A stretch of 64,000 nt of DNA from Desulfovibrio piger (GTDB taxonomy: Bacteria; Desulfobacterota; Desulfovibrionia; Desulfovibrionales; Desulfovibrionaceae), in NCBI RefSeq assembly GCF_012843875.1, contig NZ_JABAFY010000003.1:62001-126000 (forward strand), read 5' to 3'. Position 1 is the stretch's first letter, and every line of letters starts with the position of its first letter. Under the pieces are notes generated by a model, which did no database searches, was not told where the DNA came from, and was given only the letters and a program-made list of their open reading frames with translations. Shown piece after piece: positions 1 through 64,000 of this stretch. Position numbers and translations under genes: made by a program.

Positions 1-253
1 CCTGGAACACCATCTGGGCCTGACCTGCGACCCCGTGGGCGGCTATGTGCAGATCCCCTGCATCGAGCGCAACGCCGTGGGTGCCATCAAGGCCTACAAT
101 GCCTGCCTGCTGGCCACCTGCGAGAAGTCCTCGCAGCATATGGTCAGCCTGGACGCCGTCATCATGGCCATGAACGAGACCGGCCGCGAGATGAACGCCA
201 AATTCAAGGAAACCAGCGAAGGCGGCCTGGCCGTCAGCCTGGTGGAATGCTGA
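1..253 (+). CDS. sdaA: L-serine dehydratase, C-terminal end (partial)
   Basis: Only the last 83 codons are in the window; the gene starts upstream of base 1. The product deaminates L-serine to pyruvate and ammonia with an oxygen-labile [4Fe-4S] cluster. The visible stretch carries the family signature [12 protein letters not shown] followed by ERNA. In this family both cysteines are cluster ligands; the third lies upstream and cannot be checked. Nothing in the visible part is broken. The next gene is a serine-type permease in the same direction, so import and deamination of serine are probably coupled. Confidence 0.88.
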
Positions 254-432
254 TCGGGAGCCGTGCGCTCCCGCGGGGCCGTCTTCGTCCATCCGGCGAA
301 GGCGGCCCCTTCCGTCCCCGGACAGGAACAGGAACGGCATCCGCCGCTGCCGGACGCCCCGCACAGGGCCCTGCCACGGGCCCGGGACCTGTTCCCCTGC
401 CTTTCCAACCCTTTCACCTTCAAGGAACCTTC

Positions 433-1692
433 ATGGCACAGACCCCTGAAACCGGCCATGCCGCCTCCGGCCGCTGGACGAAATTCGACGTCGTCTGGAT
501 GCTCAACCTCTTCGGCACCGCGGTGGGCGCGGGCATCCTCTTCCTGCCCATCAATGCGGGCATGTCCGGCATCTGGCCCCTGGTCGTCATCACCCTGCTG
601 GTGGGCCCCATGACCTATTTCGCCCACCGGGGCCTGGCCCGCTTCGTGCTGTCCTCCTCCCGCGCCGACAGCGACATCACCGCCGTGGTGGAGGAACACT
701 TCGGCCTTTCCGCAGGCAAGCTCATCACCCTGCTCTATTTCTTCGCCATCTATCCCATCCTGCTCATCTATGCCGTGGGCATCACCAACACGGTGGAATC
801 CTTCATCGTCAACCAGCTGCAGATGGCCGCGCCGCCGCGCCTGCTGCTTTCCGGCGTGCTGGTGGCGGCCCTGATGGCCGTCATCCTGGTGGGCGAGAAC
901 TTCATGCTCAAATTCAATGAGTGGCTGGTCTACCCCCTGTGCGGCATCCTCTTCTGCCTGTCGCTCTACCTCATCCCGCACTGGAACACCTCCTCGCTGG
1001 GCCAGATGCCTGATGCCGGCAGCTTCCTGGGCACCCTCTGGCTCACCCTGCCGGTGCTGGTCTTCGCCTTCAACCATTCGCCCGCCATCTCGTCCTTTGC
1101 CCTGGCCCAGCGCCGCCATTACGGCGATATGGCCGAACAGAAGGCCTCCCAGACCCTGCGCGGCACGGCCTGTATCCTGGTGCTCTTCGTCATGGCCTTC
1201 GTCTTCAGCTGCGTGCTCAGCCTCAGCCCCGCCCAGCTGGTGGAGGCCAAGGCCCAGAACATCCCCGTGCTCTCCTATCTGGCCAACCAGTTCGACAATC
1301 CCTTCATCTCCTGGTTCGGCCCGCTCATCGCCTTCCTGGCCATCGGCAGCTCCTTCTTCGGCCACTATCTGGGCGCCCGCGAAGGCCTGCACGGCATCCT
1401 GATCCAGATGTCCTCCAACCCCGAAGCCACGGCCACCTCGCGCAGCGTACGCACCGGCATCGCCCTGTTCTTCTTCGTGACCCTCTGGCTGGCCGGCTGG
1501 CTCAATCCCGGCATCCTGGACATCATCGAATCCCTCAGCGGCCCGGTCATCGCCATGATCCTGTTCATCATGCCCATGTACGCCGTGCACAAGATCCCGG
1601 CCATGAGCCGCTACCGTGGCCAGTGGAGCAATGCCTTCGTGCTGGCCGCCGGTTGCGTGGCCATCTCTTCCCTGCTCTACAAGCTGTTCTGA
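433..1692 (+). CDS. sdaC: Serine/threonine permease, SdaC-like (HAAAP family)
   Basis: A 419-residue inner-membrane protein, close to the usual length of SdaC-type serine:H+ symporters, with about eleven hydrophobic segments. The N-terminal segment has the amino-acid permease motif [13 protein letters not shown] near residues 30-42. The ATG at 433 is chosen because an AAGGAA sequence precedes it and the first transmembrane helix follows soon after; the reading frame stays open further upstream but that part has no membrane-protein character. It lies 179 bp after the serine dehydratase gene, which makes serine the likeliest substrate. Threonine or tryptophan transport, seen elsewhere in the family, cannot be excluded. 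Confidence 0.82.
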
Positions 1693-1723
1693 TCCCGCGC
1701 GCCGCATCCGTAAAACGACTCCA

Positions 1724-1762
1724 GACGTCCGCCGGTCTCCATGCCGGTGGGCGTCTTTTTTT
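1724..1762 (+). terminator. Intrinsic terminator after sdaC
   Basis: A 12-bp stem (1724-1735 with 1744-1755, including one G-T pair) is followed by a run of T. It begins about 30 bp after the permease stop codon. Confidence 0.85.
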
Positions 1763-2270
1763 GTGCCGCCGGATTGCCGCGGGCGATGCGGCCCGTGTGA
1801 GCCTTGCCGCTCCCCTGCCGCACAGCAGGCGGACAGCGCACGGCGTCTCCATGATAAGAAAGGAGGATGAAGAAGAGAGGAACGGCGAATTTCCGCGAGC
1901 AGACGTGCGCCGTGCCATCTGTGATGGCCGGGCTGCACGAGCATCCTGGCCAAGAGCGGGGAGCGTACGGAGGAGCAAGGCGGCGACACCGGGCCTGCCA
2001 AAGCCTGCCGGACAGCGGGCGCATCGCAGAGCGCCGCACACGAAGGCCGTTCTTCCCTGATGGCCGGGGCTCCGTGACCGGACAGGCCGGAGAGCTGCCG
2101 CGCCCTCGAAGACCGGGACTCGGAAGGGGAAAAAACTCTCCCCTGTCTCGTGCCCGGCAGAGCGGGCCGCATGGACCACGGTACGGGGCTGTCCCGCCCC
2201 TCCCTCCCCCTGGGCAGACCATGCCGTCGGAGAAAAGAAAGGCAGGCCCGACGGACGCCGGACAGCGGAC
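1763..2270. other. Gene-less stretch
   Basis: About 500 bp with no credible gene. Open frames on both strands are GC-skew artefacts: they lack homology, have no properly spaced ribosome site and use poor codons. The block at 2203-2217 is an exact inverted copy of 2289-2303 in the hairpin region next door. Confidence 0.5.
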
Positions 2271-2312
2271 AAAAAAAAGACGACCGGCTGCCCAGGGGGA
2301 GGAGCAGCCGGC
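2271..2312 (-). terminator. Candidate terminator of the zraP-like transcript
   Basis: On the minus strand the stem CCGGCTGC/GCAGCCGG (2284-2311) is followed after five bases by eight T residues (2278-2271). It would close a transcript that starts at the sigma-54 promoter near 3303 and carries about 370 nt of 3' untranslated RNA. Confidence 0.5.
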
Positions 2313-2588
2313 CAAAGAGGGAGGATGTTCTGATGGTTAGAGGTTATGGTGAAGGAGGAGGATGCTCTCGTGAGCCCCGGCAGGACCAAGGGGGATTGCC
2401 CTGCCGGATATGTTGTCCGCCTAAGGCGGGGAGGGACGATCTCAGGAGTAAAATCCGTCGTTCTCAGGAAGGCCCGGCCGGGGCCAGGGGAATCCCCGGC
2501 CGGGGTAGAAGTTCCAGAGGACTGCATTTTGTAGAGCGGGAGCTCCGGTTAAAGGTGCCTGTCAAAGGAGGTTGCTGTTTTCGGGAGC

Positions 2589-2630
2589 CTGGCCGGAAGG
2601 AGGAGGAGCTTCCGGCCAGATATTTCTTTC
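2589..2630 (+). terminator. Possible plus-strand terminator
   Basis: A perfect 11-bp stem (2589-2599 with 2609-2619) is followed by a T-rich tail, ATATTTCTTTCT. It could end a plus-strand RNA made from the multi-hairpin region. Confidence 0.35.
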
Positions 2631-2652
2631 TGCCGTTGGCAGGGATCAGCTC

Positions 2653-3228
2653 TTAGTAGTGGCCGCGATGGGGACCGTCGTAGTAACCGGCGTCACCGCG
2701 GGGGCCGTCGCCACGGGGGCAATCCATGGCGGGGCCGCGATCGCCACGGGGACCACGAGGACCGCGGGGGGCATCCTTGAAGCCTTCCGGCACGCCCACT
2801 TCGGCAGCCAGCTTGTCGCCCAGGGCGTCATGCAGGTCGGCCATCTCGTTGCGCAGACGGGCCATTTCGGTAGCGGCCTCACGCACGGCCTTCACATCGG
2901 GGTTGGTGGCGTTTTCCAAAGCCCGCAGTTCCTGGCGCTTGACGTAGATGCTGTCGCGCAGCTGCTCCATGCGGGGAGCGAATTCTTCCATGATCTTGTC
3001 GAACTTGGCACGCTGCGCGTCCGACATGGCCCGGTAACCCCAGCCACGGGCGTGGCCGTGATGTCCCCAGCCGCCTTCCCAGCAGCCGCCGTCGCCGTAA
3101 CCGTAGCAGGGACCATAACCGTTGCCCTGGCCGCGATGATGGGGGCCAGCGAAAGCGTCAGAGGTCATGGTTCCGCCGATGAGGGCTGCAGCCAGCAGGG
3201 CAGGGATCCTAACGCGGGAAGTATTCAT
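2653..3228 (-). CDS. zraP: ZraP-like periplasmic zinc-binding chaperone
   Basis: A 191-residue secreted protein of the ZraP/Spy/CpxP group, which binds metal and protects periplasmic proteins. Residues 1-27 form a signal peptide ending SDAFA. A His/Gly/Tyr-rich segment (residues 28-65) precedes a charged helical core (about 66-145) with the family pattern of an LTx2Q-like repeat and VKRQELRAL. The tail is rich in Pro, Arg, Gly and His, as in ZraP. The start is supported by AAAGGAG 8 bases upstream. It lies divergent from the zraS/zraR-like genes and behind a consensus sigma-54 promoter, so ZraR-type control in response to zinc or envelope stress is likely. No clear terminator follows immediately; see the multi-hairpin region. 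Confidence 0.85.
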   Translation of the reverse strand: MNTSRVRIPALLAAALIGGTMTSDAFAGPHHRGQGNGYGPCYGYGDGGCWEGGWGHHGHARGWGYRAMSDAQRAKFDKIMEEFAPRMEQLRDSIYVKRQELRALENATNPDVKAVREAATEMARLRNEMADLHDALGDKLAAEVGVPEGFKDAPRGPRGPRGDRGPAMDCPRGDGPRGDAGYYDGPHRGHY

Positions 3229-3302
3229 ATATATGCTCCTTTATCTCTTCTCAGAGTGGGTTATCTTTGGGCTTTGGGTCTTGCCCTTTGTGCTCTGTAT
3301 AT

Positions 3303-3318
3303 AGCAACCCGCGTGCCA
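3303..3318 (-). promoter_or_regulatory. Sigma-54 promoter of the zraP-like gene
   Basis: Minus-strand reading gives TGGCACG-CGGG-TTGCT, an exact match to the -24/-12 consensus with GG and GC ten bases apart. The start of transcription would be near 3292, leaving a leader of about 64 nt before the ATG at 3228. A ZraR-like sigma-54 activator is encoded 2.6 kb away. Confidence 0.85.
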
Positions 3319-3508
3319 AACATTATTTTTCAATATAAATCAATATATTATATTTTCATCCCGGCAAACAGCCTTCCTCCGGCTGCCCTGTGTTCCCCCC
3401 AGATGTCCAGTTTTTATGCAGCGGGCCGGCGGACCTGGTCAAAAATTATACAGCAGACAAATTTTCATACACCCCTGACGCCCGGCCCCCAAGGCCGGAG
3501 CCGGATAC

Positions 3509-3533
3509 AAAAAAAGCCCCGCCTGAGCGGGGC
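3509..3533 (-). terminator. Terminator of the second ZraP-like gene
   Basis: A perfect 7-bp GC stem (3516-3522 with 3527-3533) is followed by seven T on the minus strand. It isolates the upstream gene from the zraP-like gene at 2653-3228. Confidence 0.92.
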
Positions 3534-3560
3534 CTGGATGTTTCATGCGGGCTGCAGAAG

Positions 3561-4037
3561 TTACGGGCAGGGTTCGAGGGTCTCCTGCAGGGAATACGTA
3601 TGGATCACGTCCTGCCGGATCATGCTGTTGCAGCCCCGGCTCTTGCCGGCGCGGCGGAAACTCACGCCCACCTCGTCCAGCAGGCGGCCTTCCAGCTGCG
3701 CCAGCTGCAGGCGCAGACGGTCGCGCAGGTCCTGCAGCTCCCAGCCAAGACGGGAGAGCGTCTCGGCGGACGAGTCCTCCGCGTAGTCGAAATGGGCCAG
3801 TTCTTCCCGCTTCTGGCGAATGCGCCAGCGGGTGTCTTCGATGGCAGGACGGGCTTCTTCAAGGATGGCGCGGGCCTTGACCTGCTGTTCTTCGGGCAGG
3901 CTCTGGAGCCACTGGTCGACATTGCGGTAGCCGCGCGGCCCGTGACCGCCACCGTGATGCCCCCCGGCAGCCGCCATGAGCGGCAGCAGCAGGAGCGATG
4001 TCATGACCAGACCACTGACAACTATATTCTTCCACAT
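3561..4037 (-). CDS. Second ZraP/Spy-like periplasmic protein
   Basis: A 158-residue protein with a signal peptide (residues 1-24, ending MAAAG), a short His/Gly patch GGHHGGGHG, and a helical core with the pattern QKREELAHF typical of ZraP-family chaperones. Unlike the first paralogue its tail is not metal-rich; it ends with two cysteines about 25 residues apart (RGCNS and EPCP), which could pair in the periplasm. The ATG at 4037 is chosen because it begins the signal peptide; the frame is open upstream without secretion character. It has its own terminator and a sigma-54-like site upstream, so it is probably a second member of the same regulon. The exact ligand is unknown. Confidence 0.8.
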   Translation of the reverse strand: MWKNIVVSGLVMTSLLLLPLMAAAGGHHGGGHGPRGYRNVDQWLQSLPEEQQVKARAILEEARPAIEDTRWRIRQKREELAHFDYAEDSSAETLSRLGWELQDLRDRLRLQLAQLEGRLLDEVGVSFRRAGKSRGCNSMIRQDVIHTYSLQETLEPCP

Positions 4038-4147
4038 AGGCAAACCTTGTTCTGTTGGGCCATGCTTCTGGCATATCAAGCCTGTGTCCGCGGCGCAAGG
4101 AAAGGCCGCCGGCAGGCCGTGGCATTTTTTTCGTCTTTCCTCGTTCT

Positions 4148-4163
4148 TGCAAAAAACATGCAA
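4148..4163 (-). promoter_or_regulatory. Sigma-54-like promoter of the second ZraP-like gene
   Basis: Minus-strand TTGCATG-TTTT-TTGCA differs from the -24/-12 consensus at two positions, one being the first G of the GG pair; the spacing is right. It would start RNA about 100 nt before the ATG at 4037. Confidence 0.5.
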
Positions 4164-4183
4164 GCCAAATATCCGACGGCAAG

Positions 4184-4212
4184 GTGACAGGTGCCCCAAC
4201 CATGCTTATAGT
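4184..4212 (+). promoter_or_regulatory. Sigma-70 promoter of the zraS-zraR-like genes
   Basis: GTGACA and TATAGT are separated by 17 bases. Transcription would begin at about 4219, the first candidate start codon. So either the mRNA is leaderless or translation begins at the next ATG, 4351. Confidence 0.6.
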
Positions 4213-4218
4213 GCAGGC

Positions 4219-5859
4219 ATGAACTTTATCCGACGCTGCCTTTCCGCTGCTGCCGCCCTGCTGGATCCCCGCCGCCACCGGCTGGCCCGCGCCGCCAACC
4301 GGCCCTGCCAGACACCGGGGTCTGCCGCGTCCGGCCGGAACACCGGCGGCATGGTGGCCAATGACCAGGCCGCGCGCGAGAACGACTGCTCCCAGGCCCG
4401 TTCACAGCTGGCGCAGCAGCAGAACACCCCGCTGGGCCTGCTGCTGGGCGGGACGGCCTTCGTCCTCATCCTGCTGGTCACCCTGCTGGCCCTGGCCTCC
4501 ATCGAGCGTAACGAACGGGCCATGTCACGCCTGCTGGCCGAAAAAGGCAGCTCCCTGATCATGGCCTTCGAGAGCATGCTGCGCACCAGCATGCGCGGCG
4601 AGGCGCGCGTGCGCCTGCAGATCCTGCTCAAGGAGATGGCCAGCACCTCGGACGTGCAGTTCATCGCCGTCACCATGCCCGACGGCACCATCCTGGCCCA
4701 CAGCAACGGCAACCGCCTGGGCGAGATCCTGCGCATCAACGGCGAAGAGGCCGACGAAAAGACCATGAAGCTCCTGGCCCCCGGCAGCCAGACACGTTCC
4801 GCCATCCTCAATATGGAAGGCCAGCGCGTGTTCGTGGTCTACCGCTATTTCATGCAGCCCCCGCCGGGGCAGGAGCTGCCGCCGGGCCTGCCGCAGCCCA
4901 TCATCTTCCTGGGCCTCGACCTCTCACCGTTCGAGATCACCCGCGGCCAGGACAGGGACCACGTCTTCATGCTGGCCGGGGTGGCCATGCTGGTGGGCCT
5001 GGCCTGTCTGCTGGCCCTGTACTACGCGCAGCGCGCCCGCGAATCCCGCCGCCGCCAGCGCCGGGCCGAAGGCGAGATCCGCCGCCTGGAAGAAGAGATC
5101 CGCCGCAAGGAAAAGCTGGCTGCCGTGGGCACGCTGGCCGCCGGGGTGGCCCACGAGATCCGCAACCCGCTCAGTTCCATCAAGGGCTACGCCACCTATT
5201 TCGGCATGCGCTTCCCCGAAGGCAGCGAAGACCGCAAGGCCGCGGGCGTCATGGTGCGCGAGGTGGAACGCCTCAACCGCGTCATCAGCGAGCTCATCGG
5301 GCTCTCGCGTCCCAGTGACGTGCGGCCCGTGGCCGCCCCGCTGGAAGACAGCGTGGCCCATGTGCTGCGCCTCATCGCCCAGGATGCCGAAAAACGCGGC
5401 GTCCGGCTGGTGAACAGCCTTCCGGCCGCCCTGCCCCCGGCCCGCATGGATCCCGACAGGCTGGGGCAGGCCCTGCTCAATATCTGCCTCAACGCCCTGG
5501 ACGCCATGCCCGACGGCGGCACCCTGACCCTGGGCTGTACGGTGGAGAAGCAGCATCTTGTCCTCTCGGTCACGGATACCGGGCAGGGCATCGCGCCCGA
5601 GAACCTCAACCACATCTTCGACCCCTATTTCACCACCAAGGGGCACGGCACGGGCCTGGGACTGGCCACCGTCCACAAGATCGTGGAGGCGCTCGAAGGC
5701 GAAGTCTATGTGCAATCCCGTCAGGCCACGGCGGACACGCCCGGCCGGACCACGTTTTTCATACGCCTGCCGCAGGCCGGCAAGGCAGCGGGCCATCCGG
5801 CGGACGGCCCGGACAGGCAGGCGGGGGAGCCTGCCGACAGGCAGAAGGGGGAGGATTAG
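4219..5859 (+). CDS. zraS: ZraS-like sensor histidine kinase
   Basis: A membrane kinase of about 546 residues that senses periplasmic zinc or envelope stress and phosphorylates the adjacent regulator. A first transmembrane helix lies near residues 74-96. A periplasmic sensor domain of about 140 residues follows, then a second helix near 253-273 and a short coiled coil. The phospho-acceptor motif [15 protein letters not shown] is nearly that of E. coli ZraS. The ATPase motifs are [28 protein letters not shown] and GTGLGLA. The start is uncertain: 4219 has a weak ribosome site and coincides with the predicted transcription start, while ATG 4351 gives a 502-residue protein keeping both helices. 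It abuts the regulator gene with no gap. The C-terminal 25 residues are hydrophilic and poorly conserved. Confidence 0.88.
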
Positions 5860-7224
5860 GTGAATACCAGCATTCTCGTGGTTGACGACGACGATGCCCA
5901 CCGCGGCATGTTGCGCATGATGCTCCAGGCCTGGGGCTACAGCGTGGACGAGGCGGCCGACGGCGATCTGGCCGTGGAGGCCGTGCGCGCCAAGCCCTAC
6001 GACGTGGTGCTGACCGACGTGCGCATGGGACGCATGGACGGCATCCACGCCCTGCGGGGCATCCTGGACTACAATCCGGCCCTGCCCGTGGTGCTGATGA
6101 CGGCCTACTCCTCCGTGGAGACCGCCGTGGATGCCCTGCGCCTGGGCGCCTACGATTATCTGACCAAGCCGCTGGACTTCGACGCCCTGCGCGAGACCCT
6201 GCAACGGGCCGTGGACCACTCCCGCATGAGCGTGGAGAACCGCGAGCTGCGCCGCCAGCTCAGCGAGGCTGCTGCCGGGCCCGAGATCCTGGGCCGCAGC
6301 CCCGCCGTCAGCGCCATGCGCGAGATCATCGCCACCGTGGCGCCCACCGAGGCCACGGTGCTCATCACCGGGGAATCCGGCACCGGCAAGGAACTGGTGG
6401 CCCGCGCCGTCCACGGTGCCAGCGCCCGTGCCAACAAACCTCTGGTCACGGTCAACTGCGCCGCCCTGGCCGAGAACCTGCTGGAATCCGAACTGTTCGG
6501 CCATGAGCGCGGGGCCTTCACCGGCGCCGACCGCCGCCGCGAGGGCCGCTTTCTGCAGGCCGACGGCGGCACCCTCTTCCTGGACGAGATCGGCGAGATG
6601 CCCCTTTCGCTCCAGGCCAAGCTGCTGCGCGCCCTGCAGCAGGGCGAGGTGCAGCGCGTGGGCTCGGACTCGCCCATCACCGTGGACGTACGCGTCATCG
6701 CCGCCACCAACCGCAACCTGCGCGAAGAGGTGGAGCAGAAGCGCTTCCGCGAGGACCTGTTCTTCCGCCTCAACGTCATCAGCATCGAGGTGCCCGCCCT
6801 GCGTGAACGCAGCGAGGACATCCCCCTGCTGGCGGCCCATTTCCTGGAAAAATTCGCGGCCCGCAACCGCAAGAGCGTCAAGGGCTTCGCCCCGCAGGCC
6901 CTGGACATGCTGCGCCGCTACTCCTGGCCCGGCAACGTGCGCGAGCTCCAGAACGCCGTGGAGCGCGCCGTGATCCTCTGCACCGGCGACCTCATCACCG
7001 GCCCGGAACTGCCCGCCAGCGTCACCGGTGCCGCCGAGCAGGCCGCCCCGGTACCGGAGACCGCCGAGGCCTCCCTGGCCGGTCTGTCTCTGGAAGCTCT
7101 GGAGCGCCGCGCCATCGAGGACACCCTGCGCCAGACCGAGGACAACAAGAGCGAGGCTGCCCGCCGCCTGGGCATCACCCGCGCCACCCTGCACAACAAA
7201 TTGCGCAAGTACGGGCTGGAATAA
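5860..7224 (+). CDS. zraR: ZraR-like sigma-54-dependent response regulator
   Basis: A 454-residue NtrC-class activator. The receiver domain (1-120) has the acidic pocket VDDDD, phospho-acceptor Asp in LTDVRMG and Lys in TKPLDF. The AAA+ domain (about 140-375) has Walker A GESGTGKE, the sigma-54 contact loop GAFTGA and Walker B LFLDEIG. A Fis-type helix-turn-helix ends the protein ([17 protein letters not shown]). The whole protein resembles E. coli ZraR. It starts with GTG directly after the kinase stop codon, with GGGGAGG about 10 bases upstream, so the two are translated as a pair. Its probable targets are the sigma-54 promoters of the two ZraP-like genes. Confidence 0.93.
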
Positions 7225-7242
7225 GAGCGGGCAGGGATTTTC

Positions 7243-7330
7243 CGGGGGGAAGGGGACCCCCTTGCGCGCGAGCCAAGGGGGGGTCCCTTCCCCCCGGCCC
7301 CTCATCCCTCCCCCAACGCGCTTTGTTCAG
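7243..7330. repeat. Interspersed hairpin repeat, copy 1
   Basis: An imperfect stem of about 20 bp (arms near 7244-7264 and 7273-7294) with loop GCGCGCGAGCC. It is followed by the shared end sequence CGCGCTTTGTTCAGGAGG, inverted relative to the copy at 8383. It fills most of the gap between zraR and the HD gene. Confidence 0.7.
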
Positions 7331-7507
7331 GAGGATGGCGAGGCCCGGAAAAGCCACGGCCTTGCCTGGATGACCGTCCCCCGAACAAACACCGCCCGCC
7401 GGCGGTTGGGCAAAGACGGAAAAGAGCAATCAATGGCGTGCGCCGGACAGTTTTCGTACAAATCAGCAACGGAGGGGGCACCGCGCTCCCTCCATGAGGA
7501 AACACAC

Positions 7508-8137
7508 ATGGCACAGGACAGCCCAAACAAAAGCACGCCCGCAGCGGGCCTGCCTGATGAACAGCAGCTGGAACGCATCACGGACTTTTTCCACGAGGCG
7601 GGACATCTGCGCCACACGCCGCGCAGCGGCTATGCCTTCCTGGGCTCCGGCAGCGAGAACGTGGCCGAGCATTCCTACCGTACCAGCGTCATCGGCTACA
7701 CCCTGGCCAAACTGGCGGGGGCCGATGCCGCCCGCGTGACCTTCCTCTGCCTTTTCCACGATCTGCATGAAGCACGTACCGGCGATTTCAACTATGTGAA
7801 CCACCGCTACGACACCTGCCGCGACCGCGATGCCCTGCAGGATGCCGTGGACGGCACCGGACTGGAGCAGGACATCCTCGAGGGCTGGGACGAACTGCAG
7901 GAGCGCCAGAGCCTGGAGGCACGCCTGGCCCACGATGCCGACCAGCTGGACCTGATCTGCAACCTCAAGGCCGAGCTGGACAAGGGCAACAAATTTGCCG
8001 CCGACTGGCTGGAAAGCGCGGTCAAACGCCTGCGCAGCCCGCAGGCCCAGGCCCTGTGCGAGGTCATCCTGCGCACGGACCATAACCGCTGGTGGTACGG
8101 CCGCGTGGACAAAAAATGGTGGGTGGACCGCAAGTGA
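7508..8137 (+). CDS. HD-domain hydrolase, YfbR/HDDC2-like
   Basis: A 209-residue cytoplasmic metal-dependent phosphohydrolase. The HD-domain ligands are visible: His in AEHSYRTS, the HD pair in LFHDLHEARTGD, and the late Asp in AHDADQLD. The closest characterised group is the 5'-deoxynucleotidase family (YfbR, human HDDC2), which dephosphorylates dNMPs, but substrate cannot be read from sequence. The ATG at 7508 begins the conserved part; a repeat element and a leader of about 180 bp lie upstream. It is a single-gene unit with its own terminator. Confidence 0.8.
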   Translation: MAQDSPNKSTPAAGLPDEQQLERITDFFHEAGHLRHTPRSGYAFLGSGSENVAEHSYRTSVIGYTLAKLAGADAARVTFLCLFHDLHEARTGDFNYVNHRYDTCRDRDALQDAVDGTGLEQDILEGWDELQERQSLEARLAHDADQLDLICNLKAELDKGNKFAADWLESAVKRLRSPQAQALCEVILRTDHNRWWYGRVDKKWWVDRK

Positions 8138-8183
8138 GCCTGTCCCGGCTCTCTCCGGGAACAGCCCTTTCCCGATAACGACA

Positions 8184-8219
8184 ACAGCCCGGTCTCCATG
8201 GAGGCCGGGCTGTTTTTTT
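8184..8219 (+). terminator. Terminator of the HD hydrolase gene
   Basis: ACAGCCCGG pairs with CCGGGCTGT around loop TCTCCATGGAGG and is followed by seven T, 47 bp after the stop codon. Confidence 0.92.
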
Positions 8220-8382
8220 GTCACGGAGCCGGACGCCCTGCCTTCCCCTGCCCCGCTCACCTCAGGCCGGCCAAGACGCTCCAGGAAAAGAAGGCCCCGC
8301 GGACCGGGAACTGCTGACATGCGCGAGAGGAGAAGCCGAGGGACTCCGCAAGAGCCGTGTTCGGCGATGATGGAGAGGAACG

Positions 8383-8475
8383 GATAAAGCGCGTTTGAAG
8401 GAGGATGGGGGTGTGGGGGAAGGGGGGAACTTTGTGCGCCAGCCAAAGTTCCCCCCTTCCCCCACGTTCTTTTCC
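8383..8475. repeat. Interspersed hairpin repeat, copy 2
   Basis: Begins GATAAAGCGCGTTTG, then GGAGGATGG, then a perfect 21-bp inverted repeat (8413-8433 with 8445-8465) around loop GTGCGCCAGCC. It lies between the convergent HD and nth genes, 18 bp from the nth stop. Confidence 0.8.
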
Positions 8476-8482
8476 CCAACAG

Positions 8483-9151
8483 CTATTTTCCCTTGGGCGG
8501 TTCGCGGCGGGGGCAGAAGTCGGCCATCTCGCATTCCGCGCAGCGGGGGCTGCGGGCGTGGCAGACATCGCGGCCGAACCAGACCATGCGGTGATTGACG
8601 TCGCCCCATTCGGCACGGGGGAAGAGGCGCATCAGATCCTGTTCGATGTCCACGGGATCGGTGTGGGCGGTAAGGCCCAGACGATAGCTGATGCGCTTGA
8701 CGTGGGTATCCACGGCCAGGCCCTCGTTGATGCCGAAGGCGCCGAACAGCACCACATTGGCCGTCTTGCGGGCCACGCCGGGCAGGGTGATGAGCTCGTC
8801 CAGACGGGGCGGCACCTCGCCGCCATAGACGGAGACCACGCGCTGCGCCGCGCCCAGCAGGTTGCGGGCCTTGCTGTGATAGAAGCCCGTGGAACGGATG
8901 ACGCTTTCCAGCTCTTCCTGCGTGGCCAGGGCCAGCTCGGCCGGGCCGGGCCAGCGCCGGAACAGCTCCGGGGTCACGGTGTTGACGCGGGCGTCGGTAC
9001 ACTGGGCGGCCAGCACCGTGGCCACCAGCAGTTCCCAGGCGTTGTCGGCTTCAAGATGGGTCGCGGGACGGGGATAGCGGGCCTGAAGGGCCGCCAGGAC
9101 TTTTTCAGCGCGGGCCAGAGCACCGCGCGGCAGGGATTTTTTTACGCTCAT
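8483..9151 (-). CDS. nth: Endonuclease III (DNA glycosylase/AP lyase)
   Basis: A 222-residue base-excision repair enzyme that removes oxidised pyrimidines and cuts the abasic site. It has the helix-hairpin-helix LPGVARKTANVVL with the catalytic Lys, and the catalytic Asp in VDTHVKR. The C-terminal [4Fe-4S] ligands follow the standard spacing C-X6-C-X2-C-X5-C (CHARSPRC, CEMADFC). The start at 9151 (MSVKKS) fits family length; the frame extends 15 codons further up with no support. It is convergent with the HD gene and divergent from cutA. Confidence 0.95.
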   Translation of the reverse strand: MSVKKSLPRGALARAEKVLAALQARYPRPATHLEADNAWELLVATVLAAQCTDARVNTVTPELFRRWPGPAELALATQEELESVIRSTGFYHSKARNLLGAAQRVVSVYGGEVPPRLDELITLPGVARKTANVVLFGAFGINEGLAVDTHVKRISYRLGLTAHTDPVDIEQDLMRLFPRAEWGDVNHRMVWFGRDVCHARSPRCAECEMADFCPRREPPKGK

Positions 9152-9264
9152 GGGCCTGCTATGCCACAGGAAGACAGGGGGAGCAAGGCGGGGCACGCTT
9201 GGTTTTTACGGCCCGCTGGTGTATCTTCTGTCCGCTTTTCCCACTTCCCGAACAGGAGGACGCC

Positions 9265-9597
9265 ATGAGCCTGCTTGCCTGTGTCACTGTTCCCGACGGA
9301 GCGACTGCCCGAACCCTGGCCCATCTGGTGGTGGAACGACGGCTGGCCGCCGGGGTGAACATCCTGCCCGGAGCCCTTTCCATCTATCGCTGGGAAGGCA
9401 AGGTCCGCGAAAGCCGCGAATGCCTGCTGCTGGCCCAGGTCAGCCGGGCAGCGTGGGAAGATTTTCGTGCCGCCGTGGAGGCGGCCCATCCCTATGAAGT
9501 GCCCTGTATCGTGGGCATGCCGCTGGAGAAGGGCAACGCGCCCTTCCTGGACTGGATCGCCCAAAACAGCCTGCCCGCAGGGCAGCTCAACGAATAA
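9265..9597 (+). CDS. cutA: CutA1 divalent-ion tolerance protein
   Basis: A 110-residue protein of the trimeric CutA1 family, linked genetically to copper tolerance though its biochemical job is unsettled. Family landmarks are the N-terminal VTVPDGATARTLA, the RLAAGVNI strand, YRWEGKV and the C-terminal HPYEVPCI. The ATG at 9265 follows AGGAGG by 6 bases. It is 11 bp ahead of the PfkB-family gene, so they are probably one transcript. Confidence 0.92.
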   Translation: MSLLACVTVPDGATARTLAHLVVERRLAAGVNILPGALSIYRWEGKVRESRECLLLAQVSRAAWEDFRAAVEAAHPYEVPCIVGMPLEKGNAPFLDWIAQNSLPAGQLNE

Positions 9598-9608
9598 AAG
9601 GAACGAAG

Positions 9609-10556
9609 ATGGCCATTTATGTTTCCGGTTCCCTGGCTTTTGACCGCATCATGACCTTTGGCGGCAACCTGCAGGACCATGTGCTCATGGACAAGCTGCA
9701 CATGCTGAGCGTCAGCTTCATGGTGGACAGCATGGACGAACGCCGCGGCGGCTGCGCGGGCAACATCGCCTACACGCTGGCCCTGCTGGGCGAAAAACCC
9801 ATCGTCGTCTCCGCCGCCGGCCGTGACTTCACCGGTTACGCGGCGGCCTGGGAAAAGCTGGGCCTGTCGCTGGAAGGCATCCGGCGCGATTCCGACGTGT
9901 TCACGGCCCTGTGCTACATCACCACGGACCAGAACAACAACCAGATCACGGGCTTCTACCCCGGCGCCATGAGCCAGCCCGCCACCTACACCTTCCCCAA
10001 CCTCGATCCCGCCAAGGACTGGGCCATCGTCTCCCCCGGCAGCGTGGACGACATGCGCCGCCTGCCCGGCTTCTTCCGTGAAAAGGGCGTGCGCTACATC
10101 TTCGACCCCGGCCAGCAGCTGCCCGTGCTTTCGGGCGATGACCTCTGCGACGCCATCCGCGGTTCCTATGCCTGCGTGACCAACGATTACGAGCTGGGCA
10201 TGGTCTGCAAGAAGACGGGCAAGAGCGAGGAAGAACTGGTGGCCATGACCGGCTGGCTGGTGACCACGCTGGGCGGCGACGGCCAGCGCATCCGCAATGC
10301 CCAAGGCGTGGACGTGCATGTGCCCGCCATCCCCTGCGACGGCGTCAAGGATCCCACCGGCGCGGGCGACTCCCACCGCGCGGGCCTGCTCAAGGGCCTG
10401 GTCTGCGGCCTGGAGATGCCCGAAGCCGCCAAGCTGGGCGCGGTGAGCGCCTGCTACGCCATCGAGCAGCTGGGCACGCAGGAACACCACTTCAGCAAGG
10501 ACGAGTTCCGCAAGCGCTACGAGGCCAGCTTCGGCCCCCTGCCCATCACCCTGTAA
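9609..10556 (+). CDS. PfkB-family carbohydrate/nucleoside kinase
   Basis: A 315-residue ribokinase-fold kinase. The N-terminal glycine pair is in RRGGCAGNIAY, and the C-terminal signature is DPTGAGDSHRAGLL with the catalytic Asp; the residue after GDS is His where Phe is usual. The overall pattern is closest to adenosine/nucleoside-type members, but substrate cannot be fixed. It sits 11 bp after cutA and ends at a strong terminator. Confidence 0.85.
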   Translation: MAIYVSGSLAFDRIMTFGGNLQDHVLMDKLHMLSVSFMVDSMDERRGGCAGNIAYTLALLGEKPIVVSAAGRDFTGYAAAWEKLGLSLEGIRRDSDVFTALCYITTDQNNNQITGFYPGAMSQPATYTFPNLDPAKDWAIVSPGSVDDMRRLPGFFREKGVRYIFDPGQQLPVLSGDDLCDAIRGSYACVTNDYELGMVCKKTGKSEEELVAMTGWLVTTLGGDGQRIRNAQGVDVHVPAIPCDGVKDPTGAGDSHRAGLLKGLVCGLEMPEAAKLGAVSACYAIEQLGTQEHHFSKDEFRKRYEASFGPLPITL

Positions 10557-10566
10557 CCATACCGGA

Positions 10567-10593
10567 GGGGCCTGCCCGACAGGCCCCTTTTTT
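10567..10593 (+). terminator. Terminator of the cutA-pfkB unit
   Basis: GGGGCCTG pairs with CAGGCCCC across CCCGA and is followed by six T, starting 10 bp after the stop codon. Confidence 0.93.
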
Positions 10594-10682
10594 CATCCCC
10601 GCCCGGACGGGTAGATCCCGCCTCCGGCATGCTGCCATCACCGGCAACAACGGAGCATGTTTCAGCCAAGGAGCATCCAGCC

Positions 10683-11159
10683 ATGCGCACCGAAGCCGTC
10701 AGGGCCCAACTGGCCGCCCACGGTCTGGGCGACCGCTACCGCGAGTTCACCGTCTCCAGCGCCACCGTGGCGCTGGCGGCCGAAGCCCTGCACTGCGAGG
10801 CGGGCCGTATCGCCAAGACGCTGTCCATCCTCACCTCCACCGGTCCCGTGCTGGTGGTGGCCATGGGACTGGCCCGTCTGGACAACCGCAAGTTCAAGGA
10901 TCTGTTCCACGAAAAGGCCCGCTTCATCCCCGTGGAGGACGTGAAGCGCCTCACCGGCCATCCCCAGGGCGGGGTCTGCCCCTTTGCCCTGCCGGAAGGG
11001 GTGCGCGTGTTCCTGGACGAGAGCCTCAAGCGCTATGACGTGGTCTACCCTGCCGCCGGTGCGCCCAACAACGCCGTGCAGCTGACTCCGGACGAACTGG
11101 CCGCCGTCACCGGCGGGCAATGGGTCGACCTTTGCAAGCTCCCTGAAGAGCTGGCCTGA
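10683..11159 (+). CDS. YbaK/EbsC-type aminoacyl-tRNA deacylase
   Basis: A 158-residue single-domain editing protein of the YbaK/ProX fold, which hydrolyses mischarged tRNAs (Cys-tRNAPro or Ala-tRNAPro in studied members). The conserved lysine in RIAKTL and the GGVCPFAL segment with its late GAPN turn fit the family. The ATG at 10683 opens the conserved region after an AGGAGC-type site. It is a monocistron between two terminators. Which tRNA it edits is unknown. Confidence 0.88.
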   Translation: MRTEAVRAQLAAHGLGDRYREFTVSSATVALAAEALHCEAGRIAKTLSILTSTGPVLVVAMGLARLDNRKFKDLFHEKARFIPVEDVKRLTGHPQGGVCPFALPEGVRVFLDESLKRYDVVYPAAGAPNNAVQLTPDELAAVTGGQWVDLCKLPEELA

Positions 11160-11219
11160 CGGGCCTATCCTGCAGGCAGGGACGAGCGGCAGACGCTCCG
11201 ACCGCCGCTTCCCGCAAAT

Positions 11220-11260
11220 GAAAAAGGGCGTCCATCCGCGAAGGATGGGCGCCCTTTTCG
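11220..11260. terminator. Bidirectional terminator
   Basis: A 14-bp stem (AAGGGCGTCCATCC against GGATGGGCGCCCTT) has T runs on both strands. It serves the YbaK gene on the plus strand and the convergent fusion gene on the minus strand. Confidence 0.88.
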
Positions 11261-11328
11261 TCTTCGATACCGGGAGCCGCCACGACCCGGCCCTCACGGC
11301 CAAGCCGGACGGCGGGAGCTGCCCGGTC

Positions 11329-13137
11329 CTAGTAATCTTCGTCTTCCAGCGGAGGCGGCACGGCCACGGCGCTGGTGATGACGCGGCGGCGGCTCTTCAC
11401 CGGCTCGGCGGGCACTTCCTTGTTCTCACGCGTCATGTGCGGTTCGGGCAGGTTGTTGTACAGCACCCAGAAAGGCGGATAGAGCTCGGTCAGCACGCCG
11501 GGGTTGCCCAGCTTGAAGCCTTCCTGCTTGCCGCGGGCACAGGCCGCCAGGGCCAGGGCCACGGCCCAGGGAGCGTCGGGGGCGTTCCAGCCGCGGGCCT
11601 GCAGGGCGGGACGGGGCTTGCGCACGGGGCGGCCTTCCTCGTCCTGTTCTTCGGCTTCTTCCATGTCGTCACCGGGCTTCCAGGCCACCAGGCAGCCTTC
11701 GGCATCCAGAGCCAGACCGGCAGCGTGCAGGTAGCTTTCCACCACGTTCTCTTCGGCTTCCAGACCGGCGGGCAGCACGGCACGACCGCCGCGCAGGGCC
11801 GTCATGGTGCTCAGGGCCACGGCCAGCGGACGCCAGGAGGCGGGCAGGCCTTCGGGCAGGGCAAAGGCGGCGGGCAGTTCGGCCAGCGGCTTCAGGCTGC
11901 GGGCCAGGATCTCGGTGGCCGAGCATTCGACCTTGGCACCGGTCTGGCGCAGCAGGTCCAGACCGGCTTCGGTGCCGGGCCAGGTGGGCCACTGGCCTTC
12001 CAGGCGCACTTCACCGCCCAGTGCGGGGGCGAGGCCCATCAGGAACACGGCCAGTTCCGGTTCCACGGGCAGGGTGGGCTCGGAGGGGATGCTCAGGGCG
12101 CAGGGCTGGAAGTGGAGCACGTCGCCTTCGCGGCGCACGTCGGCACCGGCAGCGTTCAGCACGGGCAGGATGCGGGCAAAGGCCAGCGCACGCTCGGGCA
12201 TGGCGGAAAGGTCCAGGGTGATGGCGCGCTCATAGGAAGGCGCGGCCAGCATGATGCCTTCGGCCAGTTCCACCGGGGCATCGGCGGGGAAGACCACCTT
12301 GCCGGGCAGCACGCCGGAGCATTCGATGCGCACCGGGAAGCCGTCGGACTTGGGCACCACATGCACCAGACGCGCGCCCATGAGGGGCAGGAAGCGGCGG
12401 GTGGCGCTGAGGTCGGCCAGCTTGAGGGCCGCGCCGCCGGTGAACTTGGTACGCGAAGGACGGCCCAGGTAATGGCCCAGGGCCAGATAGAAGTTCCAGG
12501 AGCTGTCGCCCACATGCAGCACCTTGTCCGGGGTGCCCAGGGGCGTGCCGGCGGCCACATGCACGGCACCGTCGTCACGGTTGGCATGGGCGCCCAGCTG
12601 GTTGAGCAGCTTGACGCAATCCACGACGGGATCGTTCATCAGGGCGGGGGCGATGCGCACGGCCTGGCCGGTGCAGGCGGCCAGCGTGGCCCAGGCCCGG
12701 GTCAGGCGACAGGAACGCGGGGCGGGCATGGACAGGCGCACGGGCATGTCGGCGGGGGCAAGATTGAAGGCGGGGCGCTGGGCTTCGCCGTCTTCACCGG
12801 GACGGGGCAGGAATTCCACTTCCTGCATCAGGGTGAAGAAACGGCCGCTCAGGCGCGGGTCGCGGCTGACGCGGGAAACGGCGGCTTCCCAGGACTCGCG
12901 GATGCTCTTTTCTTCCGCGGGCTCCAGGAAACCCTTGGCATTGTACATGCGCTTGATGAGATTGTGGCGGCGCATGAGCATGCGCAGGATATCGCGGTCG
13001 ATGTCACAGACGGTCTCGCGCAGGCTGCGGCGCGGACGCTCGGGCTTGCCGTCGGTTCTGGCCTCGAAACGTCCTTCGGGGCGGTCGCTGCGTTTGTCCG
13101 GCCTCTGGGCAGGTCGGAATTCGTGGTGCTCGTTCAT
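11329..13137 (-). CDS. Chorismate mutase-like domain fused to a degenerate EPSP synthase-like domain
   Basis: A 602-residue cytoplasmic protein. After a charged 35-residue leader, residues 36-110 match the AroQ-type chorismate mutase helix (LRETVCDIDRDIL, then RRHNLIKRMYNAKG, keeping the Arg and Lys positions of that active site). Residues 125-545 follow the EPSP synthase fold, but the catalytic signatures are changed. The PGSKS lysine motif reads APRSC, the NAGTAMR motif reads GDSSWNFYLA, the RP(M/I)G loop is LADLSAT, and DHRMA reads DAPWAV. It therefore looks like a catalytically dead EPSPS fold joined to a possibly active mutase. A ribosome site GAGAGGAGC supports the start. No neighbour is in the shikimate pathway. 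Role unknown; a regulatory or scaffolding part in aromatic synthesis is a guess. Confidence 0.75.
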   Translation of the reverse strand: MNEHHEFRPAQRPDKRSDRPEGRFEARTDGKPERPRRSLRETVCDIDRDILRMLMRRHNLIKRMYNAKGFLEPAEEKSIRESWEAAVSRVSRDPRLSGRFFTLMQEVEFLPRPGEDGEAQRPAFNLAPADMPVRLSMPAPRSCRLTRAWATLAACTGQAVRIAPALMNDPVVDCVKLLNQLGAHANRDDGAVHVAAGTPLGTPDKVLHVGDSSWNFYLALGHYLGRPSRTKFTGGAALKLADLSATRRFLPLMGARLVHVVPKSDGFPVRIECSGVLPGKVVFPADAPVELAEGIMLAAPSYERAITLDLSAMPERALAFARILPVLNAAGADVRREGDVLHFQPCALSIPSEPTLPVEPELAVFLMGLAPALGGEVRLEGQWPTWPGTEAGLDLLRQTGAKVECSATEILARSLKPLAELPAAFALPEGLPASWRPLAVALSTMTALRGGRAVLPAGLEAEENVVESYLHAAGLALDAEGCLVAWKPGDDMEEAEEQDEEGRPVRKPRPALQARGWNAPDAPWAVALALAACARGKQEGFKLGNPGVLTELYPPFWVLYNNLPEPHMTRENKEVPAEPVKSRRRVITSAVAVPPPLEDEDY

Positions 13138-13725
13138 GCTGGATGCTCCTCTCGACCGCCGGACGGCGCGTCGCTCTATGAATTTGTGGGGGATGCTGTA
13201 TCCCGAAACGTCCTCACTGGCAAGCCCCCGGAAAAGACTTTTCCGCCCCCATGTGAAAGAGAGTGCAAGCTCCGGCGAGCACTGGAGGGAGCCTCAAAGA
13301 GCGTACCGGATGCCTTACGACGTATTTTTGATAAAAAACCAACTATTCCCAATAGATACAATCAACCATTTGATTTTATTGGATAATTGTTTCAACTTTT
13401 GCTTCTTTTTCTCATCAAGATCAGGGCGACACCGGAACGTCATAAAAAAGCCGCCCGTCCGGCATGGAAAGCATCGATATATTAACTATTTGAAATTAAA
13501 TGATTTTACTAAAGCGTTTCATGAGCAGGAACAGGGAGATATTCAGGATAACCGGCTGATAAACATGCCTTTTCCTGGCCCAACACAAATCTTGGACATG
13601 GAAGCCGTCCAAAACGCGGAGCATCTTTACACAGCATAAAAATTATGCTAGGAAGAATGTGCAAGGATTATAGTGGATTGTGCCGTTTTCCACCGAGAGT
13701 TTCCACGAATTTTTCAAAAGGGGGC
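13138..13725. other. AT-rich upstream region of apr, no gene
   Basis: About 590 bp. The part from 13320 to 13540 is clearly more AT-rich than its surroundings. A short inverted repeat CGGAAAAG/CTTTTCCG lies near 13228-13246. No reading frame has both a ribosome site and protein-like composition. It separates the divergent fusion gene and aprB and probably holds control sites for both. Confidence 0.5.
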
Positions 13726-13755
13726 TTGACGTGAAGAGGGGTAGCTTGTTACTAA
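13726..13755 (+). promoter_or_regulatory. aprBA promoter
   Basis: TTGACG and TACTAA with an 18-base spacer, 133 bp before aprB. Transcription would begin near 13762. It is the best sigma-70 match in the region and is overlapped by a palindrome. Confidence 0.65.
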
Positions 13756-13763
13756 ATACACAA
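13746..13763. promoter_or_regulatory. Rex-like operator over the apr -10 element
   Basis: TTGTTACTAAATACACAA is an 18-bp imperfect palindrome with perfect CTTGT/ACAAG ends (13745-13764). It agrees with the Desulfovibrio Rex consensus TTGTGAA-N4-TTCACAA at 11 of 14 fixed positions and covers the -10 hexamer. Rex is a known NADH-responsive repressor of sulfate-reduction genes in Desulfovibrio; assignment here is inference. Confidence 0.5.
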
Positions 13764-13766
13764 GCG

Positions 13767-13832
13767 CACGACCTGAGCGCTGTTGCCCAGGGTCGTGACC
13801 CCAATCAAGACGGCACTCGGGCGGCCCGAGTG
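13767..13832 (+). promoter_or_regulatory. Structured 5' leader of aprB
   Basis: Two GC hairpins stand in the predicted leader: 13767-13797 (7-bp stem CACGACC/GGTCGTG) and 13814-13832 (perfect 8-bp stem, 3-base loop). Neither is followed by T, so they are not terminators; mRNA stabilisation is a possible role. Confidence 0.5.
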
Positions 13833-13887
13833 GCTGCCCATACGGTCAAAATTGACCTGAAACACTTTAAGAGTTGGAGGATACGTT

Positions 13888-14376
13888 ATGCCTACGTTTG
13901 TCGATCCGTCCAAATGCGACGGCTGCAAGGGTGGCGAAAAGACGGCCTGCATGTACATCTGCCCGAACGACCTGATGATCCTCGATCCTCAGGAAATGAA
14001 GGCGTACAACCAGGAACCCGACGCCTGCTGGGAATGCTATTCCTGCGTGAAGATCTGCCCCCAGGGCGCCATCACCGCTCGTCCCTACGCCGACTTTGCT
14101 CCCATGGGCGGCACCTGTATCCCCATGCGCTCTGCCGACTCCATCATGTGGACCGTGCAGTTCCGCAACGGCAGCGTGAAACGTTTCAAGTTCCCCATCC
14201 GTACCACTCCTGAAGGCTCCATCAAGCCCTTCGAAGGCAAACCGGAAGGCGCCAACCTCGACGACGAACTGCTGTTCACCGAAGAAAAGCTGGCCACCCC
14301 CATCGAAGTCCTGGGCAAGAAGTTCGAAGTGACTGAAGCCGACAAGGTCTTCACCGCTATGGAACAGGGCCGCTAG
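13888..14376 (+). CDS. aprB: APS reductase beta subunit
   Basis: A 162-residue iron-sulfur protein, the electron-entry subunit of cytoplasmic adenylylsulfate reductase. Two [4Fe-4S] clusters are marked by CDGC-X8-C-X3-CP (residues 10-25) and CWECYSCVKICP (about 47-58). The rest is the tail that wraps around AprA. GGAGG lies 8 bases before the ATG. It is followed by aprA after 37 bp, in the order usual for sulfate reducers. Confidence 0.98.
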   Translation: MPTFVDPSKCDGCKGGEKTACMYICPNDLMILDPQEMKAYNQEPDACWECYSCVKICPQGAITARPYADFAPMGGTCIPMRSADSIMWTVQFRNGSVKRFKFPIRTTPEGSIKPFEGKPEGANLDDELLFTEEKLATPIEVLGKKFEVTEADKVFTAMEQGR

Positions 14377-14413
14377 AGAGCAGTAACCGCGTAGAGCTTA
14401 AGGAGAAATCACT

Positions 14414-16402
14414 ATGCCTATGATTCCCGTCAAGGAAGCGATGAAAGGCGTTGCCATTGCTGAACCTGAAGTGAAGGAACATGACGTCGACCTGCTGATC
14501 GTGGGCGGCGGTATGGGTGCCTGCGGTGCCGCTTTCGAAGCCGTGCGCTGGGGCGACAAACACGGTCTGAAAATGATGCTGTGCGATAAGGCCGCCCTCG
14601 AGCGCTCCGGCGCCGTGGCCCAGGGCCTGTCCGCCATCAACACCTACCTCGGCAAAAACACCGCCGACGATTACGTCCGCATGGTCCGCACCGACCTTAT
14701 GGGTCTGGTCCGCGAAGACCTGATCTTCGACGTGGGCCGTCACGTTGACGACTCCGTGCATCTGTTCGAAGAGTGGGGCCTGCCCTGCTGGATCAAGGAC
14801 GAAAACGGCCACAACATGAACGGCGCCGCCGCCAAGGCCGCCGGCAAGAGCCTGCGCAACGGCGACGAGCCCGTCCGCTCCGGTCGTTGGCAGATCATGA
14901 TCAACGGTGAATCCTACAAGTGCATCGTGGCCGAAGCTGCCAAGAATGCCCTGGGTGAAGACCGTATCATGGAGCGTATCTTCATCGTGAAGCTGCTGCT
15001 CGACAAGAACACCCCCAACCGCGTCGCTGGTGCCGTGGGCTTCAACCTGCGTGCCAACGAAGTGCACATCTTCAAAGCCAACGCCATCATGGTGGCCGCC
15101 GGCGGTGCCGTTAACGTGTACCGTCCCCGTTCCACCGGTGAAGGCATGGGCCGCGCTTGGTACCCCGTGTGGAACGCCGGTTCCACCTACACCATGTGCG
15201 CTCAGGTCGGCGCCGAAATGACCATGATGGAAAACCGCTTCGTGCCCGCCCGCTTCAAGGACGGTTACGGCCCTGTGGGCGCCTGGTTCCTGCTGTTCAA
15301 GGCTAAAGCCACCAACTGCAAGGGCGAAGACTACTGCGCCACCAACCGCGCCATGCTGAAGCCTTACGAAGATCGCGGCTACGCCAAGGGTCACGTGATC
15401 CCCACCTGCCTGCGTAACCACATGATGCTTCGTGAAATGCGCGAAGGCCGCGGCCCCATCTACATGGACACCAAGACCGCTCTGCTGACCACCTTCGCCA
15501 CCCTGACCGAAGAACAGCAGAAAGACCTCGAGTCCGAAGCTTGGGAAGACTTCCTGGATATGTGCGTTGGTCAGGCCAACCTGTGGGCCGCCACCAACAC
15601 CGCTCCTGAAGAACGCGGTTCCGAAATCATGCCCACCGAACCTTACCTGCTCGGCTCTCACTCCGGCTGCTGCGGTATCTGGGTTTCCGGTCCCGACGAA
15701 GCTTGGGTGCCCGAAGACTACAAGGTTCGCGCTGCCAACGGTAAGGTCTACAACCGCATGACCACCGTGGAAGGCCTGTTCACCTGCGCCGACGGCGTGG
15801 GCGCTTCCGGCCACAAGTTCTCCTCCGGTTCCCACGCTGAAGGCCGTATCGCCGGTAAGCAGATGGTGCGCTGGTGCATGGACCACAAGGACTTCAAGCC
15901 TGAGTTCAAGGAAACCGCCGAAGAACTGAAGCAGCTGATCTACCGTCCTTACTACAACTACCTGGCCGGCAAGGACGCCTCCACCGACCCCGTGGTGAAC
16001 CCCAACTACATCACGCCCAAGAACTTCATGATGCGCCTCGTGAAGTGCACCGACGAATACGGCGGCGGCGTGGGGACCTACTACACCACCTCCAAGGCTC
16101 TGCTGGACACCGGCTTCTATCTGCTGGGCATGATGGAAGAAGACTCCGCCAAGCTGGCCGCCCGCGACCTGCACGAACTGCTGCGTTGCTGGGAAAACTA
16201 CCATCGCCTGTGGACCGTGCGCCTGCACATGCAGCACATCGCCTTCCGTGAAGAGTCCCGTTACCCCGGCTTCTACTACCGCGCTGACTTCCTGGGTATC
16301 GACGACAGCAAGTGGAAGTGCTTCGTGAACTCTAAGTACGATCCCGCCACCGGCGAAACCAAGATCTTCAAGAAGCCCTACTACCAGATCATCCCTGACT
16401 AG
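14414..16402 (+). CDS. aprA: APS reductase alpha subunit
   Basis: The 662-residue FAD subunit that reduces adenosine 5'-phosphosulfate to sulfite and AMP, the key step of dissimilatory sulfate reduction. The FAD-binding motif LLIVGGGMGACGAAFEA is at residues 28-44, and length and pattern are normal for the fumarate-reductase-like family. AAGGAG precedes the ATG by about 9 bases. Codon use is strongly biased toward C-ending and a few T-ending codons, as expected for a very highly expressed gene. A terminator follows directly, so qmoA is probably a separate transcript. Confidence 0.99.
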   Translation: MPMIPVKEAMKGVAIAEPEVKEHDVDLLIVGGGMGACGAAFEAVRWGDKHGLKMMLCDKAALERSGAVAQGLSAINTYLGKNTADDYVRMVRTDLMGLVREDLIFDVGRHVDDSVHLFEEWGLPCWIKDENGHNMNGAAAKAAGKSLRNGDEPVRSGRWQIMINGESYKCIVAEAAKNALGEDRIMERIFIVKLLLDKNTPNRVAGAVGFNLRANEVHIFKANAIMVAAGGAVNVYRPRSTGEGMGRAWYPVWNAGSTYTMCAQVGAEMTMMENRFVPARFKDGYGPVGAWFLLFKAKATNCKGEDYCATNRAMLKPYEDRGYAKGHVIPTCLRNHMMLREMREGRGPIYMDTKTALLTTFATLTEEQQKDLESEAWEDFLDMCVGQANLWAATNTAPEERGSEIMPTEPYLLGSHSGCCGIWVSGPDEAWVPEDYKVRAANGKVYNRMTTVEGLFTCADGVGASGHKFSSGSHAEGRIAGKQMVRWCMDHKDFKPEFKETAEELKQLIYRPYYNYLAGKDASTDPVVNPNYITPKNFMMRLVKCTDEYGGGVGTYYTTSKALLDTGFYLLGMMEEDSAKLAARDLHELLRCWENYHRLWTVRLHMQHIAFREESRYPGFYYRADFLGIDDSKWKCFVNSKYDPATGETKIFKKPYYQIIPD

Positions 16403-16420
16403 TAGGCGGAAGAACATCCC

Positions 16421-16452
16421 TGGGGTGGCCGCCTAGGCCACCCCATTTTTTT
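16421..16452 (+). terminator. Terminator of aprBA
   Basis: TGGGGTGGCC pairs perfectly with GGCCACCCCA across GCCTA and is followed by seven T, 18 bp after aprA. Confidence 0.95.
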
Positions 16453-16623
16453 CGGCGCGGCGGGTGTGCGACATGCAAGCTCCCCGCCGCGCCTTGGAAT
16501 ATGCGCCGCGCGGCAGGGCCCTTGGCTCTCAATTGCGCCGCCCGGCAATCCCATACAACCGGGCAGGCGTGCGCGCCGCCCCGCAGAGGGGCCACGGCGC
16601 TGCAACGCAGGAGGATATCCAGG

Positions 16624-17859
16624 ATGTCCAACTCCATTCTCGTCGTGGGCGGCGGCTTTGCAGGCCTTACTGCCGCCATCGAAGCGGCGGAACTGGGCCA
16701 CGATGTGTATATCGTGGAAAAGTCGCCCTACCTGGGCGGCCGTGTGGCCCAGCTCAACAAATATTTCCCCAAACTTTGTCCCCCCTCCTGCGGTCTGGAA
16801 ATCCAGTTCCAGCGCATCAGGAAGAACCCCCGCATCAAATTCTTCACCATGGCCGAAGTGACCAAGCTGGTCGGCTGTAAGGGTGACTACACCGCCACCG
16901 TGAGCATCAAGCCCCGCAAGGTGGCCGCCCACAACGTGGACTTCACCCTCCTCGCTTCCAGCCTGGAAGGCACCGTGCCCAACGAATTCGACTTCGGGCT
17001 GTCCCAGCGCAAGGCTCTGTACAAATCCATGCCTTTTGCGTTCCCCAACCGCTTCGTGCTGGACACCGACGCCCTGAGCAAGGCTGACGCCGCCCGCGTC
17101 GCCGGCCAGAAGTTCCTGGACCAGAACGAACCCGCCCGCGAGATCGAACTCAATGTGGGCGCCATCGTGGTGGCCACCGGCTGGAAGCCCTACGACGTCA
17201 CCAACCTGGCCAACCTGGGCGCCGGCAAGGTCAAGAACTGCGTGACCAACATGCAGCTCGAACGCCTGGCCTCCCCCTTCGGCCCCACCGGCGGCAAGAT
17301 CGTCCGTCCTACCGACGGCCGTCGTCCCAAACGCATCGCTTTCGTGCAGTGCGCCGGTTCCCGTGACCAGAACCACCTGAACTACTGCTCCTACATCTGC
17401 TGTATGGCCACTCTCAAGCAGTGCCAGTACATCTGCGAGCAGTACCCCGAGACCCAGATCTCGGTGTTCTACATCGACCTGCGCGCTCCGGGCCGCTACG
17501 TGAAGGTTCTGGACAAGGTGAAGGCCGCCCCCAATGTGCGCTTCATCAAGGGCAAGGTGGCCGACGTGGCCCAGGCCGCTGACGACAACGTCACCGTGAC
17601 CGTTGAAGACGCCATCCGCGGCGAAAAGCTGCATCTGGATTATGACATGGTGGTGCTGGCCACGGGCATGCAGCCCAGCCTGGCCACCGACAGCCTGCCC
17701 CTGCCCCTGCCCCTGGACGAAGACGGTTTCGTCATGGGCGGTGAAGAGGCTGGCATTTTTGCCGCCGGTTGCGCCCGCATGCCGCTGGACGTGATGCGTA
17801 CCGCGCAGTCCGGCACGGCCGCCGCTCTCAAGGCGGTGCAAACGGTGAAAGGGAGGTAG
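16624..17859 (+). CDS. qmoA: Quinone-interacting oxidoreductase subunit QmoA
   Basis: A 411-residue HdrA-like flavoprotein of the QmoABC complex that carries electrons from menaquinol toward APS reductase. The N-terminal Rossmann motif VVGGGFAGLTAA and the Cys-containing KLCPPSCGLEI segment mark it as a soluble HdrA relative; a CxYC-SYICCMA cysteine cluster lies near residues 255-262. The ATG at 16624 follows AGGAGG and begins the FAD motif; the frame is open upstream but that part is low-quality. qmoB starts 5 bp after its stop. Confidence 0.97.
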   Translation: MSNSILVVGGGFAGLTAAIEAAELGHDVYIVEKSPYLGGRVAQLNKYFPKLCPPSCGLEIQFQRIRKNPRIKFFTMAEVTKLVGCKGDYTATVSIKPRKVAAHNVDFTLLASSLEGTVPNEFDFGLSQRKALYKSMPFAFPNRFVLDTDALSKADAARVAGQKFLDQNEPAREIELNVGAIVVATGWKPYDVTNLANLGAGKVKNCVTNMQLERLASPFGPTGGKIVRPTDGRRPKRIAFVQCAGSRDQNHLNYCSYICCMATLKQCQYICEQYPETQISVFYIDLRAPGRYVKVLDKVKAAPNVRFIKGKVADVAQAADDNVTVTVEDAIRGEKLHLDYDMVVLATGMQPSLATDSLPLPLPLDEDGFVMGGEEAGIFAAGCARMPLDVMRTAQSGTAAALKAVQTVKGR

Positions 17860-17864
17860 GCGGC

Positions 17865-20123
17865 ATGGCCAGCAAGATCGGCGTCTATTTTGACGTACAG
17901 AACATCGGCGGCGGCCTGGATGTGGAAGCCCTGGCCGAACAGGTCCGCAGCAAATGGAGCGACCTCACCCCTGTGGTAAAAGTGCTGCCCATGCTGAGCG
18001 TGGCCGAAGACGAAGTGCGTGCCGACATCGAAGCCAACGGCCTTGACGGCGTGCTCTTCTGCGGTGCCAGCCCCCGCGACGAAGCTACCCCCTGGCAGCT
18101 GCCCGTGCAGGTGGAACACGTGAACCTGCGCGAACAGTGCGTGCTCGCCTACAAGAACCCCGACGGTTCCGCCGTCAGCGGCGCGGCTCCCGCCCTGCTG
18201 ACCCAGATGGCCACCGACTACATGAACATGGGCGTGGTCAAACTGCAGAAGAGCAACATGCCCGAATCTGCGGCCATCGAAGGCATCAAGCGCATCCTGG
18301 TCATCGGTGGCGGCTGGACCGGCCTCACCGCCGCCCAGGAAGCCGCCAAGACCGGCTATGAAGTCATCCTGGTGGAAAAGGCCGACAAGCTCGGCGGCGC
18401 GGTCAACAACATGCCCATGGGCTCGCCCCTGCAGGCTCCCTGGGAAGACCGCCAGCCCACCAACCTGGCCGAAAAGATCGCCGCTGTGACCGGCAACAGT
18501 AGCATCACCGTGCTGCTGAACTCCCACATGGCCAAACTGGAAGGCCAGCCCGGCGAGTTCAAGGCCACCGTGGCCACCGCCAACGGCGAACAGACCTTCG
18601 ACATCGGCTCCGTGGTCCTGGCCACCGGCTGGGTGCCGCTGGCTGAAAAGTATCTGGAAAGCATGGGCCTGGGCGTGAACCCCAAGGTCGTCCATGCCGC
18701 CCAGTTCGCCAAGATGCTGGGCGAAGGCAAGGTCGACGCCCGCCGCATCGCCTTCGTGCTCGACACCACCATCGCTGAAGAAGCCCTGCAGAAGGCCGCT
18801 GACGAAGCCGCCGCTGCCGAGGCCGAAGCCCCCGCCGAAGCTCCCGCCGAGGAAGAAGAAAAGGGCTTCGTCAAGGAGAACCTGGAAAGCATCAAGCACC
18901 TGCGTTACTCCAACGCCGTCAACAGCGTGGGCATGCTGCGCATGGCCAACATCATCTGTGACAAGACCGATGACGCCGTGCAGGCCTTCGTGCTGTACAA
19001 GGACATGACCATCCCCGGCATCCTGGAACGCTTCTACAAGAAGATGCAGGACCGTCTGGGCCTGATGATGACCAAGGCCGACGTGACCGACATCCGTGAT
19101 GCCGGCAACCACATGGTGGTCAGCTGCAAGAACACCCTGCTGGGCATGGACTTCGATCTGGATGTGGATCTGGTGGTGCTGCCCACGGGCGTCGTGCCCA
19201 CGACCGCCAAGGACGTGGTGGTGGAATTCGACTACCGTCAGGGCCCCGACTTCCCGGATCTGCAGCTCTTCGACGGTTTCGCGGACTCCAACTACATCTG
19301 CTTCCCCTACGAAACCCGCCGTACCGGTGTCTACGCCGCCGGTTGCGTGCGTCAGCCCCAGACCCTGGACGCCTGTGAAGAAGACGCCCGCGGTGCCGTG
19401 CTCAAAGCCATCCAGTGTGTGGAAGCCGCTTCCCACGGTGTGGCCGTGCATCCCCGCTCCGGCGACAATTCCTACCCGGTGTTCAACTTCGTGCGCTGCA
19501 CCCAGTGCAAGCGCTGCACCGAAGAATGTCCCTTCGGCGCCCTGGACGACGACGAAAAGGGTACGCCCAAACCCAACCCGGCCCGCTGCCGTCGTTGCGG
19601 TACCTGCTTCGGCGCCTGCCCCGAGCGCGTGATCTCCTTTGCCAACTACAACATCGACCAGATCGGTTCCATGATCCGCGAAGTTGTGGTGCCCAAGGAC
19701 TTCAAGAAGGAAGGCCCCCGCATCCTCATCCTGGCCTGCGAAAACGACGCCTACCCCGCCCTGGATATGGCCGGTATGCGCCGCAAGGCCTGGAGCCCGT
19801 ACTGCCGCATCATCCCCGTGCGCTGCCTCGGCTCCGTCAACGCCATCTGGGTGTCTGACGCCATGAGCAAGGGCTTCGACGGCGTGCTGCTGCTGGGCTG
19901 CAAATATGGCGAAGACTACCAGTGCCACTTCATCAAGGGTTCCGAGATCTGCAACCGCCGCAAGGAAAACATCGCCGAGACCCTGAACCGTCTGGGCGTG
20001 CAGCCCGAGCGCGTTGACCAGCTCGAAGTGGCCATCGACGAATATGACAAGGTGCCGGACATGATCGACGAATTCGTCGCTCGCATCGTGGAACTCGGCC
20101 CCAACCCGTTCAAGGGCATGTAG
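17865..20123 (+). CDS. qmoB: Quinone-interacting oxidoreductase subunit QmoB
   Basis: A 752-residue cytoplasmic subunit combining an HdrA-type flavin domain (ILVIGGGWTGLTAAQEA near 145-161), two ferredoxin-type [4Fe-4S] sites (CTQCKRCTEECP and CRRCGTCFGACP near 546-590) and a C-terminal MvhD-like domain that in Hdr systems passes electrons between flavin and FeS partners. Residues about 311-335 form an Ala/Glu linker, probably a flexible arm. GGGAGG lies 9 bases before the ATG. It sits between qmoA and qmoC with tight spacing, as in other sulfate reducers. Confidence 0.97.
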   Translation: MASKIGVYFDVQNIGGGLDVEALAEQVRSKWSDLTPVVKVLPMLSVAEDEVRADIEANGLDGVLFCGASPRDEATPWQLPVQVEHVNLREQCVLAYKNPDGSAVSGAAPALLTQMATDYMNMGVVKLQKSNMPESAAIEGIKRILVIGGGWTGLTAAQEAAKTGYEVILVEKADKLGGAVNNMPMGSPLQAPWEDRQPTNLAEKIAAVTGNSSITVLLNSHMAKLEGQPGEFKATVATANGEQTFDIGSVVLATGWVPLAEKYLESMGLGVNPKVVHAAQFAKMLGEGKVDARRIAFVLDTTIAEEALQKAADEAAAAEAEAPAEAPAEEEEKGFVKENLESIKHLRYSNAVNSVGMLRMANIICDKTDDAVQAFVLYKDMTIPGILERFYKKMQDRLGLMMTKADVTDIRDAGNHMVVSCKNTLLGMDFDLDVDLVVLPTGVVPTTAKDVVVEFDYRQGPDFPDLQLFDGFADSNYICFPYETRRTGVYAAGCVRQPQTLDACEEDARGAVLKAIQCVEAASHGVAVHPRSGDNSYPVFNFVRCTQCKRCTEECPFGALDDDEKGTPKPNPARCRRCGTCFGACPERVISFANYNIDQIGSMIREVVVPKDFKKEGPRILILACENDAYPALDMAGMRRKAWSPYCRIIPVRCLGSVNAIWVSDAMSKGFDGVLLLGCKYGEDYQCHFIKGSEICNRRKENIAETLNRLGVQPERVDQLEVAIDEYDKVPDMIDEFVARIVELGPNPFKGM

Positions 20124-20136
20124 GAGGAAGGCTGCA

Positions 20137-21321
20137 ATGGCACAGAATATTCTCAAGCCGGATTCCACCTTTACGCGGGAGCTGATGGAAGCGGGCGGCG
20201 AAAGCCTGAAAAAATGCTATCAGTGCGCCACCTGCTCCGTGGCCTGCCCCATGGCTCCGGAAAACGCTCCCTACCCCCGCAAGGAAATGGTGTGGGCGTC
20301 CTGGGGCCTCAAGGAAAAGCTGGCCACCGACGTGGACCTGTGGCTCTGCCACAACTGCGGCAACTGCGCGGACCTCTGCCCCCGTGGTGCCCGTCCCGCC
20401 GACGTCATGGGCGCTGCCCGCAACATGGTCTACCGCGATCTGACCGAGCCCACCATCGTGGGCAAGTGGATGAGCAAACCCTCCGGTCTGCCCTTCCTCT
20501 TCGCCATCCCGGCCCTGCTGTGGCTCTTCATCTGGTGGATCCGCGCCGGCTTCAATGACGGCAACTGGTTCCCCCGCGCCGCCGACGGCCGCATCGTGTT
20601 CGGTCAGGTGTTCTATGGTGACTACACCATCGACCCCATCTTCATGATCACCTTCTTCGGGGCCTGCTTCATCCTCTACAAGGGCGTGCGCAAGCTCTGG
20701 GGCATGTTCAAGCCTGAAGGCCGCCTGACCGTGCTTGGCAAGACCAAGGCCTGGTACTGGCACCTGCTGGACGTGCTCATCGACGAAGTGGTCACCCACC
20801 GCAAGTTCGACGACTGCGAAGCTGGTCCCAAGACCGGTACCTATGTGCCCAACCGCAAGGCCGGCCACATGATCCTGGTCTACAGCTTCGTCATCCTGGC
20901 CTTCGTGACGGCCGTTGTGGCTCTGGGCCACTGGGGCGGCAAGATCATCCCGCTCATCAAGATCGAGACCCCCATGCCGCTGCTGTACCCTGTGAAGATC
21001 CTGGCCAACCTCGGCGCCATCATGCTGGTCTGTGGCCTGGCCATGCTCACCGCCCGCCGTCTGAAGCTGAACCCCAAGCATCAGGGTTCGAGCTGGTATG
21101 ACTGGTACCTGCTGGGCATCATCTGGCTGGTGGCCGTGACGGGCATCCTGTCCCAGGTCTTCCGCCTGGCCGATGCCATCCAGCCCGCCTTTGTGGTGTA
21201 CTATCTGCATCTGGTCTTTGTGTGGATGCTCTTTGCCTACCTGCCGTGGTCCAAGCTCGGTCACTTCGTGTACCGCACCGCGGCCCTGCTGTTCGTCCGC
21301 ATGTACGGACGCGGCTACTAG
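20137..21321 (+). CDS. qmoC: Quinone-interacting oxidoreductase membrane subunit QmoC
   Basis: A 394-residue fusion of an HdrC-like ferredoxin domain (CYQCATCSVACP and CHNCGNCADLCP within residues 25-85) to a cytochrome b domain of the NarI type with about six membrane helices. It oxidises menaquinol and hands electrons to QmoA/B. Histidines for two b hemes are spread over the helices. AGGAGG precedes the ATG, which is 13 bp after qmoB. Confidence 0.97.
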   Translation: MAQNILKPDSTFTRELMEAGGESLKKCYQCATCSVACPMAPENAPYPRKEMVWASWGLKEKLATDVDLWLCHNCGNCADLCPRGARPADVMGAARNMVYRDLTEPTIVGKWMSKPSGLPFLFAIPALLWLFIWWIRAGFNDGNWFPRAADGRIVFGQVFYGDYTIDPIFMITFFGACFILYKGVRKLWGMFKPEGRLTVLGKTKAWYWHLLDVLIDEVVTHRKFDDCEAGPKTGTYVPNRKAGHMILVYSFVILAFVTAVVALGHWGGKIIPLIKIETPMPLLYPVKILANLGAIMLVCGLAMLTARRLKLNPKHQGSSWYDWYLLGIIWLVAVTGILSQVFRLADAIQPAFVVYYLHLVFVWMLFAYLPWSKLGHFVYRTAALLFVRMYGRGY

Positions 21322-21406
21322 GATGGTCTTCCGGGCCGTCGCCCCGTGACGACGGCCCGCACAGGCTCACACTGCAAAACACCGTTCTCCGAGGAGGAGG
21401 CCGAAA

Positions 21407-22126
21407 ATGTCTGATACCGCTCGCAAAATGTTCCCTGTGGAAACCGTCCTGGCCCTGGCCGTCGCCAAGAAGGGCGCGGACGTGAAAGATATCGCCGGTT
21501 ACATCACCGGTCGCAGCATCGTCTGTGACGCCTGCGCCGCCGCCGTGGCTCCCTTCGCCGCTGCCTGGCTGGCCAAGCTGTCCCCCAAGTTCCTGGACAT
21601 GAACTACAAAGACGGTGACAACTGGGGCGACTTCGTCAACCAGGGTGCCCGTCTGCTGGGCGACACCATCTCCCTGACCCCCATGGATGACTGCCTGAAG
21701 AACGCCGTCGCCACCGTGCTCGACATGATGGACGACATGCACGGCACCATGGTCAGCCAGCGCGCCGAGATCGCCACCCTGCGCCAGCAGGTGGAGACCC
21801 TGGCCCCCTATCAGGGCAAGGCTGAAGAACTGCAGAAGAAGTGCGACAAGCTGGAAGACACCATCAAGACCATGAAGACCGACATGGGCGGTCTGCGCCG
21901 TCAGGTGGCCGAATTCCAGGGCAAGGTCGCCATCAACCATGACGAACTGATGCAGAGCATCAAGGACGCCATCAAGGACAACCTGAAGAACATCACCGTG
22001 GGTGTGGCTGCTGCCGGCGTGGCCGGTGAAGCCGCCGCCGAAGAACCCGCCCAGGAAGAAGGCGGCGTGCCGGACGATTTCGGTTTCGGCACCAGCGGCG
22101 CCAACTCCGACGGCTTCGGCTTCTAG
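21407..22126 (+). CDS. qmoD: QmoD, conserved protein of the qmo operon
   Basis: A 239-residue soluble protein of unknown biochemical role that follows qmoC in Desulfovibrio. The N-terminal half contains a CDAC pair (near residue 43) and several alanine-rich helices. Residues about 118-185 are a strong coiled coil. The last 45 residues are Ala/Glu-rich and end in repeated GFG turns (DDFGFG, DGFGF). AGGAGGAGG precedes the ATG. Position and codon bias suggest co-expression with QmoABC and perhaps help in pairing Qmo with AprBA. Confidence 0.88.
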   Translation: MSDTARKMFPVETVLALAVAKKGADVKDIAGYITGRSIVCDACAAAVAPFAAAWLAKLSPKFLDMNYKDGDNWGDFVNQGARLLGDTISLTPMDDCLKNAVATVLDMMDDMHGTMVSQRAEIATLRQQVETLAPYQGKAEELQKKCDKLEDTIKTMKTDMGGLRRQVAEFQGKVAINHDELMQSIKDAIKDNLKNITVGVAAAGVAGEAAAEEPAQEEGGVPDDFGFGTSGANSDGFGF

Positions 22127-22150
22127 TCCCAAGTCAAGGCATCGCCTTTC

Positions 22151-22185
22151 AAGGCGCGTCCGTTCCGGCGGGCGCGCCTTTTTTC
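22151..22185 (+). terminator. Terminator of qmoABCD
   Basis: AAGGCGCG(T)CCG pairs with CGG(G)CGCGCCTT and is followed by six T, 25 bp after qmoD. Confidence 0.92.
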
Positions 22186-22189
22186 GTGG

Positions 22190-22677
22190 TCGCCCAGCGC
22201 GGAGTAAAAGGGGCAGTGCCCCCTGCCCGGGATTAGGAGGAGCCATAGCGCGACAGCCAGCCGTCCAATGGACGGCCGCGGCCCGGTTCCCAGGCCTAAT
22301 CGCCTCCGCGGCGAAGCGGCAAGGGGCGGAGCCTGCCGGCCACAGCCCCCCTGCACCCCGTGCCCCGCGTCAGGTCCCCGGATTCTCACGGCTCGCCGTA
22401 GGCGGGGCGGCACCACGCCTTCGGCGTACGCCGCCAAAGCGGCGTGCGCAATGGATGGAGAAGGGCGTTGGAGAAATCGTGGGGCAGTCTGGTGGATGAG
22501 GAACAAGGGAATGAAAAGCCTAGGAACGGGGGCTCGATGGAGGGGATGACGACCTTGCCCAAGCGGCGCGCTCAATACATAGAGAAGACAGGCCATACGT
22601 GGCAGGGCCGGGCAGAAGCAGGAGTGATGGTCCAGCCGGAGAGAAAGCCGGGCCGCTCCTGATGGAGCGGCCGGCCA
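22190..22677. other. Gene-less stretch with small hairpins
   Basis: About 490 bp with no convincing gene. Several short GC inverted repeats occur, for example GCCGTCCAATGGACGGC near 22261 and CCGCGGCGAAGCGG near 22307. Codon pattern and start sites do not support any of the open frames. Confidence 0.45.
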
Positions 22678-22770
22678 ATAAAGCACGTTTGGAGGAGGAT
22701 GGAGGGAGCTTGAGGGGGGAAGGAGGGACCTTTAGCTCGCGCGTAAAGGTCCCTCCTTCCCCCCTCAAAA
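22678..22770. repeat. Interspersed hairpin repeat, copy 3
   Basis: Begins AATAAAGCACGTTTG, then GGAGGAGGATGGAGG, then a perfect 25-bp inverted repeat (22710-22734 with 22744-22768) around the loop GCTCGCGCG. It stands 36 bp beyond the stop of the minus-strand AEC transporter gene. Confidence 0.85.
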
Positions 22771-22805
22771 AATCCGGTTCCGCTCTTGCCAATATCCCTT
22801 TGCCG

Positions 22806-23747
22806 CTACAGCGAAAGCAGCGTCATGGCTATGGGGATGGTGATGACGGAAAGGATGGTCGACAGGCTGACCATCAGGGCGCCGAATTCGGCATCGGTCT
22901 TGTAATAGGCGCTCAGGATGGAGATCTGCATCATGCAGGGCAGGCCGGACTGGATGATGAACACCTTTTCCATAAGCTCGGGCAGCTCAACGAAATACAG
23001 CATGCCTGCCAGGATGAGGGGGCAGGCCACCATCTTGCCCAGCAAGGCCAGCATCAGGTCCCGCGAAAGGCGCAGATGTCGCAGATCCATCTTGTAGAGG
23101 CAGATGCCGATGAATATCAGGGCCAGCGGCGTGGTAAGATTGCCCAGATAGCGGGCGGCATTCTGGACGAAGCCCGGCAGCCGGAAATCCAGCAGGGTCA
23201 GGGCCGCCCCGGCCAAAAAGCCCAGCATGGGCGGCGAGAACACGTGGCGTACGTTGTCCAGCACGCTGTCATGACCGCGCAGTTCCTCGTTGTCGTGACT
23301 TATGGCATAGTTGCCGATGGTCCAGAAAAAGGTGGTGTTGGCAAAGAAATACAGCAGCACATAGGGGGCCGCAGCCTCGCCGAACAGGGCCATGTTGACC
23401 GGCAGGCCGATGAAGACCGTATTGGACGTGGCGAAGCTGGTACAGAACAGGCCCAAGTGCCGCCGCTCCACGCGTGTGGCCCTGGCCACCAGCAACGCCA
23501 CGCCAAAGGTCATCAGGATGCTGAGCAGCGGAAAGAACGAGCCGTAGAGCAGATGGACAAGGTCGTCCCGACCGAAAGAATGGGTGATGGTATAAAAGAG
23601 ATAGGGCGGCAGGGCCACGGAGGAAACCAGCCGGGGCAGCAAGATCTGGGTCTCGGGTGTGAACCAGCCCTTGCGGGCCAGCACATACGCCAGCGAGACG
23701 ATGAGCAGCAGGCCAAAGATACTCTGAAGAGCGTGGAAGAAAACCAT
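22806..23747 (-). CDS. AEC-family transporter (auxin efflux carrier-like permease)
   Basis: A 313-residue membrane protein with about ten hydrophobic helices in the AEC/BART arrangement of two five-helix halves. Typical motifs are VALPPYLFYTI in the first half and the polar NTVFIGLPVN crossing. Bacterial members move small carboxylates such as malate or malonate; the cargo here is unknown. The ATG at 23747 begins the first helix and has AGGTG upstream. It follows ilvD on the same strand but is separated from it by a terminator. Confidence 0.88.
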   Translation of the reverse strand: MVFFHALQSIFGLLLIVSLAYVLARKGWFTPETQILLPRLVSSVALPPYLFYTITHSFGRDDLVHLLYGSFFPLLSILMTFGVALLVARATRVERRHLGLFCTSFATSNTVFIGLPVNMALFGEAAAPYVLLYFFANTTFFWTIGNYAISHDNEELRGHDSVLDNVRHVFSPPMLGFLAGAALTLLDFRLPGFVQNAARYLGNLTTPLALIFIGICLYKMDLRHLRLSRDLMLALLGKMVACPLILAGMLYFVELPELMEKVFIIQSGLPCMMQISILSAYYKTDAEFGALMVSLSTILSVITIPIAMTLLSL

Positions 23748-23780
23748 GATGGCACCTGTACGGCAGGAAACTCCTGCCTG

Positions 23781-23820
23781 AAAAAACGGTCCCGCACTGC
23801 AGCGGCGGCAATGCGGGACC
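23781..23820 (-). terminator. Terminator of ilvD
   Basis: A perfect 9-bp stem (GGTCCCGCA/TGCGGGACC) is followed by six T on the minus strand, 150 bp beyond ilvD and just ahead of the AEC gene. Confidence 0.85.
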
Positions 23821-23970
23821 ATCGGAGAACGGACGGCCTCCGGATTTCCGGCCATCACACCGGTCCCGGAGAGCCGGACGGATGCCCGGGAGGAACAGGC
23901 ACGGTATCACAGGGGATGACGGCACGGCGCCGTCCCTCCTGCGGGCGCCTGGTCTGGCCGGGAAAACGTC

Positions 23971-25650
23971 CTAGACCTTCTTGTACATGGCGCCGCTGTC
24001 AGCGGAGCTCACCATGCTGGCGTAACGGCGCAGCACGGGATAGGGGCATTCCTTCTGCGGCGGCACCAGCTCGGCGCGACGGCGGGCCAGTTCGGCCTCG
24101 TCCACCAGCAGGTCCAGCTTGCGGTTGGGGATGTCCACCAGGATGCGGTCACCGTCACGCACCAGGGCGATGGGGCCACCGTTGGCGGCTTCGGGCGAGA
24201 TGTGGCCGATGGCCGCACCGTTGGTACCGCCGGAGAAGCGGCCGTCGGTGAACAGGGCCACGTCCTTGCCCAGGCCCATGCCGGTGATGGCGGCGGTGGG
24301 GGACAGCATCTCGCGCATGCCGGGGCCGCCCTTGGGACCTTCGTAACGCACCACCACACCGTCGCCGGGCTTGATCTTGCCGTCGAGGATGGCGTGCATG
24401 GCGTCTTCTTCGCTCTCGAACACGCGGGCGGTCACTTCGCGGCGCATCATCTCGGGCGCCACGGCGGACTGCTTGACCACGGCGCCGTCAGGGGCCAGCG
24501 AGCCGCGCAGGATGGCGATGCCGCCCTCCTTGGAGTAGGCATTGTCGATGGTGTGGATCACGTCCGTATCCAGGATGCGGGCGTTGCGTTCCTTCAGGTT
24601 CTCGCCCACGGTCTTGCCGGTGACGGTCATGCAGTCCTTGCGGATCAGATCCAGCTTGTCCAGCTCGCTCATGACGGCCGGGATGCCGCCGGCGTTCTCC
24701 AGATCCACCATGTAGTGGTGGCCGGCGGGGGAAAGCTTGCAGAGATTGGGGCTCTTGCGGCTCACTTCGTCGAAGACGGACAGGTCGATGTCCAGACCGG
24801 CTTCATGGAAGATGGCGGGCAGGTGCAGGGTGGTGTTGGTGGAGCAGCCCAGGGCCATGTCCACGGCGATGGCATTTTCCACGGCGCCGCGGGTGACGAT
24901 GTCGCGGGGACGGATGTTGCGCTTCACCAGATCCATGACGCGCATGCCGGCCTGCTTGGCCAGACGCACACGGGCCGCATGCACGGCCGGGATGGTGCCG
25001 TTGCCGGGCAGGGCCACACCGATGGTCTCGGCCAGGCAGTTCATGGAGTTGGCCGTGAACATGCCCGCACAGGAACCGCAGCCGGGGCAGGCGCGTTCTT
25101 CCCACTGGGTCAGTTCTTCTTCGCTCATCTGGCCGTTGCGCACGCGGCCCACGCCCTCGAACAGGGTGATGAGGTCGCCCTGCTTGCCGGGGGTCAGGGT
25201 ACCGGGCAGCATGGGGCCGCCGGAGACCAGCACCGAGGGGATGTTCAGGCGCATCATGGCCATGAGCATGCCGGGCACGCACTTGTCGCAGTTGGGGATG
25301 AAGACCAGGGCGTCGAAGGCATGGGCGCGGGCCATGATCTCGATGGAGTCGGCGATGAACTCGCGCGAAGGCAGGGAGAAGCGCATGCCTTCGTGGTTCA
25401 TGGCGATGCCGTCGCACACGGCGATGGCGGGGAATTCCAGGGGGGTGCCGCCGGCCATGCGCACACCGGCCTTGACGGCCTCGGCCAGCTTGCCCAGGTG
25501 CAGGTGCCCGGGCACCACTTCACTGGCGGCGTTGACCACGCCCACCAGAGGACGTTCCATTTCCTCGCGGGTCAGGCCCAGGGCATAAAGCAGGGAACGG
25601 TGAGGGGCCTTTTCCAGGCCGGATTTCATTTTTTTGCTGTTCTCTTCCAT
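23971..25650 (-). CDS. ilvD: Dihydroxy-acid dehydratase
   Basis: A 559-residue enzyme that converts dihydroxy acids to 2-keto acids, the third step of valine/isoleucine synthesis. The Fe-S ligand motifs are NCDKCVPGM and [18 protein letters not shown], and [10 protein letters not shown] is in the C-terminal part. ATG 25650 is preferred: it has AAAGGA 7 bases upstream and matches family length, while the 18 codons above are poor. Monocistronic. Confidence 0.97.
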
Positions 25651-25990
25651 GACGGTATCCTTTGGACGTTTGTCAGCGGCCCGCGCGGCGGCAGAAGGCC
25701 GCAAAAGGATCGCGCGGGGATCTTGTGCATGGGCGTCACGGGGGCAGCGGCGCGGCAGCCCGCCGCATGGTGGCGTTGAGGGCGGGGCGGGACCGCCGGT
25801 AAGGCGGCCGCTCCCGGAGCGGCTGGGCCGCGTCCTCCGGTGCGCTGTTTGTGCGTGCGCTCAATGTTTTTTCATACGCAAAAAGCCGGAGGCCGTAAAC
25901 ACTTGTCCCCGGCAGGCAGCCGGTCCGCAGGGCACGCCGCGCCCCATTCCCGGCTTGTGGCACGCCGCAAAGTGGGCTAGGTTTTCCCGC

Positions 25991-27562
25991 ATGGAAAACA
26001 GGACGACTCCCCCCTCCACGCCAAGCCTGGCGCGTCGCTATATATGCAAGCTGCTGGCCAACGTGGCTTCCGTGCCGGTCTATCTGGCCATGGAAGCCAT
26101 CCTGCCCCGTGCCCTGGGCCCGGCCATGTACGGCAATTACAGTTTTGCCACCAACTTTTTCCAGCAGCTGTTCATGTTCCTGGACATGGGCACGTCCACC
26201 TGCTTCTACAATGCCCTGTCCCGGCGCCAGTCCGAAACGGGCCTCATCAGCTTCTACATGCGGCTCAGCCTGCTCATCGCCGTCATCAGCCTGCTCATCG
26301 CCGGCGCCATGCAGGTGCCCCTCGTCGGCAACTGGCTCATGCCCGACGTGCCCCTGTGGCTGGCCCCGCTGGCCGCCATCTGGGCCTTTCTGACCTGGTG
26401 GGGCCGCGTGCTCCGCTCCATGAACGATGCTGTGGGCGCCACCGTGCAGTCCGAGATGGTGCGCACCGTGGTCTCGCTCTCGGCCGTAGTCCTGCTCATC
26501 GGCCTGTTCCTGCTGGACTGGCTGAACATCTTCAGCCTTTTCGGCCAGCAATACGCCATGCTGGGCGTCACGGCCCTGGGCTACTGGATCGTCACCCGGC
26601 GCCACTGGGAGCGCTGCTATGGCGGCCCGGACGCCACCTTCTGCCTGCGCCTGAGTGCCGACAGCAACAAGGCCTACCGTCACGAATTCTTCACCTACAG
26701 CCATCCGCTCTTCGTCCAGGCCCTGCTCATCTTCCTCATGGCCGCCGCGGAACGCTGGCTGCTGCAGTGGTTCGACGGCAGCGCCGAGCAGGGCTATTTC
26801 GCCCTGGGCCACAAGGTCTGTCTGGCCTGTCTGATGTTCGTCTCGGCCATGACGCCGCTGGTCATGCGCGAGCTCTCCATCGCCTGGGGGCAGCGCGACC
26901 TCCAGCTCATGGGCCGCCTGGTCAACCGCTTCGCCCCCCTGATCTATGCCGTGGCCGCCTACTTCGCCTGCTTCAGCATGGCCGAGGGCCCGGCCCTGGT
27001 GCGCATCTTCGGGGGCGCGGAGTTCACCGCCGCCATCCTGCCCGTGCAGATCATGGCCCTCTACCCCCTGCACCAGTCCTATCTGCAGCTGGCCAGCTCC
27101 GTGTTCCACGCCTCGGGCCGTACCCGCGAACTGCGCAACCTCACCCTGCTGGAATGCGTCTACGGCATGACCACGGCCTGGTTCCTGCTGGCGCCCGAAG
27201 CTTACGGCGGCCTGCATCTGGGGGCCGTGGGCCTGTCCATCAAGACCATCGCCGTGCAATGCGTGACCGTCAACATCTGCCTCTGGCGCGCCTCGCGTTT
27301 TGTGCCCATCCGGCTGCTGCCCATCATGCTGCACGAGATCTGGTGTGTGCTGGTGCTGGCCGCCGTGGCCTTTGCCTGCCGCGAGCTCACCCTCATGCTG
27401 GGCCTGGGCGGCATCGACTCCCTGCTGCGCTTCCTGATTTCCGGCGTCGTCTACACCCTGGCCGCCACGCTCACGGCCCTGCTCATCCCCCAGCTGCTGG
27501 GCATGAGCCGCGCCGAGATGAACGAAAAGATCCGGAAGCTGCGTGCCCGCCTGGGACGCTGA
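25991..27562 (+). CDS. Oligosaccharide flippase / polysaccharide export membrane protein
   Basis: A 523-residue integral membrane protein with about 12-14 helices of the MOP (Wzx/MATE-like) superfamily, likely to flip a lipid-linked glycan. Early motifs are LGPAMYGNYSFATNFF and DMGTSTCFYNALS, typical of Wzx-type proteins. The ATG at 25991 is the first in a good membrane context although the ribosome site is weak. There is no sugar-transferase cluster around it, so the glycan cannot be named. It is divergent from ilvD. Confidence 0.8.
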   Translation: MENRTTPPSTPSLARRYICKLLANVASVPVYLAMEAILPRALGPAMYGNYSFATNFFQQLFMFLDMGTSTCFYNALSRRQSETGLISFYMRLSLLIAVISLLIAGAMQVPLVGNWLMPDVPLWLAPLAAIWAFLTWWGRVLRSMNDAVGATVQSEMVRTVVSLSAVVLLIGLFLLDWLNIFSLFGQQYAMLGVTALGYWIVTRRHWERCYGGPDATFCLRLSADSNKAYRHEFFTYSHPLFVQALLIFLMAAAERWLLQWFDGSAEQGYFALGHKVCLACLMFVSAMTPLVMRELSIAWGQRDLQLMGRLVNRFAPLIYAVAAYFACFSMAEGPALVRIFGGAEFTAAILPVQIMALYPLHQSYLQLASSVFHASGRTRELRNLTLLECVYGMTTAWFLLAPEAYGGLHLGAVGLSIKTIAVQCVTVNICLWRASRFVPIRLLPIMLHEIWCVLVLAAVAFACRELTLMLGLGGIDSLLRFLISGVVYTLAATLTALLIPQLLGMSRAEMNEKIRKLRARLGR

Positions 27563-27794
27563 CAGCTACGGCAGCAAGAGAAGAGACGCCCCGGGACAAC
27601 GGTCTCTGAAGGCTGAAGATACAGGCCGCTGCCCCTGTGGGAGACAGGACGGTCTGCCGGGCTCCTGCCAGCAGCAGAGCATGATACAGAGAAGCAGATG
27701 GCCCGGGCATAGTCTCTGGCAGGGCGGACACCGGGAAAATCGGCAAGCCGGGGCCATCCCCCTTGCAATATTTCTGTCCCGGGACTAGTTTTTT

Positions 27795-27902
27795 GCTTCC
27801 GGCTGGGGGAGCCTGCGGGCTGAGAAAGGGTGCAAGGACCCTGACCCCTAGGGCCGCCGTGCGGTCCTGCACCTGATGCAGATAGTGCTGTCGAAGGGAA
27901 GC
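27795..27902 (+). promoter_or_regulatory. TPP riboswitch (THI element)
   Basis: The conserved blocks are in order: closing stem GCTTCC/GGAAGC, GGGGGAGCC, GGCTGAGAAAGGG, then CACCTGATGCAGATAGTGC and GAAGGGAAGC. These match the thiamine pyrophosphate aptamer. It precedes thiS and would switch the operon off at high TPP through the terminator that follows. Confidence 0.95.
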
Positions 27903-27934
27903 TGGCAACGTGCGCTCTTTTTGCGCCCAACGTG

Positions 27935-27971
27935 CCCGTTTCGCCCTCTTGCAAGGTGGACGGGTTTTTTT
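27935..27971 (+). terminator. Riboswitch expression-platform terminator
   Basis: CCCGT pairs with ACGGG, with a partial inner CGCC/GGTG stem, followed by seven T, 11 bp before thiS. It is the likely regulated terminator of the TPP riboswitch. Confidence 0.8.
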
Positions 27972-27982
27972 GTGGAGGCAGT

Positions 27983-28183
27983 ATGCAACTCACCATCAAT
28001 GGCGAAGCCTGTACCTGTGCCGAAGGCCTGACCGTGGCGGCCCTGCTGCGGGAGCGGGAACACGATGCCACCGCCGTGGTCGTGGAACACAACGGCCAGA
28101 TCGTGCCCGCCGCGGACTTCGCGGCCACCGCCCTGAACGAGGGCGACGTGCTGGAGATCGTGCAGTTCGTGGGCGGCGGTTAG
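27983..28183 (+). CDS. thiS: Sulfur carrier protein ThiS
   Basis: A 66-residue ubiquitin-fold protein ending in the required Gly-Gly (VQFVGGG). The C-terminal glycine is adenylated by ThiF and converted to a thiocarboxylate that donates sulfur for the thiazole ring. GGAGG precedes the ATG; the start 17 codons upstream would run through the terminator. First gene of thiSGHF. Confidence 0.96.
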   Translation: MQLTINGEACTCAEGLTVAALLREREHDATAVVVEHNGQIVPAADFAATALNEGDVLEIVQFVGGG

Positions 28184-28261
28184 CCGCCGGCACGACGACG
28201 TTTTTTTCTTCCTCTGCGCCCAGTGCGCACCGCGCGGCCCGGTCGGCCGCAGGAGACCATC

Positions 28262-29047
28262 ATGAGCGATTTTCAGAACAACGATCCCCTCATCATCGGC
28301 GGCGTGGAACTGCAGAGCCGCCTGTTCATCGGTACCGGCAAATACAGCAATGACGCCCTCATCCCCGACGTCTGCGCCAGCAGCGGCGCGCAGGTGATCA
28401 CCGTGGCCATGCGCCGCGTGGAAAAAGGCCAGCAGGGCATCGTGGGCCACATCCCCTCCCACATGCGTCTGCTGCCCAACACCTCCGGCGCCCGCACCGC
28501 CGAAGAGGCCGTGCGCCTGGCCCGTCTGGCCCGCGCCGCCGGTTGCGGCGACTGGATCAAGATCGAAGTCATCTCCGATACCCGCCACCTGCTGCCCGAC
28601 GGCTACGAGACCGCCAAGGCCACCGAGATCCTGGCCAGGGAAGGCTTCACCGTGCTGCCCTACATCAACCCCGACCTCTATGTGGCCCGCGCCTGCGCGG
28701 ATGCCGGTGCCGCCGCCGTCATGCCCCTGGGCGCGCCCATCGGCACCAACCGCGGCCTGCGCACCCGCGAGATGATCGGCATCCTCATCGAAGAGATCGA
28801 CCTGCCCATCGTGGTGGACGCCGGTATCGGCCTGCCCTCCCATGCCTGCGAGGCCATGGAGATGGGCGCCGCCGCCTGCCTGGTGAACACCGGCATCGCC
28901 TCGTCCACCGATCCGGTGCTCATGGGCCGTGCCTTCCGTCAGGCCGTGGAAGCCGGTCGCGCCGCCTGGCTGGCCGGTCCCGGTGCCGTGCGTGCCTGCG
29001 GCGAAGGCGCCCAGGCCTCCTCTCCGCTGACGGGCTTCCTGCGCTAG
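28262..29047 (+). CDS. thiG: Thiazole synthase ThiG
   Basis: A 261-residue TIM-barrel enzyme that condenses deoxyxylulose phosphate, dehydroglycine and ThiS-thiocarboxylate into the thiazole. It has the N-terminal [10 protein letters not shown], the Schiff-base lysine region IKIEVI, and the phosphate loop [15 protein letters not shown] precedes the ATG at 28262. thiH starts 13 bp downstream. Confidence 0.97.
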
Positions 29048-29060
29048 GTCGGGGGCGGAC

Positions 29061-30185
29061 ATGGAAAACTTTCAGCAATATCTGGAAAACAACTGGCCGC
29101 GCGAACGCCGCAGCCAGATAGCCGCCAGCGCCACCGAAGACCAGGTGCGCGCCGTGCTGCGCAAGGACTACCTGCAGCCCGCCGACTTCCTGACCCTGCT
29201 CTCGCCGGCGGCCGCGCCCCTGCTGGAGCAGATGGCCCAGCGCGCCCATGAGCTGACCCTGCGCTACTTCGGCCGGGCCGTGAACCTGTTCACGCCGCTC
29301 TACGTGTCGGACTACTGCACCAACCAGTGCCGTTACTGCGGCTTCAACGCCAACAACAAGCAGCCGCGCCGCCACCTGAGCCCCGAAGAGGCCTACGACG
29401 AAGCCAAGGCCATCGCGGACATGGGCCTGCAGCACATCCTGCTGCTCACCGGCGATGCCCGCAAACTCTCCTCGCCCGAGTACATCGCGGAGGTCGCCCG
29501 CCGCATCAAGCCCCTGTTCGCCAGCGTGGGCATCGAAGTCTACTCCATGACCGAGGACGAATACCGCCTCATGGTGGAAAGCGGCGTGGACAGCATGACC
29601 ATGTTCCAGGAGACCTACAATCCCGAGCTCTACGACTGGCTGCATCCGGTGGGCCCCAAGAAGGACTACGCCTTCCGTCTCAACGCCCCCGAGCGCGCCG
29701 CCCGCGCGGGCATGCGCTCCCTGGGCCTGGGCGCCCTGCTGGGCCTGGACGAGTTCGAACAGGACGCCTTCGCCACCGGCCTGCACGCCTGGTGGCTGCT
29801 GCGCCATTACCCCGGCGTGGACGTGGGCCTGTCCATCCCCCGCATCTGCTCGCACGAGGGCAGTTTCGACATCCCGCACGCCCTCGATGACCGCCGCTTC
29901 GTGCAGTATGTGACGGCCCTGCGCTGCTTCCTGCCGCGCTCGTCCATTACCTGCTCCAGCCGCGAGAGCGCCTTCATGCGTGACCACCTGATCCCGCTGG
30001 GCGTGACCCGCGTCTCGGCCGGTGTGTCCACCGCCGTGGGCGGCCGCAAGACCCACGCCGACAACAGCGGCCAGTTCGACATCACCGACCACCGCAGCGT
30101 GGAACAGATGATCGCCGACCTGACCAAAAACGGCTATCAGGCCGTCATCAAGGACTGGGAAGACCCCACCCTGACCCACGCCTAG
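29061..30185 (+). CDS. thiH: Tyrosine lyase ThiH (radical SAM)
   Basis: A 374-residue radical SAM enzyme that splits tyrosine to supply dehydroglycine to ThiG. The cluster motif CTNQCRYCGF (C-X3-C-X2-C) is near residues 85-94, inside the partial TIM barrel, and the C-terminal BATS-type region is complete. Its use instead of the oxygen-dependent ThiO fits an anaerobe. A palindrome and a terminator separate it from thiF. Confidence 0.97.
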   Translation: MENFQQYLENNWPRERRSQIAASATEDQVRAVLRKDYLQPADFLTLLSPAAAPLLEQMAQRAHELTLRYFGRAVNLFTPLYVSDYCTNQCRYCGFNANNKQPRRHLSPEEAYDEAKAIADMGLQHILLLTGDARKLSSPEYIAEVARRIKPLFASVGIEVYSMTEDEYRLMVESGVDSMTMFQETYNPELYDWLHPVGPKKDYAFRLNAPERAARAGMRSLGLGALLGLDEFEQDAFATGLHAWWLLRHYPGVDVGLSIPRICSHEGSFDIPHALDDRRFVQYVTALRCFLPRSSITCSSRESAFMRDHLIPLGVTRVSAGVSTAVGGRKTHADNSGQFDITDHRSVEQMIADLTKNGYQAVIKDWEDPTLTHA

Positions 30186-30190
30186 GCTGA

Positions 30191-30232
30191 GTGTTGTGAG
30201 GGGAGGGGGCCCCCTCCCCAGCGCGCTTTATT
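30191..30232. repeat. Interspersed hairpin repeat, short copy 4
   Basis: A perfect 20-bp palindrome (30200-30219, GGGGAGGGGG and its complement) followed by the shared end AGCGCGCTTTATTCGGGAGG. It looks like a truncated, inverted member of the family seen at 8383 and 22678. Confidence 0.65.
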
Positions 30233-30233
30233 C

Positions 30234-30273
30234 GGGAGGGACGTCTTTCCGCCGGAAAGACGTCCCTCCTTTT
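30234..30273 (+). terminator. Terminator between thiH and thiF
   Basis: A 17-bp perfect stem (GGGAGGGACGTCTTTCC and its complement) with a 2-3-base loop is followed by TTTT. Some transcripts may stop before thiF. Confidence 0.85.
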
Positions 30274-30427
30274 CATACGGGGGCGGGGCAGTCCACCTCT
30301 TCATGTGGGCCGGGTTCGCCCGTTGTGGCCGGGTCCCTGTCCATTCCGTGGATGCGGCCCGGAAAGGGCTGTTTCAGGATGAAGTTTGGACGCATCCATC
30401 CGTAAACCGTTTTTCAGGGAGTCTGCC

Positions 30428-31039
30428 ATGAGTGAGAACGTATTGCGTCAGGGCCTGACGCGCTATCTTTCCCCGGCCCGGCTGGAGGCCCTGCGGACCG
30501 CCCGGGTGGGCGTGGCCGGTGCGGGCGGTCTGGGCTCCAATGCCGTCCTGATGCTGGCCCGCAGCGGTGTGGAACATTTCCTGCTCATCGACGATGACGT
30601 GGTGGACGCGTCCAACCTCAACCGGCAGCAGTTCTGGCCCCGGCATCTGGGCCGTCCCAAGGTGGAGGCCCTGGCCGAACTGGTGCGGGAGCTGAACCCC
30701 GACGCCCGGGTGGAGACCTGTCGCCTGCGTATCGACGCCGCCAACGTGGACGAGCTGGTGACCCGCTGCCCCCTGTGGCTGGAAGCCATGGACGGCGCGG
30801 CGGACAAGCGCCTGCTGGTGGAAAAGGTCATGCTCTCGGGCCGCCGCATCACCAGTGCCTCGGGCATGGGCGGCTTTGGCGGCAAGCCCATGCAAAAACG
30901 CGTGCTGGGCAATCTGGTGCTGGTGGGCGACTTCGAGACCGACATCCTCGAATATCCGCCCCTGGCCCCGCGCGTGACCGAGGCCGCGGCCCTGCTGGCC
31001 GACGCCATGCTGGAATTCATCCTCACCGGCGTGGAATAG
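30428..31039 (+). CDS. thiF: ThiS adenylyltransferase ThiF, short family 2
   Basis: A 203-residue E1-like enzyme that activates the ThiS C-terminus with ATP. The nucleotide loop VGVAGAGGLGSN is at residues 28-39, and the LIDDDVVDASNLNRQQ strand follows. It is shorter than E. coli ThiF and contains only two cysteines, neither in a CxxC pair. The zinc knuckle and the sulfur-accepting cysteine are therefore absent, as in the short ThiF family of anaerobes. The ATG at 30428 begins the conserved part. It is 242 bp after thiH, behind a terminator, so it may have its own promoter. Confidence 0.92.
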   Translation: MSENVLRQGLTRYLSPARLEALRTARVGVAGAGGLGSNAVLMLARSGVEHFLLIDDDVVDASNLNRQQFWPRHLGRPKVEALAELVRELNPDARVETCRLRIDAANVDELVTRCPLWLEAMDGAADKRLLVEKVMLSGRRITSASGMGGFGGKPMQKRVLGNLVLVGDFETDILEYPPLAPRVTEAAALLADAMLEFILTGVE

Positions 31040-31250
31040 GCCTTTTCTGAGAGGCTCCTCCCCCTGATGCCTTGCGCCTGACGCTGCCCGGCAAGGAAGA
31101 CGTGCCCACGCCCACAGCTGCCTGTGTCGCCAGAGGGTACGGCTGGCGGCTGCCTCACCGCTACGGACAAAGGGATGGCCCGCCCCTTTTTCTCCATGTC
31201 TCCCCATAACGACAGGATGCCCCTTGTCGGCACCTGCCCAGAGCCATGAC

Positions 31251-31295
31251 GAACGTACGGCCCCGGACTGCATAGCAGTCCGGGGCCGTACGTTC
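31251..31295. repeat. Perfect 21-bp hairpin
   Basis: Arms 31251-31271 and 31275-31295 are exact reverse complements with the 3-base loop ATA. There is no T run. It directly abuts the next repeat element. The 210 bp between thiF and this hairpin hold no visible gene. Confidence 0.85.
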
Positions 31296-31460
31296 TGATA
31301 AAGCGCGCTGGGGAGGGGATGGGGAGCTTGAGGGGAGGGGGGACCCCTCTCGCGCCAGCAGAGGGGGCTCCCCTCCCCTCAAAATATGGCCCGCAGGGCC
31401 GTGCCCGTTAGCGACAAAGGAAGCTACGGGCATCGACAGCGAAGGGGCCCCCTCAAACAA
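31296..31460. repeat. Interspersed hairpin repeat, copy 5, with cassette remnant
   Basis: Starts TGATAAAGCGCGCTGGGG, then an imperfect stem of about 22 bp (31329-31350 against 31362-31383) with CTCGCGCCAGCAG in the loop. A single inverted copy of the 69-73-bp cassette follows (31386-31440), ending GGGGCCCCCTC. It lies between the convergent thiF and aldolase genes. Confidence 0.75.
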
Positions 31461-32111
31461 CTAACACGATCCGGCCAGCAGCTGGATGGCGGCCAGATGT
31501 TCCAGTTCTTCGCTGAGGGTGAGGGCCTGGCCCAGGCAGGGGGCCGAAGCGCACAGGCCGTGGCGGGTCATCCACACAGCCTCGAAATCGCGGGCGGCCT
31601 GTCCCACGGCCTCGGCCAGCTCGCGGGTGCCGGGCTCGAAGGCCGGGGCGTAGCCCAGCCGGGCCCGCCAGACACCGGACTCGAAGACCGGCAGTTTCAA
31701 AAAACGCTCCTGCCAGCCCGGCTGGCATTCCAGTTTCAGGGCCAGGGCCAGCAGCTGCCGGGGGTGGGTGTGCAGGATGGCCCCGCACCGGGGCCGGGCC
31801 GCATAGACTTCCAGATGCATGAGGCCTTCGCTGGACGAAGGACCGCCGTACAGGGTGGCGCCGCTCCGGGCATCCAGCACGCACAGGTCCCGGAGCGTCA
31901 GGCGCCCCTTGGCCGCGCCGCTGCGGGTGATGACGATGCGCTCGCCTTCGGGGCTCTGCCAGCGGCAGCTGGCGTTACCGTTGCAACCGGCCAGCATGCC
32001 GCCGTGCCAGGCTTCACGGCAGACTTCGGCCAGCTCCCGGACGATGGACGACGGCAGGGCGGCCAGGGCGATGTCCCGGCCCTGACGCTGATGGAAACAA
32101 GGAAAGGGCAC
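31461..32111 (-). CDS. Class II aldolase/adducin-family protein
   Basis: A 216-residue zinc aldolase-type protein (fuculose-1-phosphate aldolase superfamily). It has GCNGNAS for phosphate binding, SGAAKGRL, the metal histidines in ILHTHPRQ and a late His in TRHGL. The sugar substrate is unknown. Translation begins at GTG two bases after the thiL stop codon, with GGAGG inside the end of thiL, so it is coupled to thiL. It is the third gene of a uvrD-thiL-aldolase unit. Confidence 0.82.
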   Translation of the reverse strand: MPFPCFHQRQGRDIALAALPSSIVRELAEVCREAWHGGMLAGCNGNASCRWQSPEGERIVITRSGAAKGRLTLRDLCVLDARSGATLYGGPSSSEGLMHLEVYAARPRCGAILHTHPRQLLALALKLECQPGWQERFLKLPVFESGVWRARLGYAPAFEPGTRELAEAVGQAARDFEAVWMTRHGLCASAPCLGQALTLSEELEHLAAIQLLAGSC

Positions 32112-32113
32112 GG

Positions 32114-33163
32114 CTAGGCCTCCGTGGATACGGCAAAATGGTCAAAGCCCTGGAGTGCGTCCAGCGGCTCGTTGTTGCAGGTCAGCTCCCCGTCATCGGT
32201 GATGGTGCCGATGCTCATGAAGCCGGGGATGGCCGCATGCAGGATGGGCAGCATGTCCGGGGCGCAGGAGCCCAGCAGAGCGTAATCCTCGCCGCCCAGC
32301 AGGGCCTCGTGCACGGGATTGAGCCCGTTCTCGCGGGCATGGCGCACCACTTCGGGATGGAGCATGCCCTGCGGCAGCAGGATGGCCGCGCCCAGGCCGC
32401 TGTCCGTGGCGGTGCCCGTGTCGCCTTCGCGCCGGGCCCGGCTCTCGCCGGTGCGGCCCAGCAGGCGCGGCAAATCGCGCATGATGCCGTCGGAAAGATC
32501 CATCAGTGCCGGGGGCCGGGCATTGGCGCCCGCACGGGCCAGCATGAGCCCGGCATCCACCTGCGGCACGGGCAAAAGATGCGCGGCGCAGGCAGCGGGC
32601 CAGTGCTCCAGCGCGGCCCGGCCTTCCTTTTCCAGTACCTGCAGACCCACGCGGGCCAGGCCCGGACGGCCCACCACGAACAGGCTGTCCCCGGGCATGG
32701 AGCCGCCCCGCACGAGGAAGTCCCCGCCCGTGTAGGACTCGCCCCAGATGGTGATGCTCACGTGCAGGAAGGGACTGCGGGACAAGTCGCCGCCCGCCAG
32801 GGCCAGACGCTGTTCCTGCGCCAGAGCGGCCATGCCGGAGAAAAAGCGGTCGAGCCACAGCGCATCCACATCATCGGGCAGGCCCAGGGCCAGGGTGAAG
32901 GCCAGCGGGCGGCCGCCGCAGGCCGCGATGTCGCTCACATTGACGGCCAGGGCCTTGTGGCCGATCTCTTCGGGCGTGAAATAGGAGCGCCGGAAGTGGA
33001 CATCCTCCAGAAAAAGGTCGCTGCTCACGCACAGGGGCGTGCCTGCCTTGAGCACGGCGCAGTCGTCGCCCCTGCCCAGCAGCAGGGAAGGATGCGTGGC
33101 CGGGAAATGCCGGGCCAGACAGGCAAGGATGCTGTCTTCAGAAGCGCGCGAAGGCTCGGACAT
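32114..33163 (-). CDS. thiL: Thiamine-monophosphate kinase
   Basis: A 349-residue enzyme that phosphorylates thiamine monophosphate to TPP. Family landmarks are GRGDDCAVL, the SSDLFLEDVHF metal loop, NVSDIAACGG, LAGGDLSRS and DLSDGI. The ATG at 33163 comes one base after the helicase stop; the upstream in-frame region overlaps the helicase gene and is not used. It completes the pathway begun by the thiSGHF genes 1-5 kb away on the other strand. Confidence 0.95.
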   Translation of the reverse strand: MSEPSRASEDSILACLARHFPATHPSLLLGRGDDCAVLKAGTPLCVSSDLFLEDVHFRRSYFTPEEIGHKALAVNVSDIAACGGRPLAFTLALGLPDDVDALWLDRFFSGMAALAQEQRLALAGGDLSRSPFLHVSITIWGESYTGGDFLVRGGSMPGDSLFVVGRPGLARVGLQVLEKEGRAALEHWPAACAAHLLPVPQVDAGLMLARAGANARPPALMDLSDGIMRDLPRLLGRTGESRARREGDTGTATDSGLGAAILLPQGMLHPEVVRHARENGLNPVHEALLGGEDYALLGSCAPDMLPILHAAIPGFMSIGTITDDGELTCNNEPLDALQGFDHFAVSTEA

Positions 33164-33164
33164 A

Positions 33165-35522
33165 TCAGTCCTCCAGTTGCAGATAGTCGGCCAGGATGAC
33201 CTTGATCCCGAAACCGGCAAAACTCACCTGTACTTTGTTCGGGGGCATGAGGCCGAGGATCTTGCCCCGGCCGAAGATCTTGTGGCGACAGAAGCAGGGG
33301 CGCTTGCCCGCGGCCACGGCCCCGGCGGCCGCCAGCACCGAACCTCCGGCAGCGTCACCGGCGGGAGCGGCAGGCGCAGCAGCCGGACGCCCCCCCGCGG
33401 TGCCTCCCGGCCGTTCGTCCGGGGGCAGCTGGCAGTCATCGGCATCCTGCAGGGCGCGGGTGGCGGCCAGACGCTGGGCCGGGCTGAGCCCGGCAGGGGC
33501 GGCAAGGCCCGCATGACGGCCGCGACCAAAGCCCGCGCCGGGGCCGGACGGGGCCGGACGGCCGCCAAAGGGATCGGCGAACATGCCGCCGCGCGCCCGT
33601 TTGCTCAGGCCGCCGCCGTAACTTTCCACCCACTCCTCGGTCAGCCCGGCGGGCAGCTCGCGCACGAAGGGGCTCTGGGCCACATGCTGCGTGCCCTGCT
33701 CGGCCTTGCTGTAGATGGTGGCCGGCGAATACAGGTCCAGCTCCTGCCGGGCGCGGGTGCAGGCCACGTACATCAGGCGGCGTTCTTCTTCGAAATCTTC
33801 GGGCCGTGCCAAGGCGTGGCGCGAGGGGAAGCGGTCCTCCACCAGGTCGATGATCAGCACGGCGTTCCACTCCAGGCCCTTGGCCGAGTGCACCGTGGAG
33901 AGGGTGATGCGGCCCTCGTTGTCCTCGTCTTCCTCGTCGGGGGAATCCAGGGCCAGATCGGCCAGGAACAGATCCAGATCGTTGTAGCCCGAGGCCATCT
34001 GCAGGATCTCTTCCAGTCCCTGCTGGCGGCGGGGCCAGTCTTCGGGATAGCGGCTCTCCAGCACGGGGCGGTAATGGTCCACGATGAGCTCCAGCGCCGT
34101 CACCGGATGCAGCGGGCGGGCGCGCATCTCGGCGATGAAGCGCAGGTCCTCGCGGAAGGAGGGGAAGCGGGCACAGGCCTTGTCCAGGGCCGGGCCGTCG
34201 GCGCTCTGGGCCACGTTATAGAGCTTGAGCACGGTCTTGGGGCCGATGCCCTCGTGCAGCTCGGCCACGCGCGAGAAGGCGGGCATGTCCAGCGGGTTGA
34301 GCAGCAGGCGGGCGTAGGCCATGACGTCCTTGACGTGGGCCGCCTCGGTGTAGCGCAGGCCGCCGTACTTGCGGAAGGCGATGCCCGCCTGGTTGAGGGC
34401 CATTTCCAGATGGTAGGAATGGAACCCCGCCCGGAAGAGCACGGCGATCTCGTGCGGCAGGTGCCGGGTCAGCAGGTCCTCGATGCGGCGCACCACCAGC
34501 TTGGCCTGGCTCATGTCGCTGAGGGGCGTCACCAGGCGTACCGGCGCGCCGCCCTCCTTGCGGGTGAACAGTTTTTTGCGGAAGGATTCCGTGGCGTTTT
34601 CCAGCAGGTTGTTGGCCACGTCCAGGATGGGCTTGGTGGAGCGGTAGTTCTCCTCCAGCCGGATGATGCGGGCCCCGGGGAAAAGCTTGGGAAAATCGAG
34701 GATGTTGCGCACGTTGGCGCCACGGAAGGCATAGATGGACTGGGCCTCGTCGCCCACGGCCATGACGTTGCCCGGCGGCATGCCTTCGCCCTCCGGCCCG
34801 GCCAGCAGACGCACGATGCGGGCCTGAACCAGGTTGGTGTCCTGATATTCGTCCACCAAAATGTGCGTGTAGCGGCGGCGCAGGTTCTCGGCCGCGCGCT
34901 CGTTGGTACGCAGCAGATGCTCCAGCTCGAACAGCAGATCGTCGTAGTCCAGCAGGCCCTTTTCCTTGCGGTAGGCATCGTAGGCCTCGCCCAGCTGCAT
35001 CAGCGGCTCGGCATAGGGCAGCAGGTGGAAGGCCTCGCGCTGCAGGACCTCGTCCAGGCGCATCTCCTTGTTCCGGGCCTTGCTCAAAAAGCCCACGATG
35101 GCCTGGGTGCGCGGGAAGGAGCGGTCGCCCTTGCCCAGCCGGAGATCGTCCTTGCAGGCCTTGACCGCCGCGTTGATGTCCGCGCTGTCCATGACCGTGA
35201 AGGGGCGGTCCTCCAGCCAGTCGGGACGGTAACGGCGCAGCACGCCGAAAGCGAAGGAGTGGAAGGTCCCGCCCTGCACCAGGCTCAGGGCATGGTCGGA
35301 CAGGGCCGCGGCCCGCTGCAGCATCTCCTGCGCCGCCTTGCGGGTGAAGGTGAGCAGCAGCATGGATTCCGGCGGGACGCCGTGATCCGCCAGCCAGGAC
35401 AGGCGGTAGGTGATGGTGCGGGTCTTGCCGGAACCGGCGCCGGCCACTACCAGGACCGGCCCGTCGCCACAGGTGGCGGCCTCGTATTGGGCGCTGTTGA
35501 GCGCGTGCGCGTAATCAATCAT
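33165..35522 (-). CDS. uvrD: UvrD/PcrA-type superfamily 1 DNA helicase
   Basis: A 785-residue 3'-5' DNA helicase for repair and replication-fork clearing. SF1A motifs appear in order: Walker A AGAGSGKT, LTFTRKAA, DEYQDTN, VGDEAQSIYAFRGA, ENYRSTKPIL, TVHSAKGLEW and MYVACTRAR. A Pro/Ala/Gly-rich spacer (about 625-735) precedes a C-terminal beta-rich piece (FGRGKILGL) like the Tudor-type tail of PcrA that binds RNA polymerase. First gene of the unit with thiL and the aldolase. Confidence 0.94.
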   Translation of the reverse strand: MIDYAHALNSAQYEAATCGDGPVLVVAGAGSGKTRTITYRLSWLADHGVPPESMLLLTFTRKAAQEMLQRAAALSDHALSLVQGGTFHSFAFGVLRRYRPDWLEDRPFTVMDSADINAAVKACKDDLRLGKGDRSFPRTQAIVGFLSKARNKEMRLDEVLQREAFHLLPYAEPLMQLGEAYDAYRKEKGLLDYDDLLFELEHLLRTNERAAENLRRRYTHILVDEYQDTNLVQARIVRLLAGPEGEGMPPGNVMAVGDEAQSIYAFRGANVRNILDFPKLFPGARIIRLEENYRSTKPILDVANNLLENATESFRKKLFTRKEGGAPVRLVTPLSDMSQAKLVVRRIEDLLTRHLPHEIAVLFRAGFHSYHLEMALNQAGIAFRKYGGLRYTEAAHVKDVMAYARLLLNPLDMPAFSRVAELHEGIGPKTVLKLYNVAQSADGPALDKACARFPSFREDLRFIAEMRARPLHPVTALELIVDHYRPVLESRYPEDWPRRQQGLEEILQMASGYNDLDLFLADLALDSPDEEDEDNEGRITLSTVHSAKGLEWNAVLIIDLVEDRFPSRHALARPEDFEEERRLMYVACTRARQELDLYSPATIYSKAEQGTQHVAQSPFVRELPAGLTEEWVESYGGGLSKRARGGMFADPFGGRPAPSGPGAGFGRGRHAGLAAPAGLSPAQRLAATRALQDADDCQLPPDERPGGTAGGRPAAAPAAPAGDAAGGSVLAAAGAVAAGKRPCFCRHKIFGRGKILGLMPPNKVQVSFAGFGIKVILADYLQLED

Positions 35523-35746
35523 CGTTACAGATTAGCATAAAGGCGCTGGGCAGGCCAGAGGAGCCCACAGGGCCATCCCGCCGGGGGGGACCGCGGTGGG
35601 TCGTCCCTCCACAGGCTCCAGCCCTCGGCGCATCCTTCCTCTATCCGGTCTCCCTTTCAGTAAAAAAAGGAAAATTCCTCCACCAGTTGACGCCGCCGGA
35701 CGGGAATCGTAAAGTAGCTTGAAATTTTTTGCACAAAGGATTTTCC

Positions 35747-36268
35747 ATGCCTACGCCTCAAGAAGAATTCCAGAATGCCGTCCTGCGCATCCTGGAAACC
35801 GTGATGTTCGAGAACTGGATCCGTTTCTATTTCCTCACTGAAAAGCTGGATGCGCCGGTGGAAGAAGGCGCGGAAAAGCCCCTGTTCGTGGCCATCCCCG
35901 AGCAGGGCATGCAGCGCATCAAGGAGCTGTACCCCGATCTGCTGCCCCTGGCCGAGAGCCTGAACGGCAAGGAGATCAGCTTTGCCCTGTCGCAGCAGGC
36001 CGTCTGTTCCTTCGTCATGGAACACCTGGACGGCAAGGTCATGCCCCAGCGCATGGCCGAGACCGTGTTCGACAGCACCACCTTCCAGACCCGCATGCAG
36101 CTGTTCAACGCCTGGGTGCAGATGCACGAGAACCAGCTGGACCAGAACTTCATGGAGTTCGGCAGCTGGCGCGAACTGTTCGCCCAGTGGTGTTCCACGG
36201 ACCAGGTGAAGGAACTGGCCACCCGCATGGCCGCGCCGCGCGCCGAAGGTAACGGCACCACCCACTAG
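35747..36268 (+). CDS. Conserved hypothetical protein
   Basis: A 173-residue soluble, mostly helical, acidic protein with two cysteines and no signal peptide or membrane segment. AAAGGA lies 6 bases before the ATG, and codon use is that of an expressed gene. I do not recognise the family. The next gene, a methyltransferase, begins 2 bp after its stop, so the two are co-translated. Function unknown. Confidence 0.78.
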   Translation: MPTPQEEFQNAVLRILETVMFENWIRFYFLTEKLDAPVEEGAEKPLFVAIPEQGMQRIKELYPDLLPLAESLNGKEISFALSQQAVCSFVMEHLDGKVMPQRMAETVFDSTTFQTRMQLFNAWVQMHENQLDQNFMEFGSWRELFAQWCSTDQVKELATRMAAPRAEGNGTTH

Positions 36269-36270
36269 TC

Positions 36271-37020
36271 ATGGCAGATCCTGTGGCCGCCTCCGGGGCG
36301 GCAAGCCCATTCCGCGCCGGGACGGTCCTGCGACCGCCCCGGCCTTCGCTTCTGGACGCCGTGGCGCACAGCGCCGTGCTCCGGGCCCTGGCGGCCTGGC
36401 GCGATAACGGCGGCGGGCAGCCCCCCCTGCTGCTGGACGGTACGGCCGGCAACGGCCACGACTGCCTCTTCCTGGCCCGTCAGGCCCCGGCGGGCAGCCT
36501 GCTGCTGGCCCTGGACATCCAGGAGGCCGCCCTGCAGGCCAGCCGGGCACGACTGGAGCAGGCAGGCATGGCGGCGCGCTGCTGTGCCTCGGCAGCGGCG
36601 GCCTGCGCCCTGTCCCCCCTCCCTTCCGGGACGACGGACATCCGTCTCGTCCTCCATTCCCATGCGGCCCTGCCGGAGCTGCTGGACGCCCTGTCCGAAG
36701 CGGACAGGCAACGCCCCCTGCTGGCGGGCATCTTCAATTTCGGCTACCTGCCGGGCACGGACAAGCGCTGCACCACCACGGCGTCGGGCAGTCTGGCGGC
36801 CGTGGATGCCCTGCTGGAGCGGCTGGCCCCGCAGGGCTGCCTGAGCCTGCACTGCTATACCGGCCATGAAGGCGGCGCCGCCGAAGAGGCCGCCCTTGCC
36901 CAACGACTGGCCCGTCTGGAGCCGCGGCGCTGGCGTGTGTTGCACTGCCGGGACGCCAACCGGGAGACCCACAGCGAAAGTATTTTGCTGGCCGAACGCC
37001 TGCCGGTACGGCAGCGCTGA
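36271..37020 (+). CDS. MnmM/YtqB-type SAM-dependent methyltransferase
   Basis: A 249-residue class I methyltransferase. The SAM site DGTAGNGHDCLFLAR is near residues 55-69, and the family-specific FNFGYLPGTDK is near 155-165. B. subtilis YtqB/MnmM, with the same motifs, methylates the wobble position of a tRNA (mnm5s2U). The N-terminal 30 residues are not conserved, so a later start is possible. It starts 2 bp after the preceding gene and ends at a terminator. Confidence 0.82.
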   Translation: MADPVAASGAASPFRAGTVLRPPRPSLLDAVAHSAVLRALAAWRDNGGGQPPLLLDGTAGNGHDCLFLARQAPAGSLLLALDIQEAALQASRARLEQAGMAARCCASAAAACALSPLPSGTTDIRLVLHSHAALPELLDALSEADRQRPLLAGIFNFGYLPGTDKRCTTTASGSLAAVDALLERLAPQGCLSLHCYTGHEGGAAEEAALAQRLARLEPRRWRVLHCRDANRETHSESILLAERLPVRQR

Positions 37021-37035
37021 TCCGCAGACAGGAAG

Positions 37036-37057
37036 AGCCCCGGAAGGGGCTTTTTTT
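37036..37057 (+). terminator. Terminator after the methyltransferase gene
   Basis: AGCCCC/GGGGCT stem with loop GGAA followed by seven T, 15 bp after the stop codon. Confidence 0.93.
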
Positions 37058-37059
37058 AC

Positions 37060-37319
37060 AGGATTTTCCTGTCAGAAAAAGCTTGAAAAATATTTCATGA
37101 ACTATTTCATAACGTAAAAATAGCTATTAAATTCAATAAATTAAAAAAAATTGGCCAAGCCTGAAAATAACGGAAATAACCCCCCTTTTTATCCCTAACC
37201 TATTGCATTTTCATCATTGCCAGCATAATCTTAGCGTTAAGGATGTATTTGTGTCGCCTGTCCTCGGGCAGGGGCCGGACGGACCGACGGCACGCTTTTC
37301 TAGTAGAAGGGAGAGAAAG
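37060..37319 (+). promoter_or_regulatory. AT-rich leader of the lactate permease gene
   Basis: About 260 bp, very AT-rich from 37075 to 37200, with a repeated TATTTCAT (37091 and 37104). It then turns GC-rich, with a small CCTG/CAGG hairpin near 37259-37272. No confident -10/-35 or -24/-12 pair could be chosen. Confidence 0.4.
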
Positions 37320-38954
37320 ATGGCTTGGACTCAGGTTTACGAACCTCTGGGAGGCATCGGCCTGTCGGCACTGGCGGCATCCGTACCGCTGATCATTCTG
37401 TTCTACATGCTGGCTTTCCGGCAGGCGAAAGGTCATATCGCCGCCGTGGCCGGTCTGGTGGGCGCCCTGCTGGTGGCCATCCTGGTCTGGAAGATGCCGG
37501 TAGGCCTGGCAGTCAACTCCGTGGCGCTGGGGGCCTGCTTCGGCCTGTTCCCCATCGTCTGGATCGTCATCACGGCCGTGTGGGTCTACAACATGACCGT
37601 GGAATCCGGTGAGTTCGAGATCATCAAAGACTCCCTGGCCCGCCTGACGGACGACCGTCGTCTGCAGGCCCTGTTCATCGCCTTCGCCTTCTCCTGCTTC
37701 ATCGAAGGTACCGCCGGTTTCGGTACCCCCGTGGCCATCGCCGCCGCCATGCTGGTGGGCTTGGGCTTCACCCCGCTGTGGGGCGCCGGTATCGCCCTGA
37801 TCGCCAACACCGCCCCCGTGGCCTTCGGCGCCATCGGTGTGCCGCTGATCGTGGCCGCCCAGGTGTCCGGCCTTGACCAGATGACCGTCTCCGCCATTGC
37901 CGGTCGTCAGCTGCCCCTGCTGTCCCTGATCGTGCCCCTGTGGGTCTGCGTGGTCATGTGCGGCTTCAAGCGTTCCATGGAAGTGCTGCCCGCCATCATC
38001 GTGGCCGGTGTGGCCTTTGGCGGCGCCCAGTTCCTGCTGGCCAACTTCCACGGCCCGACCCTGCCCGACATCGGTTCCGCCATCGCCACCATCGTGGCCC
38101 TGATGCTGCTGCTCAAGGTCTGGCAGCCCAAGAGCATCTTCCGCTTCGAAGGCGAAGCTCCCTCCAACCTGGAAGGCCAGGGCTATCCTCTGGCCGTCGT
38201 GCTGCGCGCCTGGGCCCCGTACCTGGTGCTGGCCGTGTTCGTGTTCTTCTGGGGCCTGGGCTCCTTCAAGGCCATCCTCAACGGCCTGCCCGGCACCGTG
38301 TTCAACATCTCCTGGCCCGGCCTGGATGGCGAAGTCATGAAGACCGCCCCCATCGTGCAGGCTGACGCCGTGTACGGCGCCAAGTTCACCTTCAACTGGC
38401 TGTCCGCTGGCGGTACCGCCATCCTGCTGTCCGGTCTGGTGTCCGTGCCCTTCATGCCCAAGTACGGTTACGGCAAGGCCATCGCCTGCTTCATGCGTAC
38501 CCTGAAGCAGCTGACCTTCCCCATCCTGACCATCGCCATGATCCTGGGCCTGGCTTACCTGATGAACTACTCCGGCATGAGCTCCACCCTGGGTCTGGCC
38601 TTCACCCACACCGGCTGGCTGTTCCCCTTCTTCTCTCCCCTGCTGGGCTGGCTGGGCGTGTTCCTGACCGGTTCCGACACGTCCTCCTGCGCCCTGTTCG
38701 GCGGCATGCAGAAGGACACCGCCCTGGCCGTGGGCATGCGCCCCGAACTGGCCGTGGCCTCCAACGCCTCCGGTGGCGTGACCGCCAAGATGATCTCGCC
38801 CCAGTCCCTGTCCGTGGCTACCGCCGCCACCAACAATGCCGGTCAGGAAGGCAAGCTCTTCCGCTTCACCATCGGTCACAGCATCGGCATGACCCTGGTG
38901 CTCTGCGTGCTGGCCTACCTGCAGGCTGGTCCCCTTTCCTGGATGCTGCCCTAA
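37320..38954 (+). CDS. lctP: L-lactate permease
   Basis: A 544-residue LctP-family lactate:H+ symporter with about 13 membrane helices. Typical motifs are FIEGTAGFGTPVAI, SGMSSTLGLAF and GSDTSSCALFG, followed by the conserved ASNASGG near the C-terminus. The ATG at 37320 has GGGAGAG upstream; the frame above it is non-coding leader. Codon bias is high, in line with lactate being a main electron donor for sulfate reducers. It ends at a strong terminator and is alone, without a lactate dehydrogenase next to it. Confidence 0.96.
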   Translation: MAWTQVYEPLGGIGLSALAASVPLIILFYMLAFRQAKGHIAAVAGLVGALLVAILVWKMPVGLAVNSVALGACFGLFPIVWIVITAVWVYNMTVESGEFEIIKDSLARLTDDRRLQALFIAFAFSCFIEGTAGFGTPVAIAAAMLVGLGFTPLWGAGIALIANTAPVAFGAIGVPLIVAAQVSGLDQMTVSAIAGRQLPLLSLIVPLWVCVVMCGFKRSMEVLPAIIVAGVAFGGAQFLLANFHGPTLPDIGSAIATIVALMLLLKVWQPKSIFRFEGEAPSNLEGQGYPLAVVLRAWAPYLVLAVFVFFWGLGSFKAILNGLPGTVFNISWPGLDGEVMKTAPIVQADAVYGAKFTFNWLSAGGTAILLSGLVSVPFMPKYGYGKAIACFMRTLKQLTFPILTIAMILGLAYLMNYSGMSSTLGLAFTHTGWLFPFFSPLLGWLGVFLTGSDTSSCALFGGMQKDTALAVGMRPELAVASNASGGVTAKMISPQSLSVATAATNNAGQEGKLFRFTIGHSIGMTLVLCVLAYLQAGPLSWMLP

Positions 38955-38997
38955 CGGGTATGGCCCAGGCCTGAGGGCCTGACAGACCAACGTCGGC

Positions 38998-39027
38998 AAG
39001 GGCCCCGGTCTTCCGGGGCCCTTTTCC
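38998..39027 (+). terminator. Terminator of lctP
   Basis: AAGGGCCCCGG pairs perfectly with CCGGGGCCCTT across TCTT and is followed by a short T run. Confidence 0.92.
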
Positions 39028-39464
39028 TGTGTCTGGCGGCCTTCTGCCGCGATGGGCTCCCCGCTGCCGTCCGGCGGCTATGGCAGCTCTGCCCGGACAG
39101 GGCCCAGACCGCTTCCGCAAGCGTCTTTCCCGCCCGCACACCTCTCCCAAAACATGGCCGGTCCAGGGACAAAATCCCTGAACCGGCAAGGCGGTGCTAC
39201 CGCGCCCGAAGCCAGCTTTTTTGACCGCTCCCGCTTTTTTCTTGCAGCGGCCCCGCTCCCCATAGTATGGGAGGCAGGACGGCGTGCCCCCAGGGCCCGA
39301 CCTGCCCGGAAAGGGCAAAAAAACGCCCGGAAAGCACCGCAGCCGGCGGCCGTACCGGATCGCCGCAGCCCTGACCGGCCACCCCCTGGAAAGGGGAGTG
39401 TGCAATATTTTTGTCCCCCCGTATGGCTTCGGCAGGGCTTATGTAAAAAAAATTAAACGGCCTT
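39028..39464. other. Gene-less stretch before the agmatinase gene
   Basis: About 440 bp with no gene. A long imperfect hairpin lies at about 39149-39184 (CCGGTCCAGGGA against TCCCTGAACCGG). The last 60 bases become AT-rich toward the promoter region. Confidence 0.45.
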
Positions 39465-39479
39465 TTCGCTCATAGCGAA
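39465..39479. promoter_or_regulatory. Palindrome upstream of a sigma-54-like promoter
   Basis: TTCGCT-CAT-AGCGAA is a perfect 6-3-6 inverted repeat centred about 76 bp upstream of the -12 element. That is a usual place for an enhancer bound by a sigma-54 activator. The activator is unknown. Confidence 0.4.
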
Positions 39480-39534
39480 CAATAAAAACAATAAAAAACA
39501 GTAAGATAGAAAAAACATTCCTCGCTGGATATTT

Positions 39535-39550
39535 TGGCACGCCTTATGCA
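39535..39550 (+). promoter_or_regulatory. Sigma-54-like promoter of the agmatinase gene
   Basis: TGGCACG-CCTT-ATGCA has GG and GC exactly ten bases apart and only one mismatch to the core consensus. RNA would start near 39561, about 80 nt before the ATG. A 7-bp inverted repeat (CAGTAAG/CTTACTG, 39549-39578) covers the start region. Confidence 0.6.
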
Positions 39551-39590
39551 GTAAGCTAAGTACCTTCCTTTCTTACTGACAGTTCAACCT

Positions 39591-39626
39591 AAACGGCCTG
39601 CCCCCCCAGCAGGCCGTTTTTCTGTC
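39591..39626 (+). terminator. Terminator or attenuator just before the agmatinase gene
   Basis: AAACGGCCTGC pairs with GCAGGCCGTTT around CCCCCCA and is followed by five T. It ends 14 bp before the agmatinase ATG and about 30 nt after the predicted sigma-54 start. So it would act on the gene's own leader. Confidence 0.8.
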
Positions 39627-39639
39627 TGGAGACACGAGC

Positions 39640-40560
39640 ATGTCCAGCCCCGTCACCGTCTGTCATCAGGAATTCGACGAAAGCCATTTCCTGGCCTCGG
39701 AATACGAACCGGCCCGGCCGGAACAGGCCGCCTTCCATATCATCCCGGTCCCGCTGGAGCAAAGCGTCTCCTACGGGGGCGGCACCGCCCACGGCCCGGC
39801 CGCCATCCTTTCCGCCTCGCAGCAGCTGGAGGCCTGGGACGGCATCAGCGCCCCGGGAGAAGCGGGCCTGTACACCGCCCCTGCCGTGGACTGTGATGCC
39901 CCCATCGAGACCGTGCTGGACCGCATCGAAGCCGCCACGGCCCACGCCCTGCGCTGCAAGGCCCTGCCCGTCATCCTGGGCGGTGAGCATACCGTGAGCC
40001 TGGGCGCCCTGCGTGCCCTGGCCGCCGAGGCCGCACATACGGGCGAGCCCTTTGGCGTGGTGCAGTTCGATGCCCATGCGGACCTGCGTTCCCAGTATGA
40101 AGGCTCCATCTATTCCCACGCCAGCGTCATGCACCGGGCCGTGGCCGACCTTGGCCTGCCGCTGGCCCAGTTCGCCATGCGCGACTTCTGCCGCGAAGAA
40201 GTGGAGGTGCGCCGCCAGTACAATGTCTTGCACTATGACGCCGACGTCCTCTTCCGCCAGGGCCTGCCGGAACAGCCCCTGCCCGCGGACTTTCCCCGCC
40301 GCCTCTACATCACCTTCGACGTGGACGGTCTGGATGCCTCGCTGATGCCCGCCACGGGCACGCCTTCGCCCGGCGGCCTGTTCTGGCATCAGGCCCTGCT
40401 GCTCATCGAGCGCTGCCTGCAGGGCCGCAGCATGGTCGGCATGGACGTGGTGGAGCTGGCTCCCCTGCCGGGCCTGCATCATGCGGACTTCACCGCCGCC
40501 AAGCTCACCCACGCCCTCATGGGCTTTGCCCAGCGCGCCGGTCTGCCCCGCAAGGCATAA
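39640..40560 (+). CDS. speB: Agmatinase / ureohydrolase
   Basis: A 306-residue manganese enzyme of the ureohydrolase family, probably agmatinase (agmatine to putrescine and urea). Metal-binding motifs are complete: GGEHTVSLG, QFDAHADLR and TFDVDGLDASLMPATGTPSP. The last fits agmatinase better than arginase, but formimidoylglutamase cannot be excluded. The ATG at 39640 has GGAGA upstream. The gene stands alone behind the sigma-54-like promoter and leader terminator. Confidence 0.88.
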   Translation: MSSPVTVCHQEFDESHFLASEYEPARPEQAAFHIIPVPLEQSVSYGGGTAHGPAAILSASQQLEAWDGISAPGEAGLYTAPAVDCDAPIETVLDRIEAATAHALRCKALPVILGGEHTVSLGALRALAAEAAHTGEPFGVVQFDAHADLRSQYEGSIYSHASVMHRAVADLGLPLAQFAMRDFCREEVEVRRQYNVLHYDADVLFRQGLPEQPLPADFPRRLYITFDVDGLDASLMPATGTPSPGGLFWHQALLLIERCLQGRSMVGMDVVELAPLPGLHHADFTAAKLTHALMGFAQRAGLPRKA

Positions 40561-40694
40561 CGGCCGGGGCATCCTGCTTTGGAGGAAGAAAGGCTACCCC
40601 GCATCCTGCCGGCGATGTCCGTCGGGCCCGTATCGCCAACGGCGCTGACTTTCAGGGCCCCTCCTCGTTGCCGGTGATCCCGTGAGGCGTCTTT

Positions 40695-40845
40695 CTCGCT
40701 AACGGGCACGGCCTGCGGCCGCCATCCGGTCTCATCTCTGCTGTCGATGCCCGTAGCTTCCTGCGTCGCAACGGGCACGGCCTGCGGCCGCCATCCGGTC
40801 GCATCTCTGCTGTCGATGCGAGAGGGCTTTCCCCTCAAACTCCCC
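40695..40845. repeat. Tandem cassette repeat, about two 69-bp units (copy 6)
   Basis: Two head-to-tail units with AACGGGCACGGCCTGCGG at 40701 and 40770 (period 69 bp), each running through CCATCCGGTC and TCTCTGCTGTCGATG. The second unit passes into GCGAGAGGGC and CCCCTCAAACTCCCC, the arm sequence of the hairpin family. The rest of the gap (40561-41151) has no gene. Confidence 0.8.
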
Positions 40846-41151
40846 TTCACCAGCCTGCTTTTCCTGCCTGTGTCCCCAAACGGGGCACAGGCTTTTTTTG
40901 CTTCGACCATCCTCGCACAGAGGAGCGATCTCAGAGAGCCCGTCCGCTGCGGCCCTGTCCCGATACGGCAGGCTGTCGTGCCTGCGGCACGCTCTGCGTG
41001 CATGGATACGCCGCCTTCCCGTGGCCCGACCGGCCACAGCCATTGCATCCTCTACAGGCCCCGGCTACCATGCTCTCCCAACTCCCGGCCCGCCCGCGGC
41101 AACGCACGACGACAGCCCCGCTGCCCGAAGACGGGACCGCCATACGCAACC

Positions 41152-41222
41152 GGATAAACGTATTGGGGAGGGGGGAGCTGACCGGATGGTGGCCGCAAGA
41201 CCGTGGCCGTCAGGAACGGCGA
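41152..41222. repeat. Degenerate hairpin-repeat remnant (copy 7)
   Basis: GGATAAACGTATTGGGG and ACCGGATGGTGGCCGC are diverged versions of the repeat end and of the cassette end. It lies 70 bp before the acetyltransferase gene. Confidence 0.5.
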
Positions 41223-41293
41223 TGCTCCGGGAAAAGGAACGAAATGCTTCAAAAAGGTCCTTCTCCCCGCCTGCCCTCCCGCAAGGAAGCGCC

Positions 41294-41935
41294 ATGAATC
41301 TCTTTGAAAGTCCCTTCAAGGGCGTCCCTCTGGACCAGCAGATCCGCAACCCCAACATCCGTGCGGGCCGCTACAGCTATTACTCCGGCTATTACCACGG
41401 CCACAGCTTCGACGACTGCGCCCGCTATCTGAGCCCGGAACGCGATGACGTGGACAAGCTCATCATTGGTTCCTTCTGTTCCATCGGCAGCGGCGCCAGC
41501 TTCATCATGGCGGGCAATCAGGGCCATCGCATGGACTGGATCGCCACCTTCCCCTTTTTCTACATGCCGGAAGAGGCGGGCTTCCAGGAGGCCGTAGACG
41601 GCTTCGTCCGCGCCGGGGACACCGTGGTGGGCAACGACGTCTGGATCGGTACGGAAGCCATGATCATGCCCGGCGTACGCATCGGAGACGGCGCTGTCAT
41701 CGCCGCACGCGCCGTAGTGACCGCGGACGTGGAACCCTATGCCGTGGTGGCCGGCATGCCCGCCCGTCAGCTGCGCCGACGTTTCAGCCAGGAACGGATC
41801 GCCATGCTGCTGGAGATGCGCTGGTGGGACTGGCCGCTGGAGCGTATCAACGCGGCCATGCCCCTGCTCTGCTCCGGCCAGGTGGAACGGCTCCACGAGT
41901 TCTGGCGCAGCGGCCGGAATGCCGTGCAGGACTAA
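41294..41935 (+). CDS. catB: CatB-type xenobiotic (chloramphenicol) O-acetyltransferase
   Basis: A 213-residue left-handed beta-helix acetyltransferase of the XAT/CatB group, which transfers acetyl from acetyl-CoA to chloramphenicol in characterised members. It matches CatB along its whole length, including [28 protein letters not shown], the catalytic His in [10 protein letters not shown], and SDVWIG-like [14 protein letters not shown] with later hexapeptide turns. GGAAG precedes the ATG. Base composition matches the host, so any transfer is not recent. Actual resistance is not shown by sequence alone. Confidence 0.9.
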
Positions 41936-41964
41936 GGCTGCCGCCTGCCGCTCTTGCAGGATGC

Positions 41965-42000
41965 CTGCCCGGACAAACAGGCCTCTCCCTGTCCGGGCAG
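41965..42000. terminator. Hairpin after catB
   Basis: A perfect 11-bp stem (CTGCCCGGACA/TGTCCGGGCAG) with a 14-base loop, 29 bp after the stop codon. There is no T run, so termination is uncertain. Confidence 0.5.
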
Positions 42001-42185
42001 ACGCCGCAGGCCCTGGCTTCCGGCCGGAGAACACGCATGCGACGGAAAGCCCCCTGCAGCCCTGCGCCGTGACGACATTTTTGTGACGTCATCGCTATCC
42101 CGGCTTTTTTGCTGGACTTCTATTCCTATCTGTACCATAGGAAACGGGCCGTCGAGCTGACGGCCATGTCACGCAAGGAGTTCCC

Positions 42186-42242
42186 ATGTCATCTGACAGT
42201 CCCATCCCTCCCAGTATCCAGGTATCTGTCCCGTCACGCTGA
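42186..42242 (+). CDS. Candidate 18-residue small ORF
   Basis: ATG at 42186 follows AAGGAG by 5 bases and encodes 18 residues (MSSDSPIPPS, then IQVSVPSR). A possible promoter (TTGCTG, TACCAT) lies about 50-80 bp upstream. It has no recognisable family and could be a leader peptide or chance. Confidence 0.25.
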   Translation: MSSDSPIPPSIQVSVPSR

Positions 42243-42299
42243 TCGCCTGCCTTGCGTCCACCTTCCCGCAGGCGGCACCAGCCCTGCGAGGAGGTCTCC

Positions 42300-42452
42300 A
42301 TGTCCCGTTCCCGTCTTTTTCCGCCGTCTGTCTTCCAGTACGGCCCCGTCCGTGACCGGATCATCTTCCGGACACGCCGTCATGTCCTGCATCCTTCCCG
42401 CTCGTCCATCCCCGTCATGGGCCGGACGTCTGTGATGCGCGCTGCCTGCTGA
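42300..42452 (+). CDS. Candidate 50-residue basic small protein
   Basis: ATG at 42300 follows a very strong site GAGGAGG by 5 bases. The product is 50 residues, rich in Arg, Ser and Pro with one C-terminal Cys, and has no signal or membrane segment. It is 57 bp after the 18-residue ORF. I do not recognise it. The remaining bases of the 41936-42770 gap hold nothing else clear. Confidence 0.3.
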   Translation: MSRSRLFPPSVFQYGPVRDRIIFRTRRHVLHPSRSSIPVMGRTSVMRAAC

Positions 42453-42770
42453 CAGGCCGTCACGTCCCCTTTGCCGTATCCTGCCGGGCCCTGCCCTGCG
42501 GGATGGCCTTCCGTCATCGTTTATCTTCGCCTACGCCTTCCTGGGCGATCTGCTGCAGCAGGCGGGCTAAGAAGGATCCGGTGACGCCCAACGGGGGAAG
42601 GCCTCGGCTGTGCCCTGGTGAGGTCCCCCGGCGTTGGCGCAGATGCCGCAAAAGACCCCGTATCCCTCCAGATACCCTTGCGGACTGCCCGGCGACGGTC
42701 CTGAGGCAAGGGCCCTCCCTGGCCCCCCGGCGCGTTGTACCCGGCCATGCATGGTCGCCACCAAGGCCAC

Positions 42771-42802
42771 AAAAAAAGCCCCCTCATGGAGGGGGCTTTT
42801 TT
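42771..42802. terminator. Bidirectional terminator beside cysK
   Basis: AGCCCCCTC/GAGGGGGCT stem with T runs on both strands. On the minus strand it ends cysK, 40 bp past its stop codon. Confidence 0.92.
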
Positions 42803-42842
42803 ACAGCTCGTCATCAGGAGGCCCCGGGGCCTCCCGCAAAAA

Positions 42843-43760
42843 CTAGTCCTGACGGAACAGGGGCGTGGACATGTAACGTTCGCCGGTATCGCAGGCGAAG
42901 GTCACGATGTTCTTGCCCTGCATCTCGGGACGGGCGGCCACGCTGAGGGCGGCCAGCACGTTGGCGCCGGTGGAGATGCCCGCGCACACGCCCTGCAGGC
43001 GCATCAGGCGGCGTGCCGTAGCCATGGCCTCCGCCGTGGGCACCTGGATGATCTCGTCCAGCAGGCTGCGGTCCAGGATGGAGGGCACGAAATTGGCCCC
43101 GATGCCCTGGATGCCGTGCTGTCCGGCCTGTCCGCCGGAAAGGACGGGGGATTCCGCCGGTTCCACGGCCATGACCTTGAAGCCGGGGATGTTCTCCTTG
43201 AGGAAGCGGCCCGTGCCCGTGATGGACGAACCGGAACCCACACCGGCCACCAGCACGTCCATATGGCCCACGCTGTCGGCAAGGATCTCGGGGCCGGTGG
43301 TGAGGTAATGGGCCTCCACGGCCAGCGGGTTGGAGAACTGCCCGAACAGCAGGCCGTTGCGCTCTTCCGCCAGTTTTTCCGCGACCTTGATGGCCCCCTT
43401 CATGCCTTCGGCGGCCGGGGTCAGCACCAGTTCCGCGCCCAGGGCATGCAGCAGGTTGCGGCGCTCCACGCTCATGGAATCGGGCATGGTCAGCACGCAG
43501 TGCAGGCCCCGCACGGCAGCCACCAGGGCGATGCCGATGCCCAGGTTGCCGCTGGTGGCCTCAACGATGGTGCCGCCGGCTTCGATGTCGCCCCACTCCA
43601 TGGTCTTGTCGATCACATGGAAGGCCACGCGATCCTTGATGGATCCCCCGGGATTGCGGTTTTCGAGCTTGAGCCAGACCGTACCGGGCAGATCTGCGCC
43701 GAGAGCGTTCAGACGCAGCAAAGGTGTTCTGCCGATGCTTTGCAGAATATTGGTGAGCAT
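42843..43760 (-). CDS. cysK: Cysteine synthase A (O-acetylserine sulfhydrylase)
   Basis: A 305-residue PLP enzyme that makes cysteine from O-acetylserine and sulfide. The PLP lysine is in NPGGSIKDRVAF (near residue 43), the substrate loop is EATSGNLGIG and the phosphate loop is GVGSGSSITGTG. The last is GTGGT-like but altered. A clear sigma-70 promoter precedes it. It is divergent from the NTF2-like gene. Confidence 0.95.
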   Translation of the reverse strand: MLTNILQSIGRTPLLRLNALGADLPGTVWLKLENRNPGGSIKDRVAFHVIDKTMEWGDIEAGGTIVEATSGNLGIGIALVAAVRGLHCVLTMPDSMSVERRNLLHALGAELVLTPAAEGMKGAIKVAEKLAEERNGLLFGQFSNPLAVEAHYLTTGPEILADSVGHMDVLVAGVGSGSSITGTGRFLKENIPGFKVMAVEPAESPVLSGGQAGQHGIQGIGANFVPSILDRSLLDEIIQVPTAEAMATARRLMRLQGVCAGISTGANVLAALSVAARPEMQGKNIVTFACDTGERYMSTPLFRQD

Positions 43761-43803
43761 GCTGTATCCTTGCTAAAAGTCAGGGAATAAAAAGAAGAAC
43801 ATC

Positions 43804-43832
43804 AATATATGCCAGCCGGGCATGTTTTGCAA
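43804..43832 (-). promoter_or_regulatory. cysK promoter
   Basis: On the minus strand TTGCAA and TATATT are 17 bases apart; RNA would start near 43797, 37 nt before the ATG. Confidence 0.7.
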
Positions 43833-43862
43833 ATCGGCGCCGGGCCTGACAAGGGACGCAAC

Positions 43863-43891
43863 TTGACAGCTTTCATGATGCCCCGTATCGT
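43863..43891 (+). promoter_or_regulatory. Promoter of the NTF2-like gene
   Basis: TTGACA and TATCGT are 17 bases apart, about 50 bp upstream of the ATG at 43940. Confidence 0.6.
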
Positions 43892-43939
43892 TTTTTATAA
43901 CAGGTACCGTCCATCCCTAGCTCCAAAGGAGGATGCATC

Positions 43940-44398
43940 ATGAAGCTGTTCCGTATGTTCCTTGTATCGCTGGCCCTGAGCCTGATCTTTGCCGGTGCGG
44001 CCCTGGCCAAGGCTGATGTGACCGAACTGTATGCCGAGGCCCTCATGACCGGTGATGTGGAGTCCCTGGACAAGCTCCTGGCCCCCAATTACTGGCATGT
44101 CAGCGCCAACGGGCATATCCAGGACAAGGAACACTTCCTGGCGAGCCTCAAGGAAAGGAAGCTGGTCATCGACCGTATCCGCCTCAGCAACATGCGCAGC
44201 ACCGTCATGGGTGACGTGACCCTGGTCACGGCCAACGGCGAGCTCAAGGGCTCGGCCACGCCCCCCCTGCCCCAGGGCCTGATGCGCTATACCATGGTCC
44301 TGAACAAGGTCGGCAAGGAGACCAAGATCGTCCTCTTCCAGGCCACGCCCGTGGTCCCCTCGCAGGATTGCCGTGACGGCAACTGCGCCATCCGCTGA
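43940..44398 (+). CDS. Secreted NTF2-like (DUF4440/SnoaL-type) protein
   Basis: A 152-residue protein with a signal peptide (1-23, ending GAALA) and an NTF2-like fold: an early helix DVTELYAEALMTGD, then LAPNYWHVSANG and later beta strands. Family members include ketosteroid isomerase-like enzymes and ligand-binding proteins; no catalytic residues can be assigned. It ends with a cysteine pair (DCRDGNC) that may form a disulfide. AAAGGAGG lies 8 bases before the ATG. Function unknown. Confidence 0.82.
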   Translation: MKLFRMFLVSLALSLIFAGAALAKADVTELYAEALMTGDVESLDKLLAPNYWHVSANGHIQDKEHFLASLKERKLVIDRIRLSNMRSTVMGDVTLVTANGELKGSATPPLPQGLMRYTMVLNKVGKETKIVLFQATPVVPSQDCRDGNCAIR

Positions 44399-44421
44399 TC
44401 CCTTCCCGGATTCGACATTTC

Positions 44422-44448
44422 AAGGCTGCCCGCGGGCAGCCTTTTTTT
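44422..44448 (+). terminator. Terminator of the NTF2-like gene
   Basis: AAGGCTGCCC/GGGCAGCCTT with a very short loop, followed by a T run, 24 bp after the stop codon. Confidence 0.93.
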
Positions 44449-44590
44449 GTGGCCCCGGGCAGCGCTACCGTCCCTGCCCAGGCGCCTTTCCTTTTCCGGG
44501 CCTCCACGACCTTTCCCGGCCGGGCAAGGCCGGGGGCGCGGGCACGCCCTCTTCCCTGACAACAGGACATCTGGCGTCGCAGCGAACATG

Positions 44591-44622
44591 AAAAAAGGGC
44601 CGCCTCCCTGCGGAGACGGCCC
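44591..44622 (-). terminator. Terminator of the Mop gene
   Basis: An 11-bp stem GGGCCGTCTCC/GGAGGCGGCCC with one wobble pair is followed by six T on the minus strand, 25 bp past the stop codon. Confidence 0.9.
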
Positions 44623-44646
44623 TCGGATATCGCGTAGCGACAGGAC

Positions 44647-45075
44647 TTACTTCTTGACGGCCATGATCACGTTGGTGGCCTTGACGATGGCGGTCACCTT
44701 GCTGCCTTCGGCCAGGCCCAGCTTGCTGATGCTGCCCATGGTGATGATGGAGGTCATTTCGCCGTCAGCACCCAGGTCCACCACCACTTCGCCGTTGACG
44801 GCGCCGGGGGTCACGCTCTTCACGGTACCGCAGAACTGGTTGCGGGTGGAGAGGATGTACTGGTCGGCATCGTTCATCAGGATGACCATGCTGGCCTTGA
44901 CCAGGGCGCAGGCTTCCTTGCCTTCGACCAGGCCCAGACGTTCGGTGCTGGCCTTGGTGATGGAGGCCACCAGTTTGGTGCCGGAAGGCATGGTCAGTTC
45001 GATCTCGTCATTGACGGCGCCGGGACGCACGGAGCTGATGGTGCCCCAGAAAGTATTGCGAGCGCTGGTTTCCAT
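44647..45075 (-). CDS. Mop-type molybdate-binding protein with two TOBE domains
   Basis: A 142-residue cytoplasmic protein made of two tandem TOBE/Mop repeats: GTISSVRPGAVNDEI at residues 11-25 and GTVKSVTPGAVNGEV at about 82-96. Such di-Mop proteins store or buffer molybdate or tungstate, needed in sulfate reducers for formate dehydrogenases. AAGGAG precedes the ATG; the frame extends upstream without support. A long AT-rich control region with nested palindromes lies upstream, so expression is probably tightly regulated. It has no DNA-binding domain, so it is not ModE itself. Confidence 0.9.
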   Translation of the reverse strand: METSARNTFWGTISSVRPGAVNDEIELTMPSGTKLVASITKASTERLGLVEGKEACALVKASMVILMNDADQYILSTRNQFCGTVKSVTPGAVNGEVVVDLGADGEMTSIITMGSISKLGLAEGSKVTAIVKATNVIMAVKK

Positions 45076-45260
45076 ATTTTTTCTCCTTATGTCGGTGGGA
45101 GGTTGAGTACTTACGCAAGGGGGATATACGCACAAGGAAAGGGGCTGTAAAGGGTACGAAAACGTCCCCGGATGAAAATTCACGCTTTTTGACAGACAAT
45201 TTTCAGGAAAATTTACCAGTTAAGAAAAAATAAATTATTTCATCATGTTTAAAAAAGATA

Positions 45261-45311
45261 ATCACGATTGATTGTCACAAAATAGTGACTTTTAAGTCAT
45301 TAAATCGTGAT
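45261..45311. promoter_or_regulatory. Nested inverted repeats upstream of the Mop gene
   Basis: Outer arms ATCACGATT (45261-45269) and AATCGTGAT (45303-45311) are perfect. Inside lie GTCAC-AAAATA-GTGAC (45274-45289) and GACTTTTAAGTC. The block is AT-rich and about 190 bp before the Mop ATG. Likely regulator-binding DNA; the regulator is not known. Confidence 0.5.
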
Positions 45312-45433
45312 ATAGTACATCTTGCCCAGCGGAATCACGGCATTTCTTCCCCGTGCCCGGCAGGGGGGACGGACACCTCTCCCGGACAGGCGTTTTTGCC
45401 GCCGTCGTACCGGGACGCTCCCCGGTCAGGGCA

Positions 45434-45463
45434 CAAAAAAAGAAGGGGCCCGAAGACCCCTTC
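45434..45463 (-). terminator. Terminator of the hdr-flx operon
   Basis: GAAGGGG/CCCCTTC stem with a 7-base loop followed by a long T run on the minus strand, about 25 bp past the flxA stop. Confidence 0.92.
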
Positions 45464-45488
45464 CTTCAAACGCAGCAAAGATGTCGGC

Positions 45489-46724
45489 CTACAGTTCGGG
45501 CGGCAGTTCCTTGAGCTGGGCCATGGTGAACACCGGGCCGTCCACGCAGACATAGTGGCTGCCGATGTTGCAGCGGCCACAGATGCCGATACCGCACTTC
45601 ATGCGCTTTTCCAGCGTGGTCACGATGTTCTCGGGCTGGAAGCCCAGTTTTTCCAGGGCCTGCAGGGTGAACTTGATCATGATCGGCGGACCGCAGAGCA
45701 CGGCCACGCAGTTGTCCGGGCTGGGGTTCAGCTCGGTCAGCACGTTGGGGATCAGACCCACCTTGTGCGGCCAGCCTTCGTAGGGATTGTCGATGCAGAG
45801 CGTGCAATCCAGGTCGGGGTTGGCCAGCCAGCCCTCCAGCTCGTAGCTGAAGGCCATGTCGCGCGGCGAACGGGCGCCGTACAGCAGGCTCACCTTGCCG
45901 TAGTCGGCCTTGTGCTCCAGCACGTGCAGCATGATGGTACGGATGGGGGCCATGCCGATACCGCCGCCCACGAAGAAGATGTTCTTCCCCTTCCAGTCAT
46001 TGTAAGGGAAGAAGTTGCCCAGGGGGGCGCGCACGCCCACCTTGTCGCCGGGTCTCAGGCGATGGATGGCGGAGGTCACTTCACCGGCCTGCATGACGGA
46101 GAACTGCAGGTACTCCTTCTGCGAAGGCGGAGTGTTGATGACGAAGGTGGATTCACCGGCGCCGAACACCGAGAGCTGGCCCACCTGGCCGGGCTCATAG
46201 GTGAAGTTGGCCATCTGATCGGGATCGTCCAGGACCACGCGCAGGGTCTTGATGTTGCCGGTCTCCTGGATGGTCTCCACCACCGTGGCCAGCATGGGCT
46301 TGTAGGGGTTGCCCGCCTGCTGGGGACGGGGCGTGATCTCGCGCAGCATGCCGCCGTCGGCACGGGGCTTGAGGACGGCAGGCTTGGCGGCCGGTTTGGC
46401 TTCCGCCGCGGGGGCGGGAGCTTCGGCGGGCTTGGCAGCGGCCTTGCTCTTGCGGGTACGGGCGGGTTTTTCTTCAGCCACGGCGGGAGCCTGGGCGGGT
46501 TCGGCCACGGCGGGGGCTTCGGCCTTCACGGCTTCGGCCGGCACCGGGCTTTCCTTGACCACGGGCGCATGGCTTTCCTTCAGCACGGGGCTGTCCGTGC
46601 CGCGCACGGCCACTTCCGCGGCTTCTGCCGGGGCAGCCGCAGCGGCAGCCTTCTTGGTCTTGGCTGCGGGCTTGGCGGCAGGCTTCGTGCTTTTGCTCCG
46701 GGTGGTAGTTTTCTTGGTAGCCAT
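45489..46724 (-). CDS. flxA: FlxA-like FAD/NAD-binding oxidoreductase subunit
   Basis: A 411-residue cytoplasmic subunit that takes electrons from NADH. Residues 140-410 form a ferredoxin-reductase-type module: the FAD loop and RAPLGNFFP, NAD site FVGGGIGMAPIR, and a C-terminal [2Fe-2S] group (MKCGIGICGRCNIG, VCVDG). Residues 1-125 are an Ala/Lys/Pro/Glu-rich low-complexity extension not expected in the family. The ATG has AGGAG about 7 bases upstream. Last gene of hdrCBA-flxCD-flxB-flxA; 10 bp after flxB. Confidence 0.9.
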   Translation of the reverse strand: MATKKTTTRSKSTKPAAKPAAKTKKAAAAAAPAEAAEVAVRGTDSPVLKESHAPVVKESPVPAEAVKAEAPAVAEPAQAPAVAEEKPARTRKSKAAAKPAEAPAPAAEAKPAAKPAVLKPRADGGMLREITPRPQQAGNPYKPMLATVVETIQETGNIKTLRVVLDDPDQMANFTYEPGQVGQLSVFGAGESTFVINTPPSQKEYLQFSVMQAGEVTSAIHRLRPGDKVGVRAPLGNFFPYNDWKGKNIFFVGGGIGMAPIRTIMLHVLEHKADYGKVSLLYGARSPRDMAFSYELEGWLANPDLDCTLCIDNPYEGWPHKVGLIPNVLTELNPSPDNCVAVLCGPPIMIKFTLQALEKLGFQPENIVTTLEKRMKCGIGICGRCNIGSHYVCVDGPVFTMAQLKELPPEL

Positions 46725-46734
46725 GAACGAACTC

Positions 46735-47793
46735 CTACTTGTTGATGGCGTCGAGCACGATGGCGCGGATATCCAGATGCACGGGGCAGTTGCTCACGCA
46801 GCGGCCGCAGCCGTTGCAGGAGAAGGCGCCCCAGTTCTCGGGATAGGTGGCAAACTTGTGCGACACGCGGTTGCGCATGCGCAGGGCCTTGGCCGTACGG
46901 GGATTGTGCCCGCTGGCTTCACGCGTGAACAGGGGCGACATGCAGTTGTCCCAGGTACGCAGACGGCGGCCCTCACGGCCGTTGAGGCCGTCGCCTTCGT
47001 CGGTGATGTTGAAGCAGTAGCAGGTGGGGCAGAAGTAGGTACAGGCCCCGCAGGACAGACAACGGTCGGTCTCCTGCTGCCAGAACTCCACATCCTCGAA
47101 GCGGGCGGCCACCTTGGCCGGAGCTTCGGCCAGGCTGGGCGCCTTTTCCAGGCTGGCCCAGGCGGCCTTGCGGGCGGCCTCGGCATCGGCAAAGCGGTCG
47201 GCGCCGTCGGCCAGGCTGCTGCCTTCCAGCAGGGCCGCGCCCTTGTCGGTCATGGCCTGCAGCACATAGCCGCCTTCCACTTCGGTCATCAGCACGTCGG
47301 AACCTTCCGGCGAGGTGGGACCGCCGCCCACCCAGTGGCAGAAGCAGGTGCTGCAACCGCTGGGGCAGGTCAGGGTGATGACGGTGAGCTGGTCACGACG
47401 GGCCTTGTAGTACGGGTCCGCGAAGGGGCCGTGCAGGTAGGGCCGGTCCAGGGTCACATAGCCGCGGGCGTCACAGGGACGGCTGCCGAAGACCACGGTG
47501 GGCTCGGCCTGCGGCGTATCGTCCAGGGTCATGGTGCATTTGCCCGGATCATTGGGATCCTTGGTCTTGCTGTAGCGCACCAGCACTTCGCACTGGGGCA
47601 GCACGGCTTCCTTGGCGGGCACGGTGGCCTTGGCCAGGGTGAAGGGCTTGCCTTCCTTCCAGGGCTCGAACACGACCGCGGTCTTGTTGCCCGGCTTCTC
47701 TACCGGGGCCAGCACGCGGGCGCTCTTGGAGAGGTGAGCCAGAAAGGCGGGCAGGCCGTCAGCGGTGACGAAACGGGTTATGCTCATTTCCAC
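46735..47793 (-). CDS. flxB: FlxB-like 4Fe-4S dicluster protein
   Basis: A 352-residue iron-sulfur subunit. Ligands cluster in two groups near the C-terminal half: CLSCGACTYFCPTCYC (about 240-255) and CNGCGRCVSNCPVH (about 328-341). It belongs to the 4Fe-4S dicluster family found beside FlxA-type or hydrogenase beta subunits. It passes electrons between FlxA and the rest of the Flx-Hdr complex. Its start overlaps the upstream gene by 10 bp, so translation is coupled. Confidence 0.9.
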   Translation of the reverse strand: MEMSITRFVTADGLPAFLAHLSKSARVLAPVEKPGNKTAVVFEPWKEGKPFTLAKATVPAKEAVLPQCEVLVRYSKTKDPNDPGKCTMTLDDTPQAEPTVVFGSRPCDARGYVTLDRPYLHGPFADPYYKARRDQLTVITLTCPSGCSTCFCHWVGGGPTSPEGSDVLMTEVEGGYVLQAMTDKGAALLEGSSLADGADRFADAEAARKAAWASLEKAPSLAEAPAKVAARFEDVEFWQQETDRCLSCGACTYFCPTCYCFNITDEGDGLNGREGRRLRTWDNCMSPLFTREASGHNPRTAKALRMRNRVSHKFATYPENWGAFSCNGCGRCVSNCPVHLDIRAIVLDAINK

Positions 47794-49232
47794 TCCCTCT
47801 CATGGATGTTCTTTTCTTCCAGCTCATAGCCCAGCAGCGGCGGCACGGCCTCGGGGTCCATACCGGCCTTGTAGCCGTCGAAGAGCTGGCTCACGGCACG
47901 ACCGATCTGCTGGCGCAGGGCCAGGATCGGGATGCCCACGGGGCAGGCCCGCTGGCATTCGCCGCAACCGGTGCAGCGGCCGGCCAGGTGCAGGGCGTGG
48001 ATGGTCTGGAAGTACAGTTTTTCGCGCACGCTGTCTTCCTGGGTCATCCAGTGGGGATCACGGCTCTCGGCCACGCAGTAGTCGCGGCACACGCACATGG
48101 GGCAGGCGTTGCGGCAGGCGTAGCAGCGCAGGCAGCGTTCCATCTGGCCGCGCCAGAAGGCCATGCGTTCGGGCAGGGTCATGGAGTCCAGCAGGGCCAG
48201 CTCGGGCGGCGTGCCGGGGGTGCCTTCCACCGTGGTGGGCGCACCGGCCAGAGTATCGGCCAGCTGGGCCGTGGGCATGGTGCAGCCGTAGCATTTGCCC
48301 TGGGCGCATTCGGTCATGCAGAAGCGGTGTTCCTTGCCGTCGGCGGTGACGGTCACGCCGGCCTCGTCATAGACCACGCTGTCGATCTTGTTGTAGCGGC
48401 CCAGCTCCTTGTCCACGCGGGCCATGTCCAGGGTGCCTTCGCAGGGCATGGCGAAGATGGTCACGTCGTCGCGGTTGATGAGGTTTTCCTGCAACAGTTC
48501 CACCACGGAGCGGGAGTCGCAGCCCTTGACCACGATGCCCACCTTCTTGCCCTTGAAGCTGGGCAGGTAGGTGGCGGGGTTGTTGACGTTGAAGGGGCCC
48601 CAGACCAGCTTGTCCACGTCTTCGGGCGTGCGCATGAACAGCGGCACCGTATGCACGGCGTCGTAGCCCTGCTGCCAGCCGATGACGCAGTCCAGTTCGG
48701 GCAGCTTGGCCTTGATGGCGGCCTTGAGCTCGTCCAGTTTGGCGTTCTGGCCGGTACCCAGCGGACGCAGGGACGTGAGGGCCATGTCCACCACCTTGAG
48801 CAGCGGCTCGGGATCCTCGAAGCGGGGCGCGGGGCCCAGCTTGTGGATGCGGTCGGTGAAGGTGGTCACCACATGCTGCCAGCGCTGGCCTTCGGAAGCC
48901 GAGACCCAGGTGTACTCGAAGCGGCGCTCGTCGATGCCCAGCACGGGCAGGAACTGCTTGAGCACTTCCAGACGGCGGCGGGCATAGTAGTTGCCGGCGG
49001 AATAGTGGCAGTCACGCGGGTGGCAGCCCGACACCAGCACACCGTCCGCACCGTTGAGCAGGGCGCGCACGATGAACAGCGGGTCGATGCGGCCCGAACA
49101 GGGGACACGGATGATACGCAGGTCGGTGGGCTGGGTGGCACGGGCGACCCCGGCGGTGTCGGCACCGCCGTAGGAACACCAGTTGCAAAGAAAGCCTACG
49201 ATCCGCAGTTCTTTGCCATTCAGCACTGGCAT
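47784..49232 (-). CDS. FlxD-FlxC fusion (MvhD-like plus FeS protein)
   Basis: A 482-residue protein with two parts. Residues 1-135 are an MvhD/FlxD domain (FLCNWCSYGGADTAG, VSGCHPRDCHY) that docks on HdrA. The rest resembles FlxC, an F420-dehydrogenase-beta-like Fe-S protein (CDSRSVVELLQEN, CLRCYACRNACPMCVCRDYC, CTGCGECQRACPVGIP). In some sulfate reducers these are two genes. It overlaps hdrA by 13 bp and flxB by 10 bp. Confidence 0.88.
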   Translation of the reverse strand: MPVLNGKELRIVGFLCNWCSYGGADTAGVARATQPTDLRIIRVPCSGRIDPLFIVRALLNGADGVLVSGCHPRDCHYSAGNYYARRRLEVLKQFLPVLGIDERRFEYTWVSASEGQRWQHVVTTFTDRIHKLGPAPRFEDPEPLLKVVDMALTSLRPLGTGQNAKLDELKAAIKAKLPELDCVIGWQQGYDAVHTVPLFMRTPEDVDKLVWGPFNVNNPATYLPSFKGKKVGIVVKGCDSRSVVELLQENLINRDDVTIFAMPCEGTLDMARVDKELGRYNKIDSVVYDEAGVTVTADGKEHRFCMTECAQGKCYGCTMPTAQLADTLAGAPTTVEGTPGTPPELALLDSMTLPERMAFWRGQMERCLRCYACRNACPMCVCRDYCVAESRDPHWMTQEDSVREKLYFQTIHALHLAGRCTGCGECQRACPVGIPILALRQQIGRAVSQLFDGYKAGMDPEAVPPLLGYELEEKNIHEREWK

Positions 49233-51181
49233 AAGGCATTCACCTCCGCAAGGATCTGATTGTCAGTAGCGTGCGAAAGCTGGATGGCCCCCTGCGGACA
49301 GGTGGAGGTACACACACCGCAACCCTGACATACGGTTTCGATAACCTGCGCCTTCTTCTCGCCGCGGAATTCCACTTCCGTGATGGCGCCGAAGGGGCAG
49401 CAACGGATGCACTTGCCGCAGGCCACACAGCGCTTGTTGTCCACCTGCGCGATCTGCGGGTCATTTTCAAGTTTGTCGCGGGCAAAGAGCGCCAGCACCT
49501 TGGCCGCGGCGGCCGAGCCCTGGGACACCGACGAGGGGATGTCCTTGGTGCCCTGGCAGACACCGGCCAGGAACACGCCGGCGGTGTTGGTCTCCACAGG
49601 CTTCAGCTTGGGATGGCTCTCCATGAAGAAGCCGTAGCTGTCGTAGGAGATGCGCAGCTTCTCGGCCAGCTGCGGGGAGCCCTTGCTGGCTTCGATGCCC
49701 ACTGCCAGGACCACCAGGTCGGCGCGGATCTCCACGGGCTGGCCCAGCAGGGTGTCCACGCCCTTGACGATGTACTGGCCATTGCCGTCGGGGTAGATCT
49801 TGGACACGCGGCCGCGGATGTATTCCGTGCCGTATTCCTCGATGGCCCGGCGGGTGAACTCGTCATAGAGCTTGGATGGGGCACGGATGTCCATGTAGAA
49901 GACGTAGGACTGCGAAGTGGGGATGTGGTCCTTGGTCAGCACGGCCTGCTTGGCGGTGTACATGCAGCAGAAGCCCGAACAGTAGGGACGGCCGATGGAC
50001 TTGTCGCGCGAGCCCACGCACTGGATGAAGACCACGCTCTGGGGCTCCTTGCCGTCGGAAGGACGCTTGATGTGGCCTTCGGTGGGGCCGGAGGCGGACA
50101 GCAGGCGTTCGTACTGCAGGGAGGTGATGACGTCGGGGTACTTGCCGCCGCCGTACTGCTCGTAGATGGTCCAGTCCATGAGGTCGTAACCGGTGGCGGC
50201 CACGATGCAGCCCACTTCCTCGGTGATGACCTCGTCCTGCATGTCGTACTTGATGGCGCCGGTGGGGCAGACCTTGGCGCACACGCCGCACTTGCCCTTG
50301 GTCATCTGACGGCAATATTCGGGATTGATGACCGCCTTCTTGGGGATGGCCTGCGGGAAGGCGATGTTGATGGCCGTGGTGGGACCGGTGAATTCGTTGA
50401 AGGCGTCAGGCGTCTTCTTGCTGGGGCATTTTTCCGTGCAGGCGCCGCAGCCGGTGCACAGGCTCCAGTCCACATAGGTGGCGCGCTTGCGGATCTTGAC
50501 GGTGAAGTTGCCCACGTAGCCGGAGATGTCTTCCACTTCCGACATGGCGTACAGGGTGATGTTGGGATGCTGGGCCACGTCCACCATCTTGGGGCCCAGG
50601 ATGCAGGCCGAGCAGTCCACGGTGGGGAAGGTCTTGTCCAGCTTGGCCATCTTGCCGCCGATGGTGGGCTGGCGTTCCACCAGCACCACGGGCACGCCGC
50701 CGTCGGCGCAGTCCAGGGCGGCCTGGATGCCGGCCACACCGCCGCCGATGATAAGCACGCGCTTGTTGATGTCGAAGGACTTGGAGAACAGCGGCTTGTT
50801 GTTGCGCAGCTTGGCAACGGCCATCTCCACCAGTTCGGCGGCCTTGTTGGTGTTGGCCACCTTGTCCTTGCCGATCCAGGAGACGTGCTCGCGGATGTTG
50901 GCCATTTCGAACATGTAGCGGTTCAAGCCGGCCCGTTCCACGGTGCGGCGGAACGTGGGCTCGTGCATGCGCGGGCTGCAGGAGGCCACCACCACGCCGT
51001 CCAGCTTGTGCTCGTGGATGGCCGCCTCGATGGCGGCCTGGCCGGGCTCGGCGCAGGAGTACATGAGGTCCACGGCGTAGACCACATCGGGATAGGCTCG
51101 GGCCGTCTCGGCGACCTTGGCGCAATCAACGGTGCCGCCGATATTGCTGCCGCAGTGACAGATGAAAACGCCTATTCTCAT
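49220..51181 (-). CDS. hdrA: Heterodisulfide reductase-like subunit HdrA
   Basis: A 653-residue flavoprotein, the electron-bifurcating core of Hdr complexes. An N-terminal HdrA domain starts FICHCGSNI. The FAD motif is LIIGGGVAGIQAALDC (about 143-158) with the cluster cysteines in TVDCSACILGPKM, and there are several ferredoxin sites (CTGCGACTEKCP, CGVCAKVCP, CVACGKCIRCCP, CQGCGVCTSTCP). No in-frame TGA suggests selenocysteine. Start overlaps the hdrB stop by 4 bp. Third gene of the operon. Confidence 0.95.
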   Translation of the reverse strand: MRIGVFICHCGSNIGGTVDCAKVAETARAYPDVVYAVDLMYSCAEPGQAAIEAAIHEHKLDGVVVASCSPRMHEPTFRRTVERAGLNRYMFEMANIREHVSWIGKDKVANTNKAAELVEMAVAKLRNNKPLFSKSFDINKRVLIIGGGVAGIQAALDCADGGVPVVLVERQPTIGGKMAKLDKTFPTVDCSACILGPKMVDVAQHPNITLYAMSEVEDISGYVGNFTVKIRKRATYVDWSLCTGCGACTEKCPSKKTPDAFNEFTGPTTAINIAFPQAIPKKAVINPEYCRQMTKGKCGVCAKVCPTGAIKYDMQDEVITEEVGCIVAATGYDLMDWTIYEQYGGGKYPDVITSLQYERLLSASGPTEGHIKRPSDGKEPQSVVFIQCVGSRDKSIGRPYCSGFCCMYTAKQAVLTKDHIPTSQSYVFYMDIRAPSKLYDEFTRRAIEEYGTEYIRGRVSKIYPDGNGQYIVKGVDTLLGQPVEIRADLVVLAVGIEASKGSPQLAEKLRISYDSYGFFMESHPKLKPVETNTAGVFLAGVCQGTKDIPSSVSQGSAAAAKVLALFARDKLENDPQIAQVDNKRCVACGKCIRCCPFGAITEVEFRGEKKAQVIETVCQGCGVCTSTCPQGAIQLSHATDNQILAEVNALCQC

Positions 51182-52098
51182 GCTTTATCTCCTTCGGGGG
51201 CCTGGGCCTTCTGGGCGTCTTCGCGCTGGGTGTCGAGGATGCGCTCCACCAGGACGTTGGCGCTGACCACCAGCTTGTCGAGGCCCAGTTCGCTGGGCAG
51301 CATGCCGAAGGCAAGGCCCATCATCTGGGTGTAGTAGAGCACCGGCATATTGAAATAGCGGTCCACGCCCTTCATGGCCTGTTTCTGGCGCAGGTCCAGG
51401 TTCATCTGGCACAGGGGGCAGGCCACCACGATGGCGTCGGCGCCCATGTTGGTGGCCACTTCGAGGATGCGGCCCGACAGCTGCGCCGTCATGGGACGTT
51501 CCGGGATGCCGAAGGAGGCGCCACAGCACTCGGTCTTGAGCGGGAAGTCCAGCATCTCGGCGCCGCAGGCGCCCAGCAGCTCTTCCATGAGGGTGGGGTT
51601 CTCGGGATCCCCGAACTGCATGAGTTCCGCCGGACGGCTCATGAGACAGCCGTAGTAGGCCACCAGCTTGAGGCCGCGCAGGCTGCGCTTCACACGGCTG
51701 GCGATGGCCTTGGCGTCGTACATCTGGGCGATGCCCTGCATGACGGAGGTCACGGGCGGGAAGCTCTCGGCCGCGGGGTTGTCCAGCAGCTCGTTGACGC
51801 GGGCGCGGAACTCCGGCTTTTCCATGCGTTTGGCCGCATGGCGCAGGTTGGAGAGGCAGCTCGGACAGGGCGTCACCACCATGTCGGCCTGGGTGCGGGC
51901 GGCGATGTCCAGGTTGCGCACGCACAGGGCCGCGGAAAGTTCGGTATCCACCGCATGGGCGGGCGTGGAACCACAGCAGTTCCAGTCGGGCAGCTCTTCC
52001 AGACGCATGCCCAGGGCGCCGCACACGGCCTGGGTGGACATTTCGTAATCGGCCGAGGAGCCCTTGGCCGAACAGCCGGGATAGTAGGCAAGTCTCAT
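51178..52098 (-). CDS. hdrB: Heterodisulfide reductase-like subunit HdrB
   Basis: A 306-residue catalytic subunit with two CCG domains: DWNCCGSTPAH with CPSC, and KTECCGASFG with CPLC. In methanogen HdrB these motifs hold two non-cubane [4Fe-4S] clusters that reduce a disulfide. In sulfate reducers the partner is thought to be DsrC or a similar thiol protein, which is inference here. It overlaps both neighbours by 4 bp, so hdrC, hdrB and hdrA are translationally coupled. Confidence 0.95.
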   Translation of the reverse strand: MRLAYYPGCSAKGSSADYEMSTQAVCGALGMRLEELPDWNCCGSTPAHAVDTELSAALCVRNLDIAARTQADMVVTPCPSCLSNLRHAAKRMEKPEFRARVNELLDNPAAESFPPVTSVMQGIAQMYDAKAIASRVKRSLRGLKLVAYYGCLMSRPAELMQFGDPENPTLMEELLGACGAEMLDFPLKTECCGASFGIPERPMTAQLSGRILEVATNMGADAIVVACPLCQMNLDLRQKQAMKGVDRYFNMPVLYYTQMMGLAFGMLPSELGLDKLVVSANVLVERILDTQREDAQKAQAPEGDKA

Positions 52099-52679
52099 GG
52101 GCGCACCCCCTCACGCTTGGCGCGTTCCTTGTAGCGGGTCATGATGCGGCCCACAGCCTCGGCGCCGCCGTTGGGAATGGAATGGGGCTTGAAGCCCAGC
52201 TTCTGTTTGGCCAGGGCCTGGGGAGCCAGGTCCACGTCCGTGAAGACGCGCAGGGAGCGCAACATGTACAGGACCATGGTGCCGATCTCGTAGGTCCGCC
52301 CGAACTTGCGCACGGTATCGAGGAAGGAGAACCAGAATTTTTCCACCTTGGGCACGGCCACGCGGCCTTCCTTGCGGGCCATGTGACGCAGGGTCTCCAT
52401 GACCTCGGCCACATCGATGTTGTTGGGGCAGCGGAGGCTGCAAGTGGAACAGGACAGACACATCCAGATGGAGCGGGAGTTCAGCACCTGGTCTTTCAGG
52501 CCCAGTTGCACGCCACGCATGATCTGGTTGGCCTGCAGGTCATAGACGAAGCCCGCAGGACAGCCAGCCGAGCAGTTGCCGCACTGGTAGCAGGTGGAGA
52601 CGTTTTGCCCGCTCTGCGCTTCCACCGCGGCGGTGAAGTCGCGGTCACGCTTTCGGGTCAGATCAATGGCGTCGTTCAT
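52095..52679 (-). CDS. hdrC: Heterodisulfide reductase-like subunit HdrC
   Basis: A 194-residue ferredoxin-like subunit with two [4Fe-4S] sites: CYQCGNCSAGCPAG (about 30-43) and CLSCSTCSLRCPNN (about 74-87). It joins HdrA to HdrB. The ATG at 52679 is preferred over an in-frame TTG four codons upstream because GAGAG is well placed before it. First gene of the operon; a 6-6-6 palindrome lies 50 bp upstream. Confidence 0.95.
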   Translation of the reverse strand: MNDAIDLTRKRDRDFTAAVEAQSGQNVSTCYQCGNCSAGCPAGFVYDLQANQIMRGVQLGLKDQVLNSRSIWMCLSCSTCSLRCPNNIDVAEVMETLRHMARKEGRVAVPKVEKFWFSFLDTVRKFGRTYEIGTMVLYMLRSLRVFTDVDLAPQALAKQKLGFKPHSIPNGGAEAVGRIMTRYKERAKREGVRP

Positions 52680-52728
52680 GGAAACTCTCAAGGTTAGAGT
52701 CTGAAGGACAAAGACATACCAATTTGTA

Positions 52729-52746
52729 GCAGACTAGCGCGTCTGC
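52729..52746. promoter_or_regulatory. Palindrome upstream of hdrC
   Basis: GCAGAC-N6-GTCTGC is a perfect inverted repeat in the 150-bp gap between aroQ and hdrC, about 50 bp before the hdrC start. Likely operator; the regulator is unknown. It is not a Rex-type site. Confidence 0.45.
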
Positions 52747-52749
52747 ATG

Positions 52750-52812
52750 AAAAAATCCAGCCAAAGCACACATGTTTTTTACGTTCCGCACAGTTCGCAA
52801 AGTCTTGGCTGG
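52750..52812 (-). terminator. Possible terminator of the aro unit
   Basis: On the minus strand CCAGCCAA and TTGGCTGG enclose a 40-base loop and are followed by six T. The long loop makes it weak, but it lies directly downstream of aroQ. Confidence 0.5.
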
Positions 52813-52830
52813 CGGGCATTTCTCGCCACG

Positions 52831-53280
52831 TCAGGCATCCTTGCGTTCCAGCAACGAACAGGCGGCGCGCAGGCCCAGCAGATAGCTGTCCACACCGAAG
52901 CCCGCGATGCTGCCCGCGCTGACCGTGGACAGCACCGAATGGTGACGGAACTCCTCCCGGGCATGGACGTTGGACATGTGCACCTCCACCACCGGGATGG
53001 ACAGTATGCCCAGGGCATCCATGATGGCGTAGCTGTAATGGGTCCAGGCCCCGGCATTGATGACGATGGCGTCCGTGCCGTCCGTGAGGGCCGCGTGGAT
53101 GCGTTCCACCATCACGCCCTCGTGATTGGTCTGGAAGGTCTCCAGCGCCACGCCCAGTTCACCGGCCAGCCCCTGCAGGGCCGCGTCGATGTCGGCCAGG
53201 GTGGCATGGCCGTAATGACGGGGGTCGCGTTTGCCGAACATGTCGAGATTGACGCCGTGGAGGACGAGGATCTTGTGCAT
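52831..53280 (-). CDS. aroQ: 3-dehydroquinate dehydratase, type II
   Basis: A 149-residue dodecameric enzyme of the shikimate pathway. It has the N-terminal VLHGVNLDMFG with the active-site Tyr in RHYG, then FQTNHEG, INAGAWTHYS and the C-terminal EVHMSNVHARE. Pro in the usual GPNL is Val here. GGAGG precedes the ATG. It lies 15 bp after aroE and ends the aminotransferase-rhodanese-aroE-aroQ unit. Confidence 0.95.
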   Translation of the reverse strand: MHKILVLHGVNLDMFGKRDPRHYGHATLADIDAALQGLAGELGVALETFQTNHEGVMVERIHAALTDGTDAIVINAGAWTHYSYAIMDALGILSIPVVEVHMSNVHAREEFRHHSVLSTVSAGSIAGFGVDSYLLGLRAACSLLERKDA

Positions 53281-53295
53281 GGTATCCCTCCTGAC

Positions 53296-54144
53296 TCAGG
53301 CGCGCGCGGCGCCCAGCTGATGTTCCAGGGCCAGACGGGCGGCCTGCGGCATGTCCTGCCCGGTCCAGAGGCGGAACTGGGCCTCGCCCTGACGGAAAAA
53401 CATCTCCAGGCCGCTGATGGTGGCCCAGCCGCGGGCCTGTGCCTCGCGCAGGAACAGGGTGCGCAGCGGGTTGTAGACGATGTCGTAGGCCACGGGCACA
53501 CCGCCGTCCGCCGGGGCCGGGGCCCGGTCGAAATCATAGGGGCTCTGGTCCTCGGCCTTGCCGTGCATGCCCAGGGGCGTGGTGTTGACCAGCAGCGAGG
53601 CCGCCACGTCATAACGCTCGGCCCAGGGCACGGCCGTGACGCCGAAGCGCTCCACCAGCGGCGCATGGGAACGGTCGGAAGGCGTGGTCACGAAGATGCG
53701 GCGGCAGCCGTGCAGCCACAGGCCGCAGACCACGGCGCGGGCGGCCCCTCCGGCGCCCAGCACCAGCACCGGGGTGGCCGGGTCGAGGCCGCGTTCCAGC
53801 AGGGGATGCATGAAGCCGGTCACGTCGGTGTTCTCGCCGCAGAGCCGGTCGTCCCGCCAGTACAGGGTGTTGGCGGCGCCCATGAGCTCCACGCGCTCGC
53901 TGCGGTGATCCAGCAGGGGCAGGATCTCCACCTTGTGCGGCAGGGTGACGGAGCAGCCGCGGATGCCCAAAAGGCGCATGCTGTCCACGAATCGCGGCAG
54001 TTTTTCCGGGGGCAGCTCCCAGAGCATGTAGGCCGCGGGGATGCCCAGGGCCTGGAAGGCGGTGTTGTGCAGCAGCGGGCTCAGGCTCTGGGCCAGGGGC
54101 CAGCCGATGACGCCATAGAGGGAAGAGGGGATGAAAGCGGACAT
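53296..54144 (-). CDS. aroE: Shikimate dehydrogenase
   Basis: A 282-residue NADP-dependent reductase of dehydroshikimate. It has YGVIGWPLAQSLSP at the N-terminus, the catalytic Lys in VTLPHKVEIL, the Asp in CGENTDVTGF and the nucleotide loop VLGAGGAARAV. The ATG at 54144 begins the conserved region; the open frame upstream belongs to another reading frame of the rhodanese gene. Followed by aroQ. Confidence 0.95.
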   Translation of the reverse strand: MSAFIPSSLYGVIGWPLAQSLSPLLHNTAFQALGIPAAYMLWELPPEKLPRFVDSMRLLGIRGCSVTLPHKVEILPLLDHRSERVELMGAANTLYWRDDRLCGENTDVTGFMHPLLERGLDPATPVLVLGAGGAARAVVCGLWLHGCRRIFVTTPSDRSHAPLVERFGVTAVPWAERYDVAASLLVNTTPLGMHGKAEDQSPYDFDRAPAPADGGVPVAYDIVYNPLRTLFLREAQARGWATISGLEMFFRQGEAQFRLWTGQDMPQAARLALEHQLGAARA

Positions 54145-54191
54145 AAGGCAGTATCCATGGAGGAGAGGGCACGGCCGGGCCGTGCGGGACG

Positions 54192-54578
54192 TTATTCTTC
54201 GGGCAGCCCGGCGGCCCGCCAGGAGCGGAAGCCGTCGGCAAGGTGCAGCACGTCGTCCCGGCCCCACTGCCGCAGCAGGCGCATGGCCTGCCCGGAGCGG
54301 TTGCCCGAACGGCAGTAGAGCAGGATGGGCACGTCCTTGCGCGCCAGGGCTTCCAGCTGCTGCCGGAAATCCGGGACGAAGAAATCCAGGTTGCGGGCGC
54401 CGGGCAGATGCCCGTCCCGGAACTCTTCCGGGGTGCGGATGTCCAGCACCACCAGACCGACGGGCGGCCGGGCCAGCACCTGACGGGCCTCGTCCGGGCC
54501 GATGTCGCGGGCCAGGATGCCCGCGGCAGGCAGCAGGAGACAGCACAGCAGGACAAAAAGGGAAAGGAGACGGGACAC
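54192..54578 (-). CDS. Exported rhodanese-like protein
   Basis: A 128-residue single rhodanese domain with a signal peptide (about 1-24, ending AGILA). The active loop CRSGNRSG carries the sulfur-accepting Cys; DIRTPEEF and GHLPGARN are the standard rhodanese strands. Translation begins at GTG, with GGAGG 6 bases upstream; no ATG fits. It lies between the aminotransferase and aroE, which suggests only co-transcription. Sulfur transfer in the periplasm is likely; the partner is unknown. Confidence 0.85.
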   Translation of the reverse strand: MSRLLSLFVLLCCLLLPAAGILARDIGPDEARQVLARPPVGLVVLDIRTPEEFRDGHLPGARNLDFFVPDFRQQLEALARKDVPILLYCRSGNRSGQAMRLLRQWGRDDVLHLADGFRSWRAAGLPEE

Positions 54579-54603
54579 GATACCTCCGGAAGACGCAGGA
54601 GAC

Positions 54604-54634
54604 AAAAAGGGCGGGAAGGCGCACGCCCTCCCGC
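54604..54634 (-). terminator. Terminator after the aminotransferase gene
   Basis: GCGGGAGGGCG pairs with CGCCTTCCCGC with a short loop and is followed by CCTTTTT on the minus strand, just past the stop codon. Downstream genes may be read through or started separately. Confidence 0.7.
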
Positions 54635-54646
54635 TCCCAAAAGACG

Positions 54647-55843
54647 TTACTTGCCGGCCACCGCGGCGTAGGCGCGGGCGAAGCCTTCGGCGGCATTGCG
54701 GATGACGGTCTCGTCCACGCAGAAGGCCAGGCGGAAATAGCCGGGGCAACCGAAACCGGAACCGGGCACGGCCAGCACGCGCTCTTCCACCAGACGGTTG
54801 ACGAAGGCCACGTCGTCGCCGCCGGGGGCCTGCGGGAAGAAGTAGAAGGCACCGGCGGGCATCTGGAAGCTGTAGCCGGCATCGGTCAGCACCTCGGCCA
54901 TGGCCTGACGGCGGCGGGCGTAGATCTCCACGTCCACCTGGCTGCCCAGGGCGGCGGCCATGATGTGCTGGCCCACCACGGGCGGGTTGACGAAGCCGAG
55001 GATGCGGTTGGTCAGGGTCAGACCGGCCATGAGCCTGGCACGGTCGGCCAGCTTGGGCGAAACGGCCACATAGCCCACGCGTTCGCCGGGCAGGGACAGG
55101 TTCTTGGAGAAGGAGCTGATGACCACGGCATACTGGTACAGGGGCAGCACCGAGGGCACTTCCACGCCGTCGTAGGTCAGGAAGCGGTAGGGCTCGTCGG
55201 CGATGAGCCAGATGGGATGGCCGTACTGCTCGCTCTTGTTCTCCAGCAGGCGGCACAGGGAGGTGACGGCCTTGCGGCTGTAGACCACGCCCGTGGGGTT
55301 GTGGGGCGAGTTGATGAGCACCACGCGGGTCTTCTCGTCGATGGCTTCTTCCAGGGCGTCCAGGTCGGGCTCGAAGGTACCGGACTTGCTCATGATGGCC
55401 TGGAGGCTGCCGCCGTGGTTGGCCACATAAAAGCCGTATTCCACGAAATACGGGGCAAAGGTCAGCATCTTCTCGCCGGGATTGATGACGGCGCGCAGGA
55501 AGGCATTAAGGCCGCCGGCGGCACCGCAGGTGAGCAGCACGTCATTGGCCTCCAGGGCCACGCCCTGCTCCTTGCTCAGATGGGCGGCCAGCTGTTCGCG
55601 CGCCCAGGGGAAACCGGCATTGGGCATGTAGCCGAAAGCGAAAGGTTCACCGGCATGTTCGGCAAAACGGCGCAGGCCCTCGCCCACGGCGGCGGGGGCG
55701 GGCAGGTCGGGATTGCCCAGGCTGAAGTCATAGACGTTCTCCGCACCGTAGCGGGCTTTCAACTGGCCGCCGGCCTCGAACATGCGGCGGATCCAGGAGG
55801 CATTTTCCAGATAGCCGGAAACGCTTTCTGCAAGAAGGGACAT
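54647..55843 (-). CDS. PLP-dependent aminotransferase (aspartate aminotransferase-like)
   Basis: A 398-residue fold-type I aminotransferase. The PLP lysine is in SSFSKNLSLPGERVGY (near residue 247), the cofactor Asp is in LIADEPYRF, and NSPHNPTGVVYS and the substrate Arg in FRLAFCV are present. The class I gamma-type pattern fits aspartate, alanine or aromatic amino acids; the exact pair is not readable. The ATG at 55843 is followed by MSLLAES and preceded by GGAGA. First gene of the minus-strand unit. Confidence 0.9.
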   Translation of the reverse strand: MSLLAESVSGYLENASWIRRMFEAGGQLKARYGAENVYDFSLGNPDLPAPAAVGEGLRRFAEHAGEPFAFGYMPNAGFPWAREQLAAHLSKEQGVALEANDVLLTCGAAGGLNAFLRAVINPGEKMLTFAPYFVEYGFYVANHGGSLQAIMSKSGTFEPDLDALEEAIDEKTRVVLINSPHNPTGVVYSRKAVTSLCRLLENKSEQYGHPIWLIADEPYRFLTYDGVEVPSVLPLYQYAVVISSFSKNLSLPGERVGYVAVSPKLADRARLMAGLTLTNRILGFVNPPVVGQHIMAAALGSQVDVEIYARRRQAMAEVLTDAGYSFQMPAGAFYFFPQAPGGDDVAFVNRLVEERVLAVPGSGFGCPGYFRLAFCVDETVIRNAAEGFARAYAAVAGK

Positions 55844-55981
55844 GGGTTTCTCCTGAGTTGTTGTCCACGCAATCCTGGCGGAGCGCACAGGGCTCGTCAG
55901 ACTGCTGATCCTATTGTCATTCTGGTGACTATCCAGTATAGCTTGCGAAGGCTGGAAATAGCAAATACCCGGAGGCCCCCC

Positions 55982-56434
55982 ATGCGCAAGCGTTTTTCTG
56001 GAAAAAACCTGTACCGTGCTCCGCTCCTGCTGGGCGCGACCCTGATGCTCTCGGCCTGCGGCCTGTGGCAGGACAGCAGCGAGCCCCCCGCCCAGCCGGA
56101 AACGCCCCCTGACATGCAGGTGGACGTGAAGCTGCGCGCCCTGCACCGCTGTTCGCGCATCTCGCCCGAGATGGTGGTCACCAACGTGCCCAAGGGCACG
56201 GACTACTTCGATGTCCGCCTGCTGGAGAACGAGCCGCAGGAACGCCTGCTGGGCGGCGGCAACTGGGAGAACGACGGTACCGGCATCATCCCCGAAGGCG
56301 CCCTGACGCGGGTCTACACCGGCCCCTGCCCGCCGGCGGGCCAGAGCCGCCAGTACACCTATGTGATCTCCGCCATGTCCCACAAGAGCAAGCACCCCCT
56401 GAGCGTCCGGGTCTATCCCTTCGTCCAGGAATAG
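55982..56434 (+). CDS. PEBP-like (YbhB-type) lipoprotein
   Basis: A 150-residue lipoprotein: the signal has lipobox LSAC, with Cys at residue 26. The mature part resembles the phosphatidylethanolamine-binding protein fold (CSRISPEMVVTNVPKGTDYF, then YTGPCPPAGQSRQYTY). Two positions of the usual ligand loop are changed, so binding is doubtful. GGAGG lies a few bases before the ATG. It is convergent with the HdeA-like gene, sharing a terminator. Confidence 0.78.
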   Translation: MRKRFSGKNLYRAPLLLGATLMLSACGLWQDSSEPPAQPETPPDMQVDVKLRALHRCSRISPEMVVTNVPKGTDYFDVRLLENEPQERLLGGGNWENDGTGIIPEGALTRVYTGPCPPAGQSRQYTYVISAMSHKSKHPLSVRVYPFVQE

Positions 56435-56578
56435 GCTGACGAACTTTCGGGAGCCTCCCCTGCGGAGCGCTGCCGTGACGGGCATGGCCTGACCGCCGGC
56501 CCTTCGCCCCCTGCGTCCCGGGGCCTGCCCCTGGAACATACGCCGCTGCGGCGACACCGCAGCACATCCCTGAAAAAA

Positions 56579-56634
56579 ACAGGACCGCCATCCCCGCAGC
56601 CCAAAGGCAGTACGGGGAGGCGGTCCTGTCGTTT
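56579..56634. terminator. Bidirectional terminator between convergent genes
   Basis: ACAGGACCGCC and TCCCCG pair with CGGGGA and GGCGGTCCTGT around a loop of about 16 bases. T runs exist on the plus side and on the minus side. Confidence 0.88.
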
Positions 56635-56659
56635 TCCTTGTGGAAGAGATCCCGACTTC

Positions 56660-57202
56660 TTACTTGTTGCCCAGGGTCTCCTGGAGCACGTCGATCATGA
56701 AGGCATCGGGATTCTTGGCGCAGGCGGCCAGGAACTTGTCCAGGGTCTCCTGCTTGGCCAGGATGGACTTTTCCGTCACATTGTACTGGCGGTTGTAGGC
56801 ATCCAGCCAGATGACGAAGCCGCTGCCGTTCTCGGGATGTTCGTTATAGGCGCGGCACTTGGTCACGTCGGCTTCCCATTCGCCGCTGATGGGGCGGGGC
56901 AGCTTTTTCTTGAGGGGCTCCCAGATCTCGGCCACCACGGCGGTGGGCTGCTCCTGGCACATGAGGTAGGCCTGGGGCACCAGCACGTTGATGGCCTGCG
57001 GATCAGCCACGGTATAGCCGATGTTGGAGCTCACGTAGCCGTCGATCTGCAGGGCCTGGAAGACGGGCGGATCCTGGCTGACGGCGCCCTGCGCCACGAA
57101 TTCGGCGCAGATGTAGTTGGCGGGGTCGATCTTTTCGTCTTCCGCCTGGGCAGCCAGGGGCAGGGCCAGCAGCAGGCAGCAGCACAAAAGCCATTTTTTC
57201 AT
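56660..57202 (-). CDS. Tandem HdeA/HdeB-like periplasmic protein
   Basis: A 180-residue secreted protein (signal peptide 1-20, ending AAQA) with two similar halves. The first (21-100) has ICAEFVA, the central IDGYVSSNIG and a late MCQEQP. The second (106-175) has VTKCRAYNE, WLDAYNRQY and a late ACAKNPD. Both match the HdeA acid-chaperone pattern of a cysteine early, an aromatic/Gly-Tyr turn, and a cysteine before a proline. HdeA and HdeB are normally single-domain. A chaperone role against acid or unfolding is inference. Confidence 0.72.
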   Translation of the reverse strand: MKKWLLCCCLLLALPLAAQAEDEKIDPANYICAEFVAQGAVSQDPPVFQALQIDGYVSSNIGYTVADPQAINVLVPQAYLMCQEQPTAVVAEIWEPLKKKLPRPISGEWEADVTKCRAYNEHPENGSGFVIWLDAYNRQYNVTEKSILAKQETLDKFLAACAKNPDAFMIDVLQETLGNK

Positions 57203-57212
57203 GTTTCCTCCT

Positions 57213-57247
57213 GAAAATCCGGCAGCCCCACGACAGGCGTGGGGCTG
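57213..57247 (-). terminator. Terminator of the cyclophilin gene
   Basis: A perfect 10-bp stem CAGCCCCACG/CGTGGGGCTG is followed by CCGGATTTT on the minus strand, about 35 bp past the ppi stop. Confidence 0.7.
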
Positions 57248-57280
57248 ACAGTCCAGAATCGGTGAGGAACAGGCCGCGGC

Positions 57281-57787
57281 CTATTCGAAGCGGCTGGCGC
57301 CGGTGATGAGCACCATGTCGGTGGGCACGTTCTCGTGGAAGCCCACGCTCTTGGTCTTGACCTTGGCGATCTTGTCCACCACGTCCATGCCTTCCACGAC
57401 CTTGCCGAACACGCAGTAGCCCCAGCCGCTGGGCACGGGAGCGCTGTAGTTCAGGAAATCGTTGTCCACCAGGTTGATGAAGAACTGGGCGGTGGCGCTG
57501 TGGGGATCCATGGTGCGGGCCATGGCGATGGTGCCGCGGTCATTGGAAAGACCGTTGTCGGCTTCGTTCTTGATGGGGGCGCGGGTGGCCTTCTCGTCCA
57601 TGCGGGGGCCAAGGCCGCCGCCCTGGATCATGAAGCCGGGGATCACGCGATGGAAAATGGTGTTGGCATAAAAGCCGTCATCCACATATTGCAGGAAGTT
57701 GGCGACGGTGTCGGGAGCCTTGTCGGGGAAGAGCTCGATCAGGATGTCGCCCGAGGTCGTTTCCAGCAGCACGGTGGGATTGGACAT
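57281..57787 (-). CDS. ppiB: Peptidyl-prolyl cis-trans isomerase, cyclophilin type
   Basis: A 168-residue cytoplasmic cyclophilin. The catalytic signature [13 protein letters not shown] is near residues 45-57 and [10 protein letters not shown] near 101-110. There is no signal peptide, so it is a cytosolic PpiB-type enzyme. The ATG at 57787 has AAGGAG upstream; the upstream frame is not used. It is divergent from mutY. Confidence 0.95.
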
Positions 57788-57929
57788 GGTAACTCCTTGA
57801 GGGAAATTTGCGGCGGCCATGCAACACGGCGGCCATCCGTCTCTATACGACAAGCGGCCGGCAAAGACAATGCGCCCCTCTCCGCCCCGGCGGGGTGACA
57901 GGAAGGGCCCGCGCGGCTACACTGCGGCC

Positions 57930-59129
57930 ATGAGATCCCGCCAGACCACCGGCCAGCATACGCTGCCGTCCCTTGTCCCCGTCACCGGTGCCGTGCCGCC
58001 GCCCGGCCACCGTCCGCCCGAAGACCACCTCCCCGAGCTGCAGCAGGCCCTGCTCGCCTGGTTCGCCGCCAATGCCCGACCCCTGCCCTGGCGACGCCAT
58101 TACACGCCCTACGAGGTCTGGATCTCGGAGATCATGCTCCAGCAGACCCAGATGGAGCGCGGCGTCAGCTACTTTTTGCGCTGGATGGAGCGCTTCCCCG
58201 ACCTGCCCGCCCTGGCCGCCGCCTCCGAGGAGGAGGTGCTGCACGCCTGGGAGGGCCTGGGCTACTATTCCCGTGCCCGCAACCTGCTGGCCGCCGCCCG
58301 TCTGGTCATGCAGGAACACGGCGGCGTCTTCCCCTCCGATCCCGAAGCCATCCGCGCCCTGCCCGGCATCGGCCCCTACACCACCGCCGCCATCGCCAGC
58401 ATCGCCTTCAACCTGCCCGTGGCCTGTATCGACGCCAACGTGGAACGGGTCATCGCCCGCGTCTTCGATGTGGACAGCCCGGTCAAATCCGGCCCGGCCG
58501 CCGCACGCATCGCGGAGCTGGCCCGCCGCATCCTGCCCGAAGGCGAGGCCCGCCGCCACAACCAGGCCATGATGGAGCTGGGCGCCCTGGTCTGCGGCAA
58601 GAAGCCCCGCTGCGGCCAGTGTCCCCTGGCCCGTTTCTGCACGGCCCTGCATCTGGGCATCGTGCATGAGCGCCCCGTGCCGGGCAAAAAGGCGGAGATC
58701 ACTCCCATCGAGGTGGTGACCGGTGTCCTTTCCAGCCACGACCGCGTCTTCGTCCAGAAGCGTCTGCCCCAGGGTGCCTGGGGCGGTCTGTGGGAATTCC
58801 CCGGCGGCCGCGTGGAGCCCGGCGAGACGCCGGAACAGGCCGTGGTGCGCGAATTCGCCGAAGAAACGGGCTTCACCGTCCGGGTGACGGCCCCGCTGGG
58901 CATCATCCGCCACGGCTACACTACCTACCGGGTGCGCCTGCACTGCTTCGCCCTGGAGCTGGTCACGGACGATACGCCCCGGCCGCCCGAGCCCCCCGTG
59001 CTCACGGCGGCCACGGCCTGCCGCTGGCTGGAGCGCGGAGAGCTGGAGAGCCTGGCCATGCCCGCCGCCCACCGCAAACTGGCCGACAGCCTCACGGCGC
59101 CGAAAGGGCCGCTGCTGACGGCTTTTTAG
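57930..59129 (+). CDS. mutY: A/G-specific adenine glycosylase MutY with intact Nudix box
   Basis: A 399-residue DNA repair enzyme that removes A opposite 8-oxoG. The catalytic Glu is in SEIMLQQTQ and the Asp in [10 protein letters not shown], with a helix-hairpin-helix [12 protein letters not shown]. The Fe-S ligands follow C-X5-C-X2-C-X5-C, one residue shorter than the usual first gap of six. The C-terminal third (about 285-390) is a MutT-like domain that contains a complete Nudix box [21 protein letters not shown], whereas standard MutY has lost it. The start at 57930 is the best ATG; an in-frame ATG at 57870 is possible. Confidence 0.93.
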
Positions 59130-59137
59130 GGCTTTTT

Positions 59138-59360
59138 TTGAGGGGGAACCCCTCATCTCTGCTATCGATGCCCGTAGGGCTCCTGCGTCGCCAACGGGCA
59201 CGGCCCTGCGGGCCGCCATCCGGTCGCATCTCTGCTGTCGATGCCCGTAGGGCTCCTGCGTCGCCAACGGGCACGGCCCTGCGGGCCGCCATCCGGTCGC
59301 TACTGGCGCGAGAGGGGTTCCCCCTCAAACTCCCCCTCCCCAGTGCGCTTTATCAGGGGA
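59138..59360. repeat. Hairpin repeat with two exact 73-bp tandem cassettes (copy 8)
   Basis: Perfect 15-bp outer arms (59140-59154 and 59312-59326) enclose two head-to-tail 73-bp units (59154-59226 and 59227-59299) that differ at one position. The element ends with the shared CCAGTGCGCTTTATCAGG. The units match the 69-bp units at 40695. It starts right after mutY. Confidence 0.9.
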
Positions 59361-59521
59361 GGCAGCGCGTCCTTGCCGCCCTCCACCGCAGGACCGGAGA
59401 CGGGATGCTCTGCGCTCGCAGGAGTCCGGGACGGCGGACCGCCCCTGTCCACCTCTCCCCAGTGAAGTCGCACGGGGCCGCGCCGCACTGGATGCCCGGC
59501 CTGTCCGCAGCGGTCTTTCCT
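59361..59521. other. Unassigned stretch before rimP
   Basis: About 160 bp between the repeat and the leader hairpin with no gene or clear signal. Confidence 0.4.
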
Positions 59522-59550
59522 GAAAAATCCGCGCTAAAAGCGGATTTTTC
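59522..59550. terminator. Hairpin terminator upstream of the rimP promoter
   Basis: A perfect 11-bp stem GAAAAATCCGC/GCGGATTTTTC with a 7-base loop; A and T runs inside the stem allow termination both ways. It insulates the rimP operon. Confidence 0.7.
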
Positions 59551-59572
59551 CGCCCCAGGCCATGAAAAAGGC

Positions 59573-59602
59573 TTGACAGGCCCCTGATTCTCTCCTTATA
59601 TG
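59573..59602 (+). promoter_or_regulatory. rimP-nusA-infB promoter
   Basis: TTGACA and TATATG are 18 bases apart; RNA would begin near 59608. The leader runs about 120 nt to the rimP ATG. Confidence 0.85.
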
Positions 59603-59664
59603 GTTGTCCGAAATGGCGCGGCAGTCACTGCCGCATCATCCTGATGCAGAACATGCGTTCACAA

Positions 59665-59695
59665 CGGGGTGGCCTCAACAGGCCCCCTTTTTTTT
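59665..59695 (+). terminator. Leader terminator/attenuator of the rimP operon
   Basis: GGGGTGGCCT pairs with AGGCCCCC and is followed by eight T, about 35 bp before the rimP start. An upstream hairpin GCGGCAG/CTGCCGC at 59620-59637 precedes it. Position in the leader suggests attenuation, perhaps by NusA itself. Confidence 0.75.
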
Positions 59696-59729
59696 GTACT
59701 TGCGACCGGGCAGACGCCCAGGAAGGGAC

Positions 59730-60464
59730 ATGAGCGAAAACAGCCTCAAGGAAACCGTCACCCGTCTGGCCACGCCCCTGGTCCAGGCTCAGGGTCTTGA
59801 AATCTGGGGTGTGGAGATCGCCCAGGCAGGCCGCACCACGGTGCGTGTGTTCGTCGACCTGCCGCTGGAGGTCAAACAGGCCCAGGCCGCGCTGTCCGCC
59901 GACAGCGATCCCGCCGACAACCTTGAGGACAGCGCCGACATCATGACGGCCCGCTCCGCCAGCATCGACCAGTGCGAGGAGATCTCGCGCCAGCTCGGTC
60001 TGGCCCTCGAAGTGGAAGACCTCATCGAACAGGCCTATGTGCTGGAAGTCTCCACGCCCGGCTTCAGCCGTCTGTTCTTCTCTCTCGACCAGATGCGTTC
60101 CTATGTGGGCGACATGGTGGAACTGCGCATGGTCTCCGCCTACGCTCCCGAGAACGCCCCCGCGGCCCGTCGCGCCTGGCGCGGCGTCCTGCGCGAAGTC
60201 ACCGACAGCGCCGTGCGCGTGGCCCCTGCCAGCGTCTCGGCCGAGGGCGACATCTGCCCCGAGGCCATGGACGAGGTCCTGGTGCCCTGGGACATGGTGC
60301 GCCGCGCCAGCCGCATCCATATTTTCCGCCAGCCGCAGAAGCCCGGCAAGCAGCCCGCCCGCAAGGCCGCCAAGGCCGCGCCCCAGGGCGACGCCCCCAA
60401 GAAGGGCAAGGGCAAGAGCGGCAAGAGCAAGCATCCCGGCCGCAACGAGGCCGAAGACATATAA
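59730..60464 (+). CDS. rimP: Ribosome maturation factor RimP
   Basis: A 244-residue protein for 30S subunit assembly. The first domain (LEIWGVEIAQAGRTTVRVFVD) carries an unusual acidic insert of about 25 residues before SIDQCEEISR, and VSTPGFSRLFF is the linker signature. The last 50 residues are a Lys/Ala/Gly-rich basic tail longer than in most RimP. GGAAGGG precedes the ATG. First gene of rimP-nusA-ylxR-infB. Confidence 0.93.
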   Translation: MSENSLKETVTRLATPLVQAQGLEIWGVEIAQAGRTTVRVFVDLPLEVKQAQAALSADSDPADNLEDSADIMTARSASIDQCEEISRQLGLALEVEDLIEQAYVLEVSTPGFSRLFFSLDQMRSYVGDMVELRMVSAYAPENAPAARRAWRGVLREVTDSAVRVAPASVSAEGDICPEAMDEVLVPWDMVRRASRIHIFRQPQKPGKQPARKAAKAAPQGDAPKKGKGKSGKSKHPGRNEAEDI

Positions 60465-60600
60465 CCGCACGGGCACGCCCTGCGGTCCTCTCACGCGGCC
60501 GCAAGGCCGCTTCGTCATCACCCGCCCGTGACGGCGGTTTCCGGCCCCGGCCGGTACACCAGGAAATTTATGCCGCCCTGTGCGGCAGCCGGAGGTAGCA

Positions 60601-61920
60601 ATGAACCTTGAACTCAAAAAGGCCATTGACCAGATCAGCAAAGACAAGGGCCTTGACCGCGACATGCTCATCAAGACGCTTGAAGATGCCGTGCGCACCT
60701 CGGTGCAGCGCCGCTTCAGCGAAGATATGGATGTGGAAGTCCGGTACAACGACAACACCGGCGACATCGAAGTCTACCAGTTCAAGATCGTGGTGGAAGA
60801 CGGCGAGGTCGAGAACGAAGACACCCACATCGGCATCACCGAAGCCCGCACCCATGATCCCTCCGTGCAGATCGACGACGAAGTCGGTTTCCGCGTGAAG
60901 GTGGAAGACCTGGGCCGCATCGCCGCCCAGTCCGCCAAGCAGGTCATCATCCAGCGCATGCGCGACGCCGAGCAGGAAATCATCTACGACGAGTACAAGG
61001 ACCGCATGGGCGAGATCGTCTCCGGTATCGTGCAGCGTCGCGACAAGGGCGGCTGGGTGGTCAACCTGGGCCGCACCGAAGCCATCCTGCCCCGCGAGGA
61101 ACAGATCCCCCGCGAACACTACAAGCGCAACGACCGCGTGCAGGCCATCATCATCGACGTGCGCAAGGAAGGCCGCGGCCCGCAGGTGGTCGTCTCCCGC
61201 GCGCACCGCGACTACATGGCCGCCCTGTTCCGCCGCGAAGTGCCCGAAGTGGACGACGGCGTGGTGCAGATCATGGGCGTGGCCCGCGACCCCGGCTCCC
61301 GCGCCAAGGTGGCCGTGCTCTCCCGTGAACGTGACGTGGATCCCGTGGGCGCCTGCGTGGGCGTGCGCGGTTCGCGCATCCAGAACATCGTGCAGGAACT
61401 GCGCGGCGAACGCATCGACATCGTGGTCTGGAGCCCCGATATCGCCACCTACGCCCGCAACGCCCTGGCCCCGGCCATGGTCTCCCGCATCGTGGTGGAC
61501 GAAGAAGAGAACCTGCTGGAAGTCATCGTACCCGATGACCAGCTGACCAACGCCATCGGCCGCAAGGGCCAGAACGTCAAGCTGGCTGCCCGCCTGCTGG
61601 GCTGGAAGGTCGATATCTTCACCGAGACCCGCTACAACGAGGCCAATGCCATCGGCCACGGTCTGGAGCAGGTGGCCAGTGTGGCCGAAGTCTCCATGAA
61701 CCAGCTGCTGGAAGCGGGCTACACCTCGCTGGACCTGCTGCGTCAGGCCACTGACGAGGAACTGTCCGACAAGCTGGCCATCTCGGACAGCCGCATCGCC
61801 GACCTGCGTTCGGCCATCAACTTCCTGGCCCCCGTGGCCGAGCCCGAACCCCGGGCCGCTGAGGAAGAAACGACCGACGCCGGCAACGGCGAAAAAGTCC
61901 AGGATGGTGATGAAGACTAG
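60601..61920 (+). CDS. nusA: Transcription elongation factor NusA
   Basis: A 439-residue factor that modulates pausing, termination and antitermination. Order: N-terminal polymerase-binding domain (1-130), S1 domain (about 140-205, VSGIVQRRDKGGW), KH1 and KH2 (about 210-345, AIGRKGQNVKLAA), then one helix-hairpin-helix repeat (EAGYTSLDLLRQATDEEL) and an acidic tail. E. coli has a second acidic repeat which is absent. GGAGG is 7 bases before the ATG. Confidence 0.98.
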   Translation: MNLELKKAIDQISKDKGLDRDMLIKTLEDAVRTSVQRRFSEDMDVEVRYNDNTGDIEVYQFKIVVEDGEVENEDTHIGITEARTHDPSVQIDDEVGFRVKVEDLGRIAAQSAKQVIIQRMRDAEQEIIYDEYKDRMGEIVSGIVQRRDKGGWVVNLGRTEAILPREEQIPREHYKRNDRVQAIIIDVRKEGRGPQVVVSRAHRDYMAALFRREVPEVDDGVVQIMGVARDPGSRAKVAVLSRERDVDPVGACVGVRGSRIQNIVQELRGERIDIVVWSPDIATYARNALAPAMVSRIVVDEEENLLEVIVPDDQLTNAIGRKGQNVKLAARLLGWKVDIFTETRYNEANAIGHGLEQVASVAEVSMNQLLEAGYTSLDLLRQATDEELSDKLAISDSRIADLRSAINFLAPVAEPEPRAAEEETTDAGNGEKVQDGDED

Positions 61921-62151
61921 CCCCGACGCGCCCGCCGAGGGCTGCGAAGGGCCAGTGAGAATGTGCGTCATCTGCCGCCGCCGTTTCGCCAAGGCGGCAC
62001 TGACGCGCCACGTGCGCGACGCGCACGGAAATTTGATTATCGACGCGCCGCAGACCAGTCCGGGCAGGGGCTGGTACCTGTGTGACGATCCGGCCTGCGC
62101 GGCACGATTCGCCAAGTTCAGACCGTCCAGACGGCGCAAGGGGGAAAAGTA

Positions 62152-62152
<1 letters not shown>
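61904..62152 (+). CDS. YlxR/RnpM-family RNA-binding protein
   Basis: An 82-residue basic protein between nusA and infB, the usual place for YlxR. It has the YlxR core [19 protein letters not shown] with a CxxC pair and a later CDDPAC that may complete a metal site. B. subtilis YlxR (RnpM) binds RNase P RNA; the role here is by homology. Its start overlaps the nusA end by 17 bp (ATG 61904 or 61910), and its stop shares a base with the infB start. Confidence 0.88.

Positions 62153-64000
<1,848 letters not shown>

Follow-up and report, generated by a model that had tools for sequence, protein, structure and literature searches.

Downstream of a zraP-type gene of Desulfovibrio piger, a common human gut sulfate reducer, lies a C-rich, multi-hairpin 3' UTR that is probably itself a regulatory RNA. 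The gene is situated on the minus strand of the window analysed here, a stretch of 64,000 nucleotides. The UTR lies between a sigma-54 promoter and an intrinsic terminator, is conserved in structure among relatives, and recurs there both as stand-alone copies and at loci from which the zraP coding sequence is missing. We consider it likely that the module acts as a sigma-54-driven, Hfq-free small RNA that masks Shine-Dalgarno (SD) sequences in trans, with the zraP UTR as the 3' half of a stress transcript that has two outputs. No description of this RNA was found in the open-access literature, and we know of no earlier small-RNA family in this genus, in which the present RNA would be the first.

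Architecture of the zraP locus and its 3' UTR

The minus-strand fold of the UTR contains four strong GC-rich hairpins (2619-2589, 2505-2474, 2408-2376 and 2314-2281), the loops of which are given in order in Table 1. The first-pass annotation had described a multi-hairpin region with an SD-like or anti-SD-like motif in every loop. The four hairpins and the repetition of the motif in the linkers (AACCUCCUUUG, GCAUCCUCCUCC and ACAUCCUCCC) stand, while "every loop" is slightly overstated: two of the main loops carry CCUCC and the other two a run of four or five C, and smaller hairpins with other loops, such as P1, are also present in the UTR. The same annotation had assigned the minus strand to the 3' UTR of a zraP-type mRNA, which agrees with the zraP-type gene, the sigma-54 promoter and the T8 terminator, all of which are in place.

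The minus-strand fold reaches -143.1 kcal/mol, compared with -119.4 ± 5.3 kcal/mol for shuffled sequences (z -4.5, 0 of 100 shuffles), and the plus strand of the same region folds more weakly (z -2.3). Along its 382 nt, the minus strand carries eight CCUCC, a motif that we take to be anti-SD, and no GGAGG; the shuffle mean is 3.2 CCUCC, and 23 of 2000 shuffles reach eight. Across both strands of the 64 kb, no other 382-nt stretch is as dense in CCUCC, the next holding five. The CCUCC sites are predicted to be mostly unpaired, with mean unpaired probabilities of 0.61-1.00 against 0.49 overall. In D. piger, an extra block (2619-2563 and 2505-2474) is located upstream of the conserved module and comprises a hairpin with a CCUCC loop, the AACCUCCUUUG linker and a hairpin with a CCCC loop; it resembles a degenerate second copy of the module.

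Table 1. Coordinates of the features at the zraP locus (positions in the window).
Feature	Position	Strand	Basis
3' UTR RNA	2271..2652	-	8 CCUCC, no GGAGG; fold and composition
Hairpin 1, loop CUCCUCCUC	2589..2619	-	Fold; also in L001, L031 and L002
Single-stranded anti-SD linker AACCUCCUUUG	2563..2573	-	Fold, unpaired probability
Hairpin 2, loop GAUUCCCCUG	2474..2505	-	Fold
P1, small conserved hairpin CCGCC-UUA-GGCGG	2417..2429	-	Almost invariant
P2 hairpin, loop AAUCCCCCUUG	2376..2408	-	Fold; stem covaries in relatives
Conserved unpaired core GCAUCCUCCUCC...AACCUCUAACCAUCAGAACAUCCUCCCUCU	2315..2367	-	Alignment; model R2 matches
P3 terminator hairpin, loop CUCCUCCCCCUG	2271..2314	-	U8 tail at 2278-2271
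zraP-type coding sequence, 191 aa	2653..3228	-	Pfam Metal_resist
Sigma-54 promoter TGGCACGCGGGTTGCT	3303..3318	-	Pattern match; start predicted near 3292
Putative upstream activator site 1, CTGTATAATTTTTGACCAG	3435..3453	-	By-eye likeness to CTGTGTAAATTTTATACAG of related promoters
Putative upstream activator site 2, CTGCATAAAAACTGGACATC	3402..3421	-	By-eye likeness to CTGTATAAAAAACATACG of related promoters
Second Metal_resist gene	3561-4037		Beside zraP; protein family search
Histidine kinase, ZraS-type	4219-5859	+	Protein family search
Sigma-54 response regulator, ZraR-type	5860-7224	+	Protein family search

The promoter of zraP contains the -24/-12 element TGGCAC-N5-TTGC typical of sigma-54-dependent genes, and exact matches to the 16-mer pattern number 12 across the 2.86-Mb genome, compared with three for the reversed control. 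The ZraSR-type pair (4219..7224) is the likely activator of the zraP transcript, and at 9 of 18 context loci the RNA is flanked by ZraSR orthologues. Many related promoters, zraP-linked and stand-alone alike, have sites similar to CTGTGTAAATTTTATACAG and CTGTATAAAAAACATACG 80-130 bp upstream; strict patterns for these sites match 23 of 42 related promoters and none of the window species' promoters, sites 1 and 2 included, so the claim of a shared activator holds only in part. In D. vulgaris Hildenborough, DVU3384 is presumably a zraP. There, DVU3382-3381 and DVU3384 are listed under the regulator DVU3381 as "envelope stress response" in the portion of the source available to us (PMC4641369).

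Conservation, distribution and stand-alone copies

The UTR region (about 382-385 nt) is 97% identical in D. piger ATCC 29098 (L031) and 91% identical in a further genome, G006. In a DNA search of 61 genomes, its last ~100 nt were found in about a dozen other species, the upstream part having diverged. The relatives share a common anatomy: P1 (CCGCC-nnn-GGCGG), P2 with a C-run loop, the unpaired core AACCUCCUCCUUUGAACAGAACCUCUAACCAUCGGAACAUCCUCCCUC, and the terminator P3 with a C-rich loop. The first-pass annotation had staked its reading on hairpins and loop motifs being conserved downstream of zraP in relatives, where CCUCC or C-rich loops and linkers are indeed kept. By our own fold criteria, 34 of 45 copies have CCCC or CUCC in the P2 loop, and 36 of 45 have CCC or CUCC in that of P3; the exceptions include six zraP-linked copies from which P2 is absent, and paralogues in G025 and G029 with an AAACAA-like P3 loop.

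Both stems covary beyond all slid controls. In P2 (26 sequences), 9 of 14 pairs show two-sided changes, with a score of 0.401 against 0.216 for shuffled alignments (0 of 500 as high) and at most 0.180 for slid controls; in P3 (32 sequences), two-sided changes occur in five of nine pairs (0 of 500 shuffles). P1 is nearly invariant and hence uninformative either way. The conserved core is longer than CCUCC (UAACCAUCGGAACA), and generic SD pairing does not account for the part beyond this motif, which may reflect specific targets or a protein site.

A covariance model of the last 100 nt, R2, was built from 32 sequences; with a cut-off of E <= 0.001 in the genus, it matches 45 of 79 genomes at 58 places and leaves 34 without a match, the sequences used to build the models matching by construction. 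One of the 58 places (G333:C50) looks like the ordinary terminator of another gene. In a class-wide draw at E <= 1e-4, the matching genomes (45 of 348) comprise 43 of this genus and two of genus g39, and both g39 loci show the order sigma-54 promoter, zraP, module. A further 40 zraP-type loci comprise six of this genus without the module and 34 of other genera. Among the latter, six carry at least three CCUCC within the 300 nt downstream of an ORF (L134, 10; L128, 9; L141, 5; L140, L151 and L152, 3 each), and the rest carry zero to two; over all 47 ORFs examined in the 40 loci, the ratio of CCUCC to GGAGG is 54:16. Judged from these sequences, a similar tail exists in some sister genera, and most distant genera lack it.

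Weak matches of model R1 resemble ordinary terminators or C-rich sequence and have no sigma-54 sites, both outside the genus (L080, L082 and L083, E > 1e-5) and within it (L081, L084, L085 and L087). These rejected matches were left out before the 45 copies were counted, and L044 and L045, being identical duplicates, were removed; L086, which looked like a true divergent member, is not among the 45. Both L086 (G334) and L115 (G338) are minimal members, with a sigma-54 site 33-39 nt before the core and an RNA of ~115 nt.

All 45 distinct strong copies have TGGCAC-N5-[TC]TGC within 1.3 kb upstream, 43 exactly and two with one mismatch. Ten of 13 later copies have a sigma-54 site with at most one mismatch, and the remaining three (L112-L114), all zraP-linked, have no recognisable sigma-54 promoter upstream. 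Nineteen of the 45 are zraP 3' UTRs, and the other 26 have no zraP between the promoter and the RNA; two of these 26 contain a 96-aa frame that relatives lack. The stand-alone RNAs are 190-495 nt long (25 of 26 measured), and these 25 hold 87 CCUCC, against 25.7 expected from shuffles, and no GGAGG. In the L032-L035 and L004 group, the openness of the CCUCC sites does not exceed the average. Up to five copies exist per genome (G264 and G025).

Several of these loci have particular arrangements. In one of the 26, from G021 (L033 / L175), an IS1595-type transposase gene separates the stand-alone RNA from its sigma-54 promoter. L068 and L069 (G264:C1:1152009 and 1156572) have equal model scores and lie ~4.5 kb apart in opposite orientation, L068 being without upstream activator-like sites. 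At L179 (G344:C8), the minus strand carries eight sigma-54-type promoters along ~3 kb (~4450 to 1503), with a short RNA-like unit after each of them; three of these units are divergent relatives of ~250 nt, and most of the others are ~110 nt and end in a GC-rich terminator hairpin, forming an apparent array of sigma-54 small-RNA genes.

At six context loci (L162-L166 and L175), the promoter and the RNA are situated beside orthologues of the window's ZraS (61-67%) and ZraR (75-80%) with no ZraP match within 12 kb; five of the six also have ZraP2. At L167, L177 and L178, ZraP is present at the equivalent place. A ZraP match at 1e-10 is missing from 14 of 38 genomes of the genus; nine of these 14 carry the RNA. 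A close ZraP (E <= 1e-55) occurs in 18 genus genomes, and 17 of these have the RNA. In the remaining one, G287, zraP is close (E 1.6e-66), and the 224 nt visible before the contig end contain no module. On the ZraR tree, three changes in zraP are needed (3-4 in bootstraps), of which well-supported branches force only one, and shuffled labels do as well in 253 of 500 cases. The loci without zraP argue most strongly for selection acting on the RNA itself.

Proposed function and alternative explanations

In the mechanism that we propose, envelope or metal stress would act through the ZraSR-type two-component system and sigma-54 to induce the zraP mRNA, the 3' UTR of which would be a base-pairing RNA. 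The P1, P2 and terminator hairpins would display C-rich loops, and the single-stranded linkers would offer several CCUCC blocks. The whole UTR, or a form processed by nucleases, would then block the translation of other mRNAs by pairing with their SD regions, and would do so without Hfq. Relatives have this RNA as a sigma-54-driven gene of its own, often in multiple copies, and in some of them it is all that is left where the zraP coding part is missing. Pairing in trans with SD sequences is suggested by a composition that is anti-SD and free of GGAGG, by the failure to detect Hfq and by the analogy with NfeR1/ar14. No Hfq match was obtained in any of the seven genomes searched, and the Hfq control gave a signal in 5 of 14 genomes. 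The Pfam model for CsrA has matches in five of the seven genomes searched and none in the D. piger genome analysed here or in G006, both listed as 100% complete. Since neither a CsrA nor an Hfq gene is detected in these two genomes, post-transcriptional control in them would proceed by other means. SD pairing alone does not discriminate targets. Pattern searches for the 16S 3' tail gave no match in 3 and 5 genomes, single-contig ones included, in which the rRNA may be masked.

A purely cis-acting element, whose hairpins do no more than stabilise or terminate the zraP mRNA or mediate its autoregulation, would suit the 19 zraP 3' UTRs and the role of P3 as a terminator; it is quite unlikely in view of the 26 copies that no zraP precedes, the six sampled loci that keep the RNA beside zraSR where zraP is missing, and the long unpaired sequence among the conserved parts, which a stabiliser does not need. 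That unpaired core, conserved beyond CCUCC, might instead titrate or recruit an RNA-binding protein without any mRNA pairing, and as many as five copies per genome resemble dosage-driven sponges. Such a role is rather unlikely, however: Hfq was not found in the seven genomes searched, we know of no protein that binds C-rich RNA in these bacteria, and pairing fits better with the stand-alone RNAs, in which CCUCC is enriched and GGAGG absent from all 25.

The C-rich, G-poor linkers could also be read as a Rho loading site, the region serving termination only. The intrinsic terminator follows the C-rich RNA, though, and the hairpins covary, while Rho sites are not known to have conserved structure, which makes this reading highly improbable. 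The plus strand was taken by the first-pass annotation as a possible CsrB-type sponge that sequesters CsrA, on the strength of GGA in its loops; these GGA motifs are accounted for as the complement of the conserved C-rich loops. A sponge of the CsrB/RsmY type needs CsrA to bind, and this protein, present in most of the genomes searched, was detected neither here nor in G006. In addition, the promoter and the terminator serve the minus strand, and the plus strand folds more weakly. The plus-strand RNA, rejected on CsrA absence and orientation, is therefore scarcely credible.

The SD-masking reading extends to a more tentative evolutionary proposal, namely that the RNA has outlived its mRNA: the zraP 3' UTR may have become autonomous several times, via coding loss and duplication under the same sigma-54 control, to yield a broad SD mask, a mimic of the ribosome tail that, in bacteria lacking Hfq, would damp translation under envelope stress. 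The loci form a natural series from mRNA tail to tail without gene to duplicated stand-alone gene, which makes the 3' UTR origin of small RNAs directly testable.

Comparison with known regulatory RNAs

No Rfam family reaches its gathering threshold in the window, and Qrr has no match there. Downstream of one stand-alone copy, L073 (2129-2318, plus strand) gives a sub-threshold match to psRNA2 (46.3 bits, gathering 65). Across five loci, ar14 (RF02344) scores at best 29.4 and 26.2 bits against a gathering threshold of 58.8, and sX13 (RF02232) scores 22.4 (L031) and 22.8 bits against 50. Among eleven further loci, only L134, from another genus, gave CcsR1 (RF02791; 27.7 bits, gathering 65.3) and ar14 (27.0 bits), with neither family matched at E <= 1 in the remaining ten. 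The Xanthomonas sRNA sX13 resembles the present RNA in its hairpins with C-rich loops and differs in promoter and context. The Qrr sRNAs of Vibrio are likewise encoded by several sigma-54-driven paralogous genes; unlike the present RNA, they need Hfq and are not 3' UTRs. For Oleidesulfovibrio alaskensis, the accessible text of an ncRNA prediction contains nothing that we found on zinc, sigma-54 or Shine-Dalgarno (PMC11124144).

The closest functional likeness is with ar14/NfeR1 and CcsR1-4, alphaproteobacterial RNAs with CCUCCUCCC loops, which also combine hairpins and unpaired parts bearing anti-SD motifs over variable stems, occur in multiple copies per genome and are linked to stress. According to the parts of the sources available, the three anti-SD hairpins of NfeR1/ar14 silence mRNAs redundantly by occluding the ribosome site, independently of Hfq (PMC10746234), and CcsR1-4 share a transcript with the gene of a small protein (ccaF1) and are cut from this precursor (PMC3927594, PMC10746234, PMC10253847). 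By position, the present RNA parallels the ccaF1-CcsR co-transcript, as far as the latter is described in the text at hand (PMC10253847). However, ar14 has three hairpins each with an unpaired CCUCCUCCC, whereas CCUCC or C-rich loops and linkers are found here and the nonamer is not in each hairpin; most CCUCC are in linkers, and the loops are often GCCCCCA. Furthermore, the promoter is of the sigma-54 type and not RpoH, and the partner is zraP and not DUF1127. By analogy, the RNA would work like ar14/CcsR, and by their models it is not a member.

CpxP and ZraP are related, and both CpxQ and the present RNA belong to the 3' UTR of an mRNA for a periplasmic chaperone of this type, which is stress-induced in the case of cpxP and presumably so in that of zraP. 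In Enterobacteria, CpxQ arises from the cpxP 3' UTR, which the available portions of the sources describe as exceptionally conserved and ending in the mRNA terminator (PMC9438474, PMC4817254). The present RNA is likewise a conserved 3' UTR element that shares the terminator of its mRNA. CpxQ, however, is ~60 nt long, Hfq-dependent and made by RNase E, whereas the present RNA is larger and structured, exists also as stand-alone genes, and comes from genomes among which seven of seven searched gave no Hfq match. This comparison suggests that the mRNAs of periplasmic ZraP/CpxP-type chaperones carry regulatory RNAs in two distant lineages, one with Hfq and one without.
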